37,655 nucleotides of DNA from assembly GCA_021784895.1 (NCBI GenBank), contig JAJYHG010000016.1:1-37655 (forward strand), in the 5' to 3' direction. Positions 1 to 37,655 of this stretch are shown piece after piece; the stretch's first letter is position 1; each line of letters opens with the position of its first letter. Made by a program: the position numbers and the translations under genes. The notes beneath the pieces were generated by a model, which had not been told where the DNA came from, did not search any database, and was given only the letters and a program-made list of their open reading frames with translations. Origin of the DNA: Actinomycetes bacterium. Its GTDB lineage: Bacteria > Actinomycetota > Thermoleophilia > Solirubrobacterales > Solirubrobacteraceae.

Positions 1-175
1 CCTTGGCCGCGCTCAGGCACTCGGTGTGGGGGGTGCGGGGATCATCGACCTTGCCACGGAAGGCGGGGTTGTTGAGCAGATTGGGTGAGCCTGCCTCGGG
101 CTTCGGCGGGATGCCGCAGGCGCTGATCAGGAGCGCCGTCAGCACGCAGGCCACCGCGACCTTCGCGGGGTGCAT
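1..175 (-). CDS. Lipoprotein, N-terminal part only (runs off the window)
   Basis: Open frame reading leftwards from ATG at 175 to the window edge, 58 residues visible, beginning MHPAKVAVACVLTALLISAC. A short basic start, a hydrophobic stretch and the lipobox I-S-A-C (Cys20) make a lipoprotein signal peptide, so the mature protein should be lipid-anchored on the outer face of the membrane. The part after Cys20 is Pro/Asn-rich and I recognise no domain. It starts 20 bp after the PaiB-like gene stops and reads the same way, so it is probably last in the operon 2602 to 1. Function unknown. Confidence 0.7.
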   Translation of the reverse strand, partial: MHPAKVAVACVLTALLISACGIPPKPEAGSPNLLNNPAFRGKVDDPRTPHTECLSAAK

Positions 176-195
176 ATGCCTGCCAGGGTAGTAGA

Positions 196-825
196 TCAGC
201 TGTCGCGATCGCGGCGAGAGCGGTCGGTTGCGCCGGCCAGCGGGCTGGCGGCGGCCTGCAGTCCGGCGATCACACCGTCAACGTCGGCCGGCGGGCGGTT
301 GAGGCCAAGCTTGGCCTTGGCCTGCACGCGCGTGATCTGGAGCTCGACGCCGACGATCGCCTGCAGCTGACCGTCGACGTAGTCGCGCGGCGCGTCGTCG
401 ACGCTCCATGGCTCGGGGCGCTCCGCCTCGTGGCGGTCGGTCAGCCGGCGCACGATCTGCTCCAGCCAGACGGGGTCATCGTGGATCACCAGACGGCCGT
501 GGACGTGAGCGACCAGGTAGTTCCAGGTCGGCACGACCCGGCCGTGCTCGCGCTTGGTGGCGTACCAGCCGGGGCTGATGTAGGCGTCGGGACCGTGGGC
601 GATCACCAGTGATTCACCGATCTGCTCCAGGCGCCAGTGGTCGTTCTTGCGAGCGACGTGCCCGAGCAGGGATCCGAAGCCGCCAGGGGCGGGGTCGTGG
701 ATCAGCGGCAGGAAGGTCGCGTACGGGCCGTCAGTGGTGGCGGTCACGAGGTCGGCGGCGCGGATCCCGCCCAGCAGCTCGCCGGTTTCGCGCTCGTTGG
801 CCTGAAAGTGTTTGGGGAGGTACAT
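196..825 (-). CDS. PaiB-family FMN-binding protein
   Basis: 209 residues. The start MYLPKHFQANE is the standard beginning of PaiB-type proteins (split-barrel, flavin-reductase-like fold). Other family hallmarks are the Thr/Ala-rich first strand, a central HVARKNDHW segment, the PTWNYLVAHVHG motif, and a C-terminal region ending in a helix with Asn-Arg-Pro (GLNRPPADVDGVIAGL). Members bind FMN and are often named negative transcriptional regulators after Bacillus PaiB, which was linked to sporulation and protease genes. That role is not established here. An in-frame extension upstream to 1029 would overlap the upstream gene and lacks family similarity, so ATG 825 is chosen. It lies 28 bp behind the membrane protein gene and is probably co-transcribed with it. 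Confidence 0.88.
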   Translation of the reverse strand: MYLPKHFQANERETGELLGGIRAADLVTATTDGPYATFLPLIHDPAPGGFGSLLGHVARKNDHWRLEQIGESLVIAHGPDAYISPGWYATKREHGRVVPTWNYLVAHVHGRLVIHDDPVWLEQIVRRLTDRHEAERPEPWSVDDAPRDYVDGQLQAIVGVELQITRVQAKAKLGLNRPPADVDGVIAGLQAAASPLAGATDRSRRDRDS

Positions 826-853
826 GGCGCCTGGTGCGCTGACGGGGGCGGCG

Positions 854-2602
854 CTATCCCGGGCCGGGTGCGCTGCAGTCCATGTACAGCGTAACCGGAG
901 GGGCTGTGAGGATCCGGTACCTGGAGCCGTTCGACGCTTGCCAGCCCCTCTCCCAGGTCGCCATCTGAAGCGGGGTGGGGCCGAGGTTGCCGGGTGTGTA
1001 CGAGGTCGGTCCGGCCTGGAAGACGACATTCGGGCCGCGGCCGGTTTGGAGCGTGTGGGGCAGCGAGTTGACCCGGGGGATGGGCTCGTCCAGGTACCAG
1101 GCGAGCATCGTGACCTCGTAGTTGTCGGTCATGATGCTGCCGCAGGCGAGGATCTTGCCCGGGCCGCCCGCACGCTTGATCAGGCTGACGTAGCTCTGGC
1201 GCAACTCTGCCTGGTAGCGCAGCGCCAGGCGTACCGACTCGACGCTCGGGAGACGGTGCGCGAACCAGCCCGGGACGAACAGGAAGACGAGCGTCATGAG
1301 GGCACTCGCGCCGCCCAGCCGCAGCCCCGCGCTGGGTGCCTGCCGCATCCCCGCGCCGGTTGCCTGCCGCCGCCGCCCCGCCGCCCCGCCGCCCCGCCGC
1401 CAGGCCCGCCCGAGCAGCCGCGCGACGCCGATCGCCGCCCACGCATAGGCGCTGGCACCCCCCACGTAGACCAGCAGCACGCCCAGGATCGTGTAGCGGG
1501 TGTTGCCGGCAAAGCCCGCCTGGGTTTCGAGTGAGATCCCGATCCACCAGCAGAAGCCGGCGGCGGCCGCCAGCGCTGCAGCCGCCGGTGCGCCGTTGCG
1601 CTTGACCGCCTCCCGCCAGCTGCCGGTGCCACGGCGGTCGCGGACCAGCAGCCAGGCTGTCACCGCGATCAAGAGCAGCGCCGCCGCCTCGACGCGGCCG
1701 ATCACGAGCGGCCAGATGGTGCGCGAGAGCTCGGTCCAGAACGGGAAGGCGCTGTTGACCGCGGAGTGGACGGAATGGTTGTGACGCGCGTGGGAGATCA
1801 GCCCGCCCGCCTTGCGTCCGCCGAGGACCTGTGGCACGACCCAGAGTGCCAGCATCAGCGCGATCAGCCCCAGCACGGCCGCCCCGGCCGCCAGCGCCCG
1901 CTTGACGTCGCGCCGCTCGCGCCAGATCATCCAGAGCCCGTACGGGCCCCAGATGAACCACAGCTCCGGCCGGTCCAGGCACGGCAGCATGCCGATCAAA
2001 AACGCCTGCCGGTGGTGGCCATCAAAGGCCCGCTCGATCGCGATCAGCGCCAGCGCGAAGGTGAACCCCTCGGAGTAGCCGAGCATCATCGGCACCGGAT
2101 AGGTGGGCGTGAAGCCGGTCCCGAGCAGCGCCAGGGTGGCGGCCAGCACGGGTGCCGCCAGCGCCCCAGCGCGTGCCAGCGGCGAGAGGCCGGCGAGCCA
2201 CTCCCGCGAGCTGCTGTTCGACACCCCGGGCCGGCCGCGCGACACGAGGCCCCAGGTGATCCGGGCGGTCAGCTTGGCCGCCATCATCGACGCCAGCAGC
2301 GCGCCGGCGCGCGCCACGATCAGCCACAGGCGGGGCTGGGCCGGGCCGAAGAGCGCAAACACCGTTGTGAAGAGCACGGGCAGCGGCTTCCAGCTCGAGC
2401 CGCCGGCGATCGTCAGCTTGCCGTGCAGGATCTCGCGGCCCCAGATCAGCCACGACCACGGGTCGTAGCTTGGCGTCCAGGGAAACGCGAGGGACAGCAC
2501 GCCCGCGATCAGCGCGAAGGCCACCATCCACACGTACAGACGCCCGCCGCGCAGCGGCGAGCGGCGCGGCGGACGGATCCGCGGTTCAGTTACTACCGTC
2601 AT
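854..2602 (-). CDS. Polytopic membrane protein, GT-C glycosyltransferase-like
   Basis: 582 residues with about ten hydrophobic segments between residues 24 and 450 and a hydrophilic C-terminal third of about 140 residues. After the first membrane segment comes an acidic loop with SYDPWSWLIWGREI, which resembles the aspartate-bearing first extracytoplasmic loop of GT-C enzymes using polyprenyl-phosphate sugars. A second loop carries CLDRPELWF. The Gly/Arg-rich stretch near residues 400-425 (GRAWRRGGGAAGRRRQ) is low complexity. It is first in an operon with the PaiB-like and lipoprotein genes. The start is supported by a -10-like TAAAAT nine bases upstream. A sugar-transfer role in cell-envelope synthesis is inference. 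No family signature is decisive, and a non-enzymatic membrane protein is possible. Confidence 0.6.
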   Translation of the reverse strand: MTVVTEPRIRPPRRSPLRGGRLYVWMVAFALIAGVLSLAFPWTPSYDPWSWLIWGREILHGKLTIAGGSSWKPLPVLFTTVFALFGPAQPRLWLIVARAGALLASMMAAKLTARITWGLVSRGRPGVSNSSSREWLAGLSPLARAGALAAPVLAATLALLGTGFTPTYPVPMMLGYSEGFTFALALIAIERAFDGHHRQAFLIGMLPCLDRPELWFIWGPYGLWMIWRERRDVKRALAAGAAVLGLIALMLALWVVPQVLGGRKAGGLISHARHNHSVHSAVNSAFPFWTELSRTIWPLVIGRVEAAALLLIAVTAWLLVRDRRGTGSWREAVKRNGAPAAAALAAAAGFCWWIGISLETQAGFAGNTRYTILGVLLVYVGGASAYAWAAIGVARLLGRAWRRGGGAAGRRRQATGAGMRQAPSAGLRLGGASALMTLVFLFVPGWFAHRLPSVESVRLALRYQAELRQSYVSLIKRAGGPGKILACGSIMTDNYEVTMLAWYLDEPIPRVNSLPHTLQTGRGPNVVFQAGPTSYTPGNLGPTPLQMATWERGWQASNGSRYRILTAPPVTLYMDCSAPGPG

Positions 2603-2611
2603 GCTTATGTG

Positions 2612-2617
2612 ATTTTA
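2612..2617 (-). promoter_or_regulatory. -10-like TAAAAT, near-leaderless start of the membrane protein gene
   Basis: On the minus strand TAAAAT ends nine bases before the ATG at 2602. There is no Shine-Dalgarno sequence in the gap (CACATAAGC). This gives a leader of only a few bases. It is one of about ten similar arrangements in the window. Confidence 0.45.
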
Positions 2618-2715
2618 AGGCTGCGGCTCGCTTTGCCTGCTGCTACGACCACGCACTACAACACGTCAGGCTGTCATTTGGAGCGGTGTCGCGTGCGCAG
2701 AGCCGTGCCCGGTGC

Positions 2716-3468
2716 TCACAGCGGTGTCGTGTAGGCGCCGTTGATGCCACCGTCGACCAGCAGCGATGAGGCAGTCATGAACGAGGAGTCGTCACTGGCG
2801 AGGAACAGCGCCGCTTTGGCGATCTCGGCGGCCTCGCCGAAGCGGCCCATCGGCACGTGCACCAGGCGCCGTGCGGCCCGCTCCGGATCCTTGGCGAACA
2901 GCTCCATCAGCAGCGGCGTTGCAACCGGTCCGGGGCACAGTGCATTGACGCGGACGCCCTGCTTGGCGAACTCGACGCCCATCTCGCGAGACATCGCCAG
3001 CACCGCACCCTTCGACGCCGTGTAGGAGATCTGCGACGTGGCCGCCCCCATGACGGCCACGAACGAGGCCGTGTTGATGACCGAGCCGCGGATCGGGCCG
3101 TCGTTCTCAAGCAGCGCCGCGATCCCATACTTGCAGCACAGAAAGACGCTCTTGAGGTTCGCGTCCTGCACCCGCTGCCAGGCGTCGAGCTCGGTGACGA
3201 GCACCGAATCGTCGTCGGTCGGCGAGATGCCGGCGTTGTTGAACAGCACGTCCACGCGGCCGAAGCGCTCCCGCACGCTGCGGTAGAGCTCGATCACGGC
3301 TGCTTCGTCGGTCAGGTCGACCTGGAGCGGGAGCTCGCCCACGGCGTGCTCGCGTACATCGACGCCGACGACGTGGGCGCCTTCAGCGGCGAACAGCTCG
3401 GCGCTGGCCAGCCCGATTCCCCCGGCCGCGCCGGTTATCACTGCGACTCTGTCTTGTAGGCGGTTCAT
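2716..3468 (-). CDS. Short-chain dehydrogenase/reductase (SDR)
   Basis: 250 residues, classical SDR length. The cofactor motif TGAAGGIG is at 12-19, NNAG at 77-80, Ser135 and the catalytic pair Tyr149-x3-Lys153 (YTASK), then the PGPVATPL segment after the core and the C-terminal LLVDGG. Asp37 after the second strand (VVGVDV) suggests NAD(H) rather than NADP(H). A longer in-frame start at 3579 would run into the upstream gene, so ATG 3468 is chosen, 13 bp after the aldehyde dehydrogenase stop. The order glutamine synthetase-like, aldehyde dehydrogenase, SDR resembles the Mycobacterium tuberculosis Rv2857c-Rv2860c region, where the SDR is of unproven function. It probably oxidises a hydroxy intermediate of the same catabolic route. 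Confidence 0.88.
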   Translation of the reverse strand: MNRLQDRVAVITGAAGGIGLASAELFAAEGAHVVGVDVREHAVGELPLQVDLTDEAAVIELYRSVRERFGRVDVLFNNAGISPTDDDSVLVTELDAWQRVQDANLKSVFLCCKYGIAALLENDGPIRGSVINTASFVAVMGAATSQISYTASKGAVLAMSREMGVEFAKQGVRVNALCPGPVATPLLMELFAKDPERAARRLVHVPMGRFGEAAEIAKAALFLASDDSSFMTASSLLVDGGINGAYTTPL

Positions 3469-3481
3469 TTGCTTGTCCGGT

Positions 3482-4849
3482 TCAGGTGGTGGCGTAGTAG
3501 ATGGTCTTGGTCTCGGTGTAGGCGTCGGTCGCGTGCGGCCCGAGCTCGCGCCCGTAGCCTGACTGCTTGAAGCCGCCAAAGGGCGTGCTCACGCGCACCG
3601 ACGAATTTGAGTTGATCGACAGGACACCGCTCTCGACGGCCCGGGCGACCCGCAGCGCGCGCGCCCCGTCGCGGGTCCAGATGGAGCCAGACAGGCCGTA
3701 GATGGTGTCGTTGGCCAGGCGCACCGCATCCTCTTCATCCTGGAATGGGATCACGGCCACCACCGGCCCGAAGATCTCCTCGCACACTGCCGGTGAGCCA
3801 GGGTCAACGGGGGCCAGGACGGTCGGCGGGAACCAGAACCCCGGGCCCTCGGGGGCGCTCCCGCGGAACGCCACCGATGCCCCTTCTGCGGCTGTCAGGG
3901 AGGCGACGCGCTCACGCTGGCGGGCCGAGATCAGCGGCCCCATCATCGCTTCGGGGTCGAGCGGGTCGCCGACCCGGAAGCCCTCGACGTGCGGCTGCAG
4001 CAGGCTCAGGAACTGATCGACGACCGCTGCCTGGACCAGCAGGCGTGAGCGCGCACAGCAGTCCTGACCGGCGTTGTCAAAGACCGCCCACGGGGCCGCC
4101 GCGGCCGCCCGCTCGAGGTCGGCGTCGGCAAAGATCACGTTGGCCGACTTCCCGCCGAGCTCGAGCGTGACGCGCTTGACCGTCTGGGCGGCGCTGGCTG
4201 CGATCGTGCGCCCGACAGCGGTCGAGCCGGTGAAGGCGATCTTGGCCACGTCCGGGTGTTCGACCAGCCGCGCCCCCGCCACCGGCCCGTAGCCGGCGAC
4301 GACGTTGACCACGCCCGGAGCGATCCCGGCTTCGAGCACGAGCTGCTCGAAGCGCAGCGCGCTCAGCGGGGTGAGCTCGGCCGGCTTGAGCACAACCGTG
4401 TTCCCGGCTGCCAGCGCCGGCCCGAGCTTCCAGGCGGCGATAGTCAGGGGGAAGTTCCACGGCACGATCAGCCCGACCACACCGAGCGGCTCACGGACGG
4501 TGAACGCCTGCCCGCCCGCGACCGGGATCGTCTCCCCCATCAGCCGCTCCGGCATGCCGGCGTAGTAGCGGAAGGTGTCAACCACCATCCCCATCTCGCC
4601 GCGCGCCGAGGCGAGCGGCTTGCCGGCGTTGCGCGCCTCGAGCAGGGCGAGCTCCTCGAGGCTGTCCTGCAAGCGGTCGGCCAGGGCTCGCAGCGCCCCG
4701 GCGCGCACCCCCGGAGCGAGAGCGCGCCATGCCGGCAGCGCCGCCCGTGCGCGCGCGACCGCCTCGTCCACCTGCTCGATGCCGGCAGCAGGAACGCGTT
4801 CGAGCACCGCCTCGGTGGCGGGCTCGATCACCGTCAGTACCTCGGTCAT
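3482..4849 (-). CDS. NAD(P)-dependent aldehyde dehydrogenase
   Basis: 455 residues, ALDH superfamily. Visible catalytic parts are Asn132 in PWNF, Lys155 in KPAE, Glu230 in LELGGKS, nucleophile Cys264 in GQDCCA, and Glu358 in EEIFGP. All are intact, so an active enzyme oxidising an aldehyde to an acid is expected. With the neighbouring glutamine synthetase-like ligase, the substrate may be a gamma-glutamylated amino-aldehyde, by analogy with PuuC of putrescine breakdown or actinobacterial AldC. That is inference. The start ATG 4849 has a good ribosome site (GAAAGG, about 6 bases upstream) and its own 144-bp upstream gap, so it may be expressed partly independently of the regulator gene. Confidence 0.93.
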   Translation of the reverse strand: MTEVLTVIEPATEAVLERVPAAGIEQVDEAVARARAALPAWRALAPGVRAGALRALADRLQDSLEELALLEARNAGKPLASARGEMGMVVDTFRYYAGMPERLMGETIPVAGGQAFTVREPLGVVGLIVPWNFPLTIAAWKLGPALAAGNTVVLKPAELTPLSALRFEQLVLEAGIAPGVVNVVAGYGPVAGARLVEHPDVAKIAFTGSTAVGRTIAASAAQTVKRVTLELGGKSANVIFADADLERAAAAAPWAVFDNAGQDCCARSRLLVQAAVVDQFLSLLQPHVEGFRVGDPLDPEAMMGPLISARQRERVASLTAAEGASVAFRGSAPEGPGFWFPPTVLAPVDPGSPAVCEEIFGPVVAVIPFQDEEDAVRLANDTIYGLSGSIWTRDGARALRVARAVESGVLSINSNSSVRVSTPFGGFKQSGYGRELGPHATDAYTETKTIYYATT

Positions 4850-4911
4850 TTCGCCTTTCTTCGTTTGAACACAGAAAAGGAGCGCTTCCCGGCCCTTTAC
4901 CAGCGGAGCGG

Positions 4912-4925
4912 ATTATCGCGCAAAT
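4912..4925. promoter_or_regulatory. Candidate GntR/FadR operator and -10 before the aldehyde dehydrogenase
   Basis: On the minus strand ATTTGCGCGATAAT is an imperfect dyad (five of seven pairs) containing GATAAT, a -10-like hexamer about 60 bases before the ATG at 4849. The gene for a GntR/FadR regulator lies just upstream, so autoregulation of the operon through this site is plausible but unproven. Confidence 0.3.
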
Positions 4926-4938
4926 TCGCGCCCGCGCT

Positions 4939-4969
4939 GGGGCTGCCCGGCCCGCTGGCCGGCAGCCCC
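4939..4969 (-). terminator. GC-rich hairpin with AGCG loop behind the regulator gene
   Basis: Read on the minus strand: left arm GGGGCTGCCGGCC, loop AGCG, right arm GGCCGGGCAGCCCC with one bulged G. It sits 25 bases after the regulator stop at 4994. No U-run follows, so this would be a U-less intrinsic terminator or a processing hairpin. It shares the 19-nt core GCCGGCCAGCGGGCCGGGC with the hairpin at 9723-9753. Confidence 0.6.
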
Positions 4970-4993
4970 GCTGAAGCGTCCTCTGCACCGGGC

Positions 4994-5740
4994 TCAGGCG
5001 CGGGGCAGGAGCCCGGCGAGCACGTGCTCGGTGCCGCGCAGGTGTTCGGCCATCTCCCGCGCGCTGGCGCCCTCGTCGCCGCTGGCGACTGCGGCCAGGA
5101 TCCGCCGGTGCTGCAGGTTCGAGGAGCTCAGCACCTCGGCCGGGTGCGCGATCAGCGCGATCACCCGCGTCGCCGCGCCCTGGACCTCGGTCGCGAGCGT
5201 CACCAGCCGCGGGTTGCCGGTGGCCTCCGCCAGGCCGATGTGGAAGCGGACGTCGAGCTGGCGATAGGCCTGGAAGTCGTTGGGGGAGTCCTCCATCGCC
5301 GTGATCAGCTCGCCGAGTGCGCCCAGCGACGCCGACCGTGCGCGGCGACAGGCGAGCACGGCGATCCCCACCTCGACGGCTATACGGTGATCCCAGATCT
5401 CGTGCCAGCGCGCCAACAGGTCGGCCGGAGGGGGCGGCGCCGGTGGCAGCTTGGCCGCGACGAACGTGCCACCGCCACGGCCCCGGATGGCGTGCAGGTG
5501 TCCGCTCTGGCCGAGCGCGACCAGTGCCTGGCGCAGCGTCGAGCGCGCGATCCCGAGCCGCGCGCACAGCTCACGCTCGGCCGGCAGCCGGGTGCCTGGT
5601 GGCAGCAGCCCCAGGCGGATGGCGGTGCCGATCCGGTCGACCGCCTCCTCAAAGGCGGTCTGCGAGCGCACGGGCGCAAACACGGCGTCAAGTGACGTGG
5701 CGGGGTCGAGTGCGTTCGGTGGGTCGCTCGTGGTGGCCAT
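4994..5740 (-). CDS. GntR-family transcriptional regulator, FadR/FCD subfamily
   Basis: 248 residues. Residues about 28-95 form the GntR winged helix (LPPGTRLPAERELCARLGIA then STLRQALVAL and the wing RGRGGGTFV). Residues about 105-240 form the helical FCD effector domain with probable metal or ligand residues Asp163, His167, His211 and His233. Such proteins usually repress nearby catabolic genes until an organic acid effector binds. It lies 18 bp behind the glutamine synthetase-like gene and ahead of the aldehyde dehydrogenase, so it most likely controls this operon. The effector cannot be read from sequence. Confidence 0.9.
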   Translation of the reverse strand: MATTSDPPNALDPATSLDAVFAPVRSQTAFEEAVDRIGTAIRLGLLPPGTRLPAERELCARLGIARSTLRQALVALGQSGHLHAIRGRGGGTFVAAKLPPAPPPPADLLARWHEIWDHRIAVEVGIAVLACRRARSASLGALGELITAMEDSPNDFQAYRQLDVRFHIGLAEATGNPRLVTLATEVQGAATRVIALIAHPAEVLSSSNLQHRRILAAVASGDEGASAREMAEHLRGTEHVLAGLLPRA

Positions 5741-5758
5741 TGCTGCCGCGCCGTGGCT

Positions 5759-7087
5759 TCAGAGGCGCTCGAAGCCGCGGATGCGCTCCCAGTCGGTCAC
5801 CGCGGCGTTGAAGGCGGCCAGCTCGATGTCAGCGGCGTTAAGGTAGTGCTCCACGACCTGATCGCCGAGGGCGCGGCGGGCCACGGTGCTCGCGGCAAAC
5901 AGCTCGCGCGCCTCCTGGAGGGTGCCCGGCAGCCGCGGCCGGTCGGTGGCCGTATAGGCGTTGCCCTCGAGCGCGGGCTCGAGCTCGAGCCCGCGCTCGA
6001 CGCCGTCGAGCCCGGCTGCGATCAGCGCCGCCAGCGCCATGTAGGGGTTGAGGTCGGCGCCGCCGGCGCGATTCTCCATGCGCAGCGACGCGCCGCTGCC
6101 GAGCACCCGCAGGGCGCAGGTGCGGTTGTCGTGCCCCCAGGCGACCGTCGTGGGTGCGAACGACCCGGCCGCGAAGCGCTTGTAGGAGTTGATGTTCGGC
6201 GCCAGCAGCAGGGTCAGCTCGCGGGCGTGGGCGAGCTGGCCGGCGAGGAAGGACTCGAACGTGCGCGGGTCGCGGGCGAACAGCGGCCCCTCGGCGTCGG
6301 CCAGCGAGAGGTGGATGTGACAGGAGTTGCCCTCGCGCTCGTTGAACTTGGCCATGAAGCTGATCGAGGCGCCCTCCTGGGCCGCTATCTCCTTGGCCCC
6401 GTTCTTGTAGATCACGTGGTCATCAGCGGCGCGCAGCGCCTCGGCGTAGCGGAAGTTGATCTCGTGCTGGCCGAGGTTGCACTCGCCCTTTGAGCTCTCG
6501 ACCACCAGCTCGGCTGCGCTCATCGCGTTGCGGATCCGGCGGATCAGCGGCTCGACCCGCGAGGTGCCCAGCAGCGAGTAGTCCACGTTGTAGAGGTTGG
6601 CGGGGTTGAGGTCGTGGTAGCGCTTGTGCCAGGCCTCCTCGTAGCTGTCGCGAAAGACGAGGAACTCGAGCTCGGTGGCCGCGTTGGCACTCCAGCCGCG
6701 CTGCGCGAGGCGCTCGATCTGCGCCTTCAGCACCTGGCGGGGCGAGGCGAGCACGTCGCCGCCGTCGGCCCAGGCGAGGTCGGCCAGGCACAGCACGCTG
6801 GCCTGCTCCCAGGGCAGCGGCCGCAGCGCGGACAGGTCGGGGCGCATCACGAAGTCCCCGTAACCGCGCTCCCAGGAGGACATCGCGTAGCCGCCGACGG
6901 TGTTCATCTCGACGTCCACGGCGAGCAGGTAGTTGCAGCCCTCGGCGCCGTGCTCGGTGACCTCGTGCAGGAAGTGACCGGCGCCCAGGCGCTTGCCCTG
7001 CAGCCGGCCCTGCATGTCGGTGAGCGCGAGCACCACGGTCTCGATCTCGCCCGTCTCGACCCCAGTTCTCAGTGTCTCGAGGTCCAT
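5759..7087 (-). CDS. Glutamine synthetase-family gamma-glutamyl ligase (GlnA3/GlnA4/PuuA-like)
   Basis: 442 residues from ATG 7087, which has a strong ribosome site (GGAAGG). An upstream in-frame extension to 7195 has no family similarity. Conserved parts include Glu139 and Glu141 (TELEF), the KGECNLGQHEINFRY segment with Glu209, HIH at 257-259, NSYKRF with Arg304, and RMENRAGG at 336-343. In this subfamily ATP-dependent ligation usually joins glutamate to an amine (putrescine in PuuA, polyamines in Streptomyces GlnA3, ethanolamine in GlnA4) rather than to ammonia. The neighbours (FadR-type regulator, aldehyde dehydrogenase, SDR) fit amine catabolism rather than nitrogen assimilation. No PuuD-like hydrolase for removing the glutamyl group is present in this cluster. 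The exact amine is unknown. Confidence 0.88.
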   Translation of the reverse strand: MDLETLRTGVETGEIETVVLALTDMQGRLQGKRLGAGHFLHEVTEHGAEGCNYLLAVDVEMNTVGGYAMSSWERGYGDFVMRPDLSALRPLPWEQASVLCLADLAWADGGDVLASPRQVLKAQIERLAQRGWSANAATELEFLVFRDSYEEAWHKRYHDLNPANLYNVDYSLLGTSRVEPLIRRIRNAMSAAELVVESSKGECNLGQHEINFRYAEALRAADDHVIYKNGAKEIAAQEGASISFMAKFNEREGNSCHIHLSLADAEGPLFARDPRTFESFLAGQLAHARELTLLLAPNINSYKRFAAGSFAPTTVAWGHDNRTCALRVLGSGASLRMENRAGGADLNPYMALAALIAAGLDGVERGLELEPALEGNAYTATDRPRLPGTLQEARELFAASTVARRALGDQVVEHYLNAADIELAAFNAAVTDWERIRGFERL

Positions 7088-7198
7088 CAGCCGCCTTCCG
7101 CTCGCCCAGTTGTGCACCCGCCGGGTGCCCCGCAGTCTGGAAGGTATCTCAAGCTGCGGCGCAGGCGGCTGGACGGCTCCCCGGGGGCGCGCCAATCA

Positions 7199-7224
7199 GG
7201 CGCCGGTTCAGCGGAACCGGCGCC
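7199..7224. promoter_or_regulatory. Perfect 11-bp dyad (AGCG loop) before dcd
   Basis: GGCGCCGGTTC, then AGCG, then GAACCGGCGCC: an 11-bp perfect inverted repeat ending 19 bases before the dcd start, in the gap between two divergent genes. No gene ends here, so it is not an ordinary terminator. It could be an operator or a 5'-leader hairpin. It shares the AGCG loop with the hairpins at 4939, 9723 and 33362. Confidence 0.55.
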
Positions 7225-7243
7225 GTGACAAACTGCTGCGCCG

Positions 7244-7855
7244 ATGAGCAACGTGCCGGCCTCGGTCCTCTCAGACGGGACGATCCTCGCGCAGGTGCAG
7301 GCGGGGCGCATCGCGATCGAGCCGTGGGATCCGGCGATGCTGCAGCCGGCCAGCGTCGATGTGCGCCTGGGCGACTCCTTCCGCGTGTTTCACAATTACC
7401 GCGTCTCGGCGATCGACCTCCGCGACCCGCCGTCGAACCTGACCGAGGAGGTGGTGGTGGCGCCGGGCGATCCGTTCGTGATCCACCCTGGCGACTTCTG
7501 CCTGGGGCGCACGCTCGAGTGGGTCAGGATCCCGCCCGACATCGTGGCCCGGATCGAGGGTAAATCGAGCCTCGGGCGGCTTGGGCTGATCGTGCATGCG
7601 ACCGCCGGCTTCTGCGACCCCGGCTTCGAGGGCACGCTCACGCTCGAGCTCGGCAACCTCACCCGTGTGCCGATCCGCCTCTACCCGGGCCTGCCGGTGG
7701 CGCAGCTGTCGTTCATGGCGCTCGACCGGCCCGCGCAGCGCCCGTACGGGAGCCCCGGGCTCGGCAGCCACTATCAGGGTCAGCGGGCTGCGACCGAGAG
7801 CCGCTACGAGGGCGGGCCGCCCGCCGCTACACCCGAGGCGGCGTCCGGACGATGA
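7244..7855 (+). CDS. dcd: dCTP deaminase, possibly bifunctional dCTP deaminase/dUTPase
   Basis: 203 residues. The Dcd signature GKSSLGRLGL (106-115) is followed by HATAGFCDPGFEG and TLTLELGN, with the likely catalytic Glu135, and then the nucleotide-closing tail PYGSPGLGSHYQGQRAATES. The enzyme deaminates dCTP towards dUTP, and the trimer forms in the cytoplasm. The HATAG segment resembles the M. tuberculosis enzyme, which also hydrolyses dUTP to dUMP, so bifunctionality is likely but inferred. The C-terminal 20 residues are an Ala/Pro-rich extension. It is divergent from the glutamine synthetase-like gene. No clear ribosome site precedes ATG 7244. Confidence 0.93.
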   Translation: MSNVPASVLSDGTILAQVQAGRIAIEPWDPAMLQPASVDVRLGDSFRVFHNYRVSAIDLRDPPSNLTEEVVVAPGDPFVIHPGDFCLGRTLEWVRIPPDIVARIEGKSSLGRLGLIVHATAGFCDPGFEGTLTLELGNLTRVPIRLYPGLPVAQLSFMALDRPAQRPYGSPGLGSHYQGQRAATESRYEGGPPAATPEAASGR

Positions 7856-7923
7856 CGCTGGTACTACTCTCCACCGGGGGGGTGCTGTTGCTTAGACCAG
7901 AGTCCTAGCTCGAGAGGATTGCC

Positions 7924-9258
7924 ATGACCACTGAAACCCCGCAGATCACGGGTGCTGATGACGCATCTGGAGCCGACTCGCTGACGATCGTCGACAACCG
8001 CACCGGCAGGACCTATGAGGTCCCGATCGAGGACGGCACGATCCGCGCCACCGAGCTGCGCAAGATCAGGGTGGATGACGACGACTTTGGGATCATGACC
8101 TATGACCCAGCGTTCATGAACACCGCTTCGTGCCGCTCGTCGATCACCTACATCGACGGGGACAAGGGCATCCTCGAATATCGCGGCTACCCGATCGAGC
8201 AGCTGGCGGAGAAGTCCACCTACCTGGAGGTCGCCTACCTGTTGATCTACGGGCGTCTGCCCCTGCAGCACGAGCTGGACGACTGGACGCACCTGATCAC
8301 GACCCACACCTTCGTCCACGAGAACATCAAAGACTTCATGCAGGGCTTCCGCTACGACGCGCATCCGATGGGGATGCTGCTGGCGGCGGTCGGCGCGCTC
8401 TCGACCTTCTACCCCGAGGCCAACCAGATCAAGGACCGCGAGCTGCGGATGATGCAGGTCGTGCGCCTGGTCGCGAAGATGCCGACGCTGGCCGCGTTCG
8501 CCTACCGCCACAACCGCGGCATGCCCTATGTCTATCCGGACAACGATCTGAGCTATGCGGGCAACTTCCTCTCGATGCTCTACAAGATCGCCGAGCTCAA
8601 GTACGAGCCCGACCCGCGGCTCGAGCGCGCGCTGGACGTGCTCTTCATCCTCCACGCCGACCACGAGCAGAACTGCTCCACCAGCGCGGTCCGCAGCGTC
8701 GGCTCCTCGCAGGTGGACCCGTACTCGGCCACCGCGGCCGGGATCGCGGCGCTGTATGGCCCGCTGCACGGCGGCGCCAATGAGGCGGTCCTGCGGATGC
8801 TGCGCCGGGTCGGCGGCCAGCACAACATCCCCGAGTTCATCGCCGGCGTGAAGGCCGGCCACGAGCGGCTGATGGGCTTCGGCCACCGCGTCTACAAAAA
8901 TTTCGACCCGCGCGCGAAGATCATCAAGCGGGCCGTTGAGGATGTCTTTGAGGTCACCGGCAAGAGCCCGCTGCTGCACGTCGCCACCGAGCTCGAGAAG
9001 ATCGCGCTCGAGGACGAGTACTTCATCTCCCGCAAGCTCTATCCGAACGTCGACTTCTACTCGGGGCTGATCTACGAGGCGCTGGGCATGCCGGTGGAGA
9101 TGTTCCCGGTGCTGTTCGCGATCGGCCGCACCAGCGGCTGGATCGCCCAGTGGCTCGAGATGATCGACGACGAGGAGCAGAAGATCGCCCGCCCGCGCCA
9201 GATATATACCGGCGGGCGAGGGGTAGACTACGTGCCGATGGCGGAGCGCGGGCGATGA
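7924..9258 (+). CDS. gltA: Citrate synthase
   Basis: 444 residues, type II (hexameric-type) length with an N-terminal beta domain. Catalytic residues are His247 in HADHEQN, His282 in GPLHGGANEA, and His321 with Asp328 in GFGHRVYKNFDPR. It condenses acetyl-CoA and oxaloacetate to citrate at the entry of the TCA cycle. ATG 7924 follows the ribosome site GAGAGGA at good spacing. The stop overlaps the cupin start (ATGA), so the two are translationally coupled. Homocitrate or methylcitrate synthases look different around the active site, and this reads as a normal GltA. Confidence 0.96.
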   Translation: MTTETPQITGADDASGADSLTIVDNRTGRTYEVPIEDGTIRATELRKIRVDDDDFGIMTYDPAFMNTASCRSSITYIDGDKGILEYRGYPIEQLAEKSTYLEVAYLLIYGRLPLQHELDDWTHLITTHTFVHENIKDFMQGFRYDAHPMGMLLAAVGALSTFYPEANQIKDRELRMMQVVRLVAKMPTLAAFAYRHNRGMPYVYPDNDLSYAGNFLSMLYKIAELKYEPDPRLERALDVLFILHADHEQNCSTSAVRSVGSSQVDPYSATAAGIAALYGPLHGGANEAVLRMLRRVGGQHNIPEFIAGVKAGHERLMGFGHRVYKNFDPRAKIIKRAVEDVFEVTGKSPLLHVATELEKIALEDEYFISRKLYPNVDFYSGLIYEALGMPVEMFPVLFAIGRTSGWIAQWLEMIDDEEQKIARPRQIYTGGRGVDYVPMAERGR

Positions 9259-9698
9259 GCGAGCAGGCGACAGGGATCACATCGGCGCGGCTCGGCGCGG
9301 CACCCGGTGAGCGTTTCAACCGGCTGCGCGACCCGCTCGGCGTCGTCTCCTTCGGGATCAACCAGATGGTGCTCGCACCCGGGCAGCGCGGCCGCATCCA
9401 CCGCCACAAGCACCAGGAAGAGGTGTATCTGGTGCTGGAGGGCACGCTGACGCTGATGGTGGAGGGCGAAGCGCACGAGTTCACGGTCGGCGAGCTGGTC
9501 CGCGTTGCGCCGAGTGCCCGGCGGCAGCTGGTCAACCGCCACCGCTCGCCGCTGTCGCTGCTTGCTCTCGGTGGCCACACCGACCACGCCCACGAGCCGC
9601 GTGATGGTGAGGTGTTCGCCGCCTGGGAGGACCAGCAGGCGGGCTCGCCGGAGACGATGCCGGCGCCCGCGGACCTGCCCGATTCTGAGCTGCGCTGA
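9255..9698 (+). CDS. Single-domain cupin protein
   Basis: 147 residues from the ATG overlapping the citrate synthase stop (ATGA). Cupin motif 1 is clear: HRHKHQEEVYLVLEG around residues 49-63 with His51, His53 and Glu56 as likely metal ligands. Motif 2 (GELVRVAPSARRQLVN) keeps Gly and Pro but has Arg/Gln where the third metal histidine is expected, so metal binding may be altered. The C-terminal tail (about residue 105 on) is acidic and Pro-rich. Function is unknown. Coupling to gltA suggests a link to central carbon metabolism, which I cannot specify. Confidence 0.8.
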   Translation: MSEQATGITSARLGAAPGERFNRLRDPLGVVSFGINQMVLAPGQRGRIHRHKHQEEVYLVLEGTLTLMVEGEAHEFTVGELVRVAPSARRQLVNRHRSPLSLLALGGHTDHAHEPRDGEVFAAWEDQQAGSPETMPAPADLPDSELR

Positions 9699-9722
9699 GC
9701 CGGACTGGGGCGGGCGTCTGGC

Positions 9723-9753
9723 GCGGGTGCCGGCCAGCGGGCCGGGCACCCGC
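9723..9753 (+). terminator. Hairpin with AGCG loop between convergent genes
   Basis: Left arm GCGGGTGCCGGCC, loop AGCG, right arm GGCCGGGCACCCGC with a single bulged G. It starts 25 bases after the cupin stop and ends two bases before the stop of the opposing permease, so it can serve the plus-strand operon and perhaps both. The core is identical over 19 nt to the hairpin at 4939, while the outer six base pairs differ but stay paired. Confidence 0.65.
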
Positions 9754-9755
9754 GG

Positions 9756-10577
9756 TTAGCGCGTCCGTGCATTCAACGTGTCGCGCAACGCCTCGCCGAC
9801 GAGGTTGAAGGCGATCACGGTCACCATGATCATCACGCCGGCGGGATACACCTCCCACCAGTAGCCGTCGAGGAGATAGGCCGTGCCCTGGTAGAGCATC
9901 CCGCCCCAGGTTGCCGCCGGAGGCGCCAGCCCGAAGCCCAGGAAGCTGAGCGTCGCCAGCAGCACGATCGCGTCGGCGACCTGGAAGGTCGCGTTGACGG
10001 TCACCGTGCCGAGCGCGTTGGGGAGCAGGTGGCGCACGATCGTCCAGCGCCGGGGTGCGCCCATCGCCCGAGCCGCGTCGATGTAGGGCCGGGATCTGAG
10101 GCTGAGCGTCTCACCGCGGATGAGGCGCGCCGGCCCGAGCCAGGAGAGCAGCGAGATCACCCCGATCAGCAGCCAGATCGTCGGCTGCGCGACGGTGGCC
10201 AGGTAGATCAGGACGAAGATCGCGGGCAGCGCCAGCAGCGTGTCCACGATCCGCATCAGCAGGGCGTCGATCGCGCCGCCGCTGAAGCCCGCCAGCGCAC
10301 CCCAGAGCGCGCCGAACAGGGTTGCGAGCACCGCCACCGCCAGCCCGATCTCGAGCGACGCGCGCCCGCCGACCATGAGCCGGCCGAGCACGTCGTAGCC
10401 GTTCGCGTCGGTCCCGAGCGGGTGGGCCGCGCTGGGCGCCATGTTGGTGATGGCGACGTTCGCCTGGAGCTGGTTGGTGGGGTCAACGAGCGGCCCGGCG
10501 AAGCAGAAGGCAAAGAGCAGCACGAGCACTGCCGCCCCCGCGACCCCGAACCGGTGGTGGGCGAAGCGCTGGATCAT
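9756..10577 (-). CDS. ABC transporter permease, DppC/OppC type
   Basis: 273 residues with about six membrane helices. The start has the DppC layout: a cytoplasmic start, one helix at about 11-30, then an extracytoplasmic loop with HPLGTDANGYDVLGRLMVGG. The EAA loop that docks the ATPase is at about 163-187 (RPYIDAARAMGAPRRWTIVR). The start overlaps the stop of the DppB-type gene by four bases (ATGA). With the receptor and DppB partner it forms a peptide/nickel-family importer, here under a TPP riboswitch. The operon ends here without an ATP-binding subunit. Confidence 0.93.
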   Translation of the reverse strand: MIQRFAHHRFGVAGAAVLVLLFAFCFAGPLVDPTNQLQANVAITNMAPSAAHPLGTDANGYDVLGRLMVGGRASLEIGLAVAVLATLFGALWGALAGFSGGAIDALLMRIVDTLLALPAIFVLIYLATVAQPTIWLLIGVISLLSWLGPARLIRGETLSLRSRPYIDAARAMGAPRRWTIVRHLLPNALGTVTVNATFQVADAIVLLATLSFLGFGLAPPAATWGGMLYQGTAYLLDGYWWEVYPAGVMIMVTVIAFNLVGEALRDTLNARTR

Positions 10578-11542
10578 GGCTGCTTGGGGCTGCCCGCGCC
10601 GGGGGTGCCGACGCGCGGGTCAAGCAGCGCGTAGGCCACGTCGGCGAGCAGGCTGCCGGTCACCGTTGCCACTCCCACGAGCAGCGTGATGCCCAGCTCG
10701 ACCGGATAATCGGCGTTGGCGGCGGCAACGTAGTAGCTCAGCCCGACGCCGGGGATGTTGAAGACGTATTCGACCACGAGCCCCGAGGTCAGGAGCATCG
10801 GCACCGACATGCCGAGCAGCGTGACGACCGCCAGCAGTGAGTTGCGCAGCACGTGGCGGCTCAGCACAAGCCGCTCCGGGAGGCCCTTGGCCCGTGCCAG
10901 GCGGATGTAGTCCTCGGCCAGCGTCTCGATCGCCGCCGAGCGCATGTAGCGGCTGAACCAGGCGACGTTGACGAGCGTGAGCGTGAGCACCGGGAGCACG
11001 AGCCCGCGCGGATCGCTGAGGATCCCGGCCGGGCCCGGCGGGCCGGCTTCCGGCGGCAGCAGGTGCGCGCCGGTGCTCAGAGCTGCGATCAAGAGCAGCG
11101 CCAGCCAGTAGGAGGGCATCGAGTAGAGCGCGAGCGTCGCCGCGGTGACCAGCTGATCACCGGCCCGGTTGCGGCGCACGGCCTGGGCGATCCCGAGCGG
11201 GAGCGCGATCGCGAGTGCGAGCGCGAACCCGAGGCCGACCAGGATCAGGTCGTTGGGCGCCTGGCTCGCGATCAGCGAGCCGACACTCTGGTTTAGCCGG
11301 TAGGAGTAGCCGAGGTCGCCGTGGAGCAGGTGCCAGAGGTAGTCGAGGTACTGGACCGGGAGGGGGTGGTCGAGGCCGTTGGCGGCGTCGAAGGCTCTGA
11401 CCGCCTGGTGGTCTGCGCGCGGCCCGAGGATCGCGTGCGCGAGGCTGCCGGGCGTCAGCCGCTCGAGGATGAAGACCACCAGCGTGACGCCCAGCAGCAC
11501 GCCGGCCGCCTGGCCGGTGCGCCGCAGCAGGAAGCCGCTCAT
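10574..11542 (-). CDS. ABC transporter permease, DppB/OppB type
   Basis: 322 residues with about six membrane helices. DppB hallmarks are the N-terminal LLRRTGQ helix, PVQYLDYLWHLLHGDLGYSY (the conserved GDLG at 75-78), and the EAA loop DYIRLARAKGLPERLVLSRH at 211-230. It pairs with the following DppC-type permease. The start codon lies within three tandem 11-nt repeats (see that entry). ATG 11542 is the copy in frame, while the ATG 11 bases earlier yields only four codons before a stop. A thiamine-related substrate is suggested only by the riboswitch. Confidence 0.92.
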   Translation of the reverse strand: MSGFLLRRTGQAAGVLLGVTLVVFILERLTPGSLAHAILGPRADHQAVRAFDAANGLDHPLPVQYLDYLWHLLHGDLGYSYRLNQSVGSLIASQAPNDLILVGLGFALALAIALPLGIAQAVRRNRAGDQLVTAATLALYSMPSYWLALLLIAALSTGAHLLPPEAGPPGPAGILSDPRGLVLPVLTLTLVNVAWFSRYMRSAAIETLAEDYIRLARAKGLPERLVLSRHVLRNSLLAVVTLLGMSVPMLLTSGLVVEYVFNIPGVGLSYYVAAANADYPVELGITLLVGVATVTGSLLADVAYALLDPRVGTPGAGSPKQP

Positions 11543-11566
11543 ACGCCGCTCATACGCCGCTCACAT
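11532..11566 (-). repeat. 11-nt tandem repeat carrying duplicated start codons
   Basis: On the minus strand the unit GTATGAGCGGC occurs twice, with a degenerate third copy (GCATGTGAGCGGC) upstream, giving ATGs at 11566, 11553 and 11542. Only the last opens the permease frame. The 11566 and 11553 ATGs open frames of one and four codons. The repeat also contains the receptor-gene stop region, and could tune coupling between receptor and permease. Confidence 0.6.
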
Positions 11567-11571
11567 GCCGC

Positions 11572-13455
11572 TCAACGGGTGAAGTACCACTCCTCGGGGC
11601 TCAGGTAGCCGTAGGCGTTCGGGGTCGTGCCCGCGAGGTTTGCCTGGAAGGTCTCGAGCGTCCCGGGAGAGGGCTGCCAGAAGTCGGGCAGCGCCAGGCG
11701 GACCGCGTTGGCGTAGGCGTTGAGCGTGTGCTGCGCGTCGCGCGCCGGGCTCGTGGTGCTCGCCCGGATCAGCCGGTCGATCGCGGTGCTCGAGTAGCTG
11801 CCGACGTTCCCCAGCGCGCCGGTCTGGAAGATCTCCTCGCCGGTCGGGTAGTGGTCGGGAGCGAACACCCAGGCGCTTCCGTACTGGCCGAGCTGCCAGG
11901 AGCAGGCCGCCATGTGGGGCGCGCACGGCTCGATCTGGGCCGCGACCGTCGCGGCCGTCACCTGCTTGAGCGCGAGCTCGATGCCGGCTTGGCGGGCGAC
12001 CGACTGCAGGTCGACCATCGCGTTGTCGGTGTAGGACATGCCGTCCGGGTACATCAGCGTGAAGCGCAGCTGCTGGCCCTGGCGGATGCCGGAGCCGCAG
12101 TCGCCGCGCTTGCTGCCGGGGTGCACGCAGCTCGTGATGGCGCCCGGGCGGACCCGCCAGCCGTGGGCGGCGAGGATCCGCCGGGCCGCGGAGACGCTGA
12201 ACGGGTAGGGGTTGGTGTGCGCCTGCGCGTCCGCGTAGGGGTTGGCGGGCTGCGCGGGTACGGGGCTGTAGGTTGGAACGCCCAGCCCCTGGTAGTAGGC
12301 ACGGATCCAGCCGCTCTGGTTGACGAGGTGCTGGAAGGCCTGGCGGAAGTAGAGCTGCCTGAAGACCGGACCGGCCGTGGGGTTGTTGAAGTTGGGCTCG
12401 AAGTAGTCAAAGCCGTAGGGATAGACGGTCGCGAGCCGGTATCCCTGTGCGCGCAGCGCCGCCGCCTGGGGAGCGTCGGTGTCGGGGACGTAGCCAACCG
12501 AGATCTGCGCCTGTGAGCCGCCCTGGCCGCCGCGCGCGGGCCCCGCCTCCAGCAGCGAGAACTCGGCCGTCGCGCTCGTGAAGGGCAGCTCCACGAAGCG
12601 GGCCAGCCGTGGCCGGTCCGGCCCGTCGTAGAGCTTGTTGGGCACGAACGTGGCGCGGCCGTCGGCGGTCAGCTGGGCGAGCTTCCAGGGGCCGTCGACG
12701 ACCTGCCAGATCGGGCTCGAGGCGTAGCCCGAGACCCGTTTGGCCCGGGCGTTGAGGAAGGCGTATACGGCCCGGGCGCCGGCAGGTGTTGCGTCCGGCT
12801 GTGCCGCCAGGGCCGGGCAGCCGCTATTGCTGTGACAGCCGCTGCTGCTCGTGCGGTCCCAGGCCATCGGCAGCGGCGTGATCTGCGAGAGCTCGTTGTC
12901 GGTGAACCAGACCGGGTTGTAGCCCCGGTCCAGGCGCAGGCGCACGGTGCGCGGGCCGGTCGCGCGGTAGGAGACGACATTGTCCGGGAAGCCTCCCGGC
13001 ACATACGAGGCCCAGTCGGCCCTGTTGGCCCTGAGCAGGTTGATCCAGAAGATCACGCCGCGCGCGCTCACGGGCGTGCCGTTGGACCAGCGCGCGCGCT
13101 TGAGCGTGATCGTGACGACGCGGTTGTGGTCGCTGTAGACCGGTGCGTCACCCAGGGAGAGCGAGTAGTCGACCCCGGGCCGGTTGCCGTTGCCGAACCA
13201 GTAAAGCGGCCGGTACATCAGCGTCTGGAAGTCGTAGACGTTCTCGTTGGTGTAGTAGGCGCCAGAGATCAGCGGGAAGATGTAGTTCGGTGGCTCGAGC
13301 GGCTGCTCGGCCCAGTAAGCGGTGCCGCCGCGCGCCACGGCCGCAGCGCTGCGTACCGCGGCCGCGCTGTGATGCGCCGCCCGTGTCGACCCGCATGCGG
13401 CGATGAGTGTGGCGCAAACCACTACGACCACCGGACCGCGCAACTTGACAGTCAT
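11572..13455 (-). CDS. Solute-binding lipoprotein of a peptide/nickel-type ABC importer (SBP_bac_5)
   Basis: 627 residues. The signal peptide has lipobox LIAAC, lipidated Cys21. The body has the family-5 receptor layout, including NVYDFQTLMYRPLY near residue 75, TITLKRARWSNGTPVSARGV in the first third, and a late region with FAPDHYPTGEEIFQTG. It is unusually rich in Tyr and Trp. Three close cysteine pairs (GCHSNSGC, CVHPGSKRGDC, CAPHMAAC) look like disulphide-closed loops, an addition I do not associate with typical DppA. It is the first gene behind a TPP riboswitch, so the ligand may be thiamine, a thiamine precursor or a conjugate. An oligopeptide is the default expectation from family alone. 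It is followed by DppB and DppC permeases. Confidence 0.9.
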   Translation of the reverse strand: MTVKLRGPVVVVVCATLIAACGSTRAAHHSAAAVRSAAAVARGGTAYWAEQPLEPPNYIFPLISGAYYTNENVYDFQTLMYRPLYWFGNGNRPGVDYSLSLGDAPVYSDHNRVVTITLKRARWSNGTPVSARGVIFWINLLRANRADWASYVPGGFPDNVVSYRATGPRTVRLRLDRGYNPVWFTDNELSQITPLPMAWDRTSSSGCHSNSGCPALAAQPDATPAGARAVYAFLNARAKRVSGYASSPIWQVVDGPWKLAQLTADGRATFVPNKLYDGPDRPRLARFVELPFTSATAEFSLLEAGPARGGQGGSQAQISVGYVPDTDAPQAAALRAQGYRLATVYPYGFDYFEPNFNNPTAGPVFRQLYFRQAFQHLVNQSGWIRAYYQGLGVPTYSPVPAQPANPYADAQAHTNPYPFSVSAARRILAAHGWRVRPGAITSCVHPGSKRGDCGSGIRQGQQLRFTLMYPDGMSYTDNAMVDLQSVARQAGIELALKQVTAATVAAQIEPCAPHMAACSWQLGQYGSAWVFAPDHYPTGEEIFQTGALGNVGSYSSTAIDRLIRASTTSPARDAQHTLNAYANAVRLALPDFWQPSPGTLETFQANLAGTTPNAYGYLSPEEWYFTR

Positions 13456-13460
13456 TTCTT

Positions 13461-13546
13461 GCTCCCTCCGCCGGCATGACCCGGATCAGGTTCTACGGTC
13501 GGCGCCGTCCGGCGCCCTCTCAGCCCAAGTGGACTCCCGCGTTGTT
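13461..13546 (-). ncRNA. TPP riboswitch (THI element)
   Basis: Minus-strand RNA upstream of the receptor gene. The conserved 5' part is CGGGAGUCC...GGGCUGAGAGG, with the invariant CUGAGA that binds the pyrimidine end of TPP. A variable P3 stem follows (GGCGCC, GGAC loop, GGCGCC). The 3' part is ACCUGAUCCGGGUCAUGCC then GGCGGAGGGA, matching the THI consensus ACCUGAUCNGGNUAAUGCCNGCGNAGGGA closely. The GGAGGGAG at the 3' end is only about 7-14 bases from the start codon, so ligand binding could hide the ribosome site. P1 is not obvious. High TPP should lower expression of the importer. Confidence 0.93.
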
Positions 13547-13608
13547 CCGCGACAGTGTAGAGGCTGGCGGGGCACGACCCAAGTGCAATAGCGACTGCGG
13601 GCCCGTCC

Positions 13609-13650
13609 GGCCGGCGCGCCCGCCCGTCTGGCCGGCGCGCCCGCCCGTCT
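13609..13650. repeat. 21-nt tandem repeat, two perfect copies
   Basis: The unit begins GGCCGGCGCGCC and ends CGCCCGTCT. Copies are at 13609-13629 and 13630-13650, followed by a partial third (GGCCAGCC). It lies in the leader region upstream of the TPP riboswitch. Function unknown. Confidence 0.7.
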
Positions 13651-13663
13651 GGCCAGCCAGGAC

Positions 13664-13757
13664 GCACAAACTGGCAGCGTCACTCCCAGTTTGTGCATCT
13701 GGTGCCGAAAATCGTGCCGTTTCAGAGCAAACTGGCTGCCGCGTTGTCAGTTTGTGC
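13664..13757. repeat. Interspersed palindromic repeat, two modules (GCACAAAC...CCAGTTTG)
   Basis: Module A: GCACAAACTGG at 13664-13674 and its exact complement CCAGTTTGTGC at 13686-13696. Module B: CAAACTG at 13728-13734 and CAGTTTG at 13748-13754. The modules are offset by exactly 61 bases. Read on the minus strand, module B is GCACAAACTG...CCAGTTTGCTC followed by TGAAACGGC. A third copy with nearly the same tail lies at 32288-32329. These are probably short mobile or structured intergenic repeats. Confidence 0.65.
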
Positions 13758-13779
13758 GCTACGGCCGGTAGGCGAAGCT

Positions 13780-14364
13780 CTAGCTGCCGGGCACGACTAG
13801 GTCGAAGCCTGCTGGCAGCCGTGAGGCAAAGTACTCACGTTCGGCGGCCAGCCAGGTCTCGTCCCAATCTGCGGGGTCGATCCGGCCGCGCAGGCGCGCC
13901 AGCCTGATGGGCTCCGGCGTGTCTACCAACACGGCGTGCGTTACCAGGTCGGCGAGCGCTGGGGAGGCCGCGGAGACGCCCTCTACGATCACCAGCAGCG
14001 CCCCCGAGGCGAGCGCGGGTTCGAGCGCGTCTCGGCGCAGCGCTGCCCAGTCGTAGTAGGCGGCGAGCGGTCGTCGGTCGCTCGACGGTGCCGGCGGGTA
14101 GCGCAGCCGGCTGTCGGTGGCGATCAGCTCGGCCGCGAGCGCACCCGCCACCTCGCGCGCAATGGTGGTCTTGCCCGCGGCGCCGTGGCCATCGATCGCG
14201 ACCACGAGCTGGTCGCCCGCCTGACGCCCCGCGCCTGCCTGACGCCCCGCGCCTGCCTGACGCCCCGCGCCTGCCTGACGCCCCGCGCCTGCCTGACGCC
14301 CCGCGCCTGCCTGAGCCTGCCACTCGCGGATGGCGGCCGTGATCGCTTCAGCGCCAGGGGTCAC
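13780..14364 (-). CDS. Uridine-kinase-like P-loop protein with an AGAGRQ repeat
   Basis: 194 residues from GTG 14364, which overlaps the stop of the upstream gene (GTGA). Residues about 19-50 are five tandem AGAGRQ hexapeptides. The P-loop DGHGAAGKTT follows (starting about residue 58), then ATDSR, a YDW segment, VIVEGVSAASP and a C-terminal DLVVPG. The layout matches small P-loop kinases annotated as uridine kinase-like. A paralogue lies in the GNAT fusion at 35070, which shares the (T)D, YDW, IEGV, Trp-Glu and DLVV landmarks. The substrate is unknown. The repeat is presumably a flexible linker; its 18-bp unit can change copy number without shifting the frame. Confidence 0.75.
   Translation of the reverse strand: MTPGAEAITAAIREWQAQAGAGRQAGAGRQAGAGRQAGAGRQAGAGRQAGDQLVVAIDGHGAAGKTTIAREVAGALAAELIATDSRLRYPPAPSSDRRPLAAYYDWAALRRDALEPALASGALLVIVEGVSAASPALADLVTHAVLVDTPEPIRLARLRGRIDPADWDETWLAAEREYFASRLPAGFDLVVPGS
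14221..14310. repeat. 18-bp coding tandem repeat, five perfect copies
   Basis: The unit CTGACGCCCCGCGCCTGC is repeated without a mismatch at 14221, 14239, 14257, 14275 and 14293, followed by a partial copy. On the minus strand it encodes AGAGRQ within the N-terminus of the P-loop protein. Perfect identity implies recent expansion by slippage. Confidence 0.9.
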
Positions 14365-15038
14365 AGCACGAGCGTGCCGGCGTTGTGCCGCAGCCAGGCG
14401 GCGTGGGTGCGGTGGTCAGGGCAGTACCGTGCCACCAGCGCCCAGAAGCGCGGCGAATGGTCGTGCACCGCCAGGTGGCAGACCTCGTGCCAGACGACGT
14501 AGTCGAGCACCTCTGGTGGTGCCAGCAGCAGCCTCCAGTTGAAACTGAGCACCCCGCCGGTCGAGCAACTTCCCCAGCGTGTGCGCTGGTCGCGGATGGC
14601 CAGGCGCGTGTAACGCAGGCCGCTCGAGGCGCAGGCGCGGTCCAGGCGCTCCCCGATCTCGCTGCGCGCCATGTGCCGGTACCAGCGCTCGATCGCGGCC
14701 GCCTGCTGCGGGCCTTCGGGCACGAGCAGCGTGGCGCCGCGCCGGCTCACCCGGGTGTGCCCAGCTCCGGGCACGACGGTCAGGCTCGCGCCCAGGTAGG
14801 GCAGCGTGCCGCCGCGATCGAGCACCGCTGCGCGCTGGCGGCTGGCGTTGCGCTGCTGACGTTCGATCCAGGTGCGTAGGTCGCGTACCGCCTGCTCGGC
14901 AGCGCCCAGCTCCAACGCCTGCGGCAGCACCACCTCGACCCTGCCCGCACGGTCCACACTCACGCGCACCCGGCGGGCACGCGATGAGCGGCGCACGTCG
15001 TAGGCGAGCAGGGACGCCGAATCGGCCAGCACAGGCAC
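14361..15038 (-). CDS. YgjP-like (DUF45/M48-type) zinc metallopeptidase
   Basis: 225 residues from GTG 15038. The N-terminal half is beta-rich (YDVRRSSRARRVRVSVDRAG). The core has the family signature RWGSCS at 154-159, FNWRLLLAPPEVLDYVVWHE, and the zinc site HEVCH (His184, Glu185, His188), with the HDHSPRFW segment supplying the third ligand region. These proteins are predicted metal-dependent hydrolases; the E. coli relative YgjP has no settled substrate. A longer frame upstream would overlap the divergent GNAT gene. GTG 15038 is supported by TACCCT eight bases upstream. Its stop overlaps the P-loop gene start. Confidence 0.85.
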   Translation of the reverse strand: MPVLADSASLLAYDVRRSSRARRVRVSVDRAGRVEVVLPQALELGAAEQAVRDLRTWIERQQRNASRQRAAVLDRGGTLPYLGASLTVVPGAGHTRVSRRGATLLVPEGPQQAAAIERWYRHMARSEIGERLDRACASSGLRYTRLAIRDQRTRWGSCSTGGVLSFNWRLLLAPPEVLDYVVWHEVCHLAVHDHSPRFWALVARYCPDHRTHAAWLRHNAGTLVL

Positions 15039-15046
15039 GGATAAAG

Positions 15047-15056
15047 AGGGTACGGT
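15047..15056. promoter_or_regulatory. Overlapping divergent -10 elements
   Basis: TACCCT (minus strand, 15052-15047) lies eight bases before the peptidase GTG. TACGGT (plus strand, 15051-15056) lies eleven bases before the GNAT ATG at 15068. The two hexamers share two base pairs, so polymerase can occupy only one direction at a time. Confidence 0.4.
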
Positions 15057-15067
15057 CCAGTGACGAC

Positions 15068-15490
15068 ATGCCGCTGATTCCTGAGCCCCCTGAGCGGATC
15101 TCCGACGAGCTGATCGAGCTGCGCCCGATCGCCGGCTGGGACATCCCGGAGGTGCTGATCGCCCACCAGGACGATTGCGAGCTCTACCGCCGGCTGGGCA
15201 TGTCACGGCCGCCGACCGGGGCGGTGCTAGGCACGGAGGTTGAGCGGGCCGATGCGCTGCGGCGCGCGGGCGAGGCGCTCAAGCTGTCGATCGTCGAGCC
15301 CGGTGCCAACACCTGCCGCGGGCGTGTGGATGTGGTCTTCGACTGGTCGCACGGGGGCGCGATCGTGCGCGTCTGGGTCGCCCCGCAACTGCGCGGCCGT
15401 GGGTATGAGCAGCGCGCCGCCGAGCTGACCTGCGACTGGCTGCGCGACAGTGCTGGCCTGCGCGAGTTGCAGGTCGAGCTGCTGACCTGA
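15068..15490 (+). CDS. Small GNAT-like acetyltransferase
   Basis: 140 residues. The N-terminus ELIELRPIAGWDIPEVLIAH is typical for the first strand and helix of GNAT proteins. The last third has VRVWVAPQLRGRGYEQRAAELTCDWL, where RGRGYE corresponds to the acetyl-CoA pyrophosphate loop (Q/R-x-x-G-x-G/A). The protein ends shortly after the following strand (LRELQVELLT), so the C-terminal GNAT part is short. Substrate unknown. Divergent from the metallopeptidase gene, with no ribosome site visible. Confidence 0.65.
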   Translation: MPLIPEPPERISDELIELRPIAGWDIPEVLIAHQDDCELYRRLGMSRPPTGAVLGTEVERADALRRAGEALKLSIVEPGANTCRGRVDVVFDWSHGGAIVRVWVAPQLRGRGYEQRAAELTCDWLRDSAGLRELQVELLT

Positions 15491-15494
15491 GCCC

Positions 15495-15500
15495 TAGACT
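15495..15500 (+). promoter_or_regulatory. -10-like TAGACT, near-leaderless start
   Basis: TAGACT ends nine bases before ATG 15510, with no Shine-Dalgarno sequence in between (GCGCCCACC). Supports a short or absent leader for the NTF2-MBL gene. Confidence 0.4.
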
Positions 15501-15509
15501 GCGCCCACC

Positions 15510-16706
15510 ATGGCGTCCGGCTCGGTGATCGCCAAACGCTACTTTGCGGCGCTGCAGGCGCGTGAGCTCGACGCTGCGCTTGCCTGCTGGAGGCCCGGTG
15601 CCGTCGAGCGTCTAATCGGCCAGGGTGAGCTGGTTGCCCCGGACGGCGTCCGCGAGTACCTCACGGCCCTGTTCGATGCATTCCCCGACTTCAGTTTCGA
15701 GCTGATCGACACGACCACGCAGCGGGAGCGCTGCTCGGTGCGCTGGCGTGCGAGCGGGACGTTTGCCGGCCCCGGCTCCTTTCAGGGCTTGCGCGCCAAC
15801 GGCCGCTCGATCACGATCGAGGGTTGCGACGTGCTGGAGGTGGCCGAGGACCAGATCGTGGCCGGCACCGTCTACCTCGACCGTGGTGAGGTGGCCCGCC
15901 AGCTCGGGCTGCTGCCGCCGGCTGCCTCGGCGGCGGAGCGGCGCCTCACTACGGTCGTCAACCTCCGCACCGGAGCCCGGCGGGCGCTCTACGGGGGCGA
16001 GCCGCGGGCGATCGCTGCCGGGGTGTGGCTCCTGCGCGGGTGGATCACGCGCCACATGAACGTGTACCTGATCGAGCACGAGGGCGGCGTGATGGTGTAC
16101 GACGCGGGCGCCGCCGCCATGGGCCCGGCGATCCGGGCAGCTGCCGTGCGCCTCGGCGGCATCAGGGGGGTCGTGCTCGGGCACGCCGACTGCGACCACC
16201 GCGGCGGCGCTGCCGCGCTCGGCGTGCCGGTTCACTGCCATGCGCGTGAGCGCTCGGCTGCCCAATCAGCCTCGCCCTACCGGGACTACTGGAACCTGGG
16301 CCTGCTGCGTGGCTGGGCACGGCCGGTGTATCCCCGCCTGCTCGCGGCCTGGGATGGCGGCGCCCTGGAGGTGGCGGGCACCCTCGACGAGGGCGACCTG
16401 GTGGCGGGCTTCCGGGTGCTTCACCTGCCCGGCCACGCGCCGGGGCTGATCGCGCTTTACCGCGAGCAGGACGGGCTCGCACTGGTCTCTGACCTGATCT
16501 ACACGATCGACCCGGAGACGGGCTTCGGCAACGCCGCCCACGTTCCCCACCCTGCCTTCAACTACGACACCGAGCAGGCCAGGGAGTCGATCAGGCGGCT
16601 CGCGGCGCTGCGGCCGAGCGTCGTCTGGCCCGGCCACGGCAAACCTGTGAGCGGGCCGGATGTCGAGCTCCAGATGCAGCGCGCAGCGGTGGCGGCCGTC
16701 CGCTGA
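15510..16706 (+). CDS. NTF2/SnoaL-like domain fused to a metallo-beta-lactamase-fold hydrolase
   Basis: 398 residues in two parts. Residues about 5-130 look like a SnoaL/NTF2 cone domain (AKRYFAALQARELDAALACW, then YLTALFDAFPDFSFELID). Residues about 165-395 are an MBL-fold hydrolase: GHADCDHRGG (His225, Asp227, Asp229, His230; Asp replaces the second His of the usual HxHxDH), HLPGHAPG, a metal Asp in VSDLIYT, and WPGHGKP near the end. The Asp change may alter one metal site. The NTF2 part could gate substrates or help dimerise. Substrate unknown. It begins a coupled run with the next two genes (TGATG and GTGA overlaps). Confidence 0.8.
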   Translation: MASGSVIAKRYFAALQARELDAALACWRPGAVERLIGQGELVAPDGVREYLTALFDAFPDFSFELIDTTTQRERCSVRWRASGTFAGPGSFQGLRANGRSITIEGCDVLEVAEDQIVAGTVYLDRGEVARQLGLLPPAASAAERRLTTVVNLRTGARRALYGGEPRAIAAGVWLLRGWITRHMNVYLIEHEGGVMVYDAGAAAMGPAIRAAAVRLGGIRGVVLGHADCDHRGGAAALGVPVHCHARERSAAQSASPYRDYWNLGLLRGWARPVYPRLLAAWDGGALEVAGTLDEGDLVAGFRVLHLPGHAPGLIALYREQDGLALVSDLIYTIDPETGFGNAAHVPHPAFNYDTEQARESIRRLAALRPSVVWPGHGKPVSGPDVELQMQRAAVAAVR

Positions 16707-17071
16707 TGGGCAGGCGCTCGCGCAGGCGCGTCGCGGGGAGTCTCGGCCCGGTCCTGCCGGCGGCCAGCAGCAGCTACAGCGACCCCGATGGAGGCGAACT
16801 GGAGCTGCGCTGTGCGCTGCCACCGCGGGCGCGGGCCGAGTACGCGGCCACGCTGCACGGCGGAGCCAACCGAGACGACGCCTGGCAGCGAGCGACCGAG
16901 CTGCTGTTCGAGCGGCTGGCAGTCTCCTGGACCATCGCGGGTGTGCGAACCGGCACTCAGCGCGAGCTGCTCGGCCGCTACCGCATGGCCACCGTGGCGG
17001 AGCGGCGGTTCGTGCGCGAGAGCCTGCGCGCGCACCTGAAGGACAATTTCCCTGAGATGGAGGCGCCGTGA
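16706..17071 (+). CDS. Conserved-looking small protein of unknown function
   Basis: 121 residues. The start overlaps the preceding stop by one base (TGATG) and the stop overlaps the next start (GTGA), which is good support for a translated gene. The N-terminus is basic (MGRRSRRRVAGS). The rest is amphipathic and helical in character (DDAWQRATELLFERLAVSW...LLGRYRMATVAERRFVRESLRAHL), with no membrane segment. I do not recognise a family. Its tight coupling to the MBL protein and the aminopeptidase suggests a shared process. Confidence 0.7.
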   Translation: MGRRSRRRVAGSLGPVLPAASSSYSDPDGGELELRCALPPRARAEYAATLHGGANRDDAWQRATELLFERLAVSWTIAGVRTGTQRELLGRYRMATVAERRFVRESLRAHLKDNFPEMEAP

Positions 17072-18147
17072 TCGATGTCGATGCCTTTGCCACGCTGCTC
17101 GCCGACTGGTGCCTCGAGGTTGGGCCCGGCCAGCAGATCCTGATCCAGACCACGACGCTCGCGCAGGAGCCGGCGGCAGCGCTATACCGAGCGGTGCTGG
17201 ACCGGGGCGGCTGGCCGCTGCTGCGCCTGGAGCCGCCGGGCCTCGCCGCCGACTTCTTCAGCCACGCCTCCGATAGCCACCTCGACGGGGTGGCGGGTGT
17301 AGAGCTGGCCGAGGCGCAAGCCGTGGACGCCACCTTGTGCATCATCGCCAACGCCGTGGCGAATCCGCTGGCCGGCGTTGCCCCGGCGCTTTTAGCCCGC
17401 CGGGCGCGCGGGGTCACGGCGCTGCGGGAGGCATTGACCAAGCGGCGCTGGGCGCTGACCATCTGGCCGACGGCGGCGCAGGCTGAGCTGGCGCGCATGC
17501 CGGAGGCAGAGTATGCGGCCTTCCTTAACCGGGCGCTGATGCTCGACCAGGGCGACCCGGTCGCGGCCTGGAGCCGCCTGCGGGAGCGGCAGGCGGCGAT
17601 CATCGAGCGGCTTGCGCCCGCGCGTGAGGTCCGCATCGAGGCGCCCGGCACCGACCTGCGCCTGAACGTCGCGGGCCGCACCTGGATCAATTCCGACGGG
17701 CGGCGCAACATGCCAAGCGGCGAGGTCTTCACGGGGCCGCGCGAGGACTCGGCCGACGGCACCATCCGCTTTGACGTGCCCTCGCGTGCCCGCGGGGTCG
17801 AGGTGACGGGGGCGGAGCTCACCTTCAGAGCGGGTGAGGTTGTGGCCGCCCACGCCGATGTCGGCGACGAGCACCTCCAGGCAGCGCTCGCGACCGACCC
17901 TGGCGCCCGCTTGCTCGGCGAACTCGGGATCGGCACCAACACCGGCATCGACCGCGCCACCGGGTCCACCCTGCTCGACGAGAAGATCGCGGGCACTGTG
18001 CACCTCGCGCTCGGCCGTTCCTATCCCGAGACCGGCGGCACCAACCAGTCGGCCCTGCACTGGGACTTGATCTGCGACCTGCGCCGCGGCGGCTGCTTGA
18101 GCGTGGACGGCGAGCCGCTGGTCGTCGACGGGCGCCTGGTGGTGTAG
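17068..18147 (+). CDS. M29-family metallo-aminopeptidase (AmpS/aminopeptidase T type)
   Basis: 359 residues. The C-terminal catalytic half is characteristic: NMPSGEVFTGPREDSADG with Glu219, LGELGIGTN with Glu285, EKIAGTVHLALGRSYPE with His312 and Tyr319, and SALHWDLICDL with His331 and Asp333. These are the expected metal ligands and catalytic residues of the two-metal M29 enzymes. It releases N-terminal amino acids from peptides in the cytoplasm. GTG 17068 overlaps the previous stop. At about 40 residues shorter than many family members (about 400) it is still complete at the active site. Confidence 0.92.
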   Translation: MIDVDAFATLLADWCLEVGPGQQILIQTTTLAQEPAAALYRAVLDRGGWPLLRLEPPGLAADFFSHASDSHLDGVAGVELAEAQAVDATLCIIANAVANPLAGVAPALLARRARGVTALREALTKRRWALTIWPTAAQAELARMPEAEYAAFLNRALMLDQGDPVAAWSRLRERQAAIIERLAPAREVRIEAPGTDLRLNVAGRTWINSDGRRNMPSGEVFTGPREDSADGTIRFDVPSRARGVEVTGAELTFRAGEVVAAHADVGDEHLQAALATDPGARLLGELGIGTNTGIDRATGSTLLDEKIAGTVHLALGRSYPETGGTNQSALHWDLICDLRRGGCLSVDGEPLVVDGRLVV

Positions 18148-18204
18148 GGGCGAGGACTGGGGCTGGGAGGAGGCACGGGAAGTGCGTGCCGTGTGCACTT
18201 TGGG

Positions 18205-18244
18205 TAGGGTGTTTTGAACTGTGACGATCAAAAGCCTGGGGTGA
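18205..18244 (+). promoter_or_regulatory. Possible promoter and 7-codon leader ORF before pyruvate kinase
   Basis: TAGGGT (18205-18210) resembles a -10. Ten bases later GTG 18221 opens a tiny frame, MTIKSLG then stop (18221-18244), ending nine bases before the pyruvate kinase ATG. No strong ribosome site precedes that ATG, so reinitiation is conceivable. Speculative. Confidence 0.25.
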
Positions 18245-18253
18245 ATTGAGCAG

Positions 18254-19660
18254 ATGCGCCGTACCAAGATCGTCGCCACGATCGGTCCCGCCTCGCGTGA
18301 GCCTGACGTGCTTGCGCGCATGGTGGAGGCCGGCATGGACGTGGCGCGGCTGAACTTCTCGCATGGCGATCCCGAACTGCACGCGGAGAGCGCCGACCGT
18401 GTGCGCGCGGCGGCCAGCGCCGCGGGGCGGCAGGTCGCGATCCTGCAGGACCTGCCCGGCCCCAAGCTACGCGTCGGCGCAGTCCAGAACGGTCTCGCCG
18501 ACCTCGAGCCGGGTCAGAGCCTCGTGCTCCAGTGCGGCTCAACCGAGCCCGGTGATGCGCACCGGCTGTCGGTCAGCTGGGCGGGGCTTGCCGATGCGGT
18601 GCAGCCGGGCGACGTCATCTACCTCGCCGATGGCAAGATCCGCCTGCGCGTCGATGCCTGCCGCAACGGTGACGGCGAGGTGGAGACCACGGTGGAGGTG
18701 GGTGGCATCGTGGCCTCGCGCCAGGGCCTCAACATTCCCGGCTCCACCAAGGGACTCGACGCCGTGCCGGCCGAGGACCTGGAGATGCTGCGCTTCGGTG
18801 AGGAGATCGGCGTTGACCTGGTCGCGCTGTCGTTCGTGCGCACCGCCCAGGACATCATCAGCGTCCGCAGGCACACCCGCCAGCCGCTGATCGCCAAGAT
18901 CGAGAAACCGCAGGCGATGGAGGCCGCCGAGGACATCATCCGCGCTGCCGACTGCGTGATGGTTGCGCGCGGCGACTTGGGCATCGAACTCGCGATCGAG
19001 GATGTCCCGCTCGCCCAGAAGCGGCTGCTGAAGCTCGCGGGGCAGCTCGCCCGGCCGTCGATCACCGCCACCCAGATGCTCGACTCGATGGTGTCCTCGC
19101 CGCGCCCGACACGCGCCGAGGCCACCGACGTGGCCAACGCGATCTTCGACGGCACCGATGCGGTGATGCTCTCCCAGGAGACAGCGGTCGGCCAGTACCC
19201 GGTTGAGACCGTGGCGATGATGGCCTCGATCGCCGAGCGCACCGAGCAGGCGCTCCCGTATCGCGAGTGGAACGAGACGCGTGTGCGCCGGGACGCGCGC
19301 GACCCCGCGTACACGGTCGCCTACAGCGCCTGTGCGGCGGCGCGAGATCTGCACCTGGCGGCGATCGTGACGCCCACGCTCTCCGGCCGCTCGGCCCGGC
19401 TGGTCGCCTCGCACCGGCCGAATGTGCCGATCTATGCGCTGTCGCCCGGCCACGAGACGGTCCGGCGCTGTGGCCTGATGTGGGGGGTCCAGGCGGCCTC
19501 GATGCGGCGCCACGAAGTCACCGAGGAGCTGATTGCCGATGCCGCGCGGCGCGTGGTCGAGCTGGGCTGGGTCAAGCCCGGTCAGCGCGTGGCGATCACC
19601 GCCGGCCTGCCCAGTGGCCGCCCCGGCACCACCAGCCTGCTGCAGATCCAGCGCGTTTGA
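18254..19660 (+). CDS. pyk: Pyruvate kinase
   Basis: 468 residues. Full-length bacterial pyruvate kinase: KIVATIGPAS near the start, ARLNFSHGD with Arg32, Asn34 and Ser36 for phosphate and K+ binding, a B domain at about 70-165, IAKIEKPQ with catalytic Lys215 and metal Glu217, ARGDLGIE with metal Asp241, and TATQMLDSM. The signature PTRAEATDVANAIFDGTDAV is followed by the C-terminal allosteric domain. It converts phosphoenolpyruvate and ADP to pyruvate and ATP. It stands alone, with an aminopeptidase upstream and a convergent kinase gene downstream. Confidence 0.97.
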   Translation: MRRTKIVATIGPASREPDVLARMVEAGMDVARLNFSHGDPELHAESADRVRAAASAAGRQVAILQDLPGPKLRVGAVQNGLADLEPGQSLVLQCGSTEPGDAHRLSVSWAGLADAVQPGDVIYLADGKIRLRVDACRNGDGEVETTVEVGGIVASRQGLNIPGSTKGLDAVPAEDLEMLRFGEEIGVDLVALSFVRTAQDIISVRRHTRQPLIAKIEKPQAMEAAEDIIRAADCVMVARGDLGIELAIEDVPLAQKRLLKLAGQLARPSITATQMLDSMVSSPRPTRAEATDVANAIFDGTDAVMLSQETAVGQYPVETVAMMASIAERTEQALPYREWNETRVRRDARDPAYTVAYSACAAARDLHLAAIVTPTLSGRSARLVASHRPNVPIYALSPGHETVRRCGLMWGVQAASMRRHEVTEELIADAARRVVELGWVKPGQRVAITAGLPSGRPGTTSLLQIQRV

Positions 19661-19663
19661 GGC

Positions 19664-19690
19664 GGCGCCCAGCGCGCCCAGCGCGTCCAG
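19664..19690. repeat. 9-nt tandem repeat between convergent genes
   Basis: Three tandem copies of GCGCCCAGC (the last reads GCGTCCAGC) fill most of the 31-bp gap between the pyruvate kinase stop and the stop of the ABC1-type kinase. Only a weak five-bp hairpin (GGCGC/GCGCC) can form. No convincing terminator. Confidence 0.5.
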
Positions 19691-19691
19691 C

Positions 19692-21083
19692 TCACGCCCG
19701 CGCGCGGCCCTCCTTGTAGAACGCCGCCTCGGCGGCGCCGAGCTCGGTCTCGGGCGGGTCGCCGTAGTACCACTCGCGCACGATCCGGTGGAAGTTGCCG
19801 CGGGCGTAGAGCTGTGAGATCACCGCCAGCGTGAGCACCTCCATCCGCCGGCCGAAGATGTGGTCGGGCGGGGCCGACTCGTGGCGTAGCTGGCCGAAGT
19901 ACTCGGAGCGCGGGTCGCTCATGTCGATCAGCACCTGGGTGGCGTAGTCGGGCGTCAGCGCCACCTCCGCGTCGACCGTGTACCAGGAGGTCGCCGCCCG
20001 GAAGTGCTCGAGCACGCGGTCGGGGTCGAACTTATCCGGGTCGGGAAAGAAGCCGACCTCCGTGCCGAGCGCCATGATCTTGTCCTTGTCGCCCTCGATC
20101 ACGGCGCGGGCGATCTCCATCTCGAGCTCGACGGCGCCGGCCGGCATCCGCTTGAACAGGCCGAAGTCGAAGAACGCCACCCGCCCGTCGGCCAAGAGCA
20201 TCGAGTTGCCGGGGTGGGGGTCGCCCGAGAACTGGCGGTGGCGGTACATGCAGCCGAAGTAGAAGCGGAACAGGATCTCGCCGACGCGGTCGCGCTGCGC
20301 CTGCGGGTAGCCCTTGAGCTCCTCGAACCCGATTCCCTCGACGAACTCGCTGACGAGCACGCGCTCGCGCGAGAGCTCGGTCACCACCGACGGCACGGCG
20401 ATGAACGGGTGGCCGCGGTAGATCCGCGCGAGCGTCCGCTGATTCTGAGCCTCGAGTTCGTAGTCGAGCTCCTCCTCGATCCGGTGGCGGATCTCCTCGC
20501 CTACGGTCTTGGGGTCCAGTCCGGGCGCGATCCGCTTGGCGATCCGCAGGATCATGCCGAGGTTCTGCAGGTCAGCCCGGACCGCCGCCGCCACCCCCGG
20601 ATACTGGACCTTGACGGCCACGTCGCGGCCGTCGTGCAGCTGCGCCCGGTAGACCTGGCCGATCGACGCCGCCGCGATCGGCTGCTCATCAAACTCCGCG
20701 AAGGCCTCCGCCAGCTTCTCGCCCAGCTCATGTTCGATCACTCTGCGCATCTCGCTGAAGGTCACGGCGGGCGCGGCGTCTCGCAGGCGCGCGAGCTTGC
20801 GCTGGAACTCGTCGCGGTGCTCGGGCGGCACCAGGCCCGCATCGAGGAACGAGAGCACCTGGCCGACCTTCATGGCCGCGCCCTTCATGGTCCCGAGCGC
20901 GGCCACGATCTGCTCGGCCGCCTCGAGGTTGCGCCGCTCGAGCGCCGCCTCGCGCCCCTCCTTGCTGCGCACGACGTTCCCGGCCACGGTCCCAGCCTGC
21001 CGGATCGCCTGCCCGGCGGCCAGGCTGCCGATCGTGGCGGTGCGCCGGATCCGGGAGGTGGGGATCTTGCTGCTGTCTGCCAT
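19692..21083 (-). CDS. ABC1/UbiB (AarF)-type atypical kinase
   Basis: 463 residues. Family marks are the KxGQ motif at 72-75 (MKVGQVLSFLD), the Ala-rich nucleotide loop AAASIGQVYRA at 137-147, the ATP lysine Lys158 (VAVKVQYPG), the catalytic-loop counterpart GDPHPGN with Asp288 and Asn293, and the metal Asp306 in FFDFG. UbiB relatives support isoprenoid quinone or other lipid metabolism, with ATPase activity documented for some members. The role here is inferred. The protein has no C-terminal membrane helices of UbiB type that I can see. It lies 30 bp behind the MBL gene and is probably co-transcribed. ATG 21083 has only a weak TACCCA seven bases upstream. Confidence 0.9.
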   Translation of the reverse strand: MADSSKIPTSRIRRTATIGSLAAGQAIRQAGTVAGNVVRSKEGREAALERRNLEAAEQIVAALGTMKGAAMKVGQVLSFLDAGLVPPEHRDEFQRKLARLRDAAPAVTFSEMRRVIEHELGEKLAEAFAEFDEQPIAAASIGQVYRAQLHDGRDVAVKVQYPGVAAAVRADLQNLGMILRIAKRIAPGLDPKTVGEEIRHRIEEELDYELEAQNQRTLARIYRGHPFIAVPSVVTELSRERVLVSEFVEGIGFEELKGYPQAQRDRVGEILFRFYFGCMYRHRQFSGDPHPGNSMLLADGRVAFFDFGLFKRMPAGAVELEMEIARAVIEGDKDKIMALGTEVGFFPDPDKFDPDRVLEHFRAATSWYTVDAEVALTPDYATQVLIDMSDPRSEYFGQLRHESAPPDHIFGRRMEVLTLAVISQLYARGNFHRIVREWYYGDPPETELGAAEAAFYKEGRARA

Positions 21084-21113
21084 GGCGGGGTGGGTAGGCG
21101 GTCGGTAGGCCGG

Positions 21114-21890
21114 CTAGCCGGTAGCGCCGGGGGCCGGTCCGGCACCGCCTGCGAGTTCCACACGCGAGCCGGGGAGGATGTCGTCAGAGCCGTCTGGCCA
21201 GCGCACCCAGGCCTTGTGGCCGCCGTCGTAGTCGCGGGCCAGCAGCACCAGCGTCGCTGGCTGGCCCAGCGCCAGGCACGCGCCGGTACCCTCAGGGTCA
21301 AGGCCTCGCCAGATGCGCACGAACGGGTTTGAGCGAAGCTCGTCACCGACCGTCGTCGGCTCGGTGTGGCCGGGGTGGATGCGCGTGCCCTCGGGCAGCG
21401 CGAGCAGCGTGTCCATGATCGAGGCGCGCAGGTCGGCGTAGGTGGTGTGGCCGGGGGCATGCACGCCGCCGACCGATCCCCGGAACAGCGTGTCACCGGT
21501 GAACAGGTCGCTGCCGCCGGCCAGCAGCGACACCATCCCGGCCGTATGCCCGGGCGTGTGCAGCGCCTCGATCGTCAGGCCGCCGCTTTCAATCAGCTGG
21601 CCGCCGGCCAGGTCTCCGGTGGCGGCAGGCACCAGCTCGCGCTCCAGCGGATGGATCAGGACCGGTGTCCCAGGGTGGGCCGCCAGCACCTTCCCGAGCT
21701 CGCCGGTGTGGTCGTGATGGTGGTGGGTGAGCAGCACGTGCGAGAGCCCGTAGCCGTGGGCCTCGATCAGCTCCAGCAGGCCCGCCACGGGCCCTCCGGC
21801 GTCGATCAGCACCGCGCTGCCACCCTCCACATCCGCCACCAGGTAGGTGTTGGACAGCCACTCGGTGCTCATGGAGCGCTCGACGATCAC
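21114..21890 (-). CDS. Glyoxalase II-like metallo-beta-lactamase-fold hydrolase
   Basis: 258 residues from GTG 21890. The metal site is complete: THHHHDHTG (His56, His58, Asp60, His61), HTPGHTAG with His115, TGDTLF with bridging Asp133, and HPGHTEPTT with His175. It resembles hydroxyacylglutathione hydrolases and related thioesterases; in an actinobacterium the thiol would more likely be mycothiol or another. The C-terminal 60 residues (from RIWRGLDPEG) are an extra basic-acidic tail. The start at GTG 21890 is preferred over a TTG at 21914, because TACGCT lies exactly seven bases upstream of it and overlaps any longer reading. Confidence 0.85.
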   Translation of the reverse strand: MIVERSMSTEWLSNTYLVADVEGGSAVLIDAGGPVAGLLELIEAHGYGLSHVLLTHHHHDHTGELGKVLAAHPGTPVLIHPLERELVPAATGDLAGGQLIESGGLTIEALHTPGHTAGMVSLLAGGSDLFTGDTLFRGSVGGVHAPGHTTYADLRASIMDTLLALPEGTRIHPGHTEPTTVGDELRSNPFVRIWRGLDPEGTGACLALGQPATLVLLARDYDGGHKAWVRWPDGSDDILPGSRVELAGGAGPAPGATG

Positions 21891-21897
21891 TGTATGG

Positions 21898-21950
21898 AGC
21901 GTATCCGCTCGCAATCTGCTTGCGAGCCGCTTGTGCTCGTGAGATAGGCT
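21898..21950. promoter_or_regulatory. Divergent leaderless promoters around a palindromic operator
   Basis: TACGCT (minus, 21903-21898) lies seven bases before GTG 21890. TAGGCT (plus, 21945-21950) lies eight bases before GTG 21959. Between them GCTCGCAA - TCTGC - TTGCGAGC (21907-21927) is a perfect 8-bp dyad that covers the spacer or -35 area of the minus promoter and touches the -35 area of the plus one. It is placed as a two-way operator would be. Confidence 0.5.
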
Positions 21951-21958
21951 TAGACGCG

Positions 21959-22330
21959 GTGACGGTAGAACCGGGAAAGAGCAAGATCGCGCACCTGCTG
22001 GAGCGCCTGAGCTACGGCGTCGCGGCCCACGACCGCGAGAACCCGGGCCACCACACCTGGGGCATCGGGATGGCGCCGTTCGACATCGAGCGCCTCGGCC
22101 TCGACGAGGGCGAGGAGATCCTCCCCGGCATCGTGCTGCAGGCCGACAGCGGCGTCACTGGCGCCTTTCGCGTGCTCTGCGACGGAGACCACAACCGCGA
22201 GCAGGAGGAGGCCGAGGAGGAAGTGATCGACGCGGTCGCCCACGAGGCCCGCGAGCTCGAGGTCGTCCGCCCCGGCCGCGGAGGCGGCGCTAAGGAGGAG
22301 TACCCGCCGCCGCTGCGCCCGCCGTTCTAG
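21959..22330 (+). CDS. Small acidic protein of unknown function
   Basis: 123 residues from GTG 21959. An N-terminal helix (KIAHLLERLSYGVAAHD) is followed by a Gly/His-containing middle (NPGHHTWGIGMAPFDIERLG), a DGDHNREQEEAEEE highly acidic stretch and a Pro-rich end. No membrane segment or signal peptide. I do not recognise a family. It shares a putative operator with the divergent glyoxalase II-like gene. The codon bias is like the neighbours and the leaderless start signal supports it as real. Confidence 0.6.
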   Translation: MTVEPGKSKIAHLLERLSYGVAAHDRENPGHHTWGIGMAPFDIERLGLDEGEEILPGIVLQADSGVTGAFRVLCDGDHNREQEEAEEEVIDAVAHEARELEVVRPGRGGGAKEEYPPPLRPPF

Positions 22331-22341
22331 CGTCTGCCCTC

Positions 22342-22370
22342 GGGCGCGCTCGCCGCTGCTTCGCGCGCCC
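22342..22370 (+). terminator. 8-bp GC hairpin between two plus-strand genes
   Basis: GGGCGCGC (22342-22349) pairs with GCGCGCCC (22363-22370) across a 13-base loop. It lies just behind the stop of the small acidic protein gene and before the -10-like element of the Nudix gene. No U-run. Confidence 0.45.
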
Positions 22371-22385
22371 AGCCGGGGCGCGCAG

Positions 22386-22391
22386 TAGCTT
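22386..22391 (+). promoter_or_regulatory. -10-like TAGCTT, leaderless start
   Basis: TAGCTT ends exactly seven bases before GTG 22399 of the Nudix gene. No ribosome site is present, so the mRNA probably starts at the GTG. Confidence 0.45.
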
Positions 22392-22398
22392 TAGCTTC

Positions 22399-23061
22399 GT
22401 GGCAGCTGAGCCCGAGATACTCGCCCGCGGCCCGTGGAAGCCCGGCGAGGTGCGGGTGCTCTGGCGCGAGGCAGCGTTCGAGCCCGGCGCGGCGGCCACG
22501 GCCGAGGCCGACCGCAACCTGCAGGTGCTGGGCGCGCGCGGCTCGCCGACCTACGACGGACCGGCTGCGCGGATGGTCTCCTACGCGCAGACCGACAGCG
22601 GGCTCGAGCTCGAGCTGCAGCCGACGCGCTGGTCGCTGCGGCTCTCACGGACCGACGCGAGTGACAGCCTCTCGGCGCTGTGCGTGGTCCGCGACGCCCG
22701 CGGTGGCTGGCTGGCGGGCCGGCGCGCCGACTGGGTCGCCTCGTGGGCGGGCCGCTGGACGCTCGGCGCCGGCGGCTCGGTCGAGGTCGGCGAGCACCCG
22801 GCCCGGACGCTCGAGCGCGAGCTCGTGGAGGAGTGGGGCGTGCGCCCCGAGCGCCTGCAGGTGGAGGCGCTGGTGCGTCCCGCAAACCGCATGGTGATGT
22901 TCGTCGGCCAGGCATGGCTTGCGGCCGGCGCGGCCGTGACCCCGGATCACGAGCACGATCAGTTCAGCTGGTGGCCGCCGGAGATCGGCCGCTGGCCGGC
23001 CGAGGCCGACCCCGAGCTGCGGGCGATCGGGGCGCTCGTGTCGAGCGCCCCGATCGCCTAA
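22399..23061 (+). CDS. Nudix hydrolase
   Basis: 220 residues. The Nudix box is complete at 126-148: G126, E132, R140, E141, E144, E145 and G147 in the order GSVEVGEHPA then RTLERELVEEWGV. The enzyme should hydrolyse a nucleoside diphosphate linked to some moiety X using Mg2+. The N-terminal 90 residues are a separate region (WKPGEVRVLWREAAFEPG...LELQPTRWSLRLS) that I do not recognise and that may set substrate preference. Leaderless GTG start. The small membrane protein follows 10 bp later with its own putative -10. Confidence 0.88.
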   Translation: MAAEPEILARGPWKPGEVRVLWREAAFEPGAAATAEADRNLQVLGARGSPTYDGPAARMVSYAQTDSGLELELQPTRWSLRLSRTDASDSLSALCVVRDARGGWLAGRRADWVASWAGRWTLGAGGSVEVGEHPARTLERELVEEWGVRPERLQVEALVRPANRMVMFVGQAWLAAGAAVTPDHEHDQFSWWPPEIGRWPAEADPELRAIGALVSSAPIA

Positions 23062-23064
23062 TGT
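23059..23064 (+). promoter_or_regulatory. -10-like TAATGT overlapping the Nudix stop, leaderless start
   Basis: TAATGT includes the Nudix TAA stop and ends exactly seven bases before GTG 23072. No ribosome site is seen. Confidence 0.4.
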
Positions 23065-23071
23065 CTGGCCG

Positions 23072-23404
23072 GTGAGCACAGACCCGCAGCCCCTGTTCAC
23101 CCGCATCGTCACCTTCAACCGGCTCGAGTTCGTCTCGTTCTTTCACTCCTGCATCTACCTGTCGCTGTTGATCTGCGCCTTCGCGCTCGGCAACCCGGAG
23201 CCTGCGACGTTCGTGCTTGGTATGTCCCACGGGCTCCTGTGGATCGGCATGTCGCTGACCTGCATCGCCGCCGCGCGTATGAAGGTGATCCCCTACTGGC
23301 TGGCCGTGACGGTCGCCATCCTGGGCGGGCTGGGGCCGTTCCTGGGCACGGCCGGGTTCATCCGTGAAACCCGACGGCGGGCCCGTGCTGCGGCGACTGG
23401 CTAA
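23072..23404 (+). CDS. Small membrane protein, perhaps DUF3817-like
   Basis: 110 residues with about three membrane helices (about 24-41, 45-66, 72-92). The N-terminal segment FTRIVTFNRLEFVSFFHS and the short length recall DUF3817 proteins of actinobacteria, but the match is only by eye. A basic C-terminus (RETRRRARAAA) should lie in the cytoplasm. Function unknown. It lies 21 bp before the 2-oxoglutarate dehydrogenase gene. Confidence 0.65.
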   Translation: MSTDPQPLFTRIVTFNRLEFVSFFHSCIYLSLLICAFALGNPEPATFVLGMSHGLLWIGMSLTCIAAARMKVIPYWLAVTVAILGGLGPFLGTAGFIRETRRRARAAATG

Positions 23405-23425
23405 CCTACCTAGCGGACAGTTTCG

Positions 23426-26400
23426 ATGGCCGTAGAGACAGGCACTTATCAGGTTGTGATGCCGGCGATGGGCGACTCGGTGGTCGAAGGCACCATCCTT
23501 GAGTGGCACCGGCAGGAGGGCGAGAGCATCGCCGAGGGTGAGACGCTCGTTGAGATCTCGACCGACAAGATCGACGCCGAGGTGCCCGCCCCGGTCTCGG
23601 GCACGATCGTCAAGCTCTACGCCGCCGCCGGCGAGACCGTCAGCGTCGGCGGGCCGCTGGCTGAGATCGCGCTCTCCGGCAACGGCAACGGCGCGGCGCC
23701 GCCGGCCGCGCCGGCGCGGGGCGACGAGGCCGCCCAGATAATCGACATCGTCACCCCCGGCGGCAGCGAGAGCGTCACCGAGGGCACGATCCTCGAGTGG
23801 TCCGTCAAGGTCGGCGACACGGTTGCCGACGGTGACACGGTGGTCGAGATCTCGACCGACAAGGTCGACCTGGAGCTGCCCGCGCCGGCCGCGGGCACGA
23901 TCACCGAGATCCTCTTTGCGGAGGGTGCCACGGTCCGCGTCGGCGAAGTGATCGCGCGGATCGCGGTGGGCCAAGCTGCGGCCGCGGCGGGTGCTCCCGC
24001 GCTCACCCCGTCGCCCCAGCCCCACGCCGGCGCACCGATTACCGGCGCAACATCTGCGGTAGACGGGACGAGCGCGACCGGCGTGGCCGCGACCCCCGTT
24101 GCCCAGCGGGCTGCGGCCGGGCTCGGCGTCAACCTCGCCGGGCTGACCGGCAGCGCCCGCGGCGGGCGCGTGACCAAGGACGATGTGCTGGCTGCGGCCG
24201 CGGGCGTGGCCGAGCTTCCGCCCGGCGCGCAGAAGCTCAGGGGCGGCGCCGCCGTGCTCGCACGCTACATGGACGAGAGCCGGCAGATCCCGACCGCGAC
24301 CTCCTTCCGCACGCTGGCCGTGACCACGCTTGACGCCCGCCGCCGGCAGCTCAAACAGGCCGGCAAGCGGGTCTCGTTCACGCACCTGATCGCCTACGCG
24401 GTCGCCCGGGCGGCGACCGACGCGATGCCGGTGATGGCGCACCACTTCGCGCAGGCGGGCGGCGAGTTCTACCGGGTTGACGATGGCCAGGTCAACCTCG
24501 GCCTCGCGGTCGACGTCGAGAAGCGCGACGGCAGCCATACGCTGATGGTGCCGGTGATCCGCGACGCCGGCAGGCTCGACTTCGGGCAGTTCCTGGCCGC
24601 CTACGACGAGCTGGTCGAGAAGGCGCGCACCAACACGCTCGCCGCCGACGACCTGGTGGGCGCCAACGTCTCGCTGACTAACCCCGGCGGCATCGGCACG
24701 GTCGCCTCGGTGCCGCGGCTGATGGCCGGGCAGGGCACGATCGTCGCCACCGGCTCGATCTCCTACCCGGTGGGGCTGGAGGCGATCGGCGCTCAGATCG
24801 GGGCCGAGAAGGTCATGACCATGACCTCGACCTACGACCACCGGATCATTCAGGGCGCCGAGTCGGGCCGCTTCCTGAAGGCCGTAGAGGAGTATCTGCA
24901 GGGCTCATACGGCTTCTACGAGTCGGTCTTCAGTGCACTCGCGGTGAGCCTGCCGCCGCTCCCGGCCAGGCCGGCCCTGGCGAGCGCTGCGCCGGCCACC
25001 ACGCCGGTCGCCGCAGCGCCAGCGGGCGCGGCGGCGGCGACCGCAGCGAGTGAGGAGCTGCTGCAGGCCGTGCAGGCGGCCACCTCAGTGCTGAAGGCAC
25101 ACCGCACGCACGGCCACCTGGCGGCGCGGCTTGACCCGCTCGGGCGCGCGCCCGGCGGGGACCCGGCGCTCGACCCGGCCAACATCGGCCTGACGCCTGA
25201 GCTGATGGCGCAGATCCCGACGCGAATCCTGCGCGTCCACGTTCCGGGTGCCACCTTTGATCAGGCGCTCCCGCGCCTGCGCGAGATCTACTGCGGGCCG
25301 ATCGGCTACGAGAGCGAGCACATCTCCGCCCACCGCCAGCGGCTGTGGCTGCGCGAGGCGATCGAGTCCGGCACCTACCGCAAGCCGCTGAGCGCCGCCG
25401 AGCAGCGGCGGCTGCTCGAGCGCCTGACGGCCGTCGACTCATTTGAGCGCTTCATGGGCCGCGCCTACCTCGGCGCCAAGCGCTTCTCGGTCGAGGGGCT
25501 CGACATGACGGTGCCGATGATCGATGAGATCGTCCGTCTCTCAGGCGAGCACGGCGCCCGCGAGGTCGTTATCGGCATGGCCCACCGTGGCCGGGTGAAC
25601 GTGCTGGCCCACAACCTGGGCCGCTCGTATGAGTCGCTGTTCGCGGAGTTCGAGGGCGCCAACACGCTCGATGCGATCACCACCATCCCGGACGGCGGCA
25701 CCGGCGACGTGAAATACCACCACGGCGCCTCGGGCACCTACCAGCTGCCGAGTGGTGAGTCGCTGATCGTGCGGCTCGAGTCCAACCCGAGCCACCTGGA
25801 GTTCGTCGCGCCGGTGGTGGTGGGCGCCACGCGTGCCGCGCAGACCAACCGCCAGGGTGCGCACGCCAGTCAGGACACCAACGCCGCCGTGCCGGTGGTG
25901 CTGCACGGTGACGCTTCGTTCCCGGGTCAGGGTGTGGTCGCCGAGACGCTCAACCTGCAGGCACTCGACGGTTACACGGTGGGCGGCACCATCCACATCA
26001 TCCAGAACAACCAGGTGGGCTTCACGACCGACCCCGAGGACTCGCGCTCGACCACCTGCGCTTCGGATCTGGCGAAGGGCTTTGACGTGCCGATCATCCA
26101 CGTCAACGCCGACGACGTGGAGGCCTGCATGGCGGCGGTGCGCCTGGCGTTTGCCTTCCGCAAGGAGTTCGGCCACGACGTGGTGATCGACCTGGTCGGA
26201 TACCGCCGCCACGGCCACAACGAGGGCGATGAGCCGCTCTACACGCAGCCCGAGATGTACGCGCTGATCAAAGCGCACGAGCCGGTGCGCGAGCTGTTTG
26301 CCAAGCAGCTGATCGCGGCTGGCGTGCTCAGCGAGGCCGAGGTCAAGCAGATCGCCGACGCCTGCTGGGCGACCCTGACCGAGCACCACGAGCGGATCAG

Positions 26401-27694
26401 GGCGCGCCTGTCGGCCGCCAAGGACCACGCCGGCGAGCAGACCACCGGCGAGTACAAGCTCGACACCGGCGCGGCCCAGGAGGTCTCAACCGCGGTCGAC
26501 GCCGAGAAGCTGCGAATCCTCAACGAGGAGCTCTTGGCCGTGCCCGAGGGGTTTGAGGTCAATCGCAAGCTGGCGGCGCAGCTCGCCGAACGGCGCAAGG
26601 CCTTCAGCGACGAGCACGGGCCGATCAACTGGGCGCACGCCGAGGCGCTCGCGTTCGCCTCGCTGCTCGGCGAGGGGATCCCGCTGCGACTGACCGGCCA
26701 GGACACCGAGCGCGGCACCTTCAGCCAGCGCCACCTGGTGCTGCACGACGCGCGCACCGGCCGTGAGCACTCGGCGATCCAGCACCTGCCCGGCGCGCTC
26801 GCGACCATGGAGCTGCACAACAGCCCGCTGTCGGAGGCGGCCTGCCTGGGCTTCGAATACGGCTACGCGCAGGAGGCGCCCGAGACGCTGGTGATGTGGG
26901 AGGCCCAGTTCGGCGATTTCGCCAACGGCGCCCAGGTGATGATCGACCAGTTCATCACCTCGGGCATGGCCAAGTGGGGCGTCGCCATGCGGCTGACGCT
27001 GCTCCTGCCCCACGGCTATGAGGGCGCCGGCCCCGAGCACTCCTCGGCCCGGCTCGAGCGCTTCCTGCAGCTCGCCGCCGAGGGCAACATCCGGGTGGCG
27101 AACCTGACCACGCCCGCCCAGTACTTCCACCTGCTGCGCCGCCAGGCGCGGATCGCGCAGCAGCGGCCGCTGGTGATCATGACCCCCAAGAGCCTCCTGC
27201 GCCTGCCGGCGGCGGCATCGCACATGGAGGACCTGACCGGCGGGCGCTTCCAGCCGGTGCTGGCCGAGCCGGACCTCGACGCAGAGCAGGTAACGCGCCT
27301 GATCCTCTGCAGCGGCAAGCTCTACTACGACTTCATTGGCAACCCGCTGCGCGCACAGACGCCGGGGGCCGCGATCGGGCGGGTGGAGATGCTCTACCCG
27401 TTCCCCGAGCGCGAGATCCTGGGGCTGGTGGCGAGCTACCCGCGGCTGGAGGAGGTCGTCTGGGTGCAGGAGGAGCCCCGCAACATGGGGGCGCGCGCCC
27501 ACATGTCGGCCCGGCTGCGGCAGATCCTGCCGCCGCAGCTGCGCTTCGGCTACGTGGGCCGGCCCGAGCGGGCGGCCTCCGGCGAGGGCTACCCGGCCGC
27601 GCACGCGCGCGAGCAGAACCGGATCGTGACCACGGCACTCGACCTGCTGCGGCCGGTCTCGCAGTTCCCGCTGGCGCAGCCGGGCGAGCGCTGA
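23426..27694 (+). CDS. Fused 2-oxoglutarate dehydrogenase E2-E1 with two lipoyl domains
   Basis: 1422 residues. Order: lipoyl domain 1 (5-85, Lys48 in EISTDKID), lipoyl domain 2 (104-182, Lys146 in EISTDKVD), Ala/Pro linker, E3-binding domain (222-258, TPVAQRAAAGLGVNL...GGRVTKDDVL), and E2 succinyltransferase core (275-495). In the last, the active-site DHRIIQG (His472) has Gln where classical E2 has Asp, as in mycobacterial Kgd. A linker follows, then the ThDP-dependent E1 (about 545-1422: GMAHRGRVNVLAHN, SNPSHLEFVAPVVVG, GDASFPGQG with Asp829, NNQVGFTT at 861-868). One chain should carry out decarboxylation and transfer to CoA, needing only E3 from elsewhere. Mycobacterial and corynebacterial Kgd/OdhA lack lipoyl and E3-binding domains, so this fusion is fuller. 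The sequence is continuous with no frameshift. Confidence 0.95.
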   Translation: MAVETGTYQVVMPAMGDSVVEGTILEWHRQEGESIAEGETLVEISTDKIDAEVPAPVSGTIVKLYAAAGETVSVGGPLAEIALSGNGNGAAPPAAPARGDEAAQIIDIVTPGGSESVTEGTILEWSVKVGDTVADGDTVVEISTDKVDLELPAPAAGTITEILFAEGATVRVGEVIARIAVGQAAAAAGAPALTPSPQPHAGAPITGATSAVDGTSATGVAATPVAQRAAAGLGVNLAGLTGSARGGRVTKDDVLAAAAGVAELPPGAQKLRGGAAVLARYMDESRQIPTATSFRTLAVTTLDARRRQLKQAGKRVSFTHLIAYAVARAATDAMPVMAHHFAQAGGEFYRVDDGQVNLGLAVDVEKRDGSHTLMVPVIRDAGRLDFGQFLAAYDELVEKARTNTLAADDLVGANVSLTNPGGIGTVASVPRLMAGQGTIVATGSISYPVGLEAIGAQIGAEKVMTMTSTYDHRIIQGAESGRFLKAVEEYLQGSYGFYESVFSALAVSLPPLPARPALASAAPATTPVAAAPAGAAAATAASEELLQAVQAATSVLKAHRTHGHLAARLDPLGRAPGGDPALDPANIGLTPELMAQIPTRILRVHVPGATFDQALPRLREIYCGPIGYESEHISAHRQRLWLREAIESGTYRKPLSAAEQRRLLERLTAVDSFERFMGRAYLGAKRFSVEGLDMTVPMIDEIVRLSGEHGAREVVIGMAHRGRVNVLAHNLGRSYESLFAEFEGANTLDAITTIPDGGTGDVKYHHGASGTYQLPSGESLIVRLESNPSHLEFVAPVVVGATRAAQTNRQGAHASQDTNAAVPVVLHGDASFPGQGVVAETLNLQALDGYTVGGTIHIIQNNQVGFTTDPEDSRSTTCASDLAKGFDVPIIHVNADDVEACMAAVRLAFAFRKEFGHDVVIDLVGYRRHGHNEGDEPLYTQPEMYALIKAHEPVRELFAKQLIAAGVLSEAEVKQIADACWATLTEHHERIRARLSAAKDHAGEQTTGEYKLDTGAAQEVSTAVDAEKLRILNEELLAVPEGFEVNRKLAAQLAERRKAFSDEHGPINWAHAEALAFASLLGEGIPLRLTGQDTERGTFSQRHLVLHDARTGREHSAIQHLPGALATMELHNSPLSEAACLGFEYGYAQEAPETLVMWEAQFGDFANGAQVMIDQFITSGMAKWGVAMRLTLLLPHGYEGAGPEHSSARLERFLQLAAEGNIRVANLTTPAQYFHLLRRQARIAQQRPLVIMTPKSLLRLPAAASHMEDLTGGRFQPVLAEPDLDAEQVTRLILCSGKLYYDFIGNPLRAQTPGAAIGRVEMLYPFPEREILGLVASYPRLEEVVWVQEEPRNMGARAHMSARLRQILPPQLRFGYVGRPERAASGEGYPAAHAREQNRIVTTALDLLRPVSQFPLAQPGER

Positions 27695-27724
27695 GCGCTG
27701 AGCGCTGCGCCGCTCGATCCGTTC

Positions 27725-28948
27725 TCAGCTGATCCCGACCATCGCCGCGCAGGTCCAGTTGGAGGCACCGGCGCCGTTGTTCCAGAGGCGCGCGGCGACG
27801 GCGCTCTGCTCGGCCCTTGATGCCAGGTAGGCGGCGGGGCCGGGGCCGCCCTCGCCGCGCCAGGTGGCGGGCATGATCTGGTAGTAGCCGGAGGCTCCGG
27901 CGCTGTTGGGCGGCAGGTTCTGGCCACCGGACTCGCACAGCACAATCGCCTCGGGGATCGCCCAGCCGTTGTATGGGTAGCTGCCCGACCCGCCACCTGA
28001 CCCGCTCGCGCCTGATCCGCCGCTGCCGAGCCCGCTGCCGCCGGAGCCGCTGGTGCCAATTGTGGCGCTGGTACCGATGGTGGCGCTGGTGCTGTTGGTG
28101 ACGCTGGTGCTGGGTGGCGGGGAGGGGGGCGGCGGCGGCCTGTAGGCGATCGCTCGCTCCGCCTGCCTGGCGGCCTTTACCTGCTTCTTGATCGTCGCGA
28201 TCGCCGCCTGCAGCTGCGCGCCGCGCGCCTTGGCTGCGCCCAGGGCCGTGGCCTGTGCCGCCTGCGCGTCTGACAGCGCCGTCTGGCGGGAGCGCAGCAG
28301 CGCGCTCATCCCGGCCAGCGCGGCGGTCTGGGTCTGGGCTCGGCTGGCGGCGATGACGTCGATGCGCTCGAGCGCCGTCAGCCTGGCGGTGGCGGCGGTG
28401 GCCCGGGCGCGGGCGATGCGGGTCACCGTGATGATCGCCTGCTCCTGGCGCCGTGCCATCGAGAGGAAGTGCAGCGAGTCCAGCAGCTGCTGGAAGCCCG
28501 AGGCGTTGAGGATCACGTCGATCAGCGACTGTGGTGGCTGCTCGTACTGGCTGACCAGCTCGGCCGACAGGGCCCGGCGGGCCAGGCCGAGCACCCTGTG
28601 CAGGTGGCGCAGGTGGCGGCGTTCGCGGCCGATCGCAGCGCGGACCTGTGTCAGGTCGGCCTCGTAGGTCGTCAGCTGTGCGCCGGCCGCAGACTCGCGT
28701 GACTGCACGAGCTTCACCTGGCCGGCCAGCGACTGCACCTGGCCGGCCAGTGCCTTGATCCTGGTGGCGATGCTCTGCTGCTGCTTGGCGTTGCCGCTGA
28801 GCTGCCCCTGAGCGCTCCCGAGCTTGTGGTGCAGCTGGGTCAGGTTGGCACCGGTGGCGGTTGCGGCCAGGGCCGGCAGCGCACAGGCACAGACCGCGAT
28901 CACGGCGGCTGCGCGGCGCCACAATTGTCGTCGTCTGCGTTCAGTCAT
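27725..28948 (-). CDS. Secreted coiled-coil protein with C-terminal transglycosylase-like domain
   Basis: 407 residues from ATG 28948. A basic N-terminus (MTERRRRQLWRRA) and a hydrophobic stretch ending ALAATATG form a signal peptide. Residues about 38-250 are long heptad-rich helices like the coiled coil of PcsB/RipC-type peptidoglycan hydrolases. A Pro then Ser/Gly/Thr linker follows (PPPPPSPPPSTSV, then GSGGSG). The last 80 residues are a lysozyme-like domain: AIPEAIVLCESGGQN with the catalytic Glu, SAGASGYYQIMPATW, and AARLWNNGAGASNWTCA. It probably cleaves peptidoglycan outside the cell under control of the coiled coil. A longer in-frame start is rejected because it would put the signal peptide inside the protein. 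Confidence 0.88.
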   Translation of the reverse strand: MTERRRRQLWRRAAAVIAVCACALPALAATATGANLTQLHHKLGSAQGQLSGNAKQQQSIATRIKALAGQVQSLAGQVKLVQSRESAAGAQLTTYEADLTQVRAAIGRERRHLRHLHRVLGLARRALSAELVSQYEQPPQSLIDVILNASGFQQLLDSLHFLSMARRQEQAIITVTRIARARATAATARLTALERIDVIAASRAQTQTAALAGMSALLRSRQTALSDAQAAQATALGAAKARGAQLQAAIATIKKQVKAARQAERAIAYRPPPPPSPPPSTSVTNSTSATIGTSATIGTSGSGGSGLGSGGSGASGSGGGSGSYPYNGWAIPEAIVLCESGGQNLPPNSAGASGYYQIMPATWRGEGGPGPAAYLASRAEQSAVAARLWNNGAGASNWTCAAMVGIS

Positions 28949-29355
28949 AGGGCCGGCCGCCCCGATCCGGCCGGGCGGGGCCGACCGGGGCAGGTTACCG
29001 CGTTGGCGCGTGCTTTGGGGGCGAGCTGGCCGTGGCCGTGGTGGCTGGCTGGGTCGCGCTGCCTGCGTGGCTGCCCGCGTGGCGCGCATGAGCCCCCGGC
29101 CAAGCTCACTGTCGCCGCGCCCCGATGGTCGAAGCCACCTCACGCCACCGAGCGCATCTTTGCGGGCGATTCGTCCGGCGATTGAGCAGCCGCCCCGGTT
29201 GGCCACAGGGCCAGTCCGCCTCTGCCGCCGGGACCAAGTTCGCAAGTGGCCCTTGACGCGCGGGGGCGCGGCGGAGAGAATGCCGCGCATAAGGACGGGT
29301 CATCAGTCATTTACTGGTGCCCGCAAGTCAACAGCGGAGATCAGGGGGTTGTCGG
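28949..29355. other. Long divergent intergenic region
   Basis: About 400 bp without a convincing gene. The minus side begins with a GC-rich potential hairpin (GCCGGCCGCCCC against GGGCGGGGCCG) in the leader of the lytic protein gene, with a -10-like TAACCT near 28994-28999. The plus side carries the promoter at 29253. The middle is GC-rich with no repeat that I can define. Confidence 0.5.
29253..29281 (+). promoter_or_regulatory. Sigma-70-like promoter for the amino acid permease
   Basis: TTGACG (29253-29258), a 17-base spacer and GAGAAT (29276-29281). This is the best -35/-10 pair in the window. It predicts a leader of about 68 bases before ATG 29356, which has its own ribosome site. Confidence 0.5.
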
Positions 29356-30933
29356 ATGGCCACGGGAAGCCTCACAGCGGACGAACGCCGACTGGCTGAG
29401 CTGGGTTACAAGCAGGAACTGAACCGCGGTTGGAGCGGGTTCTCCAACTTCGCCATCTCGCTGACGATCATCTGCATCCTCAGCGGCTGCTTCACCACCT
29501 ACAGCCAGGCCTGGAACGACGGCGGTCCGGTGGTGATCTCGATCGGCTGGCCGGTGATCAGCATCCTGGTGCTGCTGGTCGGCCTGTCGATGGCGGAGCT
29601 CGCCTCCAAGTATCCGACCGCTGGCGGCATCTACTACTGGGCCTACAGCCTCGGCGGCGTGCGCTGGGCGTGGTTCACCGGCTGGTTCAACCTGCTCGGC
29701 CTGGTCGCCATCACCGCCGCCGTGGACTACGGCGCCGCTGCCTTCCTCAACGCCGTGCTCGCGCTCTACGGGCTGCACTTCATCCTCAACTTCGCGACCA
29801 CGAGCCCGTCGGCGATCCTGCAGCACACGTTCGCGCTGTTCGTGGTGATCCTCGCGGCCCACAGCGTGATCAACGTGTTCTCCTCGCACCTGGTCTCGCT
29901 GCTGAACCGCATCTCGGCCTGGTGGATGCTCGGCGGGGTGATCGTGATCGTGGCCGTGCTGGCCTTCTCGCCCTCCTCCCACCAGAGCTTCGCCTGGGTG
30001 TTCGGGCACCGCAACAACTACTCGGGCTTCTCGGGCGGCCTGTACTGGATCTACGTGCTGCCGCTCGGCTTCCTGCTGACGATGTACACCTTCACCGGCT
30101 ACGACGCCTCCGCCCACCTGTCGGAGGAGACCCATCAGGCCGAGGTGACCGCGCCGCGTGGGCTCTACCGCTCGATCCTGTACTCGGCCGTCGGCGGCTG
30201 GGCGGTGCTGTTGGCGATCACCTTCGCCGCGACCCGCCTGAAGGCGATCGACGCCTCCGGTGGCACCGCGATCGGGGTGATCGAGTCGGCGCTCAGCACC
30301 GGCATGGCCAAGCTGGTCCTGGACATCGCCACCGTCGGCCAGCTGTTCTGCGGCATGGGCTGCGTGGCCGCGGCGTCGCGGATGGTGTTCGCCTTCTCGC
30401 GTGACGGCGCCGTGCCCGGGCACAGCCTCTGGCGGCGACTGAGCGCCAAGCGCACCCCGACCTGGGCGGTGCTGTTTGTGGTTGTCTGCTCGCTCGTGAT
30501 CACGATCCCGGCGCTGTTCGGCAACAAGGTCGGAACCCCGGTCGCCTTCTACGCCGTCACCTCGATCACCACGATCGGCCTCTACATCGCCTACGTGCTG
30601 CCGGTCTTCCTGCGCTGGCGGATGGGCGACAAGTTCGAGCCCGGCGTCTGGAACCTCGGCAAGCACTACCGCTGGATCAACCTTGTGGCGATCGTCTGGG
30701 TGGCGCTGTGCGTGATCATCTTCTGCCTGCCGGGGTCGCCCACGGCGGTGCCGTGGAACGCCGGCTTCAGCTGGAGTGCCTTCAATTACGCGCCGCTGGT
30801 CACGATTGCGCTGGCACTCGGGGTCTGGATCGCCTGGGAGGTGAAGGCCAAGCACACCTTCACGGGACCGGTCCGGACGGTGGACGACCCAGACCTGGGG
30901 ACGCCTGAGGATCCGGCTCTGATGCCCGTCTGA
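29356..30933 (+). CDS. Amino acid permease, APC superfamily (amino acid-choline transporter type)
   Basis: 525 residues with about twelve membrane helices. The start region ELGYKQELNRGWSGFSNFA and the helix 2-3 motif AELASKYPTAGGIYYWAY are typical of the ACT family (GABA, choline, amine or amino acid permeases). FTGYDASAHLSEET in the middle is the conserved helix 6-7 loop of the same family. Cytoplasmic-membrane secondary uptake of an amino acid or amine is expected. The exact substrate is unknown. ATG 29356 is preferred because a ribosome site (AGGGGG) precedes it. The C-terminal tail is acidic and Pro-rich. Transcription probably starts from the promoter at 29253. Confidence 0.9.
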   Translation: MATGSLTADERRLAELGYKQELNRGWSGFSNFAISLTIICILSGCFTTYSQAWNDGGPVVISIGWPVISILVLLVGLSMAELASKYPTAGGIYYWAYSLGGVRWAWFTGWFNLLGLVAITAAVDYGAAAFLNAVLALYGLHFILNFATTSPSAILQHTFALFVVILAAHSVINVFSSHLVSLLNRISAWWMLGGVIVIVAVLAFSPSSHQSFAWVFGHRNNYSGFSGGLYWIYVLPLGFLLTMYTFTGYDASAHLSEETHQAEVTAPRGLYRSILYSAVGGWAVLLAITFAATRLKAIDASGGTAIGVIESALSTGMAKLVLDIATVGQLFCGMGCVAAASRMVFAFSRDGAVPGHSLWRRLSAKRTPTWAVLFVVVCSLVITIPALFGNKVGTPVAFYAVTSITTIGLYIAYVLPVFLRWRMGDKFEPGVWNLGKHYRWINLVAIVWVALCVIIFCLPGSPTAVPWNAGFSWSAFNYAPLVTIALALGVWIAWEVKAKHTFTGPVRTVDDPDLGTPEDPALMPV

Positions 30934-30948
30934 CGTCGCCACCCGGCC

Positions 30949-30978
30949 CGCCCGCCCGGCCCGCTGGCCGGGCGGGCG
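30949..30978. terminator. 13-bp perfect hairpin, AGCG loop on the minus strand
   Basis: The left arm ends GCCCGGCC, the loop reads CGCT on the plus strand, and the right arm begins GGCCGGGC; thirteen perfect base pairs. It lies 15 bases after the permease stop, so a terminator is likely. Read on the minus strand it contains CCGGCCAGCGGGCCGGGC, 18 of the 19 core bases of the hairpins at 4939 and 9723. Confidence 0.65.
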
Positions 30979-31165
30979 CGTATGCGGCCGCTTGGGCTGG
31001 GCGGCCTGGGCGGGCGCCTGGGGCCGCTTCCGCTGGGCGTCAGGACTGGAAGCTGCGGATGGAACCCGGCAAATCCGCCGGGGTCTGGCCATAGCTCCCC
31101 ACCCCGCCCCGGCAACCCCCCTCACCTGGCCCTTCCTGGCGAGCCGGCGCGCGTGGCGGTCCCGT

Positions 31166-31171
31166 TACGCT
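31166..31171 (+). promoter_or_regulatory. -10-like TACGCT, leaderless start
   Basis: TACGCT ends exactly seven bases before GTG 31179 of the tandem GNAT gene, with no ribosome site in between (CCGTCCG). Confidence 0.45.
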
Positions 31172-31178
31172 CCGTCCG

Positions 31179-32210
31179 GTGCACCTCTGCGTGGTCGACC
31201 CAGCTGACGAAGCCGCGGTGGCGGCTCTGCACCGGATCTATGTGACGGTCGGCCGGGCAGACGACCCGGAAGCCTTCGTCGCCGCGCCCGTGGAGGAGAT
31301 CCTTGAATGCCTGCGCGAGCCCACCGCGCGCTTTGCGTTCACCGCGTTTCTCGGCCTCGAGGACGGCGAGGCGGTCGCCAGCGGCTGGTGCGCGCTCGCG
31401 CTCGCCGATGCCCCACAGCTGGCCTATGCCACCCCGCGCGTCCTGCCTGAGTTCCGCCGCCGCGGCTATGGCAGCCGCGTGCTCGCCGCCATGGAGCGCC
31501 ACGCCGGCGCCCACGGGCGCACGTGCTTGCAGTCGCTGGCGGTCTGGTCGGCCGATCACGGCCCCGACGGCTCGGGCTCGGCGCCGGCCGGTTTCGCCGC
31601 CGCTCACGGCTTCGGGCTCGCCAAAGCGAACATCAGGTTGCGGCTCGAGCTGCCCAGCGACCCGGCCCGCCTCGACGCGCTGCTTGGCGAGCGCGCCGCG
31701 GGCCGGGTCGGGTATACGACGCGCGCGTGGGTCGGGCCGGTGCCTGCTGAGCTCCTGCCGGGCTGGGCTGTGCTGCACGCGGTCCTCTCGGCGGACGAGC
31801 CCCATGGCGCGCTCGAGCGGCCGGAGGAGACGTCCAATCCAAACACGATCCGGGATGACGAGCGGATCCTCGCCCGCAGCGGTCAGGTGAAGGTCAACGC
31901 CGCGGTGCTCTCCCCGGCTGGGGAGACCGTCGCCTACTCGAGCATCAGCACGCGGATCGGATCCCCGGAGGCGGCCTTCCTGCGGGGCACGGTAGTGCAC
32001 CGTGGGCACCGCGGCCTCGGCCTCGGCGCGCTCGCCAAGGTGCAGGCGCTGCGTCTGCTCGAGCGCACCCGCCCGGACATCAGCGCCGTGATCACCGAGA
32101 ACGACCAGGAGAACACTCACATACTCGAACTGAACCGCGCCATGGGCTTCCTGCCGGTGCTCTACTCGGGTGCGTTCCAGAAGCACATCGGTGCGTCAGC
32201 AGCCAGCTGA
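31179..32210 (+). CDS. Tandem GNAT-fold acetyltransferase
   Basis: 343 residues, two GNAT folds in a row. The first (about 1-160) has YATPRVLPEFRRRGYGSRVL, where RRRGYG is the acetyl-CoA loop. The second (about 190-340) has GTVVHRGHRGLGLGALAKVQ as its CoA loop, followed by ITENDQENTHILELNRAMGF, the classical last strand and helix. Double-GNAT proteins of this size occur widely in actinobacteria (for example mycothiol synthase), but I see nothing that identifies the substrate. GTG 31179 is fixed by the -10-like element seven bases upstream. Confidence 0.85.
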   Translation: MHLCVVDPADEAAVAALHRIYVTVGRADDPEAFVAAPVEEILECLREPTARFAFTAFLGLEDGEAVASGWCALALADAPQLAYATPRVLPEFRRRGYGSRVLAAMERHAGAHGRTCLQSLAVWSADHGPDGSGSAPAGFAAAHGFGLAKANIRLRLELPSDPARLDALLGERAAGRVGYTTRAWVGPVPAELLPGWAVLHAVLSADEPHGALERPEETSNPNTIRDDERILARSGQVKVNAAVLSPAGETVAYSSISTRIGSPEAAFLRGTVVHRGHRGLGLGALAKVQALRLLERTRPDISAVITENDQENTHILELNRAMGFLPVLYSGAFQKHIGASAAS

Positions 32211-32287
32211 AGCCGGTGCCGGCCCTCGCCTTGCGGGCGCACCGCTCGGCCCCCAGCCGCCGCGTCGCGCCCGCGGGCAGTCGAGAT

Positions 32288-32329
32288 GCACAAACCTCTG
32301 CCCCGAAGGCCAGTTTGCTCAGAAACGGC
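32288..32329 (+). repeat. Third copy of the GCACAAAC...CCAGTTTG repeat
   Basis: GCACAAAC (32288-32295), 14 bases, then CCAGTTTGCTC and AGAAACGGC (32310-32329). The tail matches the minus-strand copy near 13716-13736 with one difference over 20 bases. It lies in the gap between the tandem GNAT gene and the IS30 remnant. Confidence 0.6.
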
Positions 32330-32402
32330 GGTTTTTGGGGGGCGGTTTCATCCGGTCATCGCAACACGATGGTGGTTCGTGTTCGAGTGATCGGAGGTTG
32401 TG

Positions 32403-32727
32403 GTGGCGAAGAGCGTGAAGGCCAGGGCTCGGTATAGGTGGTTGACGCCGGCGGATCGTGTGTTGATCGAGCGGCGGTTGTTGGCTGGGGAGCGGCCGGG
32501 GGTGATCGCGGCTGATGTTGGCCGAGGTTGAGGCGGGGCTTCAGAAGCGCTGGTCGCCTGAGCAGATCTCCGCCAAACTGAAGGTTGACTATCCAGATGA
32601 TCTGGAGATGCGGATCAGTCACGAGACGATCTATCCGTCGTTGTTCGTGCAGTCGCGAGGGGAGCTGCGCCGGGAGCTTGCGGCGTGTTTGAGGACCGCT
32701 CGCAAGACCCGCAAGCCGCAGGGTCGC
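32403..32727 (+). mobile_element. IS30-family transposase remnant
   Basis: Two pieces in different frames. From GTG 32403 the frame reads VAKSVKARARYRWLTPADRV then LLAGERPGVIAAD, the start of an IS30 helix-turn-helix region, and stops at 32531. From 32515 another frame reads LAEVEAGLQKRWSPEQISAK, then DDLEMRISHETIYPSLFVQ and RGELRRELAACLR, the central IS30 region. The bulk of the helix-turn-helix region between them and the whole DDE catalytic domain are missing, so the element is dead. Base composition is lower in GC than the neighbours. The left end is perhaps near 32350; no right end is present. Confidence 0.8.
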
Positions 32728-32928
32728 GTTCAGACGCGCGCGCAGATCATCGTGGACGGGACGCCCGCGCTGTTCATCACCGCGGGCGAGCACGACGGGC
32801 TGTGGGCGGGGGTGCGCCGCCACGGTCAGCTGACGCTCACGATCGTCGCCGGCGGCGCCTCGCCCGAGGCGGTCGAGCTCGAGCCCCTCGCCGACCCGCG
32901 CGCCCAGCTGCTGGGACCCGAGCAGTGA
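32728..32928 (+). pseudogene. 3' end of an unknown gene fused to the IS30 remnant
   Basis: After the transposase-like text ends (about 32727) the same frame continues for 66 codons of high-GC sequence: TRAQIIVDGTPALFITAGEH, then GLWAGVRRHGQLTLTIVAGG and PEAVELEPLADP. It stops at TGA 32926, overlapping the yjbQ start (GTGA). The coupled stop-start suggests this is the true end of a chromosomal gene whose front was lost in an IS-linked deletion. The family is not recognised. Translation of the chimeric 137-residue frame from 32515 is possible. Confidence 0.6.
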
Positions 32929-33350
32929 TCTGGATCCAGGACAGGATCACGCTGGCGCCACGACCGCGCGGCTTTCACCTGGTCACGCGCGAGGTCGTGG
33001 ACGGCATCGACGGGCTCGGCCAGATCAGAGTGGGGTTGCTCCACCTGCTGATCCAGCACACCTCGGCGTCGCTGACCGTGAACGAGAACGCCTCGCCCGA
33101 GGTGCGCCGCGACTTTGAGGCGTGGTTCGACGAGGCGGTGCCGGAGCGGGCGCGCTACTGGACCCACACGCTCGAAGGTGCCGACGACATGCCGGCGCAC
33201 ATCAAGGCTTCGCTGCTTGGCCCGTCGCTCGTGCTGCCGATCAGCCGTGGGCGCCCGGCGCTTGGGACCTGGCAGGGGATCTACCTGTGCGAGCACCGCG
33301 ACCACGGCGGGCCGCGGTCGCTGGTCGCCACCGCGTTTGGCAAGGGCTGA
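32925..33350 (+). CDS. yjbQ: YjbQ/UPF0047 family protein
   Basis: 141 residues from GTG 32925, overlapping the previous stop. Family landmarks are LLIQHTSASLTVNENA at 41-56, WTHTLEGADDMPAHIKASLL near 79-98, and the closing GTWQGIYLCEHRD at 114-126. UPF0047 proteins are trimers with conserved His/Glu residues. Some members show weak thiamine-phosphate synthase activity, hence a common annotation, but the physiological role is unsettled. Its normal upstream partner has been truncated by the IS30 event, so its expression may now depend on read-through. Confidence 0.9.
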   Translation: MIWIQDRITLAPRPRGFHLVTREVVDGIDGLGQIRVGLLHLLIQHTSASLTVNENASPEVRRDFEAWFDEAVPERARYWTHTLEGADDMPAHIKASLLGPSLVLPISRGRPALGTWQGIYLCEHRDHGGPRSLVATAFGKG

Positions 33351-33361
33351 GGACGGGTTGG

Positions 33362-33394
33362 CCCGGCCGCCGTCCAGCGGGACGAGCGGCCGGG
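33362..33394 (+). terminator. Hairpin with AGCG loop between convergent genes
   Basis: CCCGGCCGC (33362-33370) pairs with GCGGCCGGG (33386-33394). An inner stem GTCC - AGCG - GGAC (33372-33383) closes the loop. It lies between the yjbQ stop and the opposing enoyl-CoA hydratase stop, so it can serve as terminator for one or both. Confidence 0.6.
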
Positions 33395-33403
33395 GTGCGG
33401 GCG

Positions 33404-34189
33404 TTACTTGCCCTGCCAGACCGGGGGGCGCTTTTCGGCAAACGCAGTCGCACCCTCGCGGGCGTCGGCCGAGTCGAAGATCGGCTCCCAGATCTCGGCC
33501 TGGCGGGCAAAGGCGTCTGACTGCGGCCAGTCGGCCGACTCGCGCAGGATGCGCTTGCTGCCGGCCAGGGCGAGCGGGCCGTTCGCGGCGATCGTGGCGG
33601 CCAGCTCGAGTGCGGCTGCGAGGGCCTGGCCGGGTGCAGCGAGCCGGTTGACGAGGCCGAGCTCGTGGGCACGCTCCGCGCTGATCGGGTCGCCGGTCAG
33701 CGCCAGCTCGTTGGCGACGTTGCGGGGCAGCATGCGCGGGAGCCTCAGCAGCCCGCCGCCGGCCGCGACCAGCGAGCGCTTGACCTCCGGGATGCCGAGC
33801 TTGGCGCCGTTGGCGGCGACGATCAGGTCGCAGGCCAGGGCTACCTCCAGGCCGCCGGCCACCGCGAAGCCCTCGATCGCCGCGATCAGCGGCTTGTCGG
33901 CGGAGCGCTCGACGATGCCGCCAAAGCCGCGGCCGTCGACCCACGGGCGCTCGCCCGCGGCAAAGGCCTTGAGGTCCATGCCGGCGCAGAAGAAGCCCCC
34001 GGCGCCGGTGATGATCCCGACCGCGAGTGCCGGGTCGGCGTCGAGTTCTTCCAGTGCGGTGGCGACTGCGTGCGCTACGGCGGCGTCGATCGCGTTGCGC
34101 TGCTTGGGGCGGTTGAGGGTGATGACCAGGGTGCGCGCGTGGCGCTCCGTCAGTACTGGCTGTTCTGGGTGCGGCTCGGGTTCGCTCAT
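33404..34189 (-). CDS. Enoyl-CoA hydratase/isomerase (crotonase) family protein
   Basis: 261 residues. Crotonase marks are FFCAGMDLKAFAAG (oxyanion-hole loop at 66-79), AVAGGLEVALACDL with Glu115 and IPEVKRSLVAAGGG with Glu135, in the positions of the two catalytic glutamates of enoyl-CoA hydratase. The N-terminus (about 12 residues, Pro/Glu-rich) is extra. Hydration of enoyl-CoA in fatty-acid or amino-acid breakdown is the default reading, and other crotonase reactions are possible. ATG 34189 overlaps the NucS stop (ATGA), so the two are translated from one message. Confidence 0.9.
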   Translation of the reverse strand: MSEPEPHPEQPVLTERHARTLVITLNRPKQRNAIDAAVAHAVATALEELDADPALAVGIITGAGGFFCAGMDLKAFAAGERPWVDGRGFGGIVERSADKPLIAAIEGFAVAGGLEVALACDLIVAANGAKLGIPEVKRSLVAAGGGLLRLPRMLPRNVANELALTGDPISAERAHELGLVNRLAAPGQALAAALELAATIAANGPLALAGSKRILRESADWPQSDAFARQAEIWEPIFDSADAREGATAFAEKRPPVWQGK

Positions 34190-34878
34190 GCTGCGAAGAG
34201 TCGCAGCTCTGGCTCGCGCTCGCCGCGCAGGACCGCGAGGTCGACCTCGACGCAGGCGATTCCACGGGACTGCGCGAGCACGCGCGCCTGGGGCTTGATC
34301 GACTGCGCGGCCAGCACCGCGCGGCAGGTCGCGAACTGCGGATCGGCCTTGAGGCGCTCCATGTAGCGCGTGATCTGCTCGACCGACTCAATCGTGGCGG
34401 TGCGCTTGATCTCGACCGCGACCCACTCGTCGTCTGCGTCGCGGCACATCAGGTCGACCGGGCCGATGTCGGTGGGCCATTCGCGGCGGACCAGCCGCAG
34501 GCCCTCGCCGCAGTGGTGGGGCTGCTCGGCCAGCAGCTCCTGGAGGTGAGCCTCGACGCCGTCCTTGTTGAGCGCCGCGTCGCTGTCCGGGGCACCCATG
34601 TCGTGGCTGACGTCGGAGAGAACCTCGGCGAGGGTGATCTCCAGGCGGTCCTCGGTCTTGCCGGCGTGCTTTCGCACCACGATCCTGGTTGGCAGATCGC
34701 CGGTCTGCTCGATCACGGTCGGCGGGGTCATCCAGTTCAGGGGCTTGTAGCCGCCGGCGTCGGCGTGGATCAGGACGCTGCCGTCCTCCTTGAACATGAG
34801 CAGCCGGAGTGCCTCCGGCAGGAAGGTGTCGAGCCGCCCCGAGTACTGGGCGGAGCATCTGGCAACGATGAGTCGCAT
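34186..34878 (-). CDS. nucS: Mismatch-specific endonuclease NucS (EndoMS)
   Basis: 230 residues. The N-terminal DNA-binding half begins MRLIVARCSAQYSGRLDTFL. The C-terminal RecB-like nuclease has the catalytic set Asp142 in GPVDLMC, Glu156-x-Lys158 in VAVEIKR, and Gln168 in VEQITRY. It cuts both strands at mismatches and supplies the non-MutSL mismatch repair of many actinobacteria and archaea. The last residues ELRLFAA resemble the C-terminal clamp-binding motif described for bacterial NucS. Leaderless-type start: TAGCCT eight bases before ATG 34878. Confidence 0.95.
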   Translation of the reverse strand: MRLIVARCSAQYSGRLDTFLPEALRLLMFKEDGSVLIHADAGGYKPLNWMTPPTVIEQTGDLPTRIVVRKHAGKTEDRLEITLAEVLSDVSHDMGAPDSDAALNKDGVEAHLQELLAEQPHHCGEGLRLVRREWPTDIGPVDLMCRDADDEWVAVEIKRTATIESVEQITRYMERLKADPQFATCRAVLAAQSIKPQARVLAQSRGIACVEVDLAVLRGEREPELRLFAA

Positions 34879-34886
34879 CCGGGCTG

Positions 34887-34892
34887 AGGCTA
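34887..34892 (-). promoter_or_regulatory. -10-like TAGCCT, leaderless start of nucS
   Basis: On the minus strand TAGCCT ends eight bases before ATG 34878 (gap CAGCCCGG). No ribosome site. Confidence 0.45.
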
Positions 34893-34973
34893 GGAGAAGA
34901 GGCGGACGGGGCGTCGTTCGCGCTGGGAGACGCCCCGGAGCTTGGGATACGCGTCGATGGGCGCGGGTTGAGG

Positions 34974-35021
34974 ATTGTTGTGAGTAAACGTGCGGAAGGT
35001 TGCACGTTTCTCCACAACAAT
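34974..35021. repeat. 48-nt AT-rich dyad between divergent genes
   Basis: ATTGTTGTG (34974-34982) and AAACGTGC (34986-34993) pair exactly with GCACGTTT (35002-35009) and CACAACAAT (35013-35021). A three-base internal mismatch (AGT/CTC) and an eight-base loop complete it: 17 of 20 pairs. It is strikingly low in GC for this genome. It lies 82 bases from the nucS -10 and 36 from the opposite -10, so it could be an operator, a small RNA or a palindromic repeat. Confidence 0.6.
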
Positions 35022-35056
35022 GGCGCGACGGGTGGATCGGCCGCAGGTGCGGGGCG

Positions 35057-35062
35057 TAGGCT
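35057..35062 (+). promoter_or_regulatory. -10-like TAGGCT, leaderless start
   Basis: TAGGCT ends exactly seven bases before GTG 35070 (gap TGGCCGC). It fixes the start of the GNAT-kinase fusion inside a longer open frame that begins at 34968. Confidence 0.5.
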
Positions 35063-35069
35063 TGGCCGC

Positions 35070-36182
35070 GTGGGAGCCGCGGATGAGCATCGGGAGCGCT
35101 TCAGTTTCCTACCGCTGGGCCACGAGCACCTTTCGTTGCTGGCGGGCTGGCTCGAGGCCGACCACGTAGCCTCGTGGTTCGGGCTGCCGGCCGCTGCCCC
35201 GGAGCTTGCGCTGGGCGAGCGCGATGCGATCAGGCGCTTCATCGCCTCGCGCGCCGGCCGGCCGATCGGCCTGATCCAGATGTATCGCTGGAGCGACTTT
35301 CCGGAGAACGGCGCCGCGGTTGGCGGCCGTGCCGGGGAGGTCGGCATCGACTATCTGATCGGCGAGACCGAGCTGATCGGTGGAGGTGTCGGTCCGGCGC
35401 TGATCGACGCCTTCCTCGAGCGCTTCGCGTCAGGCCGCGGCGACGTCTCCGGGGTGCGAGTCACCCTCCCGGAGGCGGACGAGCGCTCCTGGGGCTGCCT
35501 CGAGGCGATCGGTTTCAGGCGCGAGCGCGAGGGGGTCGTGATCCCCGGGCAGACGGGGCGTCAGTTCGTGTACGTTCGCGACCGGGAAGGCGCGGGAGTC
35601 GCTGATGAGGTGGTGATGCGCGTCGTTGGCCTGATCCGTGCCGCTCCGGTGCCGTTGGCAACCGGCATGCGCTGCCGGGTGCTTGCGATAGACGGTCCCG
35701 GTGGTGCCGGAAAGAGCACCCTGGCGATCGCCGTGGCGCGTGCGCTCGGCGACGCGCCCGTCGTGCACACGGACGACTTTGCCGCCTGGGACAACCCGCT
35801 CGACTGGCATGCGCGCCTGCTGGATCAGGTGCTCCGGCCGCTTTGCGTCGGCGCTGCGGCGCGCTACCAGCGCTACGACTGGGACGCGCGCCAGCTGGCG
35901 GAGTGGCAGGAGATCGAGCCGCGGGATGTCCTGATCATCGAGGGTGTCGGTGCCTCCCAGCGCGCGCTGCGACCGTATCTCGCGGCGAGCGTGTGGGTGG
36001 AGACCAACCGCGCCGAGCGGCTGCGCCGTGGCCTGGAGCGGGACGGGCCGCAGGCGCTCGCGCTCTGGGAGGAGTGGATGCGAGCTGAGGATGATTACAT
36101 CGCGCGCGAGCGGCCCGAGCAGGCGGCCGATCTGGTCGTGAGTGGCGAGCGGTGCCGGCGGGGAGCGGATGGGCGCCGCTGA
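35070..36182 (+). CDS. GNAT acetyltransferase fused to a uridine-kinase-like P-loop domain
   Basis: 370 residues from GTG 35070. Residues about 8-172 are a GNAT domain of the AAC(6')-like type: FSFLPLGHEHLSLLAGWLE, HVASWFG, RPIGLIQMYRWSD, then GEVGIDYLIGETELIGGGVG with the CoA loop, and SWGCLEAIGFRRERE. Residues about 202-360 are a P-loop kinase-like domain: GPGGAGKST at 209-217, VVHTDDFAAWDNPLDW, YDWDARQLAEW, VLIIEGVGAS, a lid-like RLRRGLERD, and DLVVSGE near the end. The kinase half is a paralogue of the protein at 13780. The two activities in one chain suggest modification of one small molecule, but no substrate can be named. Resistance to an aminoglycoside cannot be claimed. Confidence 0.8.
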   Translation: MGAADEHRERFSFLPLGHEHLSLLAGWLEADHVASWFGLPAAAPELALGERDAIRRFIASRAGRPIGLIQMYRWSDFPENGAAVGGRAGEVGIDYLIGETELIGGGVGPALIDAFLERFASGRGDVSGVRVTLPEADERSWGCLEAIGFRREREGVVIPGQTGRQFVYVRDREGAGVADEVVMRVVGLIRAAPVPLATGMRCRVLAIDGPGGAGKSTLAIAVARALGDAPVVHTDDFAAWDNPLDWHARLLDQVLRPLCVGAAARYQRYDWDARQLAEWQEIEPRDVLIIEGVGASQRALRPYLAASVWVETNRAERLRRGLERDGPQALALWEEWMRAEDDYIARERPEQAADLVVSGERCRRGADGRR

Positions 36183-36780
36183 CAGAGCCGAGGGCGCCAG
36201 GTTGGGTGAGCTGCGGACGGTCGTGTTCGACATCGGCGAGACGCTCGTCGATGAGACGCGGGCCTGGGGGCTGGTCGCGCGCGCGGTCGGGGTGCCGGCG
36301 CTCACCTTGTTCGCCGCGCTCGGCGTGGTGATTGAGCGCGGCGAAGATCACCGGCAGGTGTGGCCGCTGCTGGGGGTTGACGCTCCTTCGGTCATCCCCA
36401 CAATCGAGCGCTCTGATTTCTATCCCGATGCGATCCCGACACTCGAGGCGCTGCGACGGGCGGGCTACGGGATCGGGCTCGCCGGCAACCAGCCCGCGCA
36501 GGCCAGTGGCGAGCTGCGGGCGCTCGGCCTGCCGGTGGACTTCGTGGTCACCTCGGCGGGCCTGGGCGTGAGGAAGCCGGCACCGGAGTTCTTCGCTTCC
36601 GTCGTGGCGGCGGCCGGACTTCCTGCGGCGCAGGTCGCCCACGTCGGGGACAGGGTTGACAACGACGTGGTGCCGGCCGCCGGCGCCGGAATGTTCTCCG
36701 TGTTCCTCATCCGCGGGCCGTGGGCGCACGCGCAGAAGTCGCTCCCCGGGGCGGCGACTCGGTGGGAGTCGTTGGGGTGA
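36169..36780 (+). CDS. HAD-superfamily hydrolase
   Basis: 203 residues from ATG 36169, which overlaps the end of the fusion gene and has GGGGAG just upstream (GTG 36142 is an alternative). Motif I is FDIGETLVDE with nucleophile Asp21; Gly replaces the usual second Asp, as in several HAD hydrolases. Motif II is weak (LAGNQ). Motif III is Lys136 in GVRKPAPEFF. Motif IV is HVGDRVDNDV with Asp161 and Asp166. A cap of about 60 residues follows motif I (C1 type). Probably a small-molecule phosphatase acting with the fused acetyltransferase-kinase upstream. Its last codons overlap an antisense antitoxin-like frame. Confidence 0.85.
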   Translation: MGAADRAEGARLGELRTVVFDIGETLVDETRAWGLVARAVGVPALTLFAALGVVIERGEDHRQVWPLLGVDAPSVIPTIERSDFYPDAIPTLEALRRAGYGIGLAGNQPAQASGELRALGLPVDFVVTSAGLGVRKPAPEFFASVVAAAGLPAAQVAHVGDRVDNDVVPAAGAGMFSVFLIRGPWAHAQKSLPGAATRWESLG

Positions 36781-36890
36781 ATGACCATCGCGCGTTCCTT
36801 GCCATAGCGGGAGATGACCGCGACCTCGCCCTGAACGGGCTCTGGCATGCGGACCTGGTTGCCGAGCAGCTGCTTCGCTGTCAGGGGCAT
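36760..36890 (-). pseudogene. Phd/YefM-like antitoxin fragment
   Basis: From ATG 36890 the minus strand reads MPLTAKQLLGNQVRMPEPVQ then GEVAVISRYGKERAMVIHPND. This matches the Phd/YefM pattern of helix, turn, VISRYGKE and the beta strand AMVI. Family resemblance ends around 36760, where the frame runs antisense through the HAD gene (open down to 36465), so the C-terminal toxin-binding part is missing. No toxin gene is visible. Upstream there is a palindrome-bearing promoter region (36897-36950). A short active DNA-binding protein cannot be excluded. Confidence 0.5.
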
Positions 36891-36896
36891 GACGTC

Positions 36897-36954
36897 ACCC
36901 TAATACCTCTGTTGTACGGGATATGGCGCAATGTAGTACGACATTAGGCGCAAT
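36897..36954 (-). promoter_or_regulatory. AT-rich control region of the antitoxin-like gene
   Basis: TAGGGT (minus, 36902-36897) lies six bases before ATG 36890. Further upstream are the near-palindrome ATGTAGTACGACAT (36931-36944, six of seven pairs) and two direct copies of GGCGCAAT flanking it. This is typical of autoregulated antitoxin promoters. Confidence 0.35.
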
Positions 36955-37600
36955 CACGCGCGGGCGTCGCTCGGCGCTTGGATCGAGTCGATGAAGTCTG
37001 AGATCGCTGTGAAGGTCGCCTCGTCGGCCTCGACTTGTGGGACCTGAGCGACACCGTGCGGCCAGCGAAACTCGGCGCCGGGGATCGGCTGGCCGAGCAG
37101 CGGGTTCATCTGGAGTAGATCCTCGACGTCTCTCGAGCCGGCCGGTCATCACCAGTGTCGGGATGGGGATCTCCTCCAGCCTGGGCCAGGCATCTGGAAA
37201 TGCTGCACCGCTCCCGGGTCGAGAGCCTCGCTGGCCCGCGGCAGACGCTGGTGCCTATCCAGCACCAGCCCCGCCACACGGTCGGTGTGAGCGAGCGTGA
37301 GGCTGATTGCGCGGCCGCCGCCCATAAAACCGGCGATCACCACGGCCCGGGACATGGCGGCACCGTCCATCACCATCGAGGCATCCGCCACGAGCAACGC
37401 GCCGTCCTCGGCTCACACTGTCTCGCCAAACCGCCGCTGATTCAAGGCCGCACACTGGCGACGGGCCTCGCGGCCACCGCATCCCAGTCGCGCCCGACGC
37501 TGACGCTTGCGTGGATCAGCCGCGCGCCCCGTCCGCCGGTCTCTCCACACACTTCGTATGCGACCTTCGCGCGGTCCGACTCTGCAGACAGCTCTCAGTC
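36954..37600 (-). pseudogene. Alpha/beta-hydrolase pseudogene, several frameshifts
   Basis: Pieces of one protein in different frames, in the correct order on the minus strand: AYEVCGETGGRGARLIHASV then RDWDAVAA (about 37557-37450, ending at a stop); MSRAVVIAGFMGGGRAISLT then LAHTDRVAGLVL (about 37360-37250); AWPRLEEIPIPTLVMTGRLE (about 37200-37130); DVEDLLQMNPLLGQPIPGAE and FTAISDFIDSI (about 37120-36980), stop at 36956-36954. The nucleophile elbow reads GFMGG, without the serine. At least three reading-frame breaks exist, so no hydrolase is made. Its start lies near or beyond the window end. Confidence 0.7.
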
Positions 37601-37655
37601 TCTCCTCATAACCGGCTTCCGCGGTGGCTTTCAGCACAGGTGTGGCGGGTCCTCA

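Follow-up and report, generated by a model that had tools for sequence, protein, structure and literature searches.

A TPP riboswitch before a peptide-type ABC receptor suggests clade-specific recruitment for thiamine uptake in Solirubrobacterales

The stretch of DNA analysed here (37,655 nucleotides, below called the window) carries a TPP riboswitch directly before the gene of an SBP_bac_5 receptor, that is, a receptor of the family used by peptide-type ABC importers. The same arrangement recurs in a small group of actinobacterial genomes, relatives of Conexibacter, in which thiamine synthesis seems to have been lost. Vitamin B1 uptake in these organisms may thus have passed to a peptide-type importer. 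The features of the window to which we refer below are as follows.

7924..9258, plus strand: citrate synthase (PF00285, E 4e-141), one flank of the insertion, placed by synteny
9756..10577, minus strand: DppC-type permease, 273 aa (PF00528/PF12911), its gene overlapping that of DppB by 4 bases
10574..11542, minus strand: DppB-type permease, 322 aa (PF00528/PF19300)
11572..13455, minus strand: SBP_bac_5 (cluster C) lipoprotein receptor, 627 aa (PF00496, E 1e-31)
13446..13546, minus strand: TPP riboswitch aptamer (THI element) with the flanks of the model (RF00059), found before 8/8 orthologues
13465..13469, minus strand: Shine-Dalgarno core GGAGG, whose AGG is the 3′ strand of helix P4, with the ATG 9 nt further on
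13780..14364, minus strand: P-loop kinase-like gene (PF13671), in the inserted block and outside riboswitch control
14361..15206, minus strand: YgjP-like gene (PF01863), the other flank of the insertion, placed by synteny

The element in the window is a real TPP riboswitch standing before an SBP_bac_5 gene. RF00059 (TPP) is the sole Rfam match in the window (13546..13446 on the minus strand, 54.8 bits, E 3.2e-8); in the covariance scan it covers the full-length model (1–105) and lies 0.5 bit above the gathering score of 54.3 bits. An earlier note on this DNA had recognised a THI element in the minus-strand leader by its conserved blocks and had named a covariance-model search as a check. The blocks (CUGAGA, ACCUGAUC, AUGCC and GGAGGGA) are all present, and the score is above the threshold. 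In its own genome (2.81 Mb in 287 contigs, 90% complete) this is the only RF00059 match found. The folding energy of the leader resembles that of shuffled sequences (z 0.00), so support for the element comes from the covariance model together with compensatory changes, seen at 12 of the 22 consensus pairs when 35 TPP elements from the order are compared.

The architecture of the leader points to a mode of switching. Because the AGG of the Shine-Dalgarno core lies within P4, this helix, when closed on its ligand, would hide the ribosome site directly. The P4 pairs CCU/AGG are invariant in all 35 TPP elements of the order. A script scored the spacing of 9 nt between GGAGG and the start codon (ATG or GTG) at seven of the eight orthologues, and in the eighth (G008), where the contig ends, the same spacing is visible by reading. 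In relatives, a number of thiC and thiO genes share this layout, with similar spacing. From this position we infer that closure of P4 masks the ribosome site and that the switch follows OFF logic. At low TPP the Shine-Dalgarno core in P4 would be exposed and the receptor, with dppBC where present, would be translated; bound TPP would shut P4 and turn translation off.

The receptor frame starts with an ATG immediately after the riboswitch, and its product proved to be a DppA/SBP_bac_5-type lipoprotein, as proposed from the letters of the sequence. PF00496 scores over its cut-off, and the cluster C fold spans the whole mature protein in the predicted structure (a model from 78 sequences, which replaced an earlier one from 15 sequences with a pLDDT of 69.9). 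The nearest solved structures are peptide binders, and sequence identity to the listed solved receptors is 13–19%. The protein does not belong with the receptors of ThiXYZ systems: its family is PF00496 and not PF09084 (NMT1/THI5).

Peptide-anchor residues were set aside as a clue to the cargo, as the alignment to solved receptors is not firm in that region. The idea that an aromatic-rich protein with three close Cys pairs might form a specialised pocket had to be dropped as well. C443/C453 occur in 71/71 relatives outside the clade, C511 and C518 in 63 and 62 of these 71, and C207/C213 in only four of seven orthologues; the aromatic content of the orthologues (11.2–12.0%) is not above the mean of relatives (12.5%). 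Clade-specific positions number 27, four of them acidic (D325, D350, E353 and D591) and two aromatic, which is no clear enrichment of either kind and too weak to indicate a cargo.

When 61 genomes were searched with the receptor, matches appeared in 18 and orthologues in eight, which we call carriers: the window's own genome (G000), G006, G008, G012, G013, G020, G024 and G026. The six other full-length orthologues are 65–78% identical to the window receptor, and that of G020 is split over two contigs. In seven genomes RF00059 precedes the orthologue on the same contig (the window, L003–L007 and L025). In G008 the two lie on separate contigs, the riboswitch terminal on C174 and the receptor terminal on C161, whose ends are alike over 53 bases but for two differences. 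With this overlap the riboswitch stands before 8/8 orthologues, which is the outcome of the survey of relatives for THI elements upstream of SBP_bac_5 genes that had been proposed.

The carrier elements score 51.4–61.0 bits; five exceed the Rfam cut-off, three lie 0.1–2.9 bits under it (51.4–54.2), and the core motifs are invariant in all eight. Each carrier genome has one TPP match only in the scan of the 61 genomes, whose filters drop some weak matches and could have passed over a second, weak element. At 20 other receptor loci scanned in the carrier genomes no TPP match was found (L014 comes without its upstream part). Seven of the carriers are drafts, 69–93% complete. The remaining one, G012 (Conexibacter sp. 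S30A1, NZ_CP097127.1), is a single contig with 93% completeness, and six of the drafts are MAGs labelled Solirubrobacterales or 'Actinomycetes'.

In a pyruvate-kinase gene tree, seven of the eight carriers form one clade (100/99) with G004 as its sister, G020 having no marker match. Seven orthologous receptors also form one clade (SH-aLRT 100) in a quick tree that gave long-branch warnings elsewhere. The carriers therefore probably go back to one evolutionary event, and the eight occurrences are not eight independent cases. In the aptamer tree, the aptamers of the receptor genes join those of thiO (93/86), and their own grouping is weak (52/0). The likeliest account is a single recruitment of an Opp/Dpp-type receptor for the import of intact thiamine or a thiamine phosphate.

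The same genomes seem to have lost thiamine synthesis. Family searches found ThiC in none of the eight carriers, against 12 genomes in the whole set of 61 (the eight included). No carrier has a ThiG match above 200 bits, compared with 18 of the 20 other genomes of the genus (all except G004 and G021). What the carriers do show are short partial-model ThiG matches of 26–30 bits (Pfam cut-off 23), and we read these as other TIM barrels because many genomes with a true ThiG have such a second match. ThiD, too, is found in 0/8 carriers and in 18/20 other genomes of the genus (it is absent also from G010 and G022, and partial in G018). The G012 genome, a single contig, carries most weight for these absences, the other seven being drafts. 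In the absence of ThiC, full-scoring ThiG and ThiD, intact thiamine or thiamine phosphate would be the likeliest need. The window's own genome encodes a 1422-aa frame (23426–27694, plus strand) with lipoyl, acyltransferase (2-oxoacid dehydrogenase) and 2-oxoglutarate dehydrogenase E1 domains, the last of these belonging to a TPP-dependent enzyme.

The ThiY that most relatives have in a TPP-linked ThiXYZ operon is found in 0/8 carriers. All eight hold an NMT1-type receptor 33–36% identical to ThiY (in G000 a match of 122 residues only), a kind of paralogue that many relatives carry alongside ThiY. In G012 a second NMT1-type receptor, 33% identical to ThiY, lies at G012:C1:283209-284177 and is listed with an in-frame TGA; the only TPP match of this genome is elsewhere.

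ThiL exceeds its cut-off in six of the eight carriers; G000 gives a partial match (119.5 bits) and G008 only a weak one (77.4 bits). All eight have a ThiE-like protein (ThiE/TenI family), in G000 as a fragment. That of G012 has 398 aa and reaches 125.2 bits, short of the ThiE cut-off of 145.1 bits, and its long C-terminal part reads as membrane-spanning; the five carrier proteins that were aligned differ from the ThiE of relatives at sites conserved there. A putative dihydrolipoamide dehydrogenase gene, identified by eye, adjoins the ThiE-like gene in four of five neighbourhoods, and in the fifth (G012) this frame is masked by another ORF. ThiE-like proteins with a long, apparently membrane-spanning C-terminal part were noticed at L066 (2515–3708) and as counterparts at L067–L070, in genomes that lack ThiC, full-scoring ThiG and ThiD.

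The 61 genomes gave 96 TPP matches, eight of them at this receptor, and we read 42 of the other 88. By eye and from translations, 29 of these 42 precede thiC (9) or thiO (20), and 13, which are longer, precede operons starting with a ThiXYZ-type ABC ATPase gene; 12 of these 13 have a ThiY homologue on their contig. In the sister genome G004 the TPP element (L084) precedes a ThiX-type ATPase gene. ThiD is present there, no full-scoring ThiG and no ThiE match were found, and the thiC frame (on C143) contains a stop, so the pathway of G004 may already be failing.

In another family of the order, G039, G042, G045 and G048 lack ThiC, full-scoring ThiG, ThiE and ThiD and have one TPP match each, which in G039, G042 and G045 (L072–L074) precedes a ThiXYZ-type operon. 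In these genomes a similar loss appears to have been met by another importer.

The thiamine link does not extend to more distant homologues of the receptor. The best 80 of 241 relatives gave 73 loci at 39–51% identity. A model built on the 35 TPP elements detects the riboswitch at six orthologues (one of them cut by a contig end, 23.6 bits). At the 73 wider loci it found no TPP riboswitch with default filters; 71 of them include the relevant position, the exceptions being L135 and L165. L092 is the half of G020 without upstream sequence, and a hit at L152 (13.1 bits, E 0.69) was taken as chance. Scanning 16 of these loci with Rfam at the gathering threshold is a weak control, as three of the eight true elements fail it too.

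Among 44 wider-family genomes, in which 45 of the 73 loci lie, ThiD exceeds its cut-off in 37, or in 38 at E 1e-10. Downstream of the receptor, 11 of 36 wider-family loci with full flanks have no DppB, DppC or ATPase match. With no TPP element at 73 loci and ThiD in 37/44 genomes, the wider family was rejected as a group of thiamine importers in general, and the thiamine link thus belongs to one clade. The idea of an undescribed class of thiamine uptake system is therefore not supported as a whole, the TPP link being a feature of the orthologues. Conservation of the receptor in relatives without a THI element, named in the earlier note as evidence against its proposal, is seen among distant homologues and not among orthologues.

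The surroundings of the receptor gene point to an inserted block. In the carriers the order is YgjP, P-loop kinase-like gene, TPP element, receptor and, where present, dppB and dppC, followed on the opposite strand by a gene whose sequence reads as cupin-like (in the window on the plus strand, ending at 9698) and by citrate synthase. G026 was read only to the cupin-like gene, and G008 and G020 were each read on two contigs. The synteny markers cupin9258- and orf7867- are antisense frames of the cupin-like and citrate synthase genes and serve purely as positional landmarks; the strands in their labels are opposite to those of the genes, and their blank Pfam results carry no meaning. YgjP and citrate synthase are both present in 7 of 16 non-carrier regions (G001, G009, G010, G016, G023, G027 and G028), and at these empty sites receptor, dppBC and kinase are missing in 7/7. 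The sites in G009 and G023 hold 1–2 kb of other sequence between the flanks.

The P-loop kinase-like gene lies upstream of the receptor, at most about 1.3 kb away, in all eight carriers and was matched in none of the 16 non-carrier regions, a count that covers just those regions. Its product scores 29.2 bits for PF13671 (cut-off 27), with weak uridine-kinase-like P-loop matches. The gene travels with the riboswitch–receptor block, and its substrate might be thiamine. There is a slim chance that the whole block is a B1 salvage island, in which an Opp-type thiamine receptor would be paired with a P-loop, non-orthologous thiamine kinase feeding ThiL.

The permease genes dppBC follow the receptor in six of the eight carriers; in G026 and G008 (L227 1373–3680 and L090 79–2333) they are missing and the cupin-like gene comes immediately. 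An ATPase of the oligo_HPY peptide type is found neither on the receptor's contig in the seven draft genomes, the window contig included, nor within about 46 kb of the receptor in the one-contig genome of G012. Such ATPases occur elsewhere in all eight carrier genomes, so the receptor system likely uses a shared ATPase encoded away from it. The description as a peptide-family ABC importer is accordingly right about the DppB/DppC-type genes behind the receptor; the operon has no ATPase, and in two of eight carriers it has no dppBC.

Taken as a whole, it is quite probable that the receptor imports thiamine or a thiamine phosphate, and that this is a clade-specific recruitment of an Opp/Dpp-type protein and not a broad new class. 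In the ancestor of one Solirubrobacterales clade that lost thiamine synthesis, an Opp/Dpp-family receptor gene would have come under a TPP riboswitch, which was probably of the thiO type present in this lineage. Outside the cell the receptor would catch thiamine or a thiamine phosphate; import would fall to DppB/DppC or to a shared permease, together with a shared ATPase encoded elsewhere, and ThiL would make TPP from the monophosphate. Of this scheme we infer the cargo, the shared ATPase and the phosphorylation of thiamine to the monophosphate by a kinase.

The retention of a ThiE-like protein, whose substrates are apparently not made in the carriers, counts against a thiamine cargo. It would fit better if the cargo were a precursor or breakdown product (HMP, hydroxyethylthiazole or formylaminopyrimidine), which this protein, kept in 8/8 carriers (a fragment in G000), would join to thiamine monophosphate. 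The TPP-linked importer of relatives is, moreover, of the ThiXYZ type, and ThiXYZ is a pyrimidine importer. However, ThiD, which is needed to phosphorylate HMP, is absent from all eight along with ThiC and full-scoring ThiG, so a precursor route would need two precursors and a kinase. The ThiE-like protein of G012 also stays below the ThiE cut-off, and the five aligned ones depart from residues conserved in relatives. We regard a precursor cargo as unlikely. The prediction that riboswitch control means a thiamine-related cargo thus gains from the loss of thiC, thiG and thiD in 8/8 carriers, and HMP, which had been among the proposed cargoes, gives way to intact thiamine or thiamine phosphate.

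The receptor might instead be an ordinary importer of peptides or other solutes that came under TPP control incidentally, with thiamine entering by another, constitutive route. The nearest solved structures being peptide binders, the NMT1-type paralogue that remains, and the wider family at 39–51% identity, with no riboswitch at 73 loci (71 holding the place) and ThiD in most of 44 genomes, are in keeping with such a role. It is nevertheless improbable, as the synthesis genes are gone in all eight carriers, the riboswitch is kept at this gene even where dppBC are missing, and TPP riboswitches are described as controlling thiamine synthesis and the genes of known and predicted transporters (PMC3766115). 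Far more improbable still is an aptamer that is a relic or a chance look-alike and no longer regulates. The window element clears the Rfam cut-off by just 0.5 bit, and its folding energy is like that of shuffles. Yet in eight species, whose receptors differ from that of the window by up to 35%, the element has kept both its location and the 9-nt spacing, its core motifs do not vary among the eight, and compensatory changes run through the elements of the order. Thiamine or thiamine phosphate as the cargo of a regulated importer thus remains our preferred reading.

ThiBPQ, ThiXYZ, YkoEDC, ThiT and PnuT are TPP-riboswitch-linked importers of thiamine or its precursors. The system described here resembles them in its riboswitch control and in its presence where synthesis genes are lacking, and it differs in having a receptor from another family, SBP_bac_5. 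That family also serves the Opp/Dpp importers (AppA, DppA, OppA, NikA, GbpA, SapA and others, cluster C), from which the present receptor is set apart by its TPP riboswitch, by the lack of an ATPase in the operon and by its 13–19% identity to solved receptors. ThiB, ThiXYZ and ThiV are given among TPP-linked importers in PMC2211319.

PMC3766115 describes a precedent, RibXY of Chloroflexi, a vitamin-type ABC importer without an ATPase of its own and tagged by a riboswitch, as here, which in one genome offsets a missing biosynthetic operon; RibXY, however, belongs to riboflavin and the FMN riboswitch and is homologous to ThiXYZ, not to Dpp. For the acI actinobacteria, which are thiamine auxotrophs, it was a THI element that led to PnuT-like genes being proposed as the importer (PMC5301498). 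There, too, the element precedes a gene annotated for another solute, but the protein is a carrier of the Pnu family and not an ABC receptor. Two further papers concern glutathione, which raises both ThiB and an oligopeptide transport protein, with no riboswitch link shown (PMC3284542), and a thiamin transporter of Candida under a TPP riboswitch (PMC5997356). Among the matches listed in open-licence literature, none has a TPP riboswitch before an SBP_bac_5 gene, which is not proof of absence.

If the proposed reading is true, a B1 importer that annotation would call a peptide transporter has arisen within the versatile Opp/Dpp receptor family, so that B1 uptake in such auxotrophs would be missed, and the riboswitch tracks function while the protein family changes. 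The clade would then also offer a series for the fixing of auxotrophy, from a pathway that is kept, through one that is half-lost (G004), to one that is lost and accompanied by a recruited receptor.
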